Below, piece after piece: positions 1 to 64,000 of a stretch of 64,000 bases of DNA (the stretch's first letter is position 1; each line of letters begins with the position of its first letter). The translations under genes were made by a program, and so were the position numbers. The DNA comes from an uncultured cyanobacterium (lineage in GTDB: Bacteria > Cyanobacteriota > Cyanobacteriia > Thermostichales > Thermostichaceae), in assembly GCA_937944885.1 (NCBI GenBank), contig CALFBB010000010.1, positions 1 through 64,000 on the forward strand, in the 5' to 3' direction. The notes beneath the pieces are model-generated. The model was not told where the DNA came from and searched no databases. It saw only the letters and a program-made list of their open reading frames with translations.

Positions 1-362
1 GGTCTCGACAGCGAAAGGAAAGTCAATCCGATGCAGGGCAAAACCGCGACTATTGGCCGTTCTACCAGCTTGAGAGGTTGGTTCGGTACAAAGCAATGGC
101 GGCCGGCGTAAAAGTGGAGGGGGTGCGTCCGCAGCATACACCCAAGGCCTGCCATCGTTGGGGAGCGCTGAAGGCAGGAAAGAAACATGCCTATGTCTGC
201 AGTTGGTGCGGATACGGGGCGCACGCCGATGCCAATGCTGCGAGGAAGATCCGGGACTGGCGCGAGCTGTGCTGCCTGCTTGAGCTTGATGTTCAGGCGG
301 GCGGGCGGAATGACCCAGCCCTGAAGCGTGTAAGCCCAACTGCTGCGCAAGCGGCGGCGTAG
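1..362 (+). CDS. tnpB: IS200/IS605-family TnpB (RNA-guided nuclease/accessory protein), C-terminal part; open to the left window edge
   Basis: Frame stays open from base 3; translation ...NRDYWPFYQLERLVRYKAMAAGVKVEGVRPQHTPKACHRWG...YVCSWCGYGAHADANAARKIRDW has the TnpB RuvC-III / zinc-ribbon pattern (CxxCG...HADxNAARxI). Confidence 0.85.
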   Translation, partial: SRQRKESQSDAGQNRDYWPFYQLERLVRYKAMAAGVKVEGVRPQHTPKACHRWGALKAGKKHAYVCSWCGYGAHADANAARKIRDWRELCCLLELDVQAGGRNDPALKRVSPTAAQAAA

Positions 363-415
363 CGAGAAGCGCAACCAACCCCCTTCGGGCGGGGGAGGAG
401 GTCAACTATTTTCCT
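363..415 (+). mobile_element. Probable IS200/IS605 right-end hairpin region (possible reRNA/omegaRNA 3' segment)
   Basis: Directly after the tnpB stop: aaccaaCCCCCttcgggcGGGGGaggaggtcaac forms a strong hairpin, typical of IS200/IS605 right ends. Confidence 0.45.
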
Positions 416-985
416 AATGTTGCCTCTGTTACTTCCTCAGCAATCATCACCGGAACACTAGAGAAAGATTGTTAGCAGGCATGGGAACCACCTCTTTTGA
501 CGCTCATCCCATTCGCGTGAGCGGGCCGGAGGCCTCAGAGCGCCAGCTGCAAAACAGCGGCTTCATCTAGTAGGGGGCTCCCCCTTCAGAGAGTCTTGGC
601 TAGAACCTCTCCAGGGGCGGACGGTGCACCCCACCGGACTTTTTGCATTGATTTTGCAGCACCAATGCACCGACAGCAAGGCATTCATGCCAACCGGTTC
701 TCAGCGCCTCGTGGGCTCCCCGATGATGAGGATACTCCCGAGAAGCCCCTACGGCTTTCTCCTGCACCATAGCCTTGCCCAATACGCCCCCACCTGAGGC
801 CGATGCGATTCAACCTCTCAACCCCAATCACCTCAGCCCCATCACCGGTGAAATGAAGGTGAAATGAAACTGGCCGCATTTGCCCCCCGGGGAACCCAGC
901 CTCTACCCCGGTCAAACCCTGCGTCCAACCAACCTGCAGCTAGGCTTGGGCCTGAACCGAAGCCGAGTCAGCCTTGGTCTTCCTC

Positions 986-1645
986 TTATACCAACTCGGT
1001 CAGCACCTCTGGCAAACAGACCTTAGTTCCCCCTAAGCCACAGTAACCACCGGGATTTTTAGCCAAATACTGCTGATGATAGTCTTCGGCGTAGTAAAAC
1101 TCCGGTGCATCCAGAATTTCTGTGGTGATTTTGCCGTATCCCTGTGCTCGTAGGGCCTCTTGATAGATATCGCGAGTTTTTTCTGCCCATTCCCGCTGGG
1201 CCTGAGAATAAACATAGATGCCAGAACGGTACTGGGTGCCGACATCGTTACCTTGGCGCATCCCTTGGGTGGGATCATGGTTTTCCCAAAACACCTTCAG
1301 CAGCTGCAGATAGCTCACTTGCGCTGGGTCATAAATCACCCGTACCACCTCATTGTGTCCTGTGAGGCCGGTACACACTTCTCGATAGGTGGGGTTGGGA
1401 GTAAATCCACCGGCATAGCCCACAGCAGTGGTGAATACCCCGGGTATCTGCCAAAACTTGCGCTCTGCCCCCCAGAAGCAACCCATGCCAAATAGGGCCC
1501 ATTCCATCCCTTCTGGGAAGGGCGGTTGCAGCGGATTGCCGTTCACAAAGTGCCGGTTGGTAATCGGCATGGGCTCAGCCCGTCCAGGTAAGGCCTCAGC
1601 TTTTGTAGGCATAGAGGTTTTTTTGCCAAATCCAAAGAGCACCAT
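986..1645 (-). CDS. msrA: Peptide-methionine (S)-S-oxide reductase
   Basis: GCFWGAE active site, ...[28 protein letters not shown]..., [17 protein letters not shown]. Confidence 0.96.
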
Positions 1646-2094
1646 AGAGACAATCCGATACGTTTGTTCAACATTTCTTAGTCTAGCTCATGTTTCTAGC
1701 AAATGTCCTCGGCAAGGATGTGCAGATCGTTGAGGGCACGACTGTAAGAAATGATGATTAGAATAGCAGCCCAATCAAAACGCCCTTTGATGATCCTAAA
1801 TACAGTCCTAAGTGTACTTCAATCTTTGTGGGTAAAGCTCCTGAAACTTGAGTTGCATTTACTGTAGTTGCAAAAGCATATCTTTTCATCTTATTTGTTA
1901 TTTGTCTTCCTCTGAGAGTCTTGCTGGTTAAAGGATTGTTTCTGTCTCTTTTTGAGTTTCAATGCTTAGATTTGCTCATACAGCTTCTGCCTAACCCTCA
2001 GTCCTTCTCTCCTCAAAAGAGGGATCCCCGGTCTGTCCTGGCTGATCCTGCCCAATATTGTTTGTGTTCAGCAGGCCAATCTGGAGGATAAAGC

Positions 2095-2964
2095 CTAGTG
2101 GCGGTTGCGCAGGCGGTAACTCTCAAGGGTATTGTGCAACAACATGGTTACTGTCATCGGTCCTACACCTCCGGGCACAGGGGTAATGGCAGAGGCTACC
2201 TCCTTGACCTCTTCGTAACACACATCCCCCACCAATTGGCTGGCTCCTGAGGGGGTGAGGGTGCGGTTGATGCCGACATCGATAACCACGGCTCCCGGTT
2301 TAACCATGTCGGCAGAGAGCAAATGGGGTTTACCCGCCGCCATGACCACAAGATCAGCACGACGGGTTACCTCTGCTAGATCCGGGGTACGCGAATGGGC
2401 TACGGTAACGGTGGCATCGGCAGCCAAGAGCATCAAGCTCAGGGGCTTGCCTACCAGAATGCTCCGCCCCACCACAACAGCTTGCTTGCCGGAAAGCGGG
2501 ATCCCTTCTGTTTGTAACAGGCGCATCACGCCTAGCGGGGTACAACTTTGTAAGCCTGGTTCCCCCCGTACCAAACGCCCCAGGTTCAGCGGGTGCAGAC
2601 CATCCACATCTTTGTCAGGGTCGATGGTCAAAAGGGGCGGGATGGGATCCCAGCCGGAGGGTAAGGGGAGCTGGACTAGGATCCCGTCCACCCGCTCATC
2701 CTGATTCAGCCGGTGGATGGTGTCCAGCAACAGAGAAGGGGATGAGTCGGCAGGGAAGTGCTGACCCAAAGAGACCATGCCCACCCGCTGGCAGGCCCGC
2801 TCCTTTCCCCGGACATAAGCAGCACTGGCGGGATCCTCTCCAACCCGCAACACTGCCAATCCTGGTGGACGACCCACTTGAGCCGTCCAGGCTTGCACCT
2901 GTTCTGCCATCTCAGCTTGTAGGCGGGCCGCCAGGGCCTTGCCATCCAGGATCTTTGCGGGCAT
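2095..2964 (-). CDS. folD: Bifunctional methylenetetrahydrofolate dehydrogenase/cyclohydrolase
   Basis: [75 protein letters not shown]. Confidence 0.98.
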
Positions 2965-3095
2965 TGTTCAGCCAGTCTCCCAGGGTACAGACAAAATCAT
3001 GACAGAACAAGCACGCACAAGGGATCCCCAAGCGCAAAACCCAGGTCAACAGAGGGATTCTATCGGCCTGTCTGCAGGAGCGAGCGAAGGGATCC

Positions 3096-3380
3096 CTAAA
3101 ACGGTTCTGGCTTCTCTGCTTCCGCAGGCTCCGATGCATTGGATTCCTCGAGTTCCTCAATGAGGATCGCCACCTGTTGCCGCTTTTGCTGTAAAAAGGC
3201 TTCGCAGGTTTTCAGGGTTTGAGCCGCTTGCTGAAAGCGCTCCACCACTTCCGCCAAATCCAGCTGCCCCGATTCAATCTCCTGGATCAAGGTTTCCACT
3301 TGGGCAATGGCTGCTTCGTAACGCCAGGGATCCTTACTTTTACGCTGTTTCATCCCTCTTCCCCCTGGACCTTTACCCAT
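3096..3380 (-). CDS. xseB: Exodeoxyribonuclease VII small subunit
   Basis: YEAAIAQVETLIQEIESGQLDLAEVVERFQQA...; overlaps the xseA end. Confidence 0.9.
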   Translation of the reverse strand: MGKGPGGRGMKQRKSKDPWRYEAAIAQVETLIQEIESGQLDLAEVVERFQQAAQTLKTCEAFLQQKRQQVAILIEELEESNASEPAEAEKPEPF

Positions 3381-4600
3381 ACCTGTCCTGAGGCCAGTTG
3401 TATCACCAAGCGGGTCTGAGGTGGCAGATGGTGGGTGCGGATTAGGGATCCCTGTTCATCCCGTACCAGCGCGTAGCCGCGTCTGAGCACAGCTTCTGGG
3501 TCAAGGGCTTGCAGGTGCTCCCGCAGAGCCTGCTGCCTTTGCTCCTGCTGCTGGAGATGATGCTGCAGGGATTGAATCAGGCGTTGGCGCTGTTGAATCA
3601 GGCGATCTTGGGCCACCCTGAACAGCCGTTCTGGATGGACAAGGGCCAGGTGCTGCTGGCTGTGGCTGAGGTGTTGCTGGGCGCTGCGCAGAGCTTGCTC
3701 CACGCGGTCGATTAGGGTTTGCCGCAGCTGGTAGACCTGGCGAGACAACTCTTCTAAATCGGGCACAATCTGCTCGGCAGCTGCAGTTGGGGTATGGGCC
3801 GCATAGTCCGCCGCACAATCTGCCAAGGTTTCATCCCGCTGGTGGCCGATGCCTGTAACCACCGGGATCCGACACTCAGCAATGGCCCGTACCACCCGCT
3901 CATCGTTAAAACAGGCCAGATCCTCACTGGCTCCTCCGCCCCGCGCCAGCAAGAGCACTTCCGCCCGTCCATCCTGTTCCACCCGTCGAATAGCCCGCAC
4001 AATCGATTCAGGTGCAGCCTCCCCTTGCACTTGGGCCGGGGAAAACAGCACCCGTAAGCCTGGGTAGCGACGGTTGAGGGTGCGCTGAATATCTCCCCAG
4101 CCAGCGGCATGAGGGGAACTGACCACGGCAATGCACTGGGGGTGAGCAGGTAGGGGCCGTTGATTGTTGAAGAGCCCTTCAGCCCTGAGGCGGTCTTTCA
4201 GCTGTTGAAAGCGAAGCGCCAGCAGCCCTGCTCCCGCCGGTAAGACTTGCCAAATGACCATGCGATAGGTGCTGCTCCGGCTGTAGATCCCTACCTGCCC
4301 CAGCACGATCACCTGCTGCCCCACTTCCGGCCAAAAGCTGAGCTTGGCCGCTTGGTTCTGCCAGATCACCCCACTCAAAGCGTCGCCGGTTTCCGGATCC
4401 GTCAGGGTGAGGAAAAGATGCCCATTGCGGCTGCGGTTGCAACTGGAGACCTCCCCCGTCACCCACAGACGCACGAGGTAGGGATCCCCGCTCAGCAAAG
4501 CGCGCAAATAACCGGATACTCCGCCCACAGAAAGAAGAGGGGCTTCCTCCGTCAGATCCGCTAGGGCCAAGGCTGCTTCTAACCAAATGGGATCACGCAT
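3350..4600 (-). CDS. xseA: Exodeoxyribonuclease VII large subunit
   Basis: VTGEVSSCNRSRNGHLFLTLTD, SPHAAGWGDIQRTLNRRYP, VLLLARGGGASEDLACFND, TGIGHQRDETLADCAADYAAHTPTAAAE. Confidence 0.96.
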   Translation of the reverse strand: MRDPIWLEAALALADLTEEAPLLSVGGVSGYLRALLSGDPYLVRLWVTGEVSSCNRSRNGHLFLTLTDPETGDALSGVIWQNQAAKLSFWPEVGQQVIVLGQVGIYSRSSTYRMVIWQVLPAGAGLLALRFQQLKDRLRAEGLFNNQRPLPAHPQCIAVVSSPHAAGWGDIQRTLNRRYPGLRVLFSPAQVQGEAAPESIVRAIRRVEQDGRAEVLLLARGGGASEDLACFNDERVVRAIAECRIPVVTGIGHQRDETLADCAADYAAHTPTAAAEQIVPDLEELSRQVYQLRQTLIDRVEQALRSAQQHLSHSQQHLALVHPERLFRVAQDRLIQQRQRLIQSLQHHLQQQEQRQQALREHLQALDPEAVLRRGYALVRDEQGSLIRTHHLPPQTRLVIQLASGQVWVKVQGEEG

Positions 4601-4742
4601 AAATCGGAAAGGGGAGCCTGATCAAAATCCTTGCAGCCAAGAGTCATCTTAGAGCAGGAACACCGCGGGGATTAGGGCAGGCCATCCCCCCTTTCGGCAC
4701 GAATATGCGACGATAGGGCGAACAGAGGAGTTGGGTTGAGCT

Positions 4743-5894
4743 GTGACATTCGCCCAGTGGTTGGGGTTGGGGGCATTGCTGGGGTTGTTGGTTCTGCTCT
4801 GGCAGATCCGAGAGATTGTCCTGTTGGTATTCGCAGCCATTGTATTGGCAGTAGCACTAGATACTCTGGCCCAGATCCCGCAACGCTATGGGTTTCGCCG
4901 TGGCCCCTCGCTTGCCATCACCGGTCTAACCGTGCTGGTGGGGGCAATCATGGTGGGGCTGATCGTGGTGCCCCCCCTGGTGGATCAGCTGGGGCGACTG
5001 TTTACCGATGTGGTGCCGGATGGGATCTTGCAGGCGCAGCAGCTGATGGAGAGCTTCATCCTTTCCTTACCCACCGATATTGAGCTGCCCACCTTGAGAG
5101 AATTAGCCAATAGCTTGGTACCTCAAGCTACAGAGTTGGTGCGCCAGGTGCGAGACTTTTTCTCGGAGTCCTTCACAGCCTTTTTCGCGACTTTGATCAA
5201 TCTGCTGTTTGTTATTATCCTCACCATTTTGCTGTTGGTGGATCCGCAAGCTTACACGCAGGCCTTTGTGTCGGTGTTTCCTGCCTTTTATCGCCCTCGC
5301 ATTCGCTACATCCTCAAGCGCTGCGAGTTGGCCCTGCGGGGTTGGTTGATGGGGATCATGCTCACCAGCACCTTGGTGATGCTGCTGAGTGGGATTGGGT
5401 TGTGGATTTTAGGGGTACCCCTCATCCTGGCCAATGCTGTGCTGGCCGGGGTGTTTAATTTCATCCCCAATATCGGCCCAACTCTGAGTGTAGTGGCCCC
5501 GATGCTGGTGGCCCTGACGGATGCTCCCTGGAAATCCCTGGCTGTCCTGGGTTTGTATATCTTGATCCAACAGCTGGAGAGCAGTGTCTTCACCCCGATT
5601 GTGATGTCGCGGCAGGTCTCCCTCCTGCCGGCACTGACATTAGTAGCCCAGATTACGTCTGCTTTTTTCTTTGGGGTACTGGGCCTGTTTCTGGCCGTGC
5701 CTTTGGCGGCGATTATGCAGGTGTGGATTCAGGAGGTGCTGATTCGGGATGTCTTGGATCCTTGGCAAGGATCCCGGACACGCCCCTTATTGAGTCTGGA
5801 CAATGGCCGAGATGAGTGTCTCGATAGATCGAATAGCCTGCCGGCGGAAAGTCGCCCTGAACTGCAGCCGGAAGGTTCGACACGGGAGCGTTGA
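4743..5894 (+). CDS. AI-2E family transporter (PerM/TqsA-like membrane protein)
   Basis: Multiple TM segments; family-typical ...FNFIPNIGPTLSVVAPMLVAL..., LESSVFTPIVMSRQVSLLPALTLVAQI. Confidence 0.9.
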   Translation: MTFAQWLGLGALLGLLVLLWQIREIVLLVFAAIVLAVALDTLAQIPQRYGFRRGPSLAITGLTVLVGAIMVGLIVVPPLVDQLGRLFTDVVPDGILQAQQLMESFILSLPTDIELPTLRELANSLVPQATELVRQVRDFFSESFTAFFATLINLLFVIILTILLLVDPQAYTQAFVSVFPAFYRPRIRYILKRCELALRGWLMGIMLTSTLVMLLSGIGLWILGVPLILANAVLAGVFNFIPNIGPTLSVVAPMLVALTDAPWKSLAVLGLYILIQQLESSVFTPIVMSRQVSLLPALTLVAQITSAFFFGVLGLFLAVPLAAIMQVWIQEVLIRDVLDPWQGSRTRPLLSLDNGRDECLDRSNSLPAESRPELQPEGSTRER

Positions 5895-6014
5895 GGCCTT
5901 TCCAACCCAGATTGAGCTGTTTTTGTGACGCTCCTTAAATTTTTCGCGCTAGCGGCCAGAGGGCTTTTATAGTGAGGATCCTGCACCTGTTTTGATGAGC
6001 AGCTCTGCTGAACC

Positions 6015-6389
6015 ATGTCTCATTTCACGACGATTCAAGTCCAGATTAAGGATGGGGAGTTGCTTGCCGAAACCCTGCAGGAGTTGGGCTATCGGGTGGA
6101 GCGGAATGCCAGCCTACGCGGCTATCTCTGGAATCGCACCCGAGCTGACTTTGTCATTCGCCAGAAAAATGGCTATGACCTGGGCTTTCGGCGCAACGGC
6201 GATCACTACGAGCTGGTGGCGGATCTGTGGGGAGCCCAGATCGATCAGCAGGCTTTTCTGGCACCGATTCTGCAGCGCTACGCCCACAAGAGTTTGCTGC
6301 GCTCGGCTCGACAACAGGGCTATACCATCGAGGCGGAAGAGCAATTGGAAGATGGCACTATCCGTGTTGTGGTCGGGCGTTGGGTATAG
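6015..6389 (+). CDS. ycf35: DUF1257 / Ycf35 family protein
   Basis: MSHFTTIQVQIKDGELLAETLQELGYRVERN...; conserved in cyanobacteria and plastids. Confidence 0.85.
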   Translation: MSHFTTIQVQIKDGELLAETLQELGYRVERNASLRGYLWNRTRADFVIRQKNGYDLGFRRNGDHYELVADLWGAQIDQQAFLAPILQRYAHKSLLRSARQQGYTIEAEEQLEDGTIRVVVGRWV

Positions 6390-6413
6390 GTTAGAGCAGC
6401 TCGGCATCCGCTC

Positions 6414-7523
6414 ATGACAGGTAACTCCCGGCCGGCTGTTCAGGTTAGCGAGGGATCCCGGCCCAGCCCTTGGGATCTGGTTTTGGGGGGGCAACCGGGT
6501 GCAGCCCCTGCTCATGCTCTGGTGCTGGGGGGTATCGAAGGGCTACAACGGCAACTGACCTATGGTGAGGAAGCCGTGCGCCTGGCTGCCCTGCCTCGGT
6601 TGCTCAACTACGGCTCGGTGGGTCTAACCCATCTGATTGAGGCTTTGGCTGGCAATAGCTCTTGGGCGGTGCGCTTGGCGGCTTGGCAGCTGTTATCCCA
6701 GTTGCAGTCTGCTGAGGCTGAGGCTGCCTGTCGCACCTACAGCCCCTTTCGCCCGGTGGGGGGATCCCAGGGGGTGATTGCGGCCTACCGGCGGGGGGAA
6801 CGAGATTTTTCTTATGCAGATTTGGAAAAGGCTGATCTCCAGGAAGCCCGCCTGGGGGGCGTTCATCTGCTGCAGGCCAATCTGAGGGGATCCCAGCTGC
6901 GCCGGTGTAACTTCAACGGTGCCAAGCTGCAGCAAACTGATTTTCGCAAGGCCGATTTGCAACAGGCCAAGCTGAGTGGAGCTGATCTGCAAGGGGCGGA
7001 TCTGCGAGGAGCGGATCTGCGGGGAGTCAAGGTGAGTGGCACCAGCCTCAGGGGAGCCCAACTCTCCGAAGAGACCCTCCTGGAGGAACGGCTGCGCCAC
7101 ATTTGGCATTTACAAAACGTGGGGGGGCAGGGGCAAGATTTCTCCGGTCAAGATCTAAGCAAAGCAGATTTGCGAGGACTGCAGCTCTGTCAAATTCAGT
7201 TGCGAGCCTCTAACCTCAGGGGAGCAGATCTAAGGGGATCCAACTTGCAAGGGGCGGATTTGCGGGGGGCCAATCTGCAACGGGCGGATCTGCGGGGGGC
7301 CAATCTGCAAGAGGCTAACTTAGAAGGGGCAGATCTCACCGGCGCAGAACTGCGCCACGTTACCCTCCAAGGAGCCAACCTGCGGCGGGCAGATATCAGC
7401 CGCGCCAACCTAGAACAGGCCAACCTTCAAGGATCCCTGATTGAAGGGTTGAAACACAGCGGCACTCATATCGCGGGAGTGATCTTTGCCGACGGCACCC
7501 CTCTCAAACCCTGGTGGTGGTGA
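6414..7523 (+). CDS. Pentapeptide-repeat protein
   Basis: Two blocks of A(D/N)LxX repeats (ADLQGADLRGADLRG..., ANLQRADLRGANLQEANLEGADL...) separated by a linker; HEAT-like N-terminus. Confidence 0.93.
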   Translation: MTGNSRPAVQVSEGSRPSPWDLVLGGQPGAAPAHALVLGGIEGLQRQLTYGEEAVRLAALPRLLNYGSVGLTHLIEALAGNSSWAVRLAAWQLLSQLQSAEAEAACRTYSPFRPVGGSQGVIAAYRRGERDFSYADLEKADLQEARLGGVHLLQANLRGSQLRRCNFNGAKLQQTDFRKADLQQAKLSGADLQGADLRGADLRGVKVSGTSLRGAQLSEETLLEERLRHIWHLQNVGGQGQDFSGQDLSKADLRGLQLCQIQLRASNLRGADLRGSNLQGADLRGANLQRADLRGANLQEANLEGADLTGAELRHVTLQGANLRRADISRANLEQANLQGSLIEGLKHSGTHIAGVIFADGTPLKPWWW

Positions 7524-7579
7524 GTTAGATTGCGCTTGATGAAGTTGATCCCAGCCCCACTCTCTTCCAGAACAGCCAC

Positions 7580-9406
7580 TTAGAACCCAAGACCATCTGC
7601 CCCAGAGGTAACCACTCCTTTTTCTGCATTCAAAGTAACAATTGCTCCATCCCGGATTAAGCGAGTAGCATCCTTTACCCCTACCAACACCGGTACCCCC
7701 AAGCGGGAGCCGATCACCGCCGCATGGGAGGAAGCCCCTTCTTCTTCAGTGATCACCCCAGCTGCCTGTTTGATCGCCTCCACATAACCGGCATCCGTAG
7801 CCTGGGCAACCAAAATATCACCGGCAGTAACCTTACTGGAATCGAGACTGGATTTGATAATACGAGCCGGGCCACTAACTGTGCCTTTGCCAAAGCCTTT
7901 TCCTTGGGCCACCACTGATTTCACTACATCCACCTTAATTAGATCCGTAGAGCCGGCTACACCTGGTAAGGTGCCGGCACTGAGCACCACCAAGTCTCCA
8001 TCGTGGAGCAAGCCCTCCTCTTGAGCCAAGCTAATGGCTGCCTGAAACGTCTGGCGGGTGGTGGCAAAATCCATGACCAACAGAGGCCGCACCCCCCACA
8101 CCAGCTGCATCCGCCGCGCTACTTCCACATGCGGGGTGATCGCCAGGATAGGGGTGCGGGGACGAAACTTGGAAACATTGCGGGCGGTAGCTCCGGTTTT
8201 GGTTAAGGTCATCACCGCCACAGCATCCAACTCACGGGCAATCTCCCCCACCGCACGACTGATGGAGTCAGGGATCAAGCTTTGTCGAGCCGGAATATGG
8301 CCATTGTGCTGACCCAATTCCTGCAGGGTGAGGGAGCGAACTTGCTGGCGCCGCTCTGTGTAGGTTGGGCCGAAGTAATCCTGCTCCATGCGCACGGCAA
8401 TACGGGCCATGGTGGCAACCGCTTCCACCGGATATTTACCCACTGCCGTCTCATTAGAGAGCATCACGGCATCGGTACCATCCAAAATGGCATTGGCCAC
8501 ATCCGAAATTTCGGCCCGGGTAGGGCGGGGACTATGGACCATGCTGTCTAGCATTTGGGTGGCCGTAATCACCGGGATCCCCAGGCAGTTGGCCAATGCA
8601 ATCATCCGCTTCTGTAAGATGGGCACCTCTTCAGCAGGCAGTTCCACCCCCAGATCCCCACGGGCTACCATCACCCCATCGCTGAGGGCCAAGATTTGAG
8701 GCAGTTGTTCAATCGCCTCATGTTTCTCGATTTTGACAATAATCGGCACCCGTTTGCCCACTGCCGCCATCAGCTCGCGCAATTCCAAAACATCAGAGGG
8801 ATCCCGGACAAAGCTGAGGGCTACCCAGTCCACCCCTTGATTGAGGCCAAAGTAGAGATCTTCTTTATCTTTCTGAGTGACCGCCCGGATGCTGAGGCGA
8901 ACCCCAGGGAAATTAACCCCTTTGTTGTTGGAGAGAGTCCCGCCAACAATGGTGCGACAGAAGAGTTCTCCTGCATCGGGATCCACCGCTTCCACCCGCA
9001 TTTCCACTCGGCCATCATCCAGGAGGATGGTTGCCCCCTCCGGTACCTCCTGGGCCAGCTTGTCATAGGTAACCCAACTGCGTTCCTGGGATCCAGCAAT
9101 CGGTTTGCTGGTGAGCACAAAGGGATCCCCAGCCTTGAGGGTAACCGAGCCTTCGGCAAACTTACCCAGGCGAATTTTAGGACCCTGGAGATCCTGAAGA
9201 ATGGCCACTTGAATGCCCAAATCCATAGAGGTTTGGCGGATCAGGCGAATGCTGCGGCGGTGCAACTCATGATCCCCATGGGAAAAATTGAGGCGAAGGG
9301 TCGTGGCCCCTTGCAGGATCATCTCCCGCAAAATCACCGGATCTAGGCTGGAGGGGCCAATAGTAGCGACAATCTTGGTACGCCGAAATGAATTACTTAG
9401 GTGCAT
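7580..9406 (-). CDS. pyk: Pyruvate kinase with C-terminal PEP-utilizing mobile (phosphohistidine) domain
   Basis: RRTKIVATIGPSS, GVMVARGDLGVELPAEEVP, SDVANAILDGTDAVMLSNETAVGKYP; C-term GVITEEEGASSHAAVIGSRLGVPVLVG. Confidence 0.98.
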   Translation of the reverse strand: MHLSNSFRRTKIVATIGPSSLDPVILREMILQGATTLRLNFSHGDHELHRRSIRLIRQTSMDLGIQVAILQDLQGPKIRLGKFAEGSVTLKAGDPFVLTSKPIAGSQERSWVTYDKLAQEVPEGATILLDDGRVEMRVEAVDPDAGELFCRTIVGGTLSNNKGVNFPGVRLSIRAVTQKDKEDLYFGLNQGVDWVALSFVRDPSDVLELRELMAAVGKRVPIIVKIEKHEAIEQLPQILALSDGVMVARGDLGVELPAEEVPILQKRMIALANCLGIPVITATQMLDSMVHSPRPTRAEISDVANAILDGTDAVMLSNETAVGKYPVEAVATMARIAVRMEQDYFGPTYTERRQQVRSLTLQELGQHNGHIPARQSLIPDSISRAVGEIARELDAVAVMTLTKTGATARNVSKFRPRTPILAITPHVEVARRMQLVWGVRPLLVMDFATTRQTFQAAISLAQEEGLLHDGDLVVLSAGTLPGVAGSTDLIKVDVVKSVVAQGKGFGKGTVSGPARIIKSSLDSSKVTAGDILVAQATDAGYVEAIKQAAGVITEEEGASSHAAVIGSRLGVPVLVGVKDATRLIRDGAIVTLNAEKGVVTSGADGLGF

Positions 9407-9554
9407 ATCTCATGTTGCCGAGGGAAAGCAGCCTGGACTCTCCCCTCACACAGGGATCCCCTTGATACGATAACCCGTTTGCTCACTTTTAGCCCTCGCT
9501 TTTGAGGAATTCCCCAGATGAGAGAATGGAAAAGTCCCAACCCGGAGTTGAGCA

Positions 9555-9797
9555 ATGCCCTTAGCACCTGAATATGCTTATCCATTTGAGCACCATCAAA
9601 AGTTCTCCCTGGATAACCCGACCATTTCCAGCCCAGGGCTCTCTAAGCGGGAATATGTGGCCAGCCTCGTGTTACAGGGTATAGTCAGTAACCCCCAAAC
9701 CAACCTTGGTGATCTCCAACCTGAGCAGCGACAAGCTATGGTCTACACAGCAGTGCTCTTGGCAGATGATCTGCTGGCTGCTCTTGCTGCCCAGTAG
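9555..9797 (+). CDS. Small conserved hypothetical protein
   Basis: 80-aa ORF with a coherent protein sequence, intergenic and not overlapping other CDS. Confidence 0.55.
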   Translation: MPLAPEYAYPFEHHQKFSLDNPTISSPGLSKREYVASLVLQGIVSNPQTNLGDLQPEQRQAMVYTAVLLADDLLAALAAQ

Positions 9798-9822
9798 TTA
9801 AACAGGTGGTGCCGATTGGCTT

Positions 9823-10494
9823 TCAAATGGGGCTGAGCCGCTGCACCAACTCCTCTCCTAAACGGATAAAGTTAGCAATAGCTTGGGGTTCTAGCTGCTT
9901 GCCACTACGCCAGAAAATCAAATGGGATCCGCATCCCTCGGCAGCACAGTTGGGATGCTCTTCCAGAAACCTCAAGACCCCTGGGTGAAACCGCAGGCGA
10001 ACTTGCTCTTCATCTTCTCCTCGCAATAGGTAGCTGCGAGAAAAATAAGGATGACTTTCAAAGTTGATATCTTTCATCCCAAAAGCCTTGGCAATGCCGT
10101 GAAAAAAAGTATTTTCAGGGTGTAGGCGAAAGCTAGGCAGGTGCAAATCCTCTCGATAGGCAGCAAAAACCGATAGACGATGGGTGTTTCTCCTGTGTCC
10201 ACTGCCAGTGGTGTACTGGTAATCAAATACAGAAATTTCAGTGCCATTGATCAATCGTTTGCTTAAGCAATTGTAAAAACGACGTGCACTGCCCCGCTGC
10301 AACAGCTCAAAACCTGCCTCTGCCAAACTAGGGAGCTGGATGCCATTGGCCGTAAATTGCATCCCCAGGTGTGAGGCCAACTGCTCTAGAGCTTGGCGAC
10401 GTTTCTTCTCCTGGTAAGAAGTATAGGCCAGCAGCGCAACAACCAAAACAACAAACACAATCAACATCAGAGATATAAATGCTCCCAGACGCAT
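9823..10494 (-). CDS. Hypothetical protein with N-terminal TM helix
   Basis: 223-aa ORF, N-term hydrophobic FISLMLIVFVVLVVALLAY followed by a soluble domain. Confidence 0.75.
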   Translation of the reverse strand: MRLGAFISLMLIVFVVLVVALLAYTSYQEKKRRQALEQLASHLGMQFTANGIQLPSLAEAGFELLQRGSARRFYNCLSKRLINGTEISVFDYQYTTGSGHRRNTHRLSVFAAYREDLHLPSFRLHPENTFFHGIAKAFGMKDINFESHPYFSRSYLLRGEDEEQVRLRFHPGVLRFLEEHPNCAAEGCGSHLIFWRSGKQLEPQAIANFIRLGEELVQRLSPI

Positions 10495-10552
10495 ATGCTG
10501 CTCTCCGCCCCCAAACTCAGTTGCCTACCCTTAAGAATACCCAAAAGTAAAC

Positions 10553-10591
10553 AAAAAAAGGATCCCCTCTACAACCCAGAGAAGGGACCCT
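10553..10591 (-). terminator. Intrinsic terminator downstream of glnA
   Basis: Minus strand AGGGTCCCTTCT-CTGGGTTGT-AGAGGGGATCCT followed by TTTTTT; about 12-bp stem with two G-U pairs. Confidence 0.75.
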
Positions 10592-10653
10592 GTTTGTGGA
10601 TAGTGATGCGCTACAGAACTAGTGCTGAAGATTACCTCTGAAATAAGGCTCGA

Positions 10654-12078
10654 TCAAGCATCAAAATAAAGGGCAAACTCATAGGGATGAGGCCGCAAGT
10701 TGATCGGGTTAATTTCATTGTCAATTTTGTACTCGATGTAGGTCTCAATCAAGTCTTCGGTAAAGACTCCTCCCTCCAACAGGAAGGCATGATCCTTTTG
10801 CAGGTTTTCCAAAGCATCCAACAAAGATCCAGGCGTAGAAGGGATCTTGGCCAGCTCTTCCGGCTCTAGGTCGTAGATATCCTTGTCCAGGGGCTCACCG
10901 GGGTGGATTTTGTTCTTAATCCCATCCAGGCCAGCCATCAACATCGCCGAGAAGGCAATGTAAGGGTTGCAGGTGGCATCCGGACAACGGAACTCCAGAC
11001 GCTTGGCTTTCGGGCTGCTACCGGTCACCGGAATGCGAATGGACGCAGAGCGGTTACCCTGAGAGTAAGCTAGGTTCACCGGCGCCTCAAACCCAGGTAC
11101 CAAACGCTTGTAGGAGTTGGTGGTGGGGTTGGTGAAAGCCAGAATTGCCGGGGCATGCTTGAGCAAACCCCCGATATAGTAGAGAGCCGTTTCGCTTAGG
11201 TTGGCATAGGTGCCTTCACTGTAGAAGAGAGGCTGGCCATTCTTCCAAAGGGATTGGTGGGTGTGCATGCCGGTGCCGTTGTCGTTAAACAGGGGCTTAG
11301 GCATGAAAGTAACTGTTTTGCCATGCTTACGGGCCACATTGCGGATCACATACTTGTAGACCATCATGTAGTCAGCAGCAGAAATCAAGTCGGCAAAGCG
11401 GTAACCCAGCTCCCCTTGTCCGCCAGTAGCCACCTCGTGGTGATGCTTCTCAATCGGCACCCCCAACTTGCCCATGGTCAGCAACATCTCGGTGCGAATG
11501 TTCTGGTGCGCATCGGTGGGCGGCACAGGGAAGTAACCCTCTTTGTAGCGAGGTTTGTAGCCCAGGTTGCCCCCTGCTTCTTCTCGGCCCGAGTTCCAAC
11601 GCCCTTCAATAGAATCCACAAAGTAATAGCCGGAGTTTTGGGTTTGATCGAAGCGAACATCCTCAAAAATGAAGAACTCTGCTTCTGGGCCAAAGTAAGC
11701 CGTGTCGGCAATGCCTGTCGACTGTAAATAGGCAACTGCACGAGCGGCCAAGCTGCGCGGGCAACGGGAATAGGGCTGACCGGTGCGCGGCTCAATAATG
11801 TTGCAGATAAGGCTAAGGGTGGGCACCTCCAGAAAAGGATCAATCCAAGCAGTCTTGGGATCCGGCACCATAAACATGTCAGACTCATTGATCGCTTTCC
11901 AGCCCCGAATACTGGATCCATCGAAGGCTAGCCCCTCGCTGAAGGTGGATTCTTGGATCATCGAGGTGTGGAAGGAGACGTGCTGCCAGGTGCCAAAGAT
12001 ATCCACAAACTTGAAATCTACCATCTGGACGTTGTTGTCCTGGATCATCTGAAGCACTTCTTGGGGCGTGGATGCCAT
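10654..12078 (-). CDS. glnA: Glutamine synthetase type I (start chosen at [10 protein letters not shown])
   Basis: [58 protein letters not shown] upstream of the ATG at 12078. Confidence 0.98.
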
Positions 12079-12204
12079 TACTCTCTCCTTATTGGATTTG
12101 CAGTGAGAATTAGGGTGAACTAGGGTGGGTTCGGGTAAGCCTACACGGGATCCCAGCCACTGATCCCCACGTTTCAACCCGAACACGGCCAGAAACGCTC
12201 ACTC

Positions 12205-12246
12205 ATCCTAGAAAGGCCGACACCGGCATTTTGTTATTTCTGATAC
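12205..12246 (-). promoter_or_regulatory. Probable NtcA-activated class II promoter of glnA
   Basis: Minus strand GTA-TCAGAAAT-AAC (12246-12233), exactly 22 nt, then TAGGAT (12210-12205); matches GTAN8TAC-N22-TAN3T with one mismatch. Confidence 0.8.
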
Positions 12247-12537
12247 AAAACTTGGTCAAGCTGGATCTCCTCCTCCGCTGGTTGGGTTTCTTGAGTGGAA
12301 CCTTTTTAGGGAACTTGAAGTCATCATCGGGATTGGTGGCGGTGAGCCTTGAGGAGGGGGGCTTGTTTGCGGTCCTTGTTGGGGATAATTCCTCAATAGG
12401 CAGGCCAGACAAAACCGGGATGTAAAGATGGGCTCGGCCATGCTAGAGATAAAGCAGAAGAGGAACAGGCAGAGGGGTCAGGTTCCTTGGCTGGGTTCCC
12501 TTTCTAAGGCTTAAACAGATTCGGTGAGGGCTCCCGG

Positions 12538-14037
12538 GTGGCTCGATCTTGGATGGTGGTGGGAACATCCTCCCATGTGGGCAAAACTCTGCTGGTGACA
12601 GCCCTCTGCCGCATTCTCAAACGAGCCGGGAAAAGGGTTACCCCCTTCAAAGCTCAAAATATGTCCCTCAATGCCTACGTGACTGCCGATGGCAAGGAGA
12701 TTGCCTATGCCCAAGCGTTGCAGGCCTGGGCAGCCGGGATCCCGCCGGCGGTAGAGATGAACCCCATCCTCCTCAAGCCCCAAGGCAACCTCACTTCTCA
12801 AGTCATCCTCAATGGAGTAGCAGTAGGTACCTACAAAGCCGGAGAGTACTACGAGCGCTGGTTTGAGCCCGGTTGGCAAGCGGTCACAGCAGCCCTAGCG
12901 CACCTACAACGGCACTACGACTGGATTATCTGTGAAGGAGCTGGTAGCCCGGCAGAGGTGAACTTAAAACATCGGGATTTGGTGAACATGCGGGTGGCAC
13001 GGCATCTGGGATCCCCCACTTGGTTGGTGGCAGACATTGATCGCGGTGGGGCCTTGGCCCATGTGGTGGGTACCCTCCAGTTGCTGGAACCCGAAGAACG
13101 AGCCTTGATCCGCGGCATTGTCCTCAACAAATTTCGCGGCTCGCGGGAACTGTTGCAAGCGGGCTTGGATTGGCTAGAAAGCTACACCGGTATTCCTGTG
13201 GTGGGAGTTTTACCCTGGCTGGAATTGGCTCTGCCTCAGGAAGATTCCCTAGGGATTGGCGGGAGCTATCCGCAGCTTTTGGAGGATAGACAGGAGGGAT
13301 CCAACCGCAACACCTGGCAGGGATCCCGGCTGGAGATAGCCGTGATTCGACTGCCGCGGATGGCCAATTTTTCTGATTTTGACCCTTTGCTGGCAGAACC
13401 CAGTGTGCGCTTGCGGTGGGTTAACCCCGGCGAAGCCTTGGGATCCCCCCATGCAGTGATTCTCCCCGGCAGCAAAACCACCCTTGCCGATCTTTTTGCC
13501 CTAGAAAAGACAGGTTTAGCCCAGCAGCTGCAGCAGTATCCCGGGCAGATTGTCGGCATCTGCGGTGGTCTGCAAATGTTAGGGGAGCAGATTACCGATC
13601 CAGAAGGAGGAGAAGGGGTTACCGGCACCTATCCCGCTCTGGGGCTGCTCCCCCTGACCACCACCCTTGCCCCCACCAAAGTGACCCAACAGGTTCAGGC
13701 TCACATCCGATGGCCTACCCTTACCAGCGTCCAGGGCTACGAAATCCATCAAGGCTTTACCCAAGCGGATCCCCGCAGCTGCCTGTCCTTGTTTGAGCAG
13801 GAGAACCTGGGTTGGCGGGATCCCTCTGGGCGCATTTGGGGCACCTACCTGCACGGCCTTTTCGACAACCACCTTTGGCGACGGCAATGGCTAAACCATC
13901 TTAGGCAGCAACAGGGCTGGGATCCCTTGCCAGAACTAGAAGGCCACTATGCTCAACAGCGAGAAGCGCTTCTGGAGGAACTGACAGACCGGTGGCAAGA
14001 TCACCTTAACTTGAGTCTCTTTCTAGATGGGTTGTAA
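12538..14037 (+). CDS. cobQ: Cobyric acid synthase
   Basis: VVGTSSHVGKTLLVTALCRILKRAGKRVTPFKAQNMSLNAYVT, WIICEGAGSPAEVNL, ICGGLQMLGEQI. Confidence 0.97.
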   Translation: MARSWMVVGTSSHVGKTLLVTALCRILKRAGKRVTPFKAQNMSLNAYVTADGKEIAYAQALQAWAAGIPPAVEMNPILLKPQGNLTSQVILNGVAVGTYKAGEYYERWFEPGWQAVTAALAHLQRHYDWIICEGAGSPAEVNLKHRDLVNMRVARHLGSPTWLVADIDRGGALAHVVGTLQLLEPEERALIRGIVLNKFRGSRELLQAGLDWLESYTGIPVVGVLPWLELALPQEDSLGIGGSYPQLLEDRQEGSNRNTWQGSRLEIAVIRLPRMANFSDFDPLLAEPSVRLRWVNPGEALGSPHAVILPGSKTTLADLFALEKTGLAQQLQQYPGQIVGICGGLQMLGEQITDPEGGEGVTGTYPALGLLPLTTTLAPTKVTQQVQAHIRWPTLTSVQGYEIHQGFTQADPRSCLSLFEQENLGWRDPSGRIWGTYLHGLFDNHLWRRQWLNHLRQQQGWDPLPELEGHYAQQREALLEELTDRWQDHLNLSLFLDGL

Positions 14038-14550
14038 AACCAAACCCGACCTGAGAGACTCAGAGCAGCCAGCTTTTGTAGCAGTAGTGCATCGTAAGTA
14101 ATGCTGAGTTAACAGATAACTTCTGAGTTTCCGAAGAAGAATAATTGTGGTGCAATGCCCCAAAGGCAACTCAAGCAGCGTCATCAAGAAGTATACGCAA
14201 TGGTGCAGCGCTAGCATCGCCCTTCCTGTCATTGACAGTTTGTGCCTAACTCTCCTCAGAATTCAACATTTCCGAGACAACAGAAAACTTTTGCTATGCC
14301 TAGTAGGTGTGGATCAGGAGTTGGCTGATCGCCACATTGAATCTATTTTGCTCTCACTATTTTGCTCTCAACAGTCTTTAAGAAGTTTGAGCGGCGTAAA
14401 TTCATTCGTCATATGGAAGAACTTACCCTGAACCCTGTACTCTGGAAAACCCTCACTCAATAGGACAAAGCTGACCTCAAACAATTAGCTAAACCACCTT
14501 GGTAGGATACGATCAGCGTCTGGAAGTTCACCCTTCATCTACTACTCACC

Positions 14551-15231
14551 ATGACGACCGAACGATGGGGTAAGCTCCCTCCCCTGGAAAGTGGCGACCG
14601 CCTCACCCGCAGTGAGTTTGAGCGGCGGTACGAGGCCATGCCCCATCTCAAAAAAGCTGAACTTATCGAAGGGATTGTTTACGTGGCATCTCCCTTGAGA
14701 GCAACAGCCCACGGTGGCCCACATGGAGACATTGTGGGATGGCTGTGGACATACAAAGTTGCAACTCCGGGGGTTGATCTTTATGACAACCCTACCGTAC
14801 GGCTGGATGCTAGCAATGAAGTGCAACCGGATGCTGTTCTACGGCGGACAAGCGGTGGGCAATCCTGGATTAGCCCAGACGACTACATCGAAGGTGCCCC
14901 CGAACTCGTAGCAGAAATTGCCGCCAGCAGTGCTTCCCACGACTTGCATGACAAGCTGCGGGTCTACTCTCGTAACGGTGTCCAGGAATACATTGTCTGG
15001 CGTACCTACAGCCAGCAGGTGGATTGGTTCTACCTAGAAGCTGGGGAATACAAACCTCTGCCTGCAGATGCTCAAGGTGTTCTCTGCAGTCGGCAGTTTC
15101 CGGGTCTCTGGTTAGCGGCCCCGGCCCTGCTGGCGGGTGAGCTTGCTGCGGTGTTGCAAACGTTACAACAGGGGATTGCTACCCCGGATCACCGAGCTTT
15201 TGTTGAATCCCTCCGGTCAGCTCCCTTGTGA
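14551..15231 (+). CDS. Uma2-family (DUF820) putative restriction-endonuclease-fold protein
   Basis: LIEGIVYVASPL...VQPDAVLRR...APELVAEIAASSASHDLHDKLRVYSRNGVQEYIVW. Confidence 0.9.
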   Translation: MTTERWGKLPPLESGDRLTRSEFERRYEAMPHLKKAELIEGIVYVASPLRATAHGGPHGDIVGWLWTYKVATPGVDLYDNPTVRLDASNEVQPDAVLRRTSGGQSWISPDDYIEGAPELVAEIAASSASHDLHDKLRVYSRNGVQEYIVWRTYSQQVDWFYLEAGEYKPLPADAQGVLCSRQFPGLWLAAPALLAGELAAVLQTLQQGIATPDHRAFVESLRSAPL

Positions 15232-15240
15232 TTTACCTTG

Positions 15241-15510
15241 GCGACTTGTATCAGCAGCCTCAAGAGCATGGGTCGGTAGAGAATCTGCGGGTATTGATCC
15301 CAGGGATCCCCAGTAGGGCGGTGATTGCCAGGGTACGCCATCAGCTAGGGATTTCCACGGGAGCCGCTTGCTCTAGTGGGGTGGAGGCTCCCTCTCACAA
15401 GCAATAGAGTTGCCTGAAGCTGGGATTGAGGGGCATTACAGATAGGACTGGGCAAGTTCACCCCAGATGCAGAGGTGGAGCAGGCAGCTGAGATGCTGTT
15501 GCCTGCACTA
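15241..15510 (+). pseudogene. Remnant of a cysteine desulfurase (NifS/IscS-like), C-terminal region, with stop and frameshift
   Basis: Reads ENLRVLIPGIPSRAVIARVRHQLGISTGAACSSGVEAPSHKQ* (stop 15405-15407), then ALQIGLGKFTPDAEVEQAAEML; resembles the TGSACSSG...PSH...IRxSLGxxT motif. Confidence 0.75.
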
Positions 15511-15529
15511 ACGGCAACCCGGTCTGCCT

Positions 15530-17920
15530 TCAACCCAGCAGCATCAATCCAATGGCAACCCCTATCCCAATCAGACTGAACACCCATTGCCAGAAGAGAG
15601 GGTGGCTGGTTACAACCTGGCCTCGATAGCTCTGGAAGCGAGCCAAATCCACCCAGGGGACCACACCACGGCGGAACCAACCCACTGCGGATCCCTGCTC
15701 ACCGATCAACCTTTGCACCTGATTGGCGCCGAACAGGAAGTTACCCAAGGGTCCAAATCGAGAGGCATAGCGTAAGAAGATCATCCCAGACTCATCCTGA
15801 AACTTCAGATCGGAGCCAAAAGCATAGCCAGCATCGCCCCGCCCGATGATCCGGCCTTCCAATTGCATGGGTAAACCTCGCAAGGGGCTGGCATAGGGGT
15901 TGCTCATCGCCTTCAACACATTCAACACCGGAGGATTATTGAGGCTAGGGTACATGACCCCTGTCTGCAACAACTGCCCAACGCTGGCCCCCAAGATCAT
16001 CAGACCCAGAAGAGTATTGAACTGACCTGCCATGGCGGCCGGGATCCCCAGCAGCACTCCCAAAATCGCTCCTATCCAAACTGCATTCAACAACACCAGA
16101 TCCAGCAGAAAGCCCCCGTAGAGCTGTTGTCGATTCAGGTGTTTGCCCTGGGCCACCACGGCTGCCATATCAAATTCTGTTGGCAGATCCAGTTGCTCAG
16201 CATAGGTACTCAAGGCCCGCACCCGTTTGCCCGTCAAGGGGTGGGTGGAGTTCAGTTCCATCCACCCGGCCCAAGGGTTAAACAGATCCCACAAAAAGAC
16301 CTTGCCCACCTGAGCGGGATCCGCAGCTACCCGATAGGCAGTCCCAACAGTTGTTGCCGCTTTAGCATCGTAAATGCCCAAAGCACGAGTTCCTTCCAGC
16401 AAACGTCTACTGCGCTGACGGATCTCATCATCTTGTTCCCGTTCTCCTTCTTGCACAATGCCATAGGCAATTTTGACCAAGGCCCGCGCCAAAGCATTGG
16501 GATTTCCCGTTACTTCCGCTGCAAAATGGTCGGCGAAGTACTCCCGTACCCGCGACAGGTAAAGCAATAGGTAGGATCCCGCCACATAAAAGATGTAAGC
16601 GATAAACGCTAGATTGTGAATCCCTTTAGTATCTTTGTTATCCTTAGGACGAGAATCACGGGCATAGATGTAGATTAAGTAGGTGATTTGCACCAAGGTT
16701 GCAGCCAGGGTCATGATGGCAAAGTCCCAGTGGATGACGTGCCCCAACTCATGGGCATAGACAGTCGCTACTTCTTCATCCTCCAGGTAGGTGAACAACC
16801 CTTCACTGACGACGATGCGAGCAGTATTCGGCAGACTACCATAGGTGAAGGCAGTGGGGTTTTGGTCGCGGATCAATCCCAATTTCGGTTGTTTCAACTT
16901 CTGTTTTTGACAGACTTGCTCAATCACTGTAGCTGCTTCTGGGCTACGGCGTTTAACCTCCGCCAAGCTGACCCATTCGGTGCGATACAGCCAGTTTTGG
17001 GTTAAGTCCATCAGAAAGGGTGACAAAAAGAAGATCAGCCCATTGAAAGCAAGGGTAATCAAAATGGCAAAAATTAAATAGCCAAAGGAAAAGCTGCCCT
17101 CAAGGCCGACCATAATTGCCAGCGACAGGACAAACACCATCCCAAACAACAAGCCCACGGTCACTGCAGAGGCCACGGTTAGATTGCCGGCAAAACTGGC
17201 CAGAGTCAGAGGGATCCCCATCTGAGGGCTGCGGCTGCTGCGTTTGAGTTGTCCTGTGGTCCGCCCAGATGTCAGGTCCGCCAGGGTGGTGTTGGGGTCG
17301 AAGCAGTAGCGGCTTAACCAGATGCTCAGCAGGCGCAGCTGTTGCTGGTTCAGGGTTTTGAGAGGTTCTATCCACAGGGCTGCCTCCACCGAGAGCAGCA
17401 CCGTTGAGACAGAAGTAGGATTCTCAAACAGGGTAGGCAGCAGGGGCAAAACCTCCCGCTTTTGCTCGTCGCTGAGGCGATGGAAAGCCAGGATCGCCTG
17501 AGAAAGCAAACCTGGCGGCTGGGGTAAGTCGCTGGTCAGCAAGCGAGGATCCTCGATAAAGCAATAGCTGCTGAGGTTCAAGGGCTCATCGGTAGCAATC
17601 TGCGTGGACATGGGATCCACGCTCGGGGCCTGGGGAAGCTTAACCTGCCTTTTCCAGTCAGCAGCATGTTGGCCGAAGGGGCGACTGTAGAGGGTCAAAC
17701 TTCTCACCTGCGGATATTGAGCCGAAACTGTAGCTTGGAACCAAGTGGTCAAGCTGTCATAATTAAGCTTGAGATCAATAGGGCGGTTAATCATAACCAT
17801 CAGGGCGTAGGCTCCTGCCGGGCCACCCTGAAGCGTCTGCACCTTCACTTGCAGCTTAAGTCGTGGGTTGCGTAATGCCTTTTCTAGCCACTGAGTGATT
17901 TCCAGTTCGTTCATTGCCAT
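15530..17920 (-). CDS. M48-family (HtpX-like) zinc metalloprotease, large multidomain form
   Basis: VYAHELGHVIHWD, several TM segments, SRVREYFADHFAAEVTGNPNALARALVKI. Confidence 0.92.
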   Translation of the reverse strand: MAMNELEITQWLEKALRNPRLKLQVKVQTLQGGPAGAYALMVMINRPIDLKLNYDSLTTWFQATVSAQYPQVRSLTLYSRPFGQHAADWKRQVKLPQAPSVDPMSTQIATDEPLNLSSYCFIEDPRLLTSDLPQPPGLLSQAILAFHRLSDEQKREVLPLLPTLFENPTSVSTVLLSVEAALWIEPLKTLNQQQLRLLSIWLSRYCFDPNTTLADLTSGRTTGQLKRSSRSPQMGIPLTLASFAGNLTVASAVTVGLLFGMVFVLSLAIMVGLEGSFSFGYLIFAILITLAFNGLIFFLSPFLMDLTQNWLYRTEWVSLAEVKRRSPEAATVIEQVCQKQKLKQPKLGLIRDQNPTAFTYGSLPNTARIVVSEGLFTYLEDEEVATVYAHELGHVIHWDFAIMTLAATLVQITYLIYIYARDSRPKDNKDTKGIHNLAFIAYIFYVAGSYLLLYLSRVREYFADHFAAEVTGNPNALARALVKIAYGIVQEGEREQDDEIRQRSRRLLEGTRALGIYDAKAATTVGTAYRVAADPAQVGKVFLWDLFNPWAGWMELNSTHPLTGKRVRALSTYAEQLDLPTEFDMAAVVAQGKHLNRQQLYGGFLLDLVLLNAVWIGAILGVLLGIPAAMAGQFNTLLGLMILGASVGQLLQTGVMYPSLNNPPVLNVLKAMSNPYASPLRGLPMQLEGRIIGRGDAGYAFGSDLKFQDESGMIFLRYASRFGPLGNFLFGANQVQRLIGEQGSAVGWFRRGVVPWVDLARFQSYRGQVVTSHPLFWQWVFSLIGIGVAIGLMLLG

Positions 17921-18061
17921 CTCCTGAGTTTGAACTCCAACCTAGAGAAGAGCAGCCATTCACCTAGAGAACCGTCGACCTCTACGGTGGCTATTCTGGC
18001 ATTTCGGTCAGGGATCCCTCTCTAATTCCAGGTCACCTATACATCTTGGCGAGGGTGAACC

Positions 18062-19276
18062 ATGCCTCTTTCTGCTGCTATTGGACTTGATGGGGATCCC
18101 TATAAATTTGGGATGGCAATTCGCTCCCTTTGGGGGCTGGAGCCAGAGGCCATTTTTTTGAACCATGGCTCCTTTGGGGCTACCCCCAAGTCGGTACTGG
18201 CTGTCCAAACTCAGTGGAGAGAACGTCTGGAAGCTCAGCCGGTGCGGTTTATGGGCGAGGAGCTCCCCCAGGCTCTGCGAGCTGCTGCTGCCGAGTTGGC
18301 CGCCTTTGTCGGAGCCAAGCCGGAAAATTTGGTGTTTGTAGAAAATGCTACTGCTGGAGTCAATGCGGTCTTGCGCTCCTTGCCATTTCAGCCTGGGGAT
18401 GAGATTGCCTGTACCAATCAGGGCTATGGAGCAGTGCGTCAGGCGATACAGTTTGTCTCTGCCCGCTCGGGATCCCTTGCGGTTGAAGCGCAGATCCCTT
18501 TTCCGATTGAGGGGCCAGAGCAGATTGTCACAGCCTTCGCGGCAATTCTCACTCCACAAACTCGTTTGGCGGTTTTGGACCACATCACCTCACCCACAGC
18601 CCTGATCTACCCATTGCCTGAGCTGATCAGCCTCTGTCGGGAGCGCGGGATCCCTGTTTTGGTGGATGGTGCACATGCGCCAGGGATCCTTCCTTTGGAG
18701 TTGGAGAGCCTGGGGGCCGATTGGTACGTTGGCAATGCCCACAAGTGGATGTTTGCTCCGAAAGGCTGTGCTTTTTTGTGGGTAGCTCCCCATCAACAGC
18801 CTTATACCCACCCGACGGTGATCTCCCATGGTTTTGGTCAAGGATTTCTAGCCGAGTTCGATTGGGTGGGCACCCGGGATCCCAGTTCTTGGTTGGCCAT
18901 TTCCGCAGCCCTGCAGTTTATGGAGGAGTTGGGGATAGAGTCCATACGTCGGTACAACCACAGCCTACTGCTGCAAGCGCGGCAGCTGCTGCTGGATCGT
19001 TTTCAGGGGATCCCACCTGCTCCGGAGAAGATGCTGGGCTATATGGCGACTTTGCCTCTACCAGCGTTCTGGCAGGAGTGGATACCAGACCAACCTCTGG
19101 ACCGGCGCGCCCGCCTGCTTCACGATTATCTCTGGACAACTCACCACGTTGAAGTACCGGTTATCCCTTTTGCAGGACAACTTTGGCTGCGCATCTCTGC
19201 CCAAGTTTATAACCACCTGGCTGAGTACGAGAAGCTGGCGATGGTCCTGGAACACCTATCCAAGCCCAAGGGTTAG
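18062..19276 (+). CDS. Aminotransferase class V-fold PLP enzyme (isopenicillin-N epimerase-like)
   Basis: FLNHGSFGATPKSVL, NATAGVNAVLRSL, VLDHITSPTALIYPL, VDGAHAPG, NAHKWMFAPKGCAFLWV. Confidence 0.93.
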   Translation: MPLSAAIGLDGDPYKFGMAIRSLWGLEPEAIFLNHGSFGATPKSVLAVQTQWRERLEAQPVRFMGEELPQALRAAAAELAAFVGAKPENLVFVENATAGVNAVLRSLPFQPGDEIACTNQGYGAVRQAIQFVSARSGSLAVEAQIPFPIEGPEQIVTAFAAILTPQTRLAVLDHITSPTALIYPLPELISLCRERGIPVLVDGAHAPGILPLELESLGADWYVGNAHKWMFAPKGCAFLWVAPHQQPYTHPTVISHGFGQGFLAEFDWVGTRDPSSWLAISAALQFMEELGIESIRRYNHSLLLQARQLLLDRFQGIPPAPEKMLGYMATLPLPAFWQEWIPDQPLDRRARLLHDYLWTTHHVEVPVIPFAGQLWLRISAQVYNHLAEYEKLAMVLEHLSKPKG

Positions 19277-19882
19277 TTAAGGAGCAGGGCTGGGAAACCC
19301 AGTGGGAGACGGACTAGGAAAGGGGCTCGGTGATGGACTAGGGGATGGCGATGGACTAGGCGTCGGAGAAGGACTAGGGGATGGCGATGGACTAGGCGTC
19401 GGAGAAGGACTGGGGGATGGCGATGGGCTAGGCGTCGGAGAAGGACTGGGGGTTGGCGATGGACTAGGCGTCGGAGAAGGACTGGGGGTTGGCGATGGAC
19501 TAGGCGTCGGAGAAGGACTGGGGGTTGGAGTCGCTACAATGCGGATGACCCGTTCGCCGGCTGAATGGGGAAATTGAGTTGGTCTTACCAGGAGCATGGA
19601 GCCAAACCCAGAAATCTGGTTATCTTCCTGACGAGTACCCCCCGGATCAATGCGAATGCGATCCCCAACTTGGAACCCGACGATGCTAGAAGTGGGTAGA
19701 CGGGTTACCCCTGCCGGGACAGACTGGTTAACAAAAGTCTCGCCCGGAGAGGAAGGAGGAACTGTTACAGAACGACTGCTGCTGCCGCACCCTGCCGTAA
19801 TCACAGGTAGCAGCATCAGGAGTGCTCCCAGCACAAAGCTCACTATCCAGGTCAACCAAGACTGATGATGTCGATGACTCAT
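19277..19882 (-). CDS. Putative lipoprotein with Pro/Ser/Thr-rich C-terminal repeat tail
   Basis: Signal peptide with lipobox ITAGC; C-term (SPTPSP)n. Confidence 0.75.
19310..19535. repeat. Tandem repeat encoding the PSPTPSPSP tail
   Basis: Repeated ggcgatggactaggcgtcggagaaggactggg units. Confidence 0.9.
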
Positions 19883-20469
19883 TAATCACTCCACCCAGAC
19901 CACACACGCAAAGTTAGTTAAATGCAAAAGTTAGCCAAGGCTGAAACCGGCTACTCTGCTAGGTTAACCCCTCTTCCTCTCTTCCACAATGCCCAGAAAC
20001 CTGACCAAAATTGAGGAAAGTTCTACCCGCTTTCTCCGCTTCAGGTTGCTGAGGTTGCAGGGATCCCTCCTAATTTTTTCATATGCTTCCAGCACTTGAA
20101 GGCTGTATCCTGCTTGGGCTAGAGTTTTCGCAGCAGCTAGCCTGGCCCTAATCACCAAAACCGTTGGCCCTTGGGAAGCCTGTCCTTTGCGAGTGCCTAA
20201 GCTGGATCCCCAACCTATCCTGCACTATCCTGCTAGGATCACCTAACTCAGCTTAAAAAGCTGACGACATCTGAAAGCACCCACACAACACCCTGAGTCG
20301 AACGGTTCACCCTAGCTCAGGAAGCAGCCAATTCAAGGGGATCTCCACCCTGCTCTCCGTCCACATGTCATGTATTGAGATCAATTGCTTGAGCTGCTCG
20401 CTGCAGACCAAACCTTCTAGGATGGATAAAGTGCTTATCGCTGACCCAACGCAATGGAGGCTCTTCAGC

Positions 20470-20805
20470 ATGAACCCCAATGAAAATCCGGATCCCGGTA
20501 CCCCCAACTAGGATAAGCCAATACCCCCGGCTCCGATCGAGTAAGATGTAGAGGAGTTTAAGATCAGCGGAGATGATTTGCTAGCCAAAATCCGGGAGCT
20601 GATCGAAGAGGCCAATGTTCGCCGTATTCTCATCAAAGATGCCGAAGGTCACACCCTGATTGAAATTCCCCTCGGGGTGGGTGTAGCAGCAGGGGTTTTG
20701 GGAGCAACCCTGTTCCCTGTCTTGGCAGCTGTGGGGGCGATTGGCGCTTTGGTTGCTAGGCTAACCATTGTAGTGGAGCGCACCATTCGCGATGAGGATC
20801 CCTAG
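20470..20805 (+). pseudogene. DUF4342 protein gene carrying two in-frame stops near the 5' end (or expressed from a non-canonical start)
   Basis: GGAGG-ctcttcagc-ATG at 20470; one frame reads MNPNENPDPGTPN*DKPIPPAPIE*DVEEFKISGDDLLAKIRELIEEANVRRILIKDAEGHTLIEIPLGVG...; stops TAG 20509-20511 and TAA 20542-20544. Confidence 0.75.
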
Positions 20806-20881
20806 GGCCAAGGCCAAAGCCTGCTTCCCTCGGCCAAGGGATCCCGTTCACGCCAGCGTCTTCTGGAGAGGCTGAATCCCT

Positions 20882-21697
20882 TTGCAACCCAAAAAGAGGA
20901 TGGAGCGATTGCGGGGCTTCTGGGCAGCCCTAACTTTTTACACCACCTTGCCCTTGGGAAGGTCGGAAAACCTAGAATTTACGGGCATTGCTGCCTGGTT
21001 GCCGGCGGTGGGGTTGGTCATCGGCGGGATCCTCTGTCTAATGGGAAGGCTACTGCAGGCTTTTCCAGATCCGGTACGTGCTGCTTTGCTCTTGGCTGTG
21101 TGGGTGCTGCTGACGGGGGGCTTACATTTGGATGGGGTAGCCGATACTGCCGATGGCCTGGCCATCAATATCCACAAAGACGCCTGTCCTGAAAGCGATA
21201 TAGAAACAGGGGCAAAGGGATCCCGTCGTCGCCTGGAGGTAATGCAAGATAGCCACACAGGCGCCTATGGGGTGATGGCCCTGGTGCTGCTGCTGCTGCT
21301 GAAATTTGCTGCTCTCATCCCTTTGTCAAGTTGGCCGCTGTTGCTGTTGGTACCGGCTTGGGGTCGCTGGGGTCAGTTGCTGGCCATTGCCCTCTACCCC
21401 TATCTGCGCCAGCAGGGATCCGGGCGCTTCTTAAAAGAGTCCACCCCCTTTCCTGCGGCTCTCTGGCCGGGTACGGTTCTGCTTCTGAGCTTAACAGTTG
21501 GATTGGTCTGGACAGGGATCCTAGACGGGACATTTGCATGGCTCTGGACGATGGGGGTAGCGACAGGAGCAGCTGGGGTAGGCTATTGGATCCACCGTCA
21601 GCTGGGGGGGCACACAGGCGACACCTACGGGGCCACCTTGGAATGGTCGGAAGCAATAGCATTGTTGTGGGGATCCCTTTTTGGGTCTAGGTCATGA
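20882..21697 (+). CDS. cobS: Adenosylcobinamide-GDP ribazoletransferase (cobalamin synthase)
   Basis: FWAALTFYTTLPLG, GGLHLDGVADTADGL, RRLEVMQDSHTGAYGVMALVL. Confidence 0.95.
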   Translation: MQPKKRMERLRGFWAALTFYTTLPLGRSENLEFTGIAAWLPAVGLVIGGILCLMGRLLQAFPDPVRAALLLAVWVLLTGGLHLDGVADTADGLAINIHKDACPESDIETGAKGSRRRLEVMQDSHTGAYGVMALVLLLLLKFAALIPLSSWPLLLLVPAWGRWGQLLAIALYPYLRQQGSGRFLKESTPFPAALWPGTVLLLSLTVGLVWTGILDGTFAWLWTMGVATGAAGVGYWIHRQLGGHTGDTYGATLEWSEAIALLWGSLFGSRS

Positions 21698-21953
21698 CAG
21701 CCTTGTTCATTTCTCTTGCCAATGTCTGCTTCGCAAACCTCCTTTCAGATCACCCTGGCTTCACTGCTTATCAAGCAGGCGCACCAAAAAGCATCACCCT
21801 GAAGCAGAATGCCCCCATTTGGAAAAAGGAGCACTGGCAGGATGGCTCAAGCGAGTGGGTGAGCATTAGCGCCTGTGAGGGTGAGCATTGATCCTGGATC
21901 CCCTGCCCGGTTCAGCGATAAAAGTAATCACAAGTCATTAAGAAAGCAAGTCA

Positions 21954-23528
21954 TTAAGAAAGCTCCAAAAGCTGACGTTGCTGTTCCCCCAATTTTTGGG
22001 AAGGAAACCTGACATTGCCGGTTTTAATGCGGATCTGAGGTAGACATTCGGGGTAATGGGTTTGCATAAACTTCAGCATCTGTTCCCGCACATCACAGCG
22101 CAGATCCCACGCTTTCGGAGAATCCATCGCACTGAGCAGAACCCGCAACTCGACGGTTCGCTCCTTCAGTTCCGTGACCTGCAGACAGTAGACTCGCCCA
22201 TCCCAGAGGGGATGATTCCGCACAATCTCAGCAAACTTTTGCCGCAACACCTCCACCGGAATGGTGTAATCAACATCCATAAAGATGCTGCCGATGATGG
22301 AAGCCGAGGTGCGTGTCCAGTTTTGGAAAGGCCGTTCGATAAAATAGCTAATCGGCAGCACCAAGCGCCGCCAATCCCAGAGTTTGATCACCACATAGGT
22401 GAGAGTAATCTCTTCAACCCAACCCCATTCGTTTTCCACAATCACCACATCATCCAGCCGAATCGGTTGGGTAAAGGCAATTTGGATCCCGGCCAATAGG
22501 TTCCCCAGGGCTTTTTGCATGGCAAACCCGATGATGATCCCGGCTACACCGGCTGAGGCAATAAGCGCCTGTCCGAACTGCCGCACAGGAGGGAAAAACA
22601 ACAGTACAGCAGCAATAGTGAATAACCCCAACAAAAACAGACCAATGCGCTGAATCACATGTACCTAGGTATAGATGGCGCGTGCCCTCAGGTTGTCGGC
22701 AGCAGAAATATCGAACTTGCGCAAAATAATATCGTCCAAATTGAGGAAAAACTGGGCCGCCACCCAAGCTAGGCTAAGAATACTGACTACCCATGACAAA
22801 GCTGCAGTGGTCTCTTGAAAGGCAGCAGGCACAGGCACCAATTGAAAAAACACCAGCACCGCCAACAACGGCGTAACCACCTCCAGACAACGGGCCGTCG
22901 TCGGGATCCAAATTGCGCACAGAAAGGAGTCCTGTTTAGCCTTACGGGCTACTGCTTTGGCCCGATTCCGCACCTGCTCCAGCACCAGCAACGTAAACCA
23001 CACCCCACTTGCCACCGAAGACCCGACAATCAGGTAGTGCAGCAGCCTAAACATCTGCCGCCCTGAGATGCTGTGATGGTGCTGCAGATAACTGAGCAAA
23101 GGAGCAATCGCCAAGAAGCCCCCATAGATCCATATTTGCAAGCTGAGTGGACGAATCAGACTGGTTAACAAGGTGCGGGTGAGAAATGGCCGTACGCGGT
23201 GGCGCCGTTGCGGTTGCAGCTCACGACGAATAAAGCGGCGTACCATCACCACCAAGCCGGCGATCAGCGCTATCAATACCCCTGTGGCCACCAGACTCTT
23301 CACCCCTGAAGGGATCCCGTCCGGGTCAGCACCCACCAGCTGCACCAACCTTTGCACCCCCTGCAAACTGAGATGGGTTACAAAAGCAGCCACTTGACTG
23401 AGAAATTCCCCGGTAAAGCGGGAGGGGAGAGACTCGGAAGTTTCCTCAAGGGTGAGGATCCCATCCAAAAGCCTTTCGTCAGGAGTCGATATCATCCCCA
23501 TTGACCCTAGGAGGAAAAACTCCAACAT
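21954..23528 (-). pseudogene. MscS-family mechanosensitive channel gene interrupted by one in-frame amber codon
   Basis: ORFs 22665-23528 and 21954-22658 are in the same frame, separated only by TAG (22665-22667): ...ADNLRARAIYT*VHVIQRIGLFLLGLF...GVAGIIIGFAMQKALGNLLAGIQI. Confidence 0.85.
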
Positions 23529-23610
23529 TTGTAACAGAAGCCGTCCAAATCCGCCCCCACCTTAGCAAGGGATGCGCTCACATCCAAGCTGAGTCCAGGC
23601 TAGGGGTCCT

Positions 23611-24591
23611 CTATCCCAATAGGGCAGGATCGGTTTCCGACAAAAAGCTCAAAGCCACCGACAAAAATGCCTCTGCTGCTTCAATATGAGGAAAAGCTGC
23701 TCCTGGCAGGCGGTAAATCGGTACATCTGGGCGCAGGAGACGGTAGCGCTCCGTCTGTTCTGGGCTTGTGAGGCGGTTGCGTTCCCCCCACACCACGGCC
23801 ATGCGCTTAGAGACCACCTGAAAGTCTTCTTCTATGGCTAAATTCAGCTTGCCGGTGAGAAAAGAGCGGGGGGCAAATTGGGCACCTGCTTGGTGAGCAG
23901 CCTGATAATAATAATCCACCACCGCCGCATCGAGGGTGTAGCCGGGGGAGAATAAACTTTGTTCCGTAAATAGGCGCACATTCCAAGGGGCGGTAATGCC
24001 GTTGTAAAGAGCCAATCCCACTACTGGCAAGCTGAGTAATGCGTAGACAACCTGAGCCAAAGGGATCCCAATACTCTCAGGCACCAAACTGTTGTCTCCT
24101 AAAGGGGCAATCAGCAGCAGCTTTTGCCAGTGATGGGGTTGTAGCCGCGCTGAGCGCAGGACAAACCCGGCCGACAGAGAATTAGCAATAGCGTGGGTAG
24201 GTCGCCCGATCACCTGCCCAACAAAATCCTGAATCATCTGGGCATAGAGGTTACCGGTGTATTCCAAATCGGGACGCTCGGAGTTCCCCCAACCCAACAA
24301 ATCCAGAGCATAAACCTGATAGTGCTGGCCCAGTTCTGCCATAATGGCACGAAACTCGTAGCTAGAGGATCCTGCTCCAATGCCGTGAAGCAGCAGCAGC
24401 GGCTCACCGGATCCGATAACCTTGTAAAACAGGCGATGGCCCCGCCAAAAGTAGACCTTCTCCTCTCCGGGCAGCACGCTGGCTAGAGGTTGAGTTTGGG
24501 CCGAGATCCAGGCATTGAGAATGGCCAAGGCACCCACGCCCACAGCAGTGGCCCAGAGGCCGGTTCTTAGAACTTGGCTCAGCTCTTTCAT
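23611..24591 (-). CDS. Alpha/beta hydrolase
   Basis: LLLLHGIGAGSSSYEFRAIM, VYALDLLGWGNSERP, ANSLSAGFVLR. Confidence 0.93.
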   Translation of the reverse strand: MKELSQVLRTGLWATAVGVGALAILNAWISAQTQPLASVLPGEEKVYFWRGHRLFYKVIGSGEPLLLLHGIGAGSSSYEFRAIMAELGQHYQVYALDLLGWGNSERPDLEYTGNLYAQMIQDFVGQVIGRPTHAIANSLSAGFVLRSARLQPHHWQKLLLIAPLGDNSLVPESIGIPLAQVVYALLSLPVVGLALYNGITAPWNVRLFTEQSLFSPGYTLDAAVVDYYYQAAHQAGAQFAPRSFLTGKLNLAIEEDFQVVSKRMAVVWGERNRLTSPEQTERYRLLRPDVPIYRLPGAAFPHIEAAEAFLSVALSFLSETDPALLG

Positions 24592-24634
24592 AGGAGACAG
24601 CCCTAGACAGAGAATCTAGGCAAAGATGGCGAAC

Positions 24635-24859
24635 TCACTTTTTCTTGAGGCGGTAAGTAATACGGCCTTTGTTCAGGTCGTAGGGGCTGAGCTCCACCTT
24701 AACCCGATCCCCAGGCAGAATCTTGATGTAGTTGCGGCGAATTTTCCCAGAGATGTGGGCAAGCACATTAAACCCGTTGTCCAAATCCACCCGGAACATC
24801 GCATTGGGGAGGGATTCTGTGACCACTCCTTCCATTTCAATCGCATCTTCTTTAGACAA
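24635..24859 (-). CDS. infA: Translation initiation factor IF-1
   Basis: [74 protein letters not shown]. Confidence 0.98.
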
Positions 24860-24975
24860 TGAACCCTCCTAAAAACAACACAAACAACATAGCGGTGGCT
24901 TTCAGCCACAGCAGCCCTGTGAGGATACTTGTAAGGATCCTCAACATCTCCATCCTAGCTTCTACCGGAGATTGC

Positions 24976-25749
24976 TTAGGATTGGAAAGGGGTGCGGTCG
25001 GTTAAGATTTCCGCCCCAGACTCGGTGATCAAAACCGTATGCTCAAACTGGGCCGACCAAGAGCCATCTACGGTCACCACAGTCCATTGATCCGCTAGCA
25101 CCCGGGTTGCTTCCCCACCCACATTGACCATCGGTTCAATCGCTACTGTCATGCCGGCGCGCAGTTTCGGGTTGGGCAGATCAGGGGTGCGGTAATTGGG
25201 AAATTGCGGCTCTTCGTGCAGGTTACGCCCCACACCGTGGCCGACATATTGCTTCACCACCGAGTAGCCCCGCCCTTCAATGTAATCTTGAATGGCCCCT
25301 GAAACATCCTGCAGCAAAACACCATGACGGACATGGTTAATACCTGTTTGCAGCGCCTGGGCAGCAGTATCGATTAAATCTTGGGCAGACTCACTCAAAG
25401 GCTCTAGCCCAATGGTGATACAGGAGTCGGCATGCCACCCCTCAAAAATGGCACCAAAATCCACCTTCACCACATCTCCTGCTTGGATCAACTTGCGCCG
25501 ACTCGGGATCCCGTGTACCACTTCGTGATTGACACTGACACAAACACAAGCCGGAAACCCGTAGTACCCCTTGAAGCTGGGTAAAGCATTCAGCTGAGCC
25601 ACCCGCTTTTCCGCATAAGCATCGATATCAGCCGTTGTCCATCCCGGCTCTAGACGCTCCGCGATCTCCTGCAACACCTGAGCCACTACACGACCCGCCT
25701 GGCGCATCTTCTCCACTTCCCGCCGCGACTTAATCTCAATCAGTTGCAT
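24976..25749 (-). CDS. map: Methionine aminopeptidase type I
   Basis: IEIKSRREVEKMRQAGRVVA, CVSVNHEVVHGIPS, GHGVGRNLHEEPQ; the ORF could extend to 25806. Confidence 0.96.
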   Translation of the reverse strand: MQLIEIKSRREVEKMRQAGRVVAQVLQEIAERLEPGWTTADIDAYAEKRVAQLNALPSFKGYYGFPACVCVSVNHEVVHGIPSRRKLIQAGDVVKVDFGAIFEGWHADSCITIGLEPLSESAQDLIDTAAQALQTGINHVRHGVLLQDVSGAIQDYIEGRGYSVVKQYVGHGVGRNLHEEPQFPNYRTPDLPNPKLRAGMTVAIEPMVNVGGEATRVLADQWTVVTVDGSWSAQFEHTVLITESGAEILTDRTPFQS

Positions 25750-25802
25750 ACCCCGCCGCCGGGATCCCACTTGGGAGGGATTTCCAACTCCTGCTCTGAT
25801 CA

Positions 25803-26402
25803 TCACGCTTTCCCCCCTGACCTGTGTGTCTCTGAGAGGCCTTGCAACAGTGCCTGAAGATGCTCCTGCACCGATTCCACAGGTTGATCGCCGTTTACCC
25901 GGTGCAAGCGGCCCTTCTGTTTATAAAAATCAATCAAAGGAGCGGTTTGCTGCCGATACACCTCTAGGCGCTTCAGAATCACCGCTTCATCCACATCGTC
26001 GCTGCGCCCCTGTTCCTGTCCACGCGCCCGCAGCCGCGCCAACAAGACATGATCCGGCACATCCAGATTGAGGACATGATCGTAGTCTTGACCCAGCTCT
26101 TTGAGCAGATCCTCTAGAGCTTCTGCTTGTAGCAAAGTGCGGGGAAAACCGTCTAGGATCCAGCCCTGCTCAGGAGACTTTTCCAACTGCCCCCTCACCA
26201 TTCCCACTAGCACCGCATCCGGCACCAGCTCTCCTGCATCCATATACACTTTGGCTTGGGAGCCAAGAGGGGTTTGAGCTTTCACTTCCGCCCGCAACAG
26301 ATCTCCTGTAGAAATCTTAGGCATGTGGTAAATGGCCGCCAACCGCTCCGCCTGAGTCCCCTTACCTGCCCCCGGTGGGCCCAAAAAAATTAACCGTGGC
26401 AC
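25803..26402 (-). CDS. adk: Adenylate kinase
   Basis: [42 protein letters not shown]. Confidence 0.97.
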
Positions 26403-27700
26403 TACTGCTTCACCATCCCTTCGTAGCGTTGCGAGATCACATAGGTCTGGATCTGTTTGGAGGTTTCAATGGCTACCCCCACCAAAATTAACAGCGAAGT
26501 AGCTCCCAAGCCTTGAAAGGTAGTGATGCCAGTGGCCCGCTCTACAGCAGTGGGGATAACAGCTACAGCACACAGGAAAATTGCACCCAACAGAGTCAGT
26601 CGGTTCAGGATCCCTTCGATGTACTCTGCCGTCGCCTTACCAGGCCGTACCCCCGGAATGCTGGCCCCCATTTTTTTCAGGTTTTGGGAAAGATCGACAG
26701 GGTTAATAATCAAAGAAGCGTAGAAATAACTGAAGAAGAGAATCAGGACAAAATAGAAGGGGATGTAAAACCAAGAGGTGGGTGCTAGGAAGTTGGCCAC
26801 CTGCACCAAAGTCAGGTTCTGGGTGTACTGGGCCAAGGCCAGCGGTAAAGACATCACTGAGTAGGCAAAGATGATCGGCATCACGCCCCCCTGGTTCAGA
26901 CGCAGCGGCAGGTAGCTTTTCTGCTCACGGAACAGCTTGTTGCCCACCTGACGTTTGGCGTAGACAATTGGGATCTTGCGGCTCCCCTCCTGGACAAACA
27001 CAATGCCGACAATGGTCGCCAGGAAAATAGCCGTTAGGAGCAGAATGCCGCCAATGCTGCTGCTGTCAGCACGGGCCAAACTAATGGTTTGACCCAGGGC
27101 ACGAGGCAAGGTGGCAACAATGTTCACAAAAATCAATAGCGAAGGGCCGCTGCCTACACCTCTTTCGGTAATCATTTCCCCCAGCCAGACCACAAACATG
27201 GATCCGGCTGCCAAGGCTAGGGTGGTGGAGGCCATAAAGGCCAGCTCATTGCTGGTAGTAGCAAATTCTCGCACCCAGAAAGAGATGCCAATGCCTTGAA
27301 TGATCGCCCAGCCTAAGGTGACGTAGCGGGTGTACTGAGAAATTTGTCGCCGCCCCTGTTCCCCCTCGTTTTTCTGCAGATTCTCTAAAGCTGGAATGGC
27401 TGAGGTTAGCAACTGCATAATGATCGAGGCATTAATGAAGGGCAGGATCCCAAGGGCAAAGATTCCCAAGGCCGAAATCCCCCCTCCGGAGAACACGTCC
27501 AACAACCCAAAAACGGGGCTATTGGCGGCTTCTGCTGCAAATCGGGCTCGGTCAATGCTGGGGATGGGGATATAAATACCGAGTCGTACCAGCAGTAACA
27601 AACCCAGCGTCAAAAACAGACGACCCCGCAAACCAGACGCTTGAGCCATCTGCATAAAAGTCTCTTGGGCAGAGGGAGTGGAACCTCGTGTGTCAACCAT
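26402..27700 (-). CDS. secY: Preprotein translocase subunit SecY
   Basis: [62 protein letters not shown]. Confidence 0.98.
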
Positions 27701-27802
27701 GGAAAGGAAAACCTCGCAGCAGCGGAAAAGCAGGGTGGACTATTTACCACTCTACGCCTAGGGTAGGTCAGTCGGCAAAAACCAGCAGTCTAGAGTGGAA
27801 GA

Positions 27803-28264
27803 TCAGCGGGTATTGAGAATCTGGACTTGACCGCCTGCCGCCTCAATTTTGGCTTGGGCAGAAGGGGTAATGGCTGCGGCAGTGACCATCAGAGGAACGT
27901 TTACCTCTCCGTGACCGAGAATTTTCAAGGGGCCATCGTTGGTGGTGACAATCCCCAGCTCCATCAGGCTTGCCAAATTGACTTGGGTGCCGGCAGGTAG
28001 CGCCGATAGAGAACGCAAGTTAATCAGGGTATAGACCGGGCGCCGTGTGTAACAGGGAAAATGCTTTAGCTTGGGAACGCGGCGGTAGAGGGGAGTTTGC
28101 CCCCCCTCAAAGCCAGGACGAGTACTCCCCCCCTTGCGGGCTTTTTGTCCACGCATGCCTTTCCCACAAGAGGCACCCTGCCCTGCAGAAACACCGCGAC
28201 CCAACCGCCGCCGCCGCCGTGTGGATCCCTCTTGGGGTTGAATGTCTTCCAGTCGCATGGTCAC
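27803..28264 (-). CDS. rplO: Ribosomal protein L15
   Basis: [40 protein letters not shown]. Confidence 0.97.
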
Positions 28265-28327
28265 CTCTACTTCACAGATTCACTTTTTCAAGGATTCGGG
28301 ATGGCTGACTTGCCTTGAGCTGACTTG

Positions 28328-28864
28328 TTACTTACTAAACAGGCGGCGTATGTCAATACCTCGATCTTGGGCCACTTGCTCAAAAGTTCGCATCCGCCGC
28401 AGTGCATCGACAGTAGCACGAGCATTGTTGAGGGGGTTGCTAGAGCCCAGTTGCTTAGCCAAGCTGTTGCGCACGCCCGCCAGCTCTAGAACAGTGCGTA
28501 CTGCCCCCCCTGCAATCACCCCAGTGCCGGGGGCAGCTGGCATAACCAGTACAGCTGCACCACCACCCACCCCACGCATAGGATGGGGGACAGACAAACC
28601 GTTGGTGAGGGGCACATCGATCAAGTGTTTCTTGCCATCCACAACCCCTTTGCGCACCGCCCCGATTACATCGTTGGCTTTGCCTACACCAACTCCAACT
28701 TGGCCGCGCTCGTTGCCTACCACTACAACGGCCCGGAAGCTTAGCTTTTTGCCGCCCTTGACCACTTTGGTGACGCGGCGGATCTGGATCACCCGCTCTT
28801 GCCACTCGCTGGGTTGCTCTTCGCGGCTTTTTTTGGTTCTACGACGCTCTCTCTGCTCAGCCAT
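28328..28864 (-). CDS. rpsE: Ribosomal protein S5
   Basis: [44 protein letters not shown]. Confidence 0.97.
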
Positions 28865-28992
28865 GTGTGATTTCCTCTGTAACAGTTGGGATCCCTTGCC
28901 CGCATGGGTCATGTTCGATAGGTGATTTGTTGGGCTACCTGTCGGCTTCTCGAGGATCCTAAAAGCAAGGATCCCGTTTCTGAAGCCAAACC

Positions 28993-29361
28993 TTAAAACT
29001 GTAAGCCTGCCTCCCGCGCTGCCTCAGCTAAGGCCCGGATGCGCCCATGGTAAAGCTTACCTCCCCGGTCAAAGACCACCTGAGAGATGCCCGCCCGCAA
29101 GGCCCGCTCGGCAACAGAACGACCGACTAGGGTAGCAGCCTCTTGTGTGGCGGCTCCGATTTCTCCCAACTCCTGCCGTAGCTGGGTGTCTAGGGTGGAA
29201 GCTGAGACCAAAGTATGCTGGGCTACATCGTCGATGACTTGAGCATAGATGTGTTGATGGGAACGAAACACAGCCAGACGGGGTCGCTCGGGGGTGCCAG
29301 AGACCTTGCGGCGAATGCGTCGGTGGCGGCGTTGAGTGGTGGTTTTGCGGTTGGTTTTCAT
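28993..29361 (-). CDS. rplR: Ribosomal protein L18
   Basis: [35 protein letters not shown]. Confidence 0.97.
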
Positions 29362-29363
29362 GG

Positions 29364-29909
29364 CTATTTCTTCGCTTTTCCAGATTTACCTGCCTTGCGG
29401 CGAACTTGCTCCCCTTGATAACGGATCCCTTTCCCCTTGTAGGGTTCAGGTGGGCGAGTGGCCCGGATGCGAGCAGCGGTGTTGCCTACCAACTCTTTGT
29501 CGATGCCGGAAACCACAACAGTGGTGTTGCCTTCAACAGCAATTTGGATCCCTGGAGGAAAGGGAATCTCCACCGGGTTGCTGTAGCCAACGTTCAAAAT
29601 TAACTTGGTACCCTGGATGGCGGCCCGGTAGCCCACACCCACCAGTTCCAACCTACGCTCAAACCCCTTGGATACCCCATCCACCATATTGGCAACCAAA
29701 GTACGGCAGAGGCCATGCAGCTGACGGGCTGGACGAGACTCATTGACTCGACTGACGGTGAGCATCTGCGCCTGCTGATTGATCGAAATGAGGGGAGGCA
29801 AACTGCGAGACAATTGCCCTTTCGGGCCTTTTACCGAGATTTGCTGACCCTCGATCTGAACCTCCACCTTGGCAGGAAGGGTAATGGGGCGTCTACCGAT
29901 ACGAGACAT
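29364..29909 (-). CDS. rplF: Ribosomal protein L6
   Basis: [35 protein letters not shown]...[20 protein letters not shown]. Confidence 0.97.
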
Positions 29910-29935
29910 GGGAATACTCCTGACAAGACAGTTAC

Positions 29936-30340
29936 TCAATACACAAAGCAGAGCACTTCGCCGCCAATGCCGTTCTTACGGGCTTCCCGGTCGGTCATGA
30001 TGCCGCTGGAGGTGGAAATGATGGCAATGCCGATGCCCCCCAACACCCGGGGCAGCTCCTTGTGGCTGCGATACACCCGTAAGCCCGGTCGGCTCACCCG
30101 CTTCAGGCCGTTGATGATCGGCTTACGACCTTTGCCTTTGTACTTCAACCGCAGTATCAATTGAGCCCGGATCCCTTCTCCCTCTTCTTTCCATTCGCTC
30201 ACAAAGCCCTCCTCATACAGGACGCGAGCAATGTTGCGGGTCATGCGAGTCGCAGGGATCGCCACCGACTCGTGCCGAGCCATGGTGGCGTTGCGAATGC
30301 GGGTGAGCATATCGGCGATCGTGTCGTTGGTGTGGGCCAT
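29936..30340 (-). CDS. rpsH: Ribosomal protein S8
   Basis: [29 protein letters not shown]...[35 protein letters not shown]. Confidence 0.97.
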
Positions 30341-30404
30341 GGGTAGGTCGGTGCTCCTTGGGGGATCGATCAGTGAAACGAGCGTAGACAGTTAAGTACT
30401 GAGG

Positions 30405-30947
30405 CTAAGAGGTAAAGGGCATGCCGAACTCCCTGAGCAGAGCGCGCCCTTCCTCATCGGTTTTGGCGGTGGTGACAATCGAAATGTCCATACCCCGTAT
30501 CTGGTCAATAGAGTCATAGCTGATCTCAGGGAAAATGAGCTGCTCTCGAATGCCCAGGGTATAGTTGCCGCGTCCATCAAAAGCTTTAGGGCTAACGCCG
30601 CGAAAATCTCGGATGCGCGGTAAGGCAATGTTGATCAAACGGTCTAGAAAAGCGTACATGCGTTCCCGTCGCAGGGTCACCATCAACCCCACCGGCATCC
30701 CCTTGCGGATTTTGAAGCTGGCGATTGCTTTTTTAGCCCGAGTAATCACCGGACGCTGACCCGTGATGGCACTGAGCTCAGCGATGGAGGATTCTAGGGC
30801 TTTGGCATTTTGGGAAGCATCCCCTAGGCCACGGTTGACCACGATTTTCTCAAGACGCGGTACCTGGTGGATGTTGGTGTAGCCCAGATCCTTTTGCAAC
30901 TTGGGGAGAATGACTTTGGTGTAGTGGGTTTGAAGACGTTGGGGCAT
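30405..30947 (-). CDS. rplE: Ribosomal protein L5
   Basis: [50 protein letters not shown]. Confidence 0.97.
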
Positions 30948-31011
30948 GGGGGTTTCTCCTTACGGCTCTGGGCTGGGTCAGAGCCAAACCAATAGAGGAC
31001 AGCAATTCTGA

Positions 31012-31410
31012 CTAGTCGAGGATCTCGCCCGTTTTCTTGAGAACACGGACTTTGCGACCGTCAGCGGTGATCTGATAACCAATCCGGCTGGCGACCTCCT
31101 GCTTTTTGGAGTAGGCCATCACTTTGCAAACAGGTATGGGGGCTTCTTTGGTTTCAATGGTGCCGCTTTCCCCTTCCCGTTGGGGCTTACGGTGGTAAGT
31201 AACAATGTTTACACCTTCTACCAAAACCATGTTGCGTTCAGGAAAGGCACGCAGCACCTCGCCAATTTTGCCTTTGTCCTCTCCGGAGATTACCTGAACG
31301 GTATCTCCCTGCTTGATACGCATCTTGTACCGCAGGCCATTGCGGTGCTTACGAATGCCGGAACGCTCGGTCAGGCGACGAATTTGACTGGGTTTGAGAG
31401 GACGAGCCAT
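31012..31410 (-). CDS. rplX: Ribosomal protein L24 (start uncertain; M at [11 protein letters not shown] is an alternative)
   Basis: [46 protein letters not shown]. Confidence 0.95.
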
Positions 31411-31778
31411 TACAGTACCTCCGGAGCTAGCGAGATAATCTTGGTGTAATTTTTCTCGCGCAGTTCACGAGCCACCGGGCCAAAGACTCTTGTGCCCCGT
31501 GGGTTGCCTTCGTTGTTGATAATCACGGCAGCGTTGTCATCAAATCGAATACTCATGCCATCAGGGCGACGTACGGTGTCGACAGTACGAATGACAACGG
31601 CTTTGACGACATCAGATTTCTTGACAGGCATGTTGGGCAGAGCATCTTTGACAACGCCGATGATCACATCCCCTAAGCTGGCGTAGCGGCGGCCACTGCT
31701 GCCCAAGACTCGGATGCACATCATTTTGCGCGCACCGGTGTTATCGGCCACTGTCAACATGGTTTGCTGCTGAATCAT
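31410..31778 (-). CDS. rplN: Ribosomal protein L14
   Basis: [26 protein letters not shown]...[25 protein letters not shown]. Confidence 0.97.
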
Positions 31779-32026
31779 AGTTTCTTCACCTCCCTTAGGA
31801 TTTCGGCCACTTGCCAACGCTTGGTGCGACTGAGGGGACGAGTTTCAGTAATTCGCACCAAGTCCCCTTCTTGACAGCGGTTTTCCTCGTCGTGAGCCTT
31901 GAAGCGCTTGGTCTTGACGACGATCTTGCCGTACTTTCTGTGGGCAACTCGATCTTCAACCGCTACGACCACTGTCTTCTGCATCTTGTTGCTGACAACG
32001 ATGCCAACCTTTTCCCGAACAGCCAT
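31775..32026 (-). CDS. rpsQ: Ribosomal protein S17
   Basis: [51 protein letters not shown]. Confidence 0.97.
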
Positions 32027-32247
32027 TACTTTTTCTCCTCTCGACGTTCGCCCCGCTTGCGTTCCCCTTCAACGGTTAACAACTGGGCCAATTTGTGCTT
32101 GCGCAGCCGAATCAGGTGCGGTTGATTTAACTGCCGTGTCGCTTGCTGCAGGCGCAGCTCAAACAACTCTTTTTTGACGGCGTAGATCTCGTTGCTGAGT
32201 TCCTCGTCTGATAAAGCACGGGCATCGGCAATTTTTGGCATGGGCAT
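32026..32247 (-). CDS. rpmC: Ribosomal protein L29
   Basis: [48 protein letters not shown]. Confidence 0.95.
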
Positions 32248-32250
32248 GGC

Positions 32251-32724
32251 TTATTCTCCTGGGACGCTGGTGGCAAGTTCTACTGCCTCACCCTTAGGGG
32301 GCGCTTCCTCTGCAAAGTCAGCTTTGGTAACAAACTTAACTTTGATCGGCAGCTTCTGGGCGGCAAGGCGCATCGCTTCTCGGGCAACTGACTCCGGCAC
32401 TCCTCCCATTTCAAAGAGGATGCGGCCTGGCTTGACCACAGAGACCCAAAATTCGGGGTTGCCCTTACCGGATCCCATCCGTGTCTCGGCAGCACGCTGG
32501 GTAACGGGCTTGTCAGGGAAGATACGGATCCAAATCTGGCCACCCCGGCGCACGTAACGGGTCATGGCACGGCGACTGGCCTCAATCTGCCGAGCCGTAA
32601 TCCAAGAAGGCTCAGTAGCAACCAAGGCATATTCCCCGAAGTTGATGCGATTGCCTCGGGTGGCCTTACCTTTCATGCGCCCGCGCTGCTGCTTGCGGTA
32701 TTTGGTACGTTTGGGGCTTAACAT
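32251..32724 (-). CDS. rplP: Ribosomal protein L16
   Basis: [62 protein letters not shown]. Confidence 0.97.
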
Positions 32725-32768
32725 GAGCGTTCCTCAACTGTGAAGCAATGGGGATCCCTGGCCAGGTC

Positions 32769-33515
32769 TCAAGCCTCTGCTGCCGAGCGATCTTCGAAGG
32801 TCGGCCGCCGCCGTTGTTGCCGACGTTTGGGCTGCTGTAGAGGTGGTTTCTGTTCGGGGCGCTCCTGTCCGGGTAAAACTTCTCCTTTGAAGACCCAAAC
32901 CTTGACCCCGATGATGCCAAAGGTGGTACGAGCAACGCGCTCGGCATAGTCAATATCCGCCCGCAGGGTATGCAGGGGGATCCGTCCTTCCCGAGTCCAT
33001 TCGGTACGGGCAATCTCTGCCCCGTTCAATCGACCAGCAATTTGGATCTTGATCCCCTGCACGCCTGCCCGCTGTGCCCGCTGAATCACCTGACGCACAA
33101 TACGGCGAAAGGCAATCCGCCGTTCCAGCTGCTGGGCGATGTTTTCTGCGAGTAGGGCTGCTTCTGCATCGGCGCGGGTTACCTCCACCACATTAATGCG
33201 AATGGTTCGCTCACTCCCACCCCGGAGACCGAGTTCTTTTTGCAAGCCCTGACGCAAGGCTTCTAGGCCGGATCCACCTCGACCAACCACCACCCCGGGG
33301 CGAGAGGCTCGGACTTCCAGATCAATCTGATCAGCTTTGCGCTCAATTTGGATGTCTGCCAAGCCGGCACCGCTGAGTTGCTTGGTTAAATAGGTACGAA
33401 TGTGCTCGTCCTCCTGTAACAAAGCCGGATAACGAGCCGGATCGGCAAACCAGCGGCTGCGATGTTCTTTAATGACGCCGAGGCGGAAACCGTTGGGGTG
33501 GATCTTTTGTCCCAT
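32769..33515 (-). CDS. rpsC: Ribosomal protein S3
   Basis: [43 protein letters not shown]. Confidence 0.97.
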
Positions 33516-33551
33516 GGTGGTGTTGGTGTAAAGGGCTAGAGATAGACAAGT

Positions 33552-33923
33552 TTAGGAGGCTGTTGCCGTCTCGTTTTGCACGGGCCGAACAGCAATGGTG
33601 ATGTGACAGGTACGCTTGCGAATGGGGTAAGCCCGTCCCTGGGCACGGGGACGGAATCGTTTCAAGACGGGTCCTTGGTCGGCATAAGCTTGGCTTACCA
33701 CCAAGTCGCGGGGATCCAAGCCGTTGTTGTGTTCGGCATTGGCTACTGCTGAGCGCAGCACCTTGCGAATGGGTTCGCAGGCGGCATAGGGCATGAATTC
33801 CAACAGGATGAGGGCATCGGCATAGGTGCGGCCACGGATTTGATCCAGCACCCGCCGCACCTTGAAGGGCGACATACGGATGTAGCGAGCTACCGCTTTG
33901 ATGTCAGATGAAGAATCAGCCAT
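33552..33923 (-). CDS. rplV: Ribosomal protein L22
   Basis: [58 protein letters not shown]. Confidence 0.97.
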
Positions 33924-33966
33924 GATGCTCTCCTGTTGGATCACTCTTCAATAAACTCAGCCTAGT

Positions 33967-34248
33967 TCAGCGGCGAGCTGCCTTCTTATCACTGCCCGCA
34001 TGGCCCCGGAAGGTGCGAGTTGGAACAAACTCCCCTAGCTTGTGACCAACCATCTGATCGGTGATGAAGAGGGGCACATGTTGCTTGCCGTTGTGAACTG
34101 CGATGGTATGGCCGATCATCACGGGCAAGATGGTACTGGCTCGCGACCAGGTTTTTATCATTTGCTTCTCATTACGCTCGTTCATCCGCTCCACTTTGAG
34201 AAGCAGCTTGGCATCAACAAAAGGGCCTTTTTTGAGTGAACGTCCCAT
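33967..34248 (-). CDS. rpsS: Ribosomal protein S19
   Basis: [23 protein letters not shown]...[32 protein letters not shown]. Confidence 0.97.
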
Positions 34249-34307
34249 GAGAACCTCGACAATCCAATAACCAATAAAGATTGAATAGCACTTCAACAGG
34301 TGGGTTT

Positions 34308-35192
34308 CTATTGAGCTGTCCGCCCACCTTTGTCACGACGGCCACCGCGACGCCGCCCTCGCACGATTAACTTATTGCTGGCTTTGTTGCGTTTGCGCGT
34401 TTTGTATCCCAAAGTGGGCTTACCCCAAGGGGTGACAGGGCCACTGCGCCCAATCGGAGCCCGCCCTTCTCCACCGCCATGAGGGTGATCCACAGGGTTC
34501 ATCACCGAACCGCGCACTTTTGGGCGACGACCTAACCAACGGCTACGACCAGCTTTGCCAAGGCTAAGGTTGCTGTGATCAACATTACCCACTTGTCCGA
34601 TAGTGGCGTAGCAATCGGAGCGAATCATGCGCACCTCGCCAGAGGGCAGCTTGAGAGAAACATACTTGCCTTCTTTGGCCACCACCTGAGCTCCGGCCCC
34701 GGCGGCACGAACAATCTGTCCACCCCGACCGGGATACAGCTCAACATTGTGTACCACCGTTCCCAGTGGGATCCGTTCTAAAGCCATGGCATTGCCGATT
34801 TCAAAGGGGGCATCAGGCCCAGCCACAATGGTGGATCCCACCTCTAAATAGCGTGGGGCAAGAATGTAGCGTTTCTCACCATCTTCGTACTGCACTAAGG
34901 AAATGCGCGCGTTGCGGTTAGGATCGTACTCAATGGTCTTAACCACAGCAGGGATCCCTCGCTTGTCACGGCGAAAATCGATGATACGGTACAGGCGCTT
35001 GTGACCCCCACCCCGTCGCCGACTGGTGATCACACCGCGGTTGTTGCGCCCTTTCTTGCGATGGATAAATCGCAACAGGGACTTTTCCGGCTTGTGGCGC
35101 TTGCCATTTTCATTCCGAGACAGCTCCTCGAAATCGGAAACTGTCATGTGCCGGGTACTGGGGGTGTAGGGTCGGAAGGTGCGAATGCCCAT
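34308..35192 (-). CDS. rplB: Ribosomal protein L2
   Basis: [24 protein letters not shown]...[20 protein letters not shown]. Confidence 0.98.
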
Positions 35193-35256
35193 GATTGCCA
35201 GGGGGTGAAGGACTCAGTGCAAGTGGATCAAGAAGAGGAGAGGGGATTACTTTAAG

Positions 35257-35556
35257 TTAAGTGTCAGGGAAGAGAGTGATAGAATCTCCTTCAGCCAAAG
35301 TAACCACGGCCCGCTTGGGACGGGTGCGGTAGCCAACAAAACGACCAACTCGCCGCTGTTTACGAGGCGGTTTCAGGGTGTTGACCGAAGTGACCCGCAC
35401 CCCAAACATCTCCTCGACAGCAGCCCGGATGAGAGGTTTGGTGGCGGTGGGCATGACCTCAAAGGTGTACTTGCGCTGCTCCATCAGCACCGTTGCTTTT
35501 TCGGTAATGATCGGGCGCAACAACACGTCCGCCAGAATCCGCTTACTCTCGGTCAT
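35257..35556 (-). CDS. rplW: Ribosomal protein L23
   Basis: [27 protein letters not shown]...[32 protein letters not shown]. Confidence 0.96.
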
Positions 35557-36331
35557 CGCTTTGCTCCTCTGCTTCTGCTTCCACTACTGCCGGTTCAGCT
35601 GCTTGCGCAGATGGCTGGGCTGACTCGGCTGCTACCGGAGTAGAGGGAGAACCGTTGACTGCCGTTGTGGTGGGTTCTGCTCCCGCCACTGCCGTAGGCT
35701 CTGCTCCCCAACGGACCTTGATTTGTTCCAAAGCAGAGGTGGTGATCAGCACCCAGTCCACGTTGAGCAGATCAAACACATTGATCTGATCCAGGCCGAT
35801 CAGCTTAACTCGAGCAATGTTGCGGATGGCCCGCTCCAGGGTCTCCGTTCGCTGCGGAACAATCAGCAGTGCCGATTGATCTTCCATAACCCCCCAGCGC
35901 AGCAGAGCTTGAGCCACCGTACGGGTTTTGGGAGGGTTAAGCTGCTCCTGAAAATCTTGCACCACAATCAGGTCTTCCACCCGGCTTTGCAAGGCCGTAC
36001 GCAAGGCCAGCTGCCGCTCTTTGCGGTTCATGGCTAGGTTGTACTCTCGCTTGCGAGGGCCAAAAATGACCCCTCCCTTCCGCCACAGGGGAGAGCGAAT
36101 CGAACCTGCACGCGCTCGCCCCGTTCCCTTTTGCTTCCAGGGTTTGCGACCACCACCTCGCACCTCAGCACGGGTTTTGGTGTGGGCATTGCCCTGGCGG
36201 GCATTGGTCATCTGACGGCGTACCGCCAGGTAGAGGATGTGACTGGCGGTTTCAGGGCGAGCCACTTTCAGGCTCAGCTCCGCATTGCCTACCGTTTCCC
36301 CTTGCCAATCTTTAACCACACAGTTTGCCAT
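35543..36331 (-). CDS. rplD: Ribosomal protein L4 with long acidic/low-complexity C-terminal tail
   Basis: [55 protein letters not shown]. Confidence 0.96.
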
Positions 36332-36405
36332 TCTTCCCTCGTCTTTGCCGTTTGGAACAGAGTCCTTTGCTCGGCAGCTTTAGACCTTACCAGGATTTCT
36401 TTCAC

Positions 36406-37050
36406 CTAGCGTTTACTTCCCACCTGCTTAGCAGGGGTAATCTCCAATAACCCACCCTCAACACCAGGCAGGCAGCCCTTGATCAAGAGCAGATCCCGCT
36501 CCACTTCCACTCGCTCTAGCTTTAACTTGCGAATGGTAACTCGGCTGCCTCCGAGACGTCCGGCCATGCGCAAGCCGGGGAAAACCCGACCAGGGGTTGT
36601 CCCAGCGCCGATAGAACCCGGCTCGCGGTGGTTTTTGGAGCCGTGGGACATGGGACCGCGACCAAAGTGGTGGCGCTTTTGGTTGCCAGCAAACCCACGT
36701 CCAATAGAAGTCCCCGCTACATCCAACAGCTGGCCAGGGGTAAACATATCCACAGTTAGGGTTTGCCCTAGCTGGTAGTTTTCTGGGTGCTCGACGCGAA
36801 ACTCCCGCAAATAACGCAAGGGCTGCGATACACCCGCTTTGCTCAGATGACCCCGCTGCGGTTGAGTAAGATGCTTTTCGGCAGTGGGTAGGTAGCCCAC
36901 TTGAATGGCGTTGTAGCCGTCTGTGGCTTGAGTCTTGATCTGGGTAACAATACAGGGGCCAGCCTGTACCACAGTAATAGGAATGGCTAAACCCTCCGCA
37001 GAGAAGAGTTGAGTCATGCCGACTTTTCTTCCAAGGATGCCAAGCGCCAC
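36406..37050 (-). CDS. rplC: Ribosomal protein L3 (GTG start at 37050)
   Basis: (V)[19 protein letters not shown]...[43 protein letters not shown] in front of the GTG. Confidence 0.96.
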
Positions 37051-37391
37051 AAGAGCCTCCAATCGAGCCTGCACGACTCGCCTTTTCGTTAACAGGTTTA
37101 ACTGGCTCAATGAGCCAGACTTCTACAGCAGATCAGACAGCAGCAGACACTCAGAACAAAACTGAGGTCGCCGCAACGAGCAACTGGGGCAGGGACAAAA
37201 GGACAAAGAGGTGTTGACTCTGGGGGAACCAACCGGCCAACCTAAGCTGACCCTTTGACTTTACTGACCCCGAATTCACACGCTAAGCTGCTTCTCCGTA
37301 AAACTGCACAGACTTGCCTGTAACAAGGCAGTATCTGGGGTAGCAGTACGCCGAAGTTGCCACCAGCCCTTACCAAAGTGGGCAGATTTAT

Positions 37392-39488
37392 TTGGCAACA
37401 GTAGTACATCATAGTGAAGCGGAGACCTGTTTGTCCAGATTTTCACAGAAAAAGTTGGGTCGTCTAGGGGGGCCGGTGAGGATGACGCTGGGGGTGGGCA
37501 ACGCTGAGGGGAAATCTTCTCCTTTTCGGAGTGTCATAGGGTGGGCGGGCAGTGGCCTGACTCAGGCTTGCCTTGATCGCTACAAGCATTTGCTGAGGAC
37601 GGGATCCGATCCAGGTCGGATCCTGTTTCTGGTGCGTAGCCAACGACAGGCCCGTGAAGTTCTAGAGCGCCTACAACAGGAAAGCACAGCTTTGGTGGGG
37701 CCGTGGCGGGTGGAAACTTTTTTGCAGTGGGTGGGGCGCTCTCTGGCAGACCATTGGCCGCGGGTACAAGCGGCGATTCCACAGTTGCCTGACCGGTTTG
37801 AGCCGGTGCCCTTGGCTAAAGATTTGACCCAATTTCTCTGTGCACGGGTGTGTGTTCTTTGCCCTCGCCATGGAGAGGCCTTTGCCAATACCGGTCTGAA
37901 GGAGTTTCAGATCTGGGATCAAATCAGCAGTGCGGCCTACATTGCCGGAGCCTCGGGGTTATCTGCTGAAGAGGTGGGATCCCGGTTAGCACAAGCTTGG
38001 CCACCAGATGCGGATCCGGTGCGGGCAGAGACCTTACAGGCGATGGGCTGTTGTGTAGGGCGGTTGTGGGCGGCAGCGCTGGAGTTGGGAGCTTTTGATT
38101 TCGGCTTGCAACTTCGTCTGTTTCGGGAACACATCCTACCTTTGCCAGAGTTTTGGGCGGAGTGGGATCACCTGATCGTGGATCAAGCGGAGGACAGTTG
38201 TGCTGTGGCGTTGGAGTTTTATCGACAGGGACAGTCCCATCTGCAAAGCCAATGGTTTAGCTACACGATTGGGGGTGGGGCCTCTTTCACTGCTGTTCCG
38301 GAGGGAGTGGCCCATTTTTTAATGGAGAAAACCCAGGTTCAATTCCTTGAAGGTAGCTATCGTGCTTCAAACAGGATGATTCGATTGGGGCTAGAAATTG
38401 CCCGGGCCCTGGATCCACAGTTTTCTCCTCCTCTATCTACGCTGCCAGGCAAGGGTTTACCTTCCTTTGAGGTTTTGGAAGGAGAAACCCAGTTTGCGGC
38501 GCTAGAGGCGATGGTGGCTCAGATCAAGCGTCTCCTAGCAGCCGGTATCCAGGCACGCCGCATCGCTATTCTGTTGCCCCGCATGGATGTCGGCATCAGC
38601 CTCAGTTTGCAGGAGCAGTTGCCAGAGGTTTGGCCAATTGCTCCACTTCCGGCTTTGATTGGTTATCCGCTGGTGCGCGCGGTGTTGACGGCGGCGGAAC
38701 TGGCCCATCCCGAGTGGAGGGCTTTTCCCACTCTGCCGCAGTGGCAGCTGATGCTGGGGCTGGTACTGGGGTTGGATCCGGTACGGGCGGCTTTGTTGGC
38801 AGAAGATACGTTGGATCCGGTGAGACGGTCTTTGCGCCCGCAAACGGCGGTGCGGCAACCTGAGCGGGTGGGGTTTGCCAACCTAGAGCGCTACCAAAAG
38901 CTCTTGCTCTGGTTGCAGGAGTATCCTTCTGAATCTCCGCTGGATCACTTCTTCCAACAGTTTTTTACAGATCATTTGGCCAATGGAGCAGCTTCTCCTC
39001 AGGAACAAGAGTTGCTGCAACTGTTAATCGAAGCAGCACAACGATTTCGACAAGCATTTCCCACTGAGACGGGTCCCTCTTTCTTGAGCATGATTCGTTC
39101 GGGACAGACCCCCAGTAGTAGTCGCTATGAGCCTGACTATGGTCAACATTTGGTTGTCGCCACTCCTGTAGCCTATATTAACCGGGGCCTAGAGGCAGAC
39201 TATCAATTTTGGTTTGATATCACCAATCCCAGTTGGTCTCGCTCCCTTTGGCACACCCTCTACAATGACCGAGTGCTCACCCCAGATTGGGATGGCATGG
39301 TTTTTGATCCGGTACAAGACTTGCGAGTTCGGCAGCAAATTCTAGGCCGTACCTTGCTCAATCTTTGCTGCCGCAATCGTCACGGCCTATGGCTAGTACG
39401 CTCAACCTTCAATTATCGGGGTGAAGAAAATACCAGCATCTTGGATTGTCTAATTTTGAAGGGGTTTCGGGCATTGATGGCTGCCTAG
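37392..39488 (+). CDS. SF1 (UvrD/RecB-like) helicase-related protein with degenerate nucleotide-binding motifs
   Basis: GWAGSGLTQACLDRY (Walker-A-like), WDHLIVDQAEDSC (motif II-like), VATPVAYINRGLEADYQFWFDI (motif V-like). Confidence 0.6.
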   Translation: MATVVHHSEAETCLSRFSQKKLGRLGGPVRMTLGVGNAEGKSSPFRSVIGWAGSGLTQACLDRYKHLLRTGSDPGRILFLVRSQRQAREVLERLQQESTALVGPWRVETFLQWVGRSLADHWPRVQAAIPQLPDRFEPVPLAKDLTQFLCARVCVLCPRHGEAFANTGLKEFQIWDQISSAAYIAGASGLSAEEVGSRLAQAWPPDADPVRAETLQAMGCCVGRLWAAALELGAFDFGLQLRLFREHILPLPEFWAEWDHLIVDQAEDSCAVALEFYRQGQSHLQSQWFSYTIGGGASFTAVPEGVAHFLMEKTQVQFLEGSYRASNRMIRLGLEIARALDPQFSPPLSTLPGKGLPSFEVLEGETQFAALEAMVAQIKRLLAAGIQARRIAILLPRMDVGISLSLQEQLPEVWPIAPLPALIGYPLVRAVLTAAELAHPEWRAFPTLPQWQLMLGLVLGLDPVRAALLAEDTLDPVRRSLRPQTAVRQPERVGFANLERYQKLLLWLQEYPSESPLDHFFQQFFTDHLANGAASPQEQELLQLLIEAAQRFRQAFPTETGPSFLSMIRSGQTPSSSRYEPDYGQHLVVATPVAYINRGLEADYQFWFDITNPSWSRSLWHTLYNDRVLTPDWDGMVFDPVQDLRVRQQILGRTLLNLCCRNRHGLWLVRSTFNYRGEENTSILDCLILKGFRALMAA

Positions 39489-39644
39489 CGTAAAGATCAC
39501 CCATACCTTGTGCAAGGACCAGATGCTACTTTTCCTTTTCCCTAGGTTGCTCTCCCCCCTGGGGGGAGACTTTGAAGGTGTATGCGGTGATCCCTAGAGG
39601 GCTGTCATTTCGGTCTGTAAACTCAGCCAGTCTAAGGGAAGCGG

Positions 39645-39869
39645 CTATCGCCCTTGTTGTTCTATGGTTCGGCGTAGTTCACTGGCCATTTCCATAAACT
39701 CTCGAGGGTTCCCTGCCGTGCCATAGGAGGCACGGTCGCGCACCTTCTTGCCGCTGCCTTGACGGGTGCGGATATTTAGTAGAGAACTGGCCATCTCCAT
39801 GAACTTAGCAGGACTTCCCTCACTGCTAGCCCGCGTTGCAGAGCTGCGTCCGCTACGAGTGATCGCCAT
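39645..39869 (-). CDS. Small protein with duplicated PxxFMEMAS motif
   Basis: MAITRSGRSSATRASSEGSPAKFMEMASSLLNIRTRQGSGKKVRDRASYGTAGNPREFMEMASELRRTIEQQGR. Confidence 0.65.
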   Translation of the reverse strand: MAITRSGRSSATRASSEGSPAKFMEMASSLLNIRTRQGSGKKVRDRASYGTAGNPREFMEMASELRRTIEQQGR

Positions 39870-40096
39870 AAAGACCTCAATTCTCACAAATGAAATGCTT
39901 GTTCATATTTTCCCACAAAGGATCTCAGATCAACCAGGCCCAATGCTTGATCTTGTCAAGTAGCTGCAGGGTAGATGGGGGAAGAGCAACACCGTCTCTG
40001 ACAGAATCAGCCAAGGCCACCGGGAGAGAGATGAGAGAGATGAACCGGTGCAATATGCCGTGTCAAGTGAAGAAGCAAGTCAGGAAGGACAATGAA

Positions 40097-40627
40097 CTAG
40101 AGGTAACCTTTATCTTGTAGACATTGCATCACTTGCTGAACACTTTCAGCGATGCTTTGTTCGGCGGTTTTGCAGATTACTTCCGGATTTTCTGGCGGCT
40201 CATAGGGGTCATCAATGCCGGTAAAGTTCTGGATCAATCCAGCTCGTGCTTTTCGGTACAGTCCTTTCACATCGCGGCTTTCGCATACTGCCAATGGCGC
40301 ATCCACAAAGACTTCAATAAAGTTACCAATCTGTTGACGCACCTCCTGGCGGGTTTGCCGGTAGGGGGAAATGGCGGAAACCAAGACAATCACCCCCTGC
40401 CGGGTCAAAAGCTTTGCCACAAAGCCAATGCGGCGGACATTCTCATCCCGATCCACTTTGCTATATCCCAACCCTTTGCTGAGATATTGCCGCACCACAT
40501 CTCCGTCTAGGACCTCCACTGGCAGTCCCCAGGCCCGCAACTGCTGAGCTACCCCTTGGCTAAGGGTGGTTTTGCCTGCTCCACTTAGCCCCGTAAACCA
40601 GACTGTGACCCCTCGCCGTGACATCAA
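40097..40627 (-). CDS. cysC: Adenylyl-sulfate kinase
   Basis: [84 protein letters not shown]. Confidence 0.96.
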
Positions 40628-40729
40628 GATCCCGCACCCTTTGGCCTCGTTAGGATATCATTCCGAAAGCTAGGGTGATACACTCGAGAGGCTGCACATC
40701 TTGGCCACGCCCTAGCTCTTTTTTCGGTT

Positions 40730-41977
40730 ATGTCGCCCCTGAGTTCTAGCTTTGCTCAGACCAACACGGGATCCCCCACAACTGCGGATCTGTTTGCCGA
40801 GCATGTGATGTCCACTTATGGGCGCTATCCCCTGACGCTGGTGCGCGGGCAGGGATGTCGCGTTTGGGATGAACAGGGGCGGGAGTACCTGGATTTTGTG
40901 GCCGGTATTGCCACCTGTACCTTGGGCCATGCTCACCCGGTTTGGATCCAAGCTTTAACTGAGCAGGCTCAACAGCTGCACCATGTTTCTAATCTTTACT
41001 ACACCCCCCCCCAGGCACAACTGGCCCAATGGCTGACCCGGCACTCTTGTGCGGATAAGGTATTTTTCTGTAACTCCGGGGCAGAGGCCAATGAAGGGGC
41101 CATTAAGCTGGCCCGCAAATACGCCCACACCGTGCGCGGGATCCAGGAACCGGTGATTCTCACCGCCCATGGCAGCTTCCATGGCCGTACCCTGGCTACT
41201 GTCACTGCTACCGGCCAGCCCAAGTACCAAAAAGACTTTGCCCCCTTGGTTCCCGGTTTTGACTACATTCCCTACAACGACATTGAGGGGACGGAAGCTG
41301 TCTTGAACCGCTGGGGGGAGCGGGTCTGTGCGGTGTTGCTGGAGCCTCTCCAGGGGGAGGGGGGGGTTTTACCCGGGGATCCCACCTATTTTCAGTGGTG
41401 GCGACGGGTATGTAATGAGCGAGGCATTTTGCTGATGCTGGATGAGGTGCAGGTGGGCATGGGCCGTACCGGTAGGCTCTGGGGCTACTGCCACCTGGGG
41501 GTGGAGCCGGATATTTTCACGCTGGCGAAGGGCTTAGCGGGTGGGATCCCGATTGGGGCTTTGTTGGCTAAGGACTTTTGTGCGGTGTTTCAACCTGGGG
41601 ATCATGCCAGCACCTTTGGGGGCAACCCTTTGGCTTGTGCCGTGGGCTTGGCGGTTTGTCGCACCTTGATGTTGGACAGTTTGATTTGGAATGCTCAACA
41701 AACGGGGGCCTATTTGCGTCAGGGCCTGTCTCGACTGGCGGAACAATTCCCCAGGCTGATCGAGCAGGTACGGGGCTGGGGCCTGATTCAAGGGTTGGTG
41801 ATGCGGATCCCGGCAGCAGAGGTGGTTAAAGCGGCGATGGAGATGGGCCTCCTGCTGGTGCCGGCGGGGCTGCAGGTGGTGCGCTTTGTACCCCCCTTGA
41901 TCGTTACCCCAGCAGAGATCGACCAGGCGCTGGCTTTACTGGGATCCGCTTTGGAAAGGTTGGCAGCTTCTCACTGA
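40730..41977 (+). CDS. argD: Acetylornithine aminotransferase
   Basis: RGQGCRVWDEQGREYLDFVAGIATCTLGHAHP, NSGAEANEGAIKLARKY, LMLDEVQVGMGRTGRLWGY, HASTFGGNPLACAVG. Confidence 0.96.
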   Translation: MSPLSSSFAQTNTGSPTTADLFAEHVMSTYGRYPLTLVRGQGCRVWDEQGREYLDFVAGIATCTLGHAHPVWIQALTEQAQQLHHVSNLYYTPPQAQLAQWLTRHSCADKVFFCNSGAEANEGAIKLARKYAHTVRGIQEPVILTAHGSFHGRTLATVTATGQPKYQKDFAPLVPGFDYIPYNDIEGTEAVLNRWGERVCAVLLEPLQGEGGVLPGDPTYFQWWRRVCNERGILLMLDEVQVGMGRTGRLWGYCHLGVEPDIFTLAKGLAGGIPIGALLAKDFCAVFQPGDHASTFGGNPLACAVGLAVCRTLMLDSLIWNAQQTGAYLRQGLSRLAEQFPRLIEQVRGWGLIQGLVMRIPAAEVVKAAMEMGLLLVPAGLQVVRFVPPLIVTPAEIDQALALLGSALERLAASH

Positions 41978-41988
41978 GGGGCGGCAGC

Positions 41989-42429
41989 CTAGCTGGGGGG
42001 GAGCTGTTGCCAAGCTTGGCGCAAAAACTCCTGTAACAATTGGCGAGCTACCAGCCCAAAGTCCTCCGGATCCCTGGCTTGCTCCAACCAGGGCAAAACC
42101 TCTTCGGCATAGGCCGGCACAAACCTGGCAGCCGGCCAGAGCAAATCAGCAGTTGAGCGCAGATGCCACACCTGGGATCCCTGTTGAAGTAAGAGGGGCC
42201 GGACCCAGAGCATGGCCGGGGATCCACTTCGTGCCTGAGATCCTGGGGCAACAGACTGAATCAGCTCCACACACAGGGTTGCCTGCAGCCCCTGTAGCTT
42301 GAGAATGGGGCGCGGCGGCGGCGGGTGCACATTCACCGCATCTGGCACGGTACGCCCCTCTATACCGAGAGTCTCACCAGAACTACATTTGGCAGGCAGA
42401 CGGGGCAACAATCTTATACAGACCCTCAA
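41989..42429 (-). CDS. Hypothetical protein
   Basis: 146-aa ORF between convergent genes; no motif recognised. Confidence 0.5.
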   Translation of the reverse strand: MRVCIRLLPRLPAKCSSGETLGIEGRTVPDAVNVHPPPPRPILKLQGLQATLCVELIQSVAPGSQARSGSPAMLWVRPLLLQQGSQVWHLRSTADLLWPAARFVPAYAEEVLPWLEQARDPEDFGLVARQLLQEFLRQAWQQLPPS

Positions 42430-42603
42430 CTTAACTCAACATCAATTGATACAGACTATCTTGATCCTAGCGGGTGCTGATCCGCCACTCGCCGGGCTAG
42501 GGATCCCAAACCCAAGAGGATCGGCCCATTGCAAGCATTTCGGGAACTTAACTTTGTGGCCTTGTGCTAGACCATTCTTGATGCCGATTCCATCGCTCTT
42601 GCC

Positions 42604-43452
42604 ATGATGCACACCTTTGTTCCACCGCACCGCTTCTTTCCCTACCTGACTTGGACCGAGATCCAAGCCATGCCCGACAAAGAGGACGTGGTGATTATCC
42701 AGCCGGTTGCTTCCGTTGAGCAGCATGGACCGCACCTGCCGCTGGTGGTGGATGCGGCCATTGGTACGGCTATCATCGGGCGAGCGCTGGAAAAACTGGA
42801 TCCCGACATCCCGGCCTATGTCTTACCTACCCAGTGTTACGGCAAAGCCAATGAACACTGGCATTTTCCCGGCACCATCACCCTTACCAGTCAAACTCTG
42901 ATGGCGGTGCTCACAGAGGTGGCGGAAAGCATTTATCGAGCTGGGTTTCGCAAGCTGGTCTTCCTCAACTCCCATGGGGGTCAACCGCAAGTACTGGAGA
43001 TAGTGGCACGGGATCTGCATCAACAGTACGAAGACTTCATGCTCTTTCCGGTATCCGTCTGGCGGGTTCCCCACGCAGGGAAGGAGCTGTTTACGGAGAA
43101 AGAACGGGAACTGGGCATTCATGCCGGCGATAGCGAAACCAGCATCCTCATGCACATTCTGCCCGAGACCGTTCGTACCGATAGGCTGACATGCGAGTAT
43201 CCTCAGGATTTGCCTGAAAATAGCCTGATCAGCATGGAGGGAGCAATCCCCTTTGCTTGGGTAACCCGCGATCTCAGTCAAAGTGGTGTCCTGGGAGATG
43301 CGACTGCTGCTACAGCCGAAAAGGGCAAGCTCCTGGTGGAGTCGATGGCGGAGGGTTGGGTGCAACTCATCCAGGATCTCTACAAGTTCCGCCAGCCCCA
43401 GGCCTGGCGAAAAGGAAGAGCCGGTGCTGCTCCGCTTTCCAGCCTGACGTAA
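42604..43452 (+). CDS. Creatininase-family amidohydrolase
   Basis: QPVASVEQHGPHLPLVVDAAIGTAI, FLNSHGGQPQVLE, GIHAGDSETSILMHI. Confidence 0.93.
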   Translation: MMHTFVPPHRFFPYLTWTEIQAMPDKEDVVIIQPVASVEQHGPHLPLVVDAAIGTAIIGRALEKLDPDIPAYVLPTQCYGKANEHWHFPGTITLTSQTLMAVLTEVAESIYRAGFRKLVFLNSHGGQPQVLEIVARDLHQQYEDFMLFPVSVWRVPHAGKELFTEKERELGIHAGDSETSILMHILPETVRTDRLTCEYPQDLPENSLISMEGAIPFAWVTRDLSQSGVLGDATAATAEKGKLLVESMAEGWVQLIQDLYKFRQPQAWRKGRAGAAPLSSLT

Positions 43453-43655
43453 GATTGCTACCCAAATTCCTCACCGTGTTCCCGGTATTCTGGGGTTAGC
43501 ACCTGGAGAACCTTAAGGGCCAACTGAAACCAATAGGCCACTATCAGCAGAAGAACAGCCCGGAAAAGGCCCTGGCACATGCTTCAACCCCTCTCCCGAG
43601 AGCAGCCTGTGTAGCACTGAACTTCCCCGCAAGTAGTGTCTGGTTGGTGTTGGGT

Positions 43656-44294
43656 TCAGGCAGCCTGGGGAAGCTTGACAATAAGGTGGCGATGCTTGTC
43701 CAGCATAATCCACTCCTGCTGACGAAAGCGGTTTAGGAGACGGGTAATGGTGACGCGGGTGGTACCAATGGCATTGGCCAGATCTTGATGGGTTAGACGA
43801 ACCTGAAGACGAACCCCCCCAGCAACCGGGGATCCCAACTCTAGTGCCAACAAAGAGAGCAACTGTCGCAACCGATCTTCCACTCGCCGGCGTCCTGCCA
43901 AGGCCAGCAAAGCTTCCGTTTGTTGCAAACGGCGCACCACTTGCTTGAGCAAACCGTGGCTTAGAGCTTCTGAGGCTTCCACTTCAGCGGCCGATAGCCG
44001 CAACACATCCACGGCCGTCAAGGCTGTTGCCTGATAGGGATCCAAGAGGGTAAGAGGGGATCCCAGGGGCATGGAGGGCCCGGCAAACCCCAACAAGGCT
44101 TCCGTACCATTGGGGTAGCTGGTTGTGATTTGGACGAACCCCCGGCAGACGATTACCCATTCTTCAGGAAACAAGGGGATCCTCTGACCGGAAGCATAGG
44201 GAGTCAAATTGCGTTCCCGATAGAGATTTTCCAACACTTGGCGTTCCCGAGCTGTCAGAGTGGCGGTAGAATAACCGAAAACTGTTTCAGGCAT
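43656..44294 (-). CDS. Crp/Fnr-family transcriptional regulator with NtcA-like recognition helix
   Basis: cNMP-binding-like fold, C-term HTH LTHQDLANAIGTTRVTITRLLNRFRQQEWI. Confidence 0.88.
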   Translation of the reverse strand: MPETVFGYSTATLTARERQVLENLYRERNLTPYASGQRIPLFPEEWVIVCRGFVQITTSYPNGTEALLGFAGPSMPLGSPLTLLDPYQATALTAVDVLRLSAAEVEASEALSHGLLKQVVRRLQQTEALLALAGRRRVEDRLRQLLSLLALELGSPVAGGVRLQVRLTHQDLANAIGTTRVTITRLLNRFRQQEWIMLDKHRHLIVKLPQAA

Positions 44295-44816
44295 AGGCTG
44301 GCTCCGATAGGGCAAACTGAGGACACCTAAGACCAAGCTTCTTTCCATAAGCCAGTAGCAACGCGCCAAGACTACCTGCGCCGCTCTTAACCCTGACTTG
44401 TGTAGCCAGGTGTTTCTGACAACACATTACCGTTTACCTCAGGTATCTGAAGTAAAGACGAGGTTATGCTTAAGTTAAGCTTGATTAAATCTCCTCAGCT
44501 CCGCCAAGCAGGGTAGACAGCCTAGCACCAGTCTGCGAGGCCCACAATGCCGATGTCACGCCGCCGGGAAGAATCTGGCTGTTGGCCAGGAACTGCTTGG
44601 GGTAGCCTCCCAGTTCGGCCATTAGAGTCCTTGAGCCTAGGGCTTGCGAGGAAAATCGCTGAAACGACCTATCTGCGTTGAGCCGCTCGACACCTTGCTG
44701 CATAAGGGTTTCAGGCCTCTCAGACCCCTCCTCAAGCTCCCATTTTTGCCAAGTTGGCCGACCCCCTCGCAAATGGCTCTTGCATCCCTTGCCCTGACTG
44801 GGTTTTAATGGACGCT

Positions 44817-45231
44817 GTCCTCACTCTGTGGGGATCCCTATAAGTTGGAAACCGAGATCTTGATCCGATTCCAACAGAGCCTGTTTAAGTCCTCACTCTG
44901 TGGGGATCCCTATAAGTTGGAAACCCCCTCTTGGTTGGGCGGAATCAGCCACCGTGTTATGTCCCCACTCTGTGGGGATCCTATAAATTGGAAACTTAAG
45001 GAACTGCTCAACCACCCGCGGCCAGAGACGCGGGTCCCCACTCTATGGGGATCTCTATAAGTCTCTATAAGTTGGAAACAAGAGAAAGCAGGAGCAGAAA
45101 GGGTGAAGTGAGAAATAGACGTCCCCACTCTGTGGGGATTTCTATAAATTGGAAACCTTTCTCTGCCAACAGACTGTGCGAACACAGTCTCGGAAGTCCC
45201 CAATCTTTGGGGATCCCTATAAATTGGAAAA
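44817..45231 (+). CRISPR. Small degenerate CRISPR array: 6 repeats, 5 spacers (36, 36, 38, 41, 39 nt)
   Basis: Repeat GTCCCCACTCTGTGGGGATCCCTATAAATTGGAAAC (36 nt). Units at 44817-44852, 44889-44924, 44961-44995, 45034-45079 (10-nt internal duplication), 45121-45156, 45196-45231; unique spacers. Confidence 0.88.
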
Positions 45232-45253
45232 AAATTGGAAAGAAGAAATAGAA

Positions 45254-45327
45254 TCGGAGCGAAAGGATTTGAACCTTCGACCCCCACTACCCCAAAGTGG
45301 TGCGCTACCAAGCTGCGCTACGCCCCG
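45254..45327 (-). tRNA. tRNA-Pro(GGG)
   Basis: Minus strand CGGGGCGTAGCGCAGCTTGGTAGCGCACCACTTTGGGGTAGTGGGGGTCGAAGGTTCAAATCCTTTCGCTCCGA; acceptor, D, anticodon (CCACT-TTGGGGT-AGTGG) and T arms all fold. Confidence 0.93.
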
Positions 45328-45525
45328 ACGCACTCAACAAGAGAGAAAACTCTAGGAGTGCTTTGCTAGTGTAGCATTAGATCCCGGCAGGCGTTAACCC
45401 CAGATTGCGGGATCCCCTGGGGAACATGCTAGCTTAGTTGAACTGTTCAAAAATCACACGCCTGAACCATCGGGTGTCCTTGACCGGGATCCGTTCAGGC
45501 GGAGGCTAACCCGCAGGAGATTCAC

Positions 45526-46326
45526 ATGAGCGTAGTCAGTTTGCCTCAGCTATTGGAGGCAGGTGTTCACTTTGGCCACAAAGCCAGCCGTTGGAACCCC
45601 AAGATGCGGCCTTACATCTTTACAGAACGCAATGGCATCCACATCATTGACTTGGTGCAGACGGCCCGTTACCTTAACGAAGCTTACGAGTATGTGCGAG
45701 ATGCCGCCGACAAGGGGTGGCGCTTCCTATTTATCGGTACCAAGCGACAAGCAGCCGGGATCATCGCCCAAGAGGCACGTCGCTGTGGTAGCTACTTCGT
45801 TAACCAGCGTTGGCTGGGCGGCATGTTGACCAACTGGGCTACCATCAGAACCCGCATCGACCGTCTTAAAGAGATTGAAGAGATGCAGAGCAGCGGCACG
45901 ATGGATCGCTTGCCCAAACAAGAATCGGCTCGGCTAAAGCGGGAACTGGCCAAGCTGGAAAAATACTTAGGCGGCATCAAAACCATGCGCAGGCTGCCGG
46001 ATGCGGTGATCATTGTGGATCAACGGCGGGAAGCCAACGCGGTACAGGAATGTATCAAGCTTAACATCCCGATCATCTCCTTACTAGACACCAACTGCGA
46101 TCCGGATCTGAGCGATGTCTTTATCCCTTCCAATGATGATGCCATTCGTGCCATCAAGCTGATCGTGGGTAAGCTAGCCGATGCCATCTACGAAGGGCGA
46201 CACGGGCAGCTCGACACCAGCGAAGAAGAGGACTATGACTACGAAGGTGCTATGGATCTCGATGATGATGGTTTAGAGGATCTGGATGAAGATGAAGAAG
46301 GAGACTCAGACGAGGAGATAGAGTAG
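45526..46326 (+). CDS. rpsB: Ribosomal protein S2 with acidic C-terminal tail
   Basis: [41 protein letters not shown]; tail [34 protein letters not shown]. Confidence 0.98.
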
Positions 46327-46485
46327 GCCCTAGGCAGGGATCCCATGGATTTCCCTGCCTGCTTCTTACCCTCAAGCCTGTATCCTTAAGGCATGTAGGT
46401 TTTTAGGTTCTAGCACTTATCCCTGACTTTTCATTCGGCTTGGCTGTCACCCCTTGTTGTACGCTGTGAGACTTGAGGAACCCTC

Positions 46486-47301
<816 letters not shown>

Positions 47302-47305
47302 ACCC

Positions 47306-48115
47306 ATGTTGGAGTTGCACTGCCACACCACCTGTTCTGATGGATCCCTGAGTCCATCACAATTGGTGGAGGCAGCCGCTCGTGCCGGTGTGAAAGCCCT
47401 GGCTATTTCCGATCACGACACTCTCGCCGGTTGGGATGAAGCGGTAGCGGCAGGATCCCGTTGGGGCGTTGAGATTATCCCGGCAGTGGAGTTAAGTACC
47501 GTTTGGCAGGGGCGGTCCTTACACCTGTTGGGGTTTTATCCCCGACCAGAGCAGCTCACCCCTCCTCTAGAAGAACGTCGCCAGGGGCGGATCCGACGCG
47601 CCGAGGCCATGGTGCAGCGCTTGGCAGAACTGGGTTATCCGATTCCTATGCCCAGCACCCATCTGATCCCCGGTCGGCCCCATTTGGCGCAAGCTTTGGT
47701 GAGAGCGGGTCATGTGCGTGATACCCGCGAGGCCTTTGAGCGCTTTCTGAGGGATGATGGGCCGGCTTTTGTGCCCTACGAGAAGTTCAGCGCCCTAGAG
47801 GGGATCCAACTGTTGCGTGCCTGTGGAGCGGTGCCGGTGTGGGCACATCCGGGACTCTTTCAGGGAGATACTCTGGAGAATACGTTTGCGGCCCTGTTGG
47901 GAGCGGGGTTGATGGGTCTAGAGGTTTATCATCCGGAGCACAGTGGGCGACAGAAACGGCAGCTGTTGAAACTGGCCCAGAAGCACAACTTGGTGGTAAC
48001 CGGAGGCAGCGACTATCACGGGCCAAATCAAGCCGGGTTTCATCTGAATATGATGAACCTGAGCTTAGATCTGCTGGATGCTCTGAAAGCGGCCCACGCC
48101 CGTCTGTCTGCTTAG
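47306..48115 (+). CDS. PHP-domain metal-dependent phosphoesterase
   Basis: ELHCHTTCSDGSLSPSQLVEAAARAGVKALAISDHDTLAG...VVTGGSDYHGPN. Confidence 0.93.
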   Translation: MLELHCHTTCSDGSLSPSQLVEAAARAGVKALAISDHDTLAGWDEAVAAGSRWGVEIIPAVELSTVWQGRSLHLLGFYPRPEQLTPPLEERRQGRIRRAEAMVQRLAELGYPIPMPSTHLIPGRPHLAQALVRAGHVRDTREAFERFLRDDGPAFVPYEKFSALEGIQLLRACGAVPVWAHPGLFQGDTLENTFAALLGAGLMGLEVYHPEHSGRQKRQLLKLAQKHNLVVTGGSDYHGPNQAGFHLNMMNLSLDLLDALKAAHARLSA

Positions 48116-48197
48116 TGGACTTTTCCGGTACTAATTAATCTTGGCAGGGTTAACTCGAACACGCTAAGGTAACAGGCGGCCTTTTGGGATCCCGGGC

Positions 48198-49604
48198 ATG
48201 AGCTACGTCCTCCGCAATGCGCTAATTCCCACGAGCACAGGTTACGAGACCAGGGATGTACACATTGAAGGGGAGCAAATTGCAGAGATTGGCCCTAGCT
48301 TGGCCGTAACCGGCACCGAAGTGGATGCCCGCGATAAGCTGCTTCTGCCGGGTTTTGTCAATGCCCATACCCATTCCTCAGAGATGTGGCAACGGGGGAT
48401 CATCCCTCCCTACCCTTTGGAGCTGTGGCTGGCCCAACTGCAGGAATATTCACCCTTGGACACCGAGAAAGTCTATCTGAGTGCTTTGGGTACTGCCGTG
48501 GAAACCCTGCTCACAGGTGGTACCTCAGTGGTGGATCACTTGGTGTTGATCCCGGGGCAAGAGCTGGCCACCATTGCAGCAGCCGTCCGTGCCTACCGAG
48601 AAAGTGGCATCCGCGCCTTTATTGGCCCACTGATTCAGGACCAAGCCCTATCGGCAGGGGTACCGAGTGGGGGAAGCGCAACCTTGCAGCAGGAGGCTTA
48701 CCCTCTCACCACTGCAGAAGTCTTGGGGATTGTAGAAGAGGCAGTGCGGCAATTCCACCGACCAGAAGAGGGAATTACCTTGATGGTGGCCCCGACCGGG
48801 ATCCAACTGTGCTCTGATGATCTGTTTAGGGGCTGTGTGGAGCTGAGCCAAAAGTACAACCTACCCCGGCATTCCCATCTGTTGGAAACCCGTGCCCAAC
48901 AAATGCTGGCCCAAGAAAAATATGGCTGCAGTGCCGTTGAACATTTGCAACGGATCGGCTACCTGGACAACAAAACCTCCTTGGCCCATTGTGTTTGGCT
49001 GACGGATGCGGATATCGAGATTTTGGCTCAGACAGGCTCCACCGTTGTCCACAACCCTTTAAGCAACCTACGTCTGGGTAGCGGCATTGCCCCGATCTTG
49101 AAATATCGGCGGGCAGGGGTGAATGTGTCTTTTGGCTGTGATGGAGCTGCCAGCAACGACTCTCAGGATCTTCTGGAAGCCATCAAGATCGGCAGTATCC
49201 TGCACAATGTCACGGACTTAGATTACCGCCACTGGATGACTCCTCGCGAGAGTGTAGAGATGGCGGCACGGGGTGGGGCTAAAGGTCTGGGCATGGCGGA
49301 GCAATTTGGATCCCTGGCGGTAGGGATGCAAGCGGATTTGGTGCTCTATGATCTCACCCAGCTGTCGCTGCTACCCCGTACGGATCCCATCGGGCTTTTG
49401 GTTTGGGGTCGCCCTACTCAGGTGGTGGATAGGGTTTGGGTGCGCGGCCGGCAAGTGGTTGCAGCGGGAACTGTAACCACGGTGGATGTCAATAAACTCC
49501 GACGGGATCTCTTTGCCCACAGCCACTGGGATCCCTTGCGTAAGTCGAAGCAGGTCAAGCAACTGGAAGCCCACTATCGCCGGGTTATGGGGTTGCCAGA
49601 ATAG
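48198..49604 (+). CDS. Amidohydrolase (TrzA/AtzB, S-adenosylhomocysteine/guanine deaminase-like)
   Basis: LLLPGFVNAHTHSSEMWQRG, ...SLAHCVWLTDADIEILAQTGSTVVHNPLSNLRLGSGIAPI, GCDGAASNDSQDLLEAIK. Confidence 0.93.
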   Translation: MSYVLRNALIPTSTGYETRDVHIEGEQIAEIGPSLAVTGTEVDARDKLLLPGFVNAHTHSSEMWQRGIIPPYPLELWLAQLQEYSPLDTEKVYLSALGTAVETLLTGGTSVVDHLVLIPGQELATIAAAVRAYRESGIRAFIGPLIQDQALSAGVPSGGSATLQQEAYPLTTAEVLGIVEEAVRQFHRPEEGITLMVAPTGIQLCSDDLFRGCVELSQKYNLPRHSHLLETRAQQMLAQEKYGCSAVEHLQRIGYLDNKTSLAHCVWLTDADIEILAQTGSTVVHNPLSNLRLGSGIAPILKYRRAGVNVSFGCDGAASNDSQDLLEAIKIGSILHNVTDLDYRHWMTPRESVEMAARGGAKGLGMAEQFGSLAVGMQADLVLYDLTQLSLLPRTDPIGLLVWGRPTQVVDRVWVRGRQVVAAGTVTTVDVNKLRRDLFAHSHWDPLRKSKQVKQLEAHYRRVMGLPE

Positions 49605-49629
49605 CCTAAGCAGCAGGAGGGATCCCCTA

Positions 49630-50643
49630 TTGAGGGAAGTAGAGCCATCCCAAGTCACAGAGCAAGTGAAACAGCAAGCCCTTGCCCTTGGCTTTGACAA
49701 AGTTGGTGTTGCCAGTGTGACGGATCCCCCGGATTTACAGGGCTTGCGCACCTGGCTAGCCGAGGGCATGGCTGCCGATATGGACTGGATGCAGGATCCA
49801 CGGCGAGAGAATGTGGAGTTGGTGCTGCCAGGTGTCCAATCGGTGATCTGTGTGGCCGTGAATTACTACACCCCGGTTCAGCACAGCTCGGATCCCGGCC
49901 ATGGCAAGCTCTCTCGCTACGCTTGGGGACGGGATTACCACCGTGTTTTGGGGCGACGGCTAAAGCAGCTCCACCTGTGGCTGCAGAGTCAATTTCCAGA
50001 CTACACTGGCCGCTTTTATGTGGATACCGGCCCGGTGATGGAAAAACCCTGGGCTATGCAGGCAGGTCTGGGGTGGATCGGCAAAAATAGCCTTCTACTC
50101 ACTCGTGAGTACGGCTCCTGGGTCTTCTTGGGGGTGTTGCTCACCACCTTGCCGTTGCTACCGGATCGACCCCACTCTTTCCACTGCGGTACTTGTACCC
50201 GTTGCTTGGCTGCTTGCCCCACCCAGGCAATCGTTAGGCCAGGACTTGTGGATGCCCGTCGGTGTATTGCCTATCACACCCTGGAAAGCCATGCCGAAGG
50301 GATCCCCTGCGAAATTGCCCAGCACCTGAACAATTGGGTGGCCGGCTGCGACATTTGCCAGGATGTTTGCCCCTGGAACCAGCGCTTTGCTCAGCCCACG
50401 TGGATCCCAGATTTTCAGCCTTACCCCTGGAATAGAGCTCCCGACCTAAAGGAACTGGCCCACATCGGTGAAGCAGACTTTAACCAGCGATTTCCGGCTT
50501 CTGCTCTGCGTAGGCTCAAGGCCAAACGACTGCGGCGCAACGCCCGGGCTGCTCTAGAGAATGCACCTGAGAATGCACCTGAGAATACCCCTGCCTCGAA
50601 TACAGAGGGGGTTAACCCTGAAAACTCTGTTCCGCTCACGTGA
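49630..50643 (+). CDS. queG: Epoxyqueuosine reductase (start chosen at TTG 49630)
   Basis: MEKPWAMQAGLGWIGKNSLLLTREYGSWVFLGVLLT, HCGTCTRCLAACPTQAI, CDICQDVCPWNQRF; AGGAGGG upstream. Confidence 0.94.
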   Translation: MREVEPSQVTEQVKQQALALGFDKVGVASVTDPPDLQGLRTWLAEGMAADMDWMQDPRRENVELVLPGVQSVICVAVNYYTPVQHSSDPGHGKLSRYAWGRDYHRVLGRRLKQLHLWLQSQFPDYTGRFYVDTGPVMEKPWAMQAGLGWIGKNSLLLTREYGSWVFLGVLLTTLPLLPDRPHSFHCGTCTRCLAACPTQAIVRPGLVDARRCIAYHTLESHAEGIPCEIAQHLNNWVAGCDICQDVCPWNQRFAQPTWIPDFQPYPWNRAPDLKELAHIGEADFNQRFPASALRRLKAKRLRRNARAALENAPENAPENTPASNTEGVNPENSVPLT

Positions 50644-50788
50644 ACAGCAGAAAATTCCCTCTACAGCAGTAAAGGGCGGGTCGATTTGACCTGTAAACCT
50701 TCACCCAGGACCAAACCGGCGATACCTTGATGAAGAATTGGGGGATGAAAGAGAAAAGGAATGAGTGGAAAAATAGAAACCAGGATCC

Positions 50789-52060
50789 CTAGGTGGAGCG
50801 CAGTTGCACCGGCATAACCAAGTAACACAAGCGCATTGCTCCAATCGGCCTCCAAATGGCAGGTTGTACCGCACCGTTGAGATCCAAGCTCACCTGCTGA
50901 GTGTGAAATACCTTGAGAGCATCGAGTAAATAACGCACGTTAAAAGCCAGCTCCAGATCCGGTCCCGACATTTGGATCGGCAGAGACTCTTGGCCACTCC
51001 CCACATCGGGAGCTTCGGTGCTGATCTGAAGGGTCTGGGCTGCTGCAGAAAGCTGGAACTTGACGATATCATTCTTCTGAGCAGCAAACACGCCCACCCG
51101 CTCTAGCGACTCTATCAAGGGCCGACGCTCTAGGGTCACTTGTCGCTCAAATTGGGTGGGAATCAGGCGTCTATAATCAGGATATTGCCCCTCCAAGAGC
51201 CGGCTGATGATTAAATGACGTTCGAGGCTAAACTGCACCTGGGACCGGTCAAAGCGCAGCTGCACGGTCTCGGCCACTTGGTTGCTGAGAATCCGCTCCA
51301 ACTCTCGCAAAGTACGGGCGGGAACCGTGAATTCTAAGCCCCGTCCCGGAAACTCACTCAGACTTTCATCTCCAGCGCGGAGCATCATCAGCTCAGTCTG
51401 CACCGTAGCCAAACGATGCCCATCCGTAGCCGCAAACTCCAACAATGGGGGATCCCCCGGTAAGAGTTTGACGTGTACCCCTGTCAGCACCTGCTTGGTG
51501 TCATCCCCAGAGGCAGCAAAGAGGGTTTGGCTAATCCCCTGCAACAGGCTCTCAATGTTCAGCTCCAAAGTTTGTGCTGCTCCATCCCCAGCACCTACCT
51601 CAGGAAAGGTAGGGTAGTCCTCAGCAGACAATCCCCGTACCTGGTACTGACCAACTGTCGAAATCAAGGTCACGGGAGCATCCTCTCGTGGCTGACTCAG
51701 GGTAACCTTGCCCCCGGGCAGGCGGCTGACAATGTCGCCAAGTAGCCTGGCCGGTAGGGTGGTACGGCCGGTGACCTCCACCTGAGCATCAAACTCACTG
51801 CGGATACCCAAGCTTAGGTCAAAGGCAGTTAGGGCCACTCGTTGCCTGTCTGCATCCGCTTCCAGCAGCACATTGGCCAAAACCGGCATGGACGGACGAC
51901 TGGCCACAGCCCGACCCACCAATCCCAGGTGCTGACTGAGATCCGCTTGCTCACAGGTCAGGTTCAAAGAGAAAGAGCGGGCGGAATCCCCTCCCGAACC
52001 TGCACCAAAGCGGCTCTGAGACACATCAGCGTTGTCTGTCAGGCTTTGGGCTTGCACCAT
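50789..52060 (-). CDS. dnaN: DNA polymerase III beta sliding clamp
   Basis: LSQHLGLVGRAVASRPSMPVLANVLLEADADRQRVALTAFDLSLGIR...LNGAVQPAIWRPIG...LCYLVMPVQLRS. Confidence 0.96.
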   Translation of the reverse strand: MVQAQSLTDNADVSQSRFGAGSGGDSARSFSLNLTCEQADLSQHLGLVGRAVASRPSMPVLANVLLEADADRQRVALTAFDLSLGIRSEFDAQVEVTGRTTLPARLLGDIVSRLPGGKVTLSQPREDAPVTLISTVGQYQVRGLSAEDYPTFPEVGAGDGAAQTLELNIESLLQGISQTLFAASGDDTKQVLTGVHVKLLPGDPPLLEFAATDGHRLATVQTELMMLRAGDESLSEFPGRGLEFTVPARTLRELERILSNQVAETVQLRFDRSQVQFSLERHLIISRLLEGQYPDYRRLIPTQFERQVTLERRPLIESLERVGVFAAQKNDIVKFQLSAAAQTLQISTEAPDVGSGQESLPIQMSGPDLELAFNVRYLLDALKVFHTQQVSLDLNGAVQPAIWRPIGAMRLCYLVMPVQLRST

Positions 52061-52194
52061 GACGAGCACTTGAGGACTGAATATGCACATCCTACACCGA
52101 TCGGCCCGCTTCGGATCCCTAACCCTGGCAGTAACTTCAATCGCGCGTGAGAAGTTTAAAATCTCGATCCCTACTCTATCTAAAAATTTTGATC

Positions 52195-52558
52195 TAGTAG
52201 TAGTAGGGGCTGTGGAAACTGTGGAAAGTGATCCTCAACACCTTGTGCCACAAGCTTTTGACCTTATTCCCCACCTGTGGAAAAAATGTGGAAAACTAGC
52301 CTAGTTTTCCACAGAGTATTTATACCTGTTAATAACTTAGGGGGTTTTTCCACAGGTTTTCCACAGGTTTTTGGGGTTTTTCCACAGGTTTTCCACAGGT
52401 TTTTGGGGTGGAAATGTTGCTATTTCCTGACAAATTCACAAAACTTAACACACAATCAGTGTTAGATCCCCTAACCTGGTGAATCCTCCCTCTAGATGTG
52501 GTCAGAGATTTCATCGTGGTTTGGGCGAGCCACGATGGATTTCCACAGGTTTTCCACA
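52195..52558. other. Replication origin (oriC) candidate: DnaA-box cluster plus DnaA-trio
   Basis: Perfect TTTTCCACA (either strand) at 52276-, 52287-, 52305+, 52346+, 52357+, 52378+, 52389+, 52550+; one-mismatch copies at 52211-, 52220-, 52539+; TAGTAGTAGTAG at 52195-52206; located between dnaA and dnaN. Confidence 0.88.
52346..52409 (+). repeat. Two tandem 32-bp units, each with a DnaA-box pair
   Basis: TTTTCCACAGGTTTTCCACAGGTTTTTGGGGT repeated twice. Confidence 0.9.
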
Positions 52559-52950
52559 GGCTGTGAAAGAAAGTTTCGCAGTGGTGTTTTTCTTTGCTGG
52601 GTTAGCAATAGTCATTCGCGCAGGAGGGGAACATGGATGGGTTGGTCCTGGCATTGCTTAGCTTTAGAGGGGGAGTAGACTGCCGGTAGGGCAAGCAGGG
52701 ATGCTAGAGCGATGGTAGGTTGTCTGCCTTGATCTGTCCCTTGCGACAGCGGTGGGTATCACCATGGCTGCAGGGTTCGAGATGGTGTAGCACCAACTAA
52801 CTCGGTCTACTCAAGCAGGTCTGCGGTGGGGTGCACTGTGGAGGTTCAACTCAAATGCTTCTATCAAATGCTTCTAGAGAGGTTCTGGTGAGGAGTGGAA
52901 TTGCTCACTCCAGCCGAGGCGCTGTGAACAGAGAACCTCTTGCTATCTGC

Positions 52951-54375
52951 TTAGCGTTGGCAGGATGAGCCTCCGGCGTTGGACAGGGAGATAAACCGTA
53001 GCCGTTCTGCCAGGTTTTGCAGTTGTCGTTCAAATTGCAAGCTTTCCCGTTGCAACTGGGCCACCTTCTCGCAACTGTAGAGAACAGTGGTGTGATCTTT
53101 ACCGCCAAAGTAATCACCGATTTTGGGCAAGCTGAGGTTGGCGTGGTGACGCATGAGAAACATTGCAATTTGGCGAGCTTGGCTAATCTCTCGTTTGCGG
53201 GAGGTTCCTAGTAAACTCTCGCGGTCGATGCCAAACTCTTCACAAACCACTTTGACCACCATATCGGCCGTGATCTCTTTCGGTTCTGTGGGTGGGTTAA
53301 GGATTGGCTGAATGGTCTCTACACTCATCGGTAGGCCGGAGATAGAGACATAGGCTACAGCTCGGATCAAAGCCCCTTCCAACTCACGGATGTTGCTGGT
53401 GTAGGTGGTGGCAATGTACTCAATCACCTCAGCAGGCAGGTTCATGCCCTCGTACTCGGCTTTTTTCTTGAGAATGGCCATGCGAGTTTCAATATCTGGG
53501 GATTGGATCTCGGCAATCAAGCCCATGGAAAACCGGGAACAAAGCCGCTCCTGCAGGCGAGGGATCAGATGGGGGGAGCGATCGGCAGCTAGGACAATTT
53601 GTTTGCCGGATTCATGCAGAGTATTAAAGGTATGAAAAAACTCTTCCTGAGTGTACTCTTTGCCCTCGATAAACTGGATATCATCCACCAGCAGCACATC
53701 TACAGCTCGGTAATGCTCCCGAAATGATTGCATACTATCCCGACGGATAGCATCGATTAAATCGTTGGTAAAGCGCTCTGTGGAAACATAAAAGATCTTG
53801 GCGTGACGATTGGCTTCCAGTTGATAGTGACCAATCGCCTGCATCAGGTGGGTTTTACCCAAACCAACTCCACCACAGAGAAAAAGAGGATTGTAGGCAC
53901 GACCAGGTTTATCGGCTACCGCCAAGGCAGCAGCGTGGGCCATGCGGTTGTTGGCGCCCACCACAAAGCGGGAGAAGGAATACTTAGGGTTGAGATCCGG
54001 CGCTCGCATCGGCAGGCTGCTCCCCACTTCCAGTCCTAAAGTGGCGGAAGTAGGTAAGTTACTGGGAGAGGGCAAGGAAATGCCGGTGGCTTGTGGTTCC
54101 TCCTCGGTTAAGGCCTGGGGGGAAACGGAGAACTCCACCTGTAAAGGGATCCCGGCTACCCGTTGCACAACCTCTGTGATGGTGGGGGCATAGTGTTTCT
54201 GCAGCCAGCCCCGTGCCCATTCACTGGGCGTACAGATGGTCAGGCGATTATCCACCAAGGATTCGGCTCGGGCCGTTTTGATCCAGGCCTCGAAGGTTGG
54301 ACGGCTAAGCTGCACCTGTAAGTGCCGCAGAGCCTCATCCCAGAGTTGATCCAGGGAGATATCCACGCAACACAC
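52951..54375 (-). CDS. dnaA: Chromosomal replication initiator DnaA (GTG at 54366 is an alternative start)
   Basis: [64 protein letters not shown]. Confidence 0.98.
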
Positions 54376-54663
54376 CTAACGCGATAAGTCAATCACCCAG
54401 GGGATCCCTGGGCAGGGATTCAGGATACCTCAATTTAGCTGCTTCAGTCAGGGTGAAGGCAGACCCCCTTCCCAGCTGGCCAGAGGTACGAAGTGTCTCA
54501 ATGCCGGATGGAAAGCCACTCTGGCTAGCCTTCATCAGGTAAGCGTGTAAACTTGGGCCGTGGAGAGGGTACTGGGTTGTGTGAGGAGACGGCCCACTTG
54601 GCAGGGACAAAGGTGGTATCCGGCAGAGAAGTCAAGATTCGGGCTATCACCCTTGGTTGGCAG

Positions 54664-55533
54664 CTAGGACTGAGCCAGCTGTTGCTGAGCCGCTTGTCGC
54701 ATCACCGCGATGGGTACAGGCTTGCCTCCCAGCCACAGAGACAAAGCCTTGGCACCCTGTTGAACCAGCATTTCCAGGCCGGTGATTGGGGTGTGGCCTA
54801 GCTCGGCGGCCATGCGCAACAGCGGCGTGGGATCCGGCACATAGATCAGGTCATAGACAATTGCGCCGGTGGGCAAAAGACGCAGTTGCTCCCGGCTCAG
54901 GGGGGAGGCAGTTGGGCTGTGGGCATTGGATCCCGCTTTCATGCCAATTGGCGTGGTGTTGATCAACAGCTGGGTTTGCGCCAGATAGGGATCCAGCTCC
55001 ACCCAAGGGAGTACCTGAATCTGGGGCCAAGTCTTCTGTAGCTCGGCCAACTTCTGCGGGGAACGCCCCGCCACCCGCAGCGGCTGCAGCCCCCCTTCTA
55101 GGCATCCCTGGATCACCGCCCGTGCCGCTCCACCGGATCCCAGTACCAGAGTTGGGATCCCCTTCAGCCCCAGCGATATGAGGGGATGCAAAAAACCATC
55201 AATATCGGTATTGGTTCCCGCCCACCCACCCTCAGGCAGCCGGTACACCGTATTCACTGCTCCCACAGCGGCGGCGCGGCTATCGACATGCTGCAAGAGG
55301 GGCAGGATGGCCTGCTTGTGGGGAATGGTGACATTAAAGCCCTGCACCCCAATGACCGCCAAGCCGGCAACCGCTGTGGCCAGCCGGTCTGAGGCCACCG
55401 GAAAGGGCACGTAGCAGTAGTCTTCCCCCAGCGTAGCCAAAGCCGCATTGTGCATGGCCGGAGAGAGACTGTGGGCAACCGGATCCCCGATGAGACCGAG
55501 CAGCCGAGTTGTGCCTGAGATCCTCCCCGTCAA
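54664..55533 (-). CDS. aroE: Shikimate dehydrogenase
   Basis: LLGLIGDPVAHSLSPAMHNAAL, GFNVTIPHKQAILPLL, GTNTDIDGFLHPL, VLGSGGAARAVI. Confidence 0.96.
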   Translation of the reverse strand: MTGRISGTTRLLGLIGDPVAHSLSPAMHNAALATLGEDYCYVPFPVASDRLATAVAGLAVIGVQGFNVTIPHKQAILPLLQHVDSRAAAVGAVNTVYRLPEGGWAGTNTDIDGFLHPLISLGLKGIPTLVLGSGGAARAVIQGCLEGGLQPLRVAGRSPQKLAELQKTWPQIQVLPWVELDPYLAQTQLLINTTPIGMKAGSNAHSPTASPLSREQLRLLPTGAIVYDLIYVPDPTPLLRMAAELGHTPITGLEMLVQQGAKALSLWLGGKPVPIAVMRQAAQQQLAQS

Positions 55534-56006
55534 GGCTCCGCTGCCTCCCCCTCCACCCGCTGCAAAGTCTGTTGATAGCGGTCACGCCAACGGCTCAAGG
55601 ACTCCTCCGAAAGATGATCGACGATATCCGATATATTGCGCAGCATCTCATAGGCTTGCTGAAAATCTTGAGACTGTCCATGGGCCCCTTCCTGACGTAA
55701 CTTTGCCATGTAAAGGGTCATTTTAATAACTTGCAATTTATTTTTAATCAGATCCTCTAGCATGTCTTGGACTTGCTCGATGGCCTCTGCTCGCACTAGC
55801 CGCTGACGACGACGGATCAGCCAAAACAGCACCCCATGTAAAATCCCCACTACCACTGCTGCTACAGCAGTAACTTTCCAAAACTGCAATTCGGTATTGC
55901 CCCCCAGGAGCCCGGCCAGGAGGATAACCACCAAACCAAAAGCCGTGAGGAGCAGCTCAATCTGGTTGAGCAGAAACGTTTTGATGGTTTGCGGTTTTCT
56001 AGTCAT
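55530..56006 (-). CDS. Membrane-anchored helical protein (two TM plus coiled-coil, unknown function)
   Basis: Two hydrophobic helices followed by a charged helical domain; overlaps the aroE start by 4 nt. Confidence 0.7.
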   Translation of the reverse strand: MTRKPQTIKTFLLNQIELLLTAFGLVVILLAGLLGGNTELQFWKVTAVAAVVVGILHGVLFWLIRRRQRLVRAEAIEQVQDMLEDLIKNKLQVIKMTLYMAKLRQEGAHGQSQDFQQAYEMLRNISDIVDHLSEESLSRWRDRYQQTLQRVEGEAAEP

Positions 56007-56355
56007 GGTTTGACAAACTCAAAGACAAAGCCTGCAATCCCTCTCATCCATGTCAGCTCAAGTTAGAGGATTCCTTTATTCCTTGAATCGATAGGCGATT
56101 AACGGTTGGGAATAGGGGATCCCTTGCAAGCCCACGGTTATGCGTATTGTCGTCGAGATCTTCCTAGGATCAGTACAGATCTTGCTCAGGTTAGAGAAGG
56201 TATGGACCGGCTCCCAGCCATACTAGCTTGTTTCTCCGTACCGGTAGGAAGGGTCTTTCAGCATTTTTTGACCAGTGAAAAAGGGATCTGTTGAAACATT
56301 GGTCGGTTTGAAAGCCTAACCCTCCACCTTGGATCGCCCAGAAGAGCGTTTAAGA

Positions 56356-57660
56356 TTAAATGGGGCGAAGAGCTTTCCGCGGCACAGACCAACCTCTTTT
56401 GTGCAAAGGTTTAGAGCGTAGTGTTCGCTTCAGTCGCCGCCGCACAGATCGAGAGGCAGACGGACTGGAGGAACGCCGGGGAGAGAGAGTTGCTTCAGAG
56501 GTCAAGGCTTGAGCCTGTTGTTTCAGCTGCAGATTTTGTGCCTGCAGATCTTTGAGCTCTGCAAGACGGTGCTCCAGCTCTTGCCGCAGCTTGGTGTTTT
56601 CTGCTTGCAACTGCTCTAGCCGCTTGAGCACCCCTTCTGAGGCAGCTGGCGGTTTGGCAGCTGTAGGAAGCGTGCTGTACACATTGCGGCTGTCTCGCAT
56701 GGCTTGGGCAGCCCGGCGCAAGAGAGCAACCCCCTTGGGATCATCATTCTCCATCAGACTGGCGGCCCCAAAATGCAACTGCACCGGCAGGGTTTGTCCG
56801 TTCACCACAAAGGGATCCTGAACTAGGCGCTGACAGCAGCGTTCGGCAGCCATTTGTGTAGCAGCTAAGGTACTACCTGCAACGAGAACAATGAACTGTC
56901 CCTCGTCGTAGCAAAACAGATCATCTCTATCCCGCAGGGTGTTAACTAGGCGCTCTGTCAAGAGCTGGAAAAGAGTGGCCCGAGCTCGGCTATCCAACCT
57001 CTGGCTGAGGGCACTGAGGTTGGCAAGACGCAGGCCAAACAGACTGAGAGGCTCCGACTGAGAGCGGGCTTGAGCCACCCGCAAAGGCAGACGGGTTAAC
57101 AAATCCTGGCGGCTGCCCACTGGCAAGCCAACCGACTTTTCGGGGGATGGAGCTGGCTTTTGCCCGGTTTTGAGCAGATGTTGTTGGCGGCGACCTTCCA
57201 CAATGCGCAGACCCGCTCGTACCCGTGTCATCAACTCCGCAGCTTGAAAGGGCTTGGAGAGAAACTCATCAGCCCCTGCCTCCAAAGCCCGCTCCATGTT
57301 ATCGTTGCCCTCACGGGCAGTCATGATGATGTAGTAGATCCAGGCGTACTCTGGGGATTGCCGCAACTGCCGACAGAGTCCCAAGCCATCCAGAGAGGGC
57401 ATCACCCAGTCAGCAATGATCAAATCGGGTGGCCGGCGACGAATTTGCTCTAAGGCAGAGAAACCATCCAAAGCATAGGAAATGCTACAGCCCTGCTTGC
57501 CCAAAAAGTTGGACAACATCTCTGCCACCATGTAGCTGTCATCCACAATTAGAACATGGGCCTGAATCGCGCTATCCTCGCTTTTACTTGCGGGGAAACT
57601 TGCCTGAGCATGCTCAGACTGAGGGGCAGAAGTGCTCTCTGGGTTAGGATCCATAGGCAA
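56356..57660 (-). CDS. Response regulator: receiver domain plus degenerate GGDEF-like domain plus coiled-coil tail
   Basis: VLIVDDSYMVAEML...LIIADWVMPSLDGLGLCRQL...GADEFLSKPFQAAELM; GGDEF position reads YDEGQ. Confidence 0.88.
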   Translation of the reverse strand: MPMDPNPESTSAPQSEHAQASFPASKSEDSAIQAHVLIVDDSYMVAEMLSNFLGKQGCSISYALDGFSALEQIRRRPPDLIIADWVMPSLDGLGLCRQLRQSPEYAWIYYIIMTAREGNDNMERALEAGADEFLSKPFQAAELMTRVRAGLRIVEGRRQQHLLKTGQKPAPSPEKSVGLPVGSRQDLLTRLPLRVAQARSQSEPLSLFGLRLANLSALSQRLDSRARATLFQLLTERLVNTLRDRDDLFCYDEGQFIVLVAGSTLAATQMAAERCCQRLVQDPFVVNGQTLPVQLHFGAASLMENDDPKGVALLRRAAQAMRDSRNVYSTLPTAAKPPAASEGVLKRLEQLQAENTKLRQELEHRLAELKDLQAQNLQLKQQAQALTSEATLSPRRSSSPSASRSVRRRLKRTLRSKPLHKRGWSVPRKALRPI

Positions 57661-57891
57661 ACCAGATCAGGACAAGCTCCAGGGTGAGAAGGGCAAAAAC
57701 TTGTTCCAAAGACATTCTCAAGACCTTCTGAGTGGCAGGTATTAAAAGCAGAGGTGATACCTACCAATGTAAGATCTATAATTCCCTGCGCCCCTCGTTA
57801 GTTAACCCCCTGAGATGCTAGGGATCCCTCCTAGCCGTTCATAGGATTTCATTTCTTGTAACATCCTGCCTGTCCAACTTCAGTAACGAAT

Positions 57892-58704
57892 TCAGTAACG
57901 AATCTCCAGGGTGACTTGGGTGCTCACCCTCTGTTCTCCCCCCTCTACGGGTGTAGAGGCTATCTCAGAGCGGGCAAAATCTGTCAAAGGGATCGGTGGT
58001 GGGGCAATACGGCTATCACTGTGAATCTGAATGCGTTCAACTGACTTGGGGGTAAGATTCAAGGCCCCCAATACATCTTGAGCTTGACGTTGAGCATCTT
58101 CCACAGCTTGTACTAGAGCACGGCTGCGCGCCTGGACTAGGGTAGCGTCATCAGCCCGGAAGCTGACCGATTCCACCTGAGTGGCTCCAGCACTAATGGC
58201 TTCATCCAGGATTTGTCCGGCACCAACCACCGGCACTTCGAATTGCACACTGTTTTGCCCCTGCACGCCTACCAGGCGGGATTGACCGTCCTGGTACTCG
58301 TATTGCGGATAAAGGGAGATTGCTGTGGTTTGCAAAGCATCAACCTGTAGCTCCTTGAGGCGGTTGACCAAGCGCTGGGAACGTTCTGCCACCTGTTGTT
58401 GTACGGTTTGGGCTGAGTCTCCGCGCAGCACCACCCCAAGGCGAATTTGGGCAATCGAGGTTTGCACTTGGGCAGATCCCTGCCCGGTTACAGTTAAGAC
58501 CCGGGATCCCTCTCCAGAATTGGCCATCACCCCTCCGTGACTCAGCAAAGTCCAGCTCAAGACAACGGCAACCAACAGCATCAGCATCATTCCCAAGGCT
58601 GTTGCTAGGGAGCCGCGGGGCCGCCATGTCCACAGTTTGACCATCTCTGGGGTTCTCCCGTATGCGAGCAAGGATGGGAGGAAGGGATATGGTTTGCCGG
58701 ACAC
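57892..58704 (-). CDS. SIMPL-domain (DUF541) protein
   Basis: LTVTGQGSAQVQTSIAQIRLGV...LKELQVDALQTTAISLYPQYEY...RIAPPPIPL. Confidence 0.85.
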   Translation of the reverse strand: MSGKPYPFLPSLLAYGRTPEMVKLWTWRPRGSLATALGMMLMLLVAVVLSWTLLSHGGVMANSGEGSRVLTVTGQGSAQVQTSIAQIRLGVVLRGDSAQTVQQQVAERSQRLVNRLKELQVDALQTTAISLYPQYEYQDGQSRLVGVQGQNSVQFEVPVVGAGQILDEAISAGATQVESVSFRADDATLVQARSRALVQAVEDAQRQAQDVLGALNLTPKSVERIQIHSDSRIAPPPIPLTDFARSEIASTPVEGGEQRVSTQVTLEIRY

Positions 58705-58928
58705 TGAAGCAATTCTGGAGGCCGTTTCTGCTTCCCAAGATTACTCCAGACGACAAAGCCAACCTCACCGATTTTAGAAGGTTCACTCTGGGGGTGGCTC
58801 CTTCGGCTACAAAAGTTATCGGCTACAAAAGTTAGGTGATTGTTGGCATGCTAGGGATCCCTGGTCAGCTACCTCAGGTCGTATCATCGAAGGTAACGGG
58901 ATCAGCCTCTATTGGGACCTATTCAAGA

Positions 58929-59186
58929 ATGGCCGAATCGAAACTGCGGCAATTGCTGCACGAGCTGGATGCAGAGCTGCAAAAAACGCCTACCCTAGAT
59001 GAGAAACAGCGACAACAGATTGCCTCCATCCGTCAGGAGGTGGAGACAGTATTGACAGAACTGGGATCCCCCGCCCGAAGCAAGGATCGCATTGGGGAAG
59101 CCATTGGTCTGTTTGAAACCTCTCACCCCAAGCTGACTCTGATTCTGGAGCAGGTCATCGATACACTAGCCGGCATGGGTTTGTGA
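58929..59186 (+). CDS. DUF4404-like small protein
   Basis: MAESKLRQLLHELDAELQKTPTLDEKQRQQIASIRQEVETVL...KLTLILEQVIDTLAGMGL. Confidence 0.75.
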   Translation: MAESKLRQLLHELDAELQKTPTLDEKQRQQIASIRQEVETVLTELGSPARSKDRIGEAIGLFETSHPKLTLILEQVIDTLAGMGL

Positions 59187-59220
59187 GACTGACCGGAAAC
59201 GTTCAGAAGCCATATTCCTT

Positions 59221-59542
59221 ATGAAAAAGAGCCCAAGTCGGGCCGGCCCAGATCGGGTGGAGCAATTGTGGGTTGCTGTAGCTGAGCAGACTGCTGCCCA
59301 TGCTCAGGAAATTTGCGGGGAAGCGATTCGAGAAAGCCGCGCTGAATTTGCAACAAACTGCTGTCCATGCTCAGGGGTTGAGAGAGCTGCAACAAGTTGT
59401 CAGCAAGACCCGCGCTGACCTTGTCCACTTTGCGGAATGGGCCGAGCAAGTCACGCAACTGCTGGTCAAGGTCTCGGCCTTGCAAGAAAGACAAGACCTA
59501 GCTCTAGAGCAGATGCGTCGCTCGCTATCGGGCAGAAGCTGA
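59221..59542 (+). pseudogene. Frameshifted coiled-coil protein gene
   Basis: MKKSPSRAGPDRVEQLWVAVAEQTAAHAQEICGEAIRE continues in another frame as KAALNLQQTAVHAQGLRELQQVVSKTRADLVHFAEWAEQVTQLLVKVSALQERQDLALEQMRRSLSGRS*; switch near 59330. Confidence 0.55.
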
Positions 59543-59873
59543 CCAAAGATTTTATGTCTTGCTTGAGTTCTGCCCCTGACATGTCTATCTGCTTGATTCT
59601 GGAATCCGCCCCACAGCAAGCCTACTTCAGCTGTGAGCAAAAATCCCAAATCAACTACCTGCTCTGGCGACAGCTCTACAGTGAATTCGAACCAGAGGCT
59701 ATCGACCAACCGGCTTTCGCCCTGCTCGGAGGACAGGTCTAGGCCGAACTGCCCATGGTTACCCAGACAGCAGGAGGGTTTCTAGGTCATTTCTTGGAGA
59801 CGAGAGCAGAGAAATACGCCAAATCGCTTAGGTCAACATCCGCGTAATCAACGAGTTTAAAGAATACCCAAAA

Positions 59874-60118
59874 TTGCATACTGAAAGTACAGGTAAAGCA
59901 AATCCATACAATGGAAAAAATATACAGGCGATTATTGACAAAGCCTTTCAAACACGGGTGCTAACCTATCGGCAGCAGCGGCATTTGGATGCCTTGCTGA
60001 TACGCCAGCAATATACCCTGCGGAGCTACGGAGTTTACAGCAACTGCGCCAAGCCCTAGCGGAGGGCAAGGTGGTTTTTGGCTCGGATAGTTTGGTTCTG
60101 ATCAGGGAGTCTGCCTAG
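59874..60118 (+). pseudogene. Small hypothetical protein gene with a one-nt deletion frameshift
   Basis: ...NIQAIIDKAFQTRVLTYRQQRHLDALLIRQQYT; adding one C in the CCC run at 60016-60018 restores PAELRSLQQLRQALAEGKVVFGSDSLVLIRESA* (TAG 60116-60118). Confidence 0.65.
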
Positions 60119-60199
60119 TTGGTTAAAAACGCGAAGTCTCGGAAACGAGATGGAGAAGCCCGCCTCGTTGGTGCAGCCTGGCCACAGGGCATAATGTGA

Positions 60200-61015
60200 A
60201 TGCATTATGTGAATACATTTTTGGCTCAACCCATGAAACCCTTTGCTCTGCCGGATCCCTGGGGCATCTATTCTGTCTGGCGTCGGCATGCAGAAGTGTA
60301 TCGCAAAACGTGGCTGGTCAACTGTTTACTCCCAGTTACCGAGCCTCTGGTCTATTTGCTGGCGTTTGGTTTTGGTTTGACTCCTTTGGTAGGAGGACTG
60401 GCTTACCTGGGGCAGCCCACCTCCTATCTGCAATTTATTGCCCCGGGTATGATCGCGGTGGCTATCCTTTTCCAGGCTTTTTTTGAAGGGGCCTACGGCA
60501 GCTTCATTCGCCTCAACTATCAACGCACCTGGCATGCTCTCCTTACTGCTCCCCTCAGCTATACCCAAGTGTTTTTGGGAGATTGGTTCTGGGCGGCTAC
60601 CCGTGGTTTGATTTCTGGTCTTGTCACAGGGTTGGTGACGGTAGTAACCGGTCTTTACCCCCTACAAGGGTTACTGGGATCCCTGCCGATTTTGGTCTTG
60701 GGTAGCTTGGTATTCGCTGCAATGGGGTTGCTGACAGCCGGACTGGTGGTCACGGTGGATCAGGTGAACGTACCGATCTTTACCCTGGTGGTGCCGATGT
60801 TTGTGTTGTGCGGCACCTATTTCCCGCGCAATAACCTGCCGGTTGCCCTGAACTGGGTGGCTAGCTTTCTGCCACTCTCCAGTTTGGTGGATCTGGTGCG
60901 TTGGCCACTGGGGTTACCGAATCTGTGGCTACTGGAATTGACTTGGTTGATCCTGTTGGTGATTGGGGTGGGAGCTTTGGCCCATTGGCAGCTGGCGCGA
61001 CGGTTGTTTAGCTGA
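60200..61015 (+). CDS. ABC-2 type transporter permease (NodJ-like)
   Basis: Six-TM protein: FIAPGMIAVAILFQAFFEGAYGSFIRLNYQRTWHALLTAPLSY...FPRNNLPVALNWVASFLPLSSLVDLVR. Confidence 0.92.
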   Translation: MHYVNTFLAQPMKPFALPDPWGIYSVWRRHAEVYRKTWLVNCLLPVTEPLVYLLAFGFGLTPLVGGLAYLGQPTSYLQFIAPGMIAVAILFQAFFEGAYGSFIRLNYQRTWHALLTAPLSYTQVFLGDWFWAATRGLISGLVTGLVTVVTGLYPLQGLLGSLPILVLGSLVFAAMGLLTAGLVVTVDQVNVPIFTLVVPMFVLCGTYFPRNNLPVALNWVASFLPLSSLVDLVRWPLGLPNLWLLELTWLILLVIGVGALAHWQLARRLFS

Positions 61016-61707
61016 GTGCACCCACATCCCTTCGCCCTTGGGCAGAACTCTGCAAGGGCCAGTATCGGTTCACACAACTACCGCTTCCTCTCCCCTCTCA
61101 ACAGGAAGGGATCCTTTGCCTAGATCTGACTCCTTTTATTGGTTCCACCTCTAGTTAAACTTCTCCGTTCCGTAGGATGCGGAGCATCAATCGATATCCG
61201 CTCCGCTCTCGGCAAGGGATCCAGGGTCGTCAACCAAGGAGGTCCTCCGATAGGCTGCAATTCCGCCTCGGCTAGACCCTACCTAGAGGGTGAAACCCTT
61301 GTCCAGCAAGCAAAAGTGTTACGCACCGCTAAGGGAAGAATCAGGGTTTGAGCCCGGTCGGGCACCCTGTTGCTAAAATCATCAGAATAGAGCCTTATAG
61401 TGCCTTGTAGTCATCTTTTGGGCTGAAATGGAGGGGGATCCCCTTGGGGCAAGGGTTCTGACCAGAACCATCACTCGGAAATGGGTCATACATTCACCCA
61501 GAAAAAACGTGTTGGCTCTGGATCGGCTGAGAAGAGCTGCGGCCACAACAATTTCTTGTCAAGGTTTCTTATCTTTTTATCTTCTTATCAAGGTACTGCC
61601 GGTTGGGTACAGGAATTTGTTGGGTACAGGAATTTGCTGAATGTTCACCACAAGCCATCCAACACGTTGGGATGATGTACTTTGCACCGTAGGGTTATCC
61701 TGTAGAA

Positions 61708-62511
61708 ATGAATAGGATGTTTCTGCACGAGTCTCAACCCGGCTCAGCCTTTCCCTGTCAGCCTTTGATCGGCGTTACCACTCGTAATCGTGATGGCGAG
61801 GGCAACTTTATTGCGCCAGGTCGTTATATTGATGCCATTCGAGCAGCAGGCGGCATTCCGATTTTATTTCCGCCAGGAGAGAGTGAACCGCAGGTTTTGC
61901 TGTCTTTGGTAGATGGGTTGCTGCTGACAGGGGGTGGGGATCTCTGTCCCAGTACTTATGGTGAGGATCCCAAGCATCCTCAGGTGCGCTATGTCAACCT
62001 AGAACGGGATCGGTTTGAGGTGGCTCTTGCAGAAGCAGTGATGAAGCAAGGGATCCCTGTGTTGGGTATTTGTCGAGGGATGCAATTGTTGAATGTGGTC
62101 AGTGGTGGCAAGCTAATCCCGCATGTGCCGGATGTGTACGATGAGCTGGATCACTTTAACCCGGAAGATCGCCGACCGATTCACCACAAAGTCAGTATCT
62201 TTCCCTCCACCCGACTCCATCAAATTATGGGTGCTGAGGAAATCTCGGTGGTCTCTTGGCATCATCAGGCCATTTGTCATGTACCGGCGGGGTGGCGTTT
62301 GTCCGCTTGCTCTGCCGATGAGCTGATTGAAGCTATTGAGCACGAGACTCACCCTTGGGCAGTGGCTGTACAGTGGCACCCGGAGTTTACCTTTGAGGAG
62401 GCGGGGCATTTTCAGCTGTTTCAAGAGTTTGTGCGGGCAGCCCGTCAGTTTTCTCCCCGCTTGGCAGGTCGGGGGGTGGCGAATCCTGAGCAAACACCTC
62501 AGGTGGCCTAG
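61708..62511 (+). CDS. Class I glutamine amidotransferase-like / gamma-glutamyl-gamma-aminobutyrate hydrolase family
   Basis: IGVTTRNRDGEGN, LLLTGGGDLCPSTYGEDP, VLGICRGMQLLNVVSGGKLIPHVPD, WAVAVQWHPEF. Confidence 0.94.
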   Translation: MNRMFLHESQPGSAFPCQPLIGVTTRNRDGEGNFIAPGRYIDAIRAAGGIPILFPPGESEPQVLLSLVDGLLLTGGGDLCPSTYGEDPKHPQVRYVNLERDRFEVALAEAVMKQGIPVLGICRGMQLLNVVSGGKLIPHVPDVYDELDHFNPEDRRPIHHKVSIFPSTRLHQIMGAEEISVVSWHHQAICHVPAGWRLSACSADELIEAIEHETHPWAVAVQWHPEFTFEEAGHFQLFQEFVRAARQFSPRLAGRGVANPEQTPQVA

Positions 62512-62584
62512 TGGAGGCTTGTTCATCTCTTTTGTTTGTCTTGTCAATCCTTTAGGATGAGCAGACTCAAAAAGCGAATCTCCT

Positions 62585-64000
62585 ATGCACCGAGTTGCAG
62601 CGATACCCGGGGGATGGGATCCCTCTATGGAGGGGGTGATCTTTGTTGAGCAGGATCCGGCGCCGATGGTTGTGCTTTCGGCAGCCGATACTGATCTGAC
62701 GGCCTTGAGCAAAGCTCTTAACCTGTTGCCCTCAGGCTTTCCGGCAGTGCGGGCGGCCAACCTGTTGCAGCTACAACAGCCCTTGAGCATTGATGACTAC
62801 GCAGAGAGGGTGTTGCGGCAGGCGCAGCTGATCCTGATTCGGCTGTTGGGGGGGCGAGCCTACTGGAGTTATGGTCTGGAGGTGGCCCGCCAGGTTGTCG
62901 AGGAAACAGGATCCCAGCTGATTGTTATCCCGGGAGATGATCGTCCGGATTGGGATCTGATCGGCCATTCGACTGTCAGCCTGGGGGTAGCGGATCGGGT
63001 GTGGCGCTACTGGCTGGAGGGGGGAGCTGAGAATGTAGCAGCCAGCCTGATCTTTTTGGCTAAGGAGCTGCTGGGCTATGCCTACCCTGTCCCGCCGCCG
63101 CAGGTGTTACCGCGGCTGGGGATTTATTCTCCGGCTGCGGTGAGCCAGGGGGATCCGCAAGCACCCAAGGTGGGCATTTTGCTCTACCGGGCCCATGTGC
63201 TGGCGGGCAATACGGAGCCGGTGGATCAACTGGCGGCAGCCTTGCAGGAACGAGGAATGCAGCCCCTGTGTCTGTATACCTCCGGTCTGCAGGATCCGGA
63301 TTTACCGCAGGCGATTCGGGATCATTGTGCTGGCCAAATCGAGCTGCTGCTCAACAGCACCAGCTTTTCTCTGGCGCGGTTGGATGGCGATCAACCCAAT
63401 GTTGCCCTCTGGCAGGAGCTGGATGTGCCGGTGGTGCAGGTGATCTTGAGCGGCGGATCCCGGCAGCGCTGGCAAGCTTCTACGCGCGGACTGGGGGCAA
63501 GGGATCTGGCTATGAATGTGGCTTTGCCGGAGGTGGATGGACGGATTATCAGCCGGGCCATTTCCTTCAAAGCCAGCCAAAACAGGGATCCCCGCCTACA
63601 GACGGAGGTGATGACCTATGAGGCGGTGCCGGATCGGGTAGCATTTGTGGCTGATCTGGCAGCCAACTGGGTGAGATTGCGGCGGACCCCTGTGCCTGAG
63701 CGGCGGCTGGCCTTGATCCTGGCCAATTATCCCGGCCGAGATGGGCGGCTGGCCAATGGCGTCGGTCTGGATACCCCCGCCAGTTGTGTACAGATTCTCC
63801 AGGCCCTTCAGACAGCAGGCTACGGGATCCCCTACCGACCGCAAACCGGAGATGAACTGATCGCTTGGCTGACCGAGGGCCAAACCTATGACCCCCTGGG
63901 ATCCCTGCGGCCTGCCAGACAATTCCTGGGGGCTCAAGAGTATCAAGAATGGTTTGGGCAACTGCCCAGCACGATGCAAACCCAGCTCCTCGAGCAATGG
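62585..64000 (+). CDS. cobN: Cobaltochelatase CobN (Mg/Co-chelatase large subunit family), N-terminal part; runs off the window
   Basis: MHRVAAIPGGWDPSMEGVIFVEQDPAPMVVLSAADTDLTALSKAL...RRLALILANYPGRDGRLANGVGLDTPASCVQILQALQTAGYGIP; missing from the ORF track because no stop lies in the window. Confidence 0.88.
   Translation, partial: MHRVAAIPGGWDPSMEGVIFVEQDPAPMVVLSAADTDLTALSKALNLLPSGFPAVRAANLLQLQQPLSIDDYAERVLRQAQLILIRLLGGRAYWSYGLEVARQVVEETGSQLIVIPGDDRPDWDLIGHSTVSLGVADRVWRYWLEGGAENVAASLIFLAKELLGYAYPVPPPQVLPRLGIYSPAAVSQGDPQAPKVGILLYRAHVLAGNTEPVDQLAAALQERGMQPLCLYTSGLQDPDLPQAIRDHCAGQIELLLNSTSFSLARLDGDQPNVALWQELDVPVVQVILSGGSRQRWQASTRGLGARDLAMNVALPEVDGRIISRAISFKASQNRDPRLQTEVMTYEAVPDRVAFVADLAANWVRLRRTPVPERRLALILANYPGRDGRLANGVGLDTPASCVQILQALQTAGYGIPYRPQTGDELIAWLTEGQTYDPLGSLRPARQFLGAQEYQEWFGQLPSTMQTQLLEQW

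Follow-up and report, generated by a model that had tools for sequence, protein, structure and literature searches.

The closest described systems include the basal unwinding system (BUS) of the B. subtilis chromosome origin, oriC, with DnaA-boxes 6 and 7 and the adjoining trios (PMC6669920, PMC10721633). DnaA on the tandem boxes delivers an oligomer to the trios, where an essential asparagine contacts the central adenine (PMC10721633). In the published view the BUS is widespread, and the commonest spacing between box and trio is 13 bp (PMC8287927). In vitro, S. elongatus DnaA can melt the BUS of its own origin, and this opening depends on both box and trios (PMC8287927); the oriC of this species lies near dnaN (PMC7198777). 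Cyanobacterial oriCs have also been predicted by Ori-Finder/DoriC (PMC4674748) and carry TTTTCCACA boxes adjoining dnaN like the locus described here. The comparison in that paper covers boxes and adjacent genes; trios and a fixed spacing of the boxes are features noted here.

Layout of the module between dnaA and dnaN

We analysed a 64-kb stretch of DNA (the window) in which dnaA and dnaN, both called by curated profiles, are separated by a gap of 860 bp. The original prediction placed two abutting DnaA boxes, a GC cluster, four trios and an AT-rich stretch on the minus strand of this gap. We found exactly this string: from 52228 down to 52178 the minus strand reads CTTTCCACA GTTTCCACA GCCC CTACTACTACTA GATCAAAATTTTTAGAT, letter for letter. 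The predicted distance of about 135 bp to the dnaN start was recovered as well: counted from the ATG at 52060, the trios start at 135 bp, and counted from an alternative ATG at 52090, at 105 bp. Table 1 lists the features of the region.

Table 1. Features of the dnaA-dnaN region, in coordinates of the window
Feature	Position	Strand	Basis
dnaN (DNA polymerase III beta clamp)	50789..52060	-	TIGR00663, 312.9 bits
AT-rich predicted unwinding tract	52163..52194	.	nearest-neighbour stability profile
Four CTA units, i.e. four 3'-GAT-5' DnaA-trios on the plus strand; predicted single-strand DnaA track	52195..52206	-	sequence
GC spacer GCCC, 4 bp, proximal box to trios	52207..52210	-	sequence
Proximal BUS DnaA box GTTTCCACA, 1 mismatch to TTTTCCACA	52211..52219	-	
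Distal BUS DnaA box CTTTCCACA, 1 mismatch to TTTTCCACA	52220..52228	-	
Two perfect TTTTCCACA boxes, oriented as the BUS boxes	52276-52284, 52287-52295	-	
Perfect box facing the 52276-52295 pair	52305..52313	+	
Two identical 32-bp units with two perfect boxes each (52346, 52357, 52378, 52389)	52341..52404	+	
Outermost box pair ATTTCCACA, TTTTCCACA	52539..52558	+	
dnaA	52951..54375	-	TIGR00362, 525.3 bits

Neither BUS box is perfect, and the perfect boxes lie further upstream. Each BUS box differs from the E. coli box TTATCCACA at two positions, the most that is allowed for the one or more DnaA boxes of a BUS. Tandem boxes should be co-oriented with a gap of at most 3 bp, and here they abut on the same strand. 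A spacer of about 4 bp should lead to the trios, at 10-13 bp from the best box; we observed the 4-bp GCCC, with the distal box 13 bp from the first trio, as in the commonest published spacing. The strand complementary to the box motif should carry at least three 3'-NAN-5' trios, preferably GAT, and it carries four, all of them GAT. The location is that of a chromosome origin, namely a dnaA-dnaN intergenic region carrying eight perfect TTTTCCACA boxes. We also compared the window's DnaA with 8btg, the DnaA chain of the B. subtilis DnaA-BUS cryo-EM structure. In this alignment the trio-contacting asparagine N204, I207 and the arginine finger R281 correspond to B. subtilis N187, I190 and R264, so that the residues for oligomerisation and trio capture are in place. 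The 30-bp stretch from 52175, which comprises part of the trios and of the AT-rich tract, belongs to the least stable 0.01% of the window, which independently points to an unwinding element. On either strand of the 64 kb, (CTA)4 is the sole run of three or more CTA units, and the pattern TTTCCACA-N0-16-(CTA)3 occurs at one place in the whole 2.82-Mb genome (reversed control: 0).

Arrangement, orientation, spacing, unstable flank, class-wide conservation and origin-like placement all support the proposed reading, and the module at 52178-52228 is very probably the BUS of the chromosome origin. It is an ordinary, well-formed member of a kind that is already known, the S. elongatus BUS having been assayed in vitro in 2021. 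With the B. subtilis BUS it shares the two co-oriented boxes, the short spacer, the opposite-strand trios with a central adenine, the AT-rich flank and the three equivalent residues in DnaA. Unlike the B. subtilis BUS it has four uninterrupted GAT trios and a far denser upstream array of perfect boxes at fixed spacing, and both of its boxes are off-consensus, whereas box 6 of B. subtilis is the consensus and highest-affinity site. The BUS of genome G038 (2,696,255 bp, which we take to be the size of S. elongatus PCC 6301) reads ttttccacattttccacagccc/CTACTACTACTG; there, unlike here, both boxes match the consensus perfectly, dnaA does not adjoin the module and CTG stands in the place of the fourth trio. 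With the S. elongatus BUS (PMC8287927) the module agrees in the order of its elements, in the length of the spacer and in lying upstream of dnaN.

By analogy with B. subtilis and S. elongatus we propose the following order of binding, base capture, strand opening and helicase loading at 52178-52228. Two DnaA molecules would bind the tandem boxes 52211-52228 via domain IV, and the oligomer nucleated there would extend across the GC spacer and capture the trios of the plus strand, with one subunit per trinucleotide. This capture would cause the duplex to melt at the trios and then into the AT-rich tract (∼52163-52205), toward dnaN, and replicative helicases would then be loaded on the opened strands. 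For this cyanobacterial genus the module thus offers a prediction of the melting site at base level, and replication in the window's organism would depend on it.

The DnaA-box array and its conservation

The richest 500-bp bin contained 11 boxes (at most one mismatch), compared to 0.77 for the average 500 bp of the window. The innermost facing pair, 52287-52295 and 52305-52313, forms a 12-bp perfect inverted repeat (52287-52313), and 52341-52404 is a perfect tandem duplication of a 32-bp two-box unit inside oriC. For the 44 oriCs that could be aligned on their trios we counted boxes with at most one mismatch by their offset from the trios. On the same strand we observed boxes at 4 bp in 40/44, at 12-13 bp in 43/44, at 65-69 bp in 42/44 and at 76-80 bp in 41/44. 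On the opposite strand the counts were 37/44 at 94-98 bp, 38/44 at 167-171 bp and 25/44 at 188-192 bp, and six control offset bins gave 0, 0, 0, 0, 0 and 2 in the same oriCs. This class-wide fixed geometry of the box array around the module is new here, and we found no description of a fixed array in the literature searched. The fixed spacing suggests a phased assembly of DnaA behind the BUS, and the perfect boxes at 52276-52558, standing at these distances, most likely load and organise DnaA.

Box, spacer and trios together are the best-conserved block of the dnaA-dnaN intergenic region. The four trios are identical in 9/9 aligned members of the order and the block TTCCACAGTTTCCACAGCC-CTACTACTACTA is nearly invariant in genus and order, while the flanking sequence diverges; the 4-bp spacer length is maintained in most of the class. 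The octamer TGTAGGAT just upstream of dnaN (L054-L062 compared with window 52063-52130) is also conserved in most of the order and is possibly a dnaN promoter element.

For 60 class genomes we inspected the dnaN-upstream DNA and the surroundings of dnaA and detected a clear module, defined as a box, a short spacer and at least three trios, in 54 of them. It was usually present in a single copy, and the reversed control was near zero. Among the remaining six, G020 has a partial module and G030, G041, G044, G054 and G059 are without canonical trios. Of 391 evenly drawn class genomes, 165 carried the strict module, mostly as one copy, with almost no matches for the reversed control; the four strict-pattern matches of G171 resemble a repeated element and were ignored. 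We had also tried a very relaxed class-wide pattern, which was too noisy, partly because of coding 20-mer matches, and used the strict pattern and direct inspection upstream of dnaN instead. The recurrent non-origin match TCCCCAACCTCTACTACTAC was discarded as it lies inside an open frame, presumably that of magnesium-chelatase subunit H. At L172 (G027:C1:69340) a coding 20-mer, apparently of the magnesium-chelatase H gene, mimics box plus trio in several cyanobacteria and yields false BUS matches in naive scans.

Outside the class, a scan of ∼85,000 prokaryote species with TTTCCACA-N4-CTACTACTAC returned at least 120 loci, including Streptomyces, Clostridia, Acidobacteria and Selenomonas, which is consistent with the wide distribution published for this system (PMC8287927). 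Among the matches listed, 110/120 adjoin dnaA and/or dnaN, and origins as far apart as those of cyanobacteria, Streptomyces and Clostridia are marked by one module of ∼35 bp. The Streptomyces sites (many loci, L179-L298) share the extended motif ttatccac[c/g]gTTTCCACAGGCCCTACTACTAC and, in the same count, usually have no perfect TTWTNCACA box within 400 bp.

The position of the module changes as would be expected of an origin. It is flanked by dnaA and dnaN in the window's genome and in G002; in the congeners G001 and G004 (complete) and G003 and G005 (draft) dnaA is elsewhere, and the module and the box array remain at dnaN. The form is also retained in G013 and G026, where the module stands beside dnaA, and in G037 and G050, where it stands beside neither gene. 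DNA homology to the congeners with relocated dnaA stops at 52563-52577, just beyond the box pair 52539-52558. As the break lies outside the outermost boxes, ∼400 bp (52160-52577) were spared by the rearrangement, and this segment would be a natural estimate of the minimal origin, with an outer limit at ∼52.57 kb that is new here. The draft congener G005 carries two near-identical dnaN copies, on contigs C76 (L056) and C100 (L055), which could reflect a strain mixture, an assembly duplication or a real duplication.

GC skew and alternative readings

GC skew had been named in the original prediction as a means of locating the origin. Across the 64-kb window it gave no signal. In the complete congener G001 (40 samples of 20 kb) neither the module nor dnaA nor any other position showed skew (best p = 0.54), and the coding-strand bias was irregular. 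The switch of skew at the origin that is expected for a DnaA-oriC is therefore absent from this congener, which stands in for the window's draft genome. The same check works in G038 (twenty 20-kb samples), where the best skew origin is at 1.618 Mb compared to 1.621 Mb for the module (p = 0.0002 at the module). Because the complete congener chromosome shows no skew, the test is unusable in this genus and neither supports nor refutes the predicted position; absent skew does not exclude the use of DnaA-oriC. Irregular skew occurs commonly among cyanobacteria and in some of them goes along with replication independent of DnaA (PMC7198777), and for this reason our confidence stays below certainty. 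Since G001 is without skew, like the DnaA-independent cyanobacteria, DnaA dependence in the genus is something we infer. Two properties that are often equated, a conserved opening machinery and GC skew, come apart here.

The region might alternatively be a DnaA-bound regulatory or titration region for dnaN transcription, with replication starting elsewhere or without DnaA. The complete congener without skew, the several cyanobacteria that replicate without DnaA (PMC7198777) and the lineages with boxes beside dnaN and no canonical trios would all fit such a role. However, regulation requires boxes but has no need of strictly conserved GAT trios next to the window's least stable DNA, and in G013, G026, G037 and G050 the module lies away from dnaN with its form unchanged. 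We therefore consider a purely regulatory region unlikely.

If the region is an oriC, melting could still begin at a second AT-rich stretch, 52310-52345, between the facing boxes. That stretch is nearly as unstable as the trio flank and is conserved within the genus, and the box at 52305 satisfies the permissive published BUS rule (a box with at most two mismatches, at most 16 bp, then three NAN). Yet it contains no CTA trio and degrades beyond the genus. The trio block, in contrast, is retained throughout the class and in other phyla, and we regard a start of melting there as very improbable. The permissive rule has 25 matches in the window and is passed by 32% of randomised intergenic regions, hence we dropped it as evidence. 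The same pass rate, and the fact that short repeats do occur, would also be compatible with a chance trinucleotide repeat beside DnaA boxes. Against this, only 0.0025 (CTA)4 runs are expected per 64 kb of first-order Markov sequence, and 0/300 randomised intergenic regions contained a box with at least three CTA trios. Chance had already been refuted by the class-wide conservation, and we assign it a negligible probability.

Possible staged loss of the module within Cyanobacteria

No DnaA match was found in 17/391 class genomes. The strict module is present in 0/12 of those that are at least 99% complete (12/17), and for the 11 of these 12 in which dnaN could be located neither tandem boxes nor (CTA)3 occur in the DNA inspected upstream of it, up to 1.5 kb (0/11). 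Sixteen further genomes, from the module-poor families f24, f28, f32, f34 and f35, bear dnaA and have no canonical trios. Tandem boxes and the array are retained in four of them (G030, G116, G136, G283) and some boxes in two (G099, G271), and the other 10 have none. Boxes are likewise present and canonical trios absent in G041, G054 and G059. In G116 and G136 the trio-less flank is T-rich, and the permissive NAN rule would accept it; therefore 'lost' refers here to the canonical GAT trios, and functional loss would be a further step.

These are present-day, undated states and their counts are confounded by relatedness, but they fit a loss in the order trios, boxes, dnaA. The comparison covered ∼90 oriC regions. 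The staged decay in some cyanobacteria, with trios, then boxes, then dnaA absent, is new here. It is conceivable, though we lean somewhat against it, that cyanobacterial DnaA-oriC initiation decays in this fixed order in general and that the stage can be read upstream of dnaN, from an intact module through boxes with no canonical trios and a lack of boxes to the absence of dnaA. In that case the trio module would predict the species that remain dependent on DnaA, and the window's genus would keep a DnaA-dependent origin despite the lost GC skew of its chromosome. It is in cyanobacteria that DnaA-independent replication is documented, and such stages would make the use or loss of DnaA-oriC predictable species by species. 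As a marker, the stepwise loss of the module would also be useful for spotting lineages in which DnaA may have been abandoned.

Elsewhere in the window we encountered a small, partly degenerate CRISPR-type array at 44817-45232, with six 37-nt repeats GTCCTCACTCTGTGGGGATCCCTATAAGTTGGAAACC that are ∼72-87 bp apart. Visual inspection of the adjacent open frames revealed no cas gene. The array gave two Rfam CRISPR-DR58 matches and adjoins a tRNA at 45254-45327.
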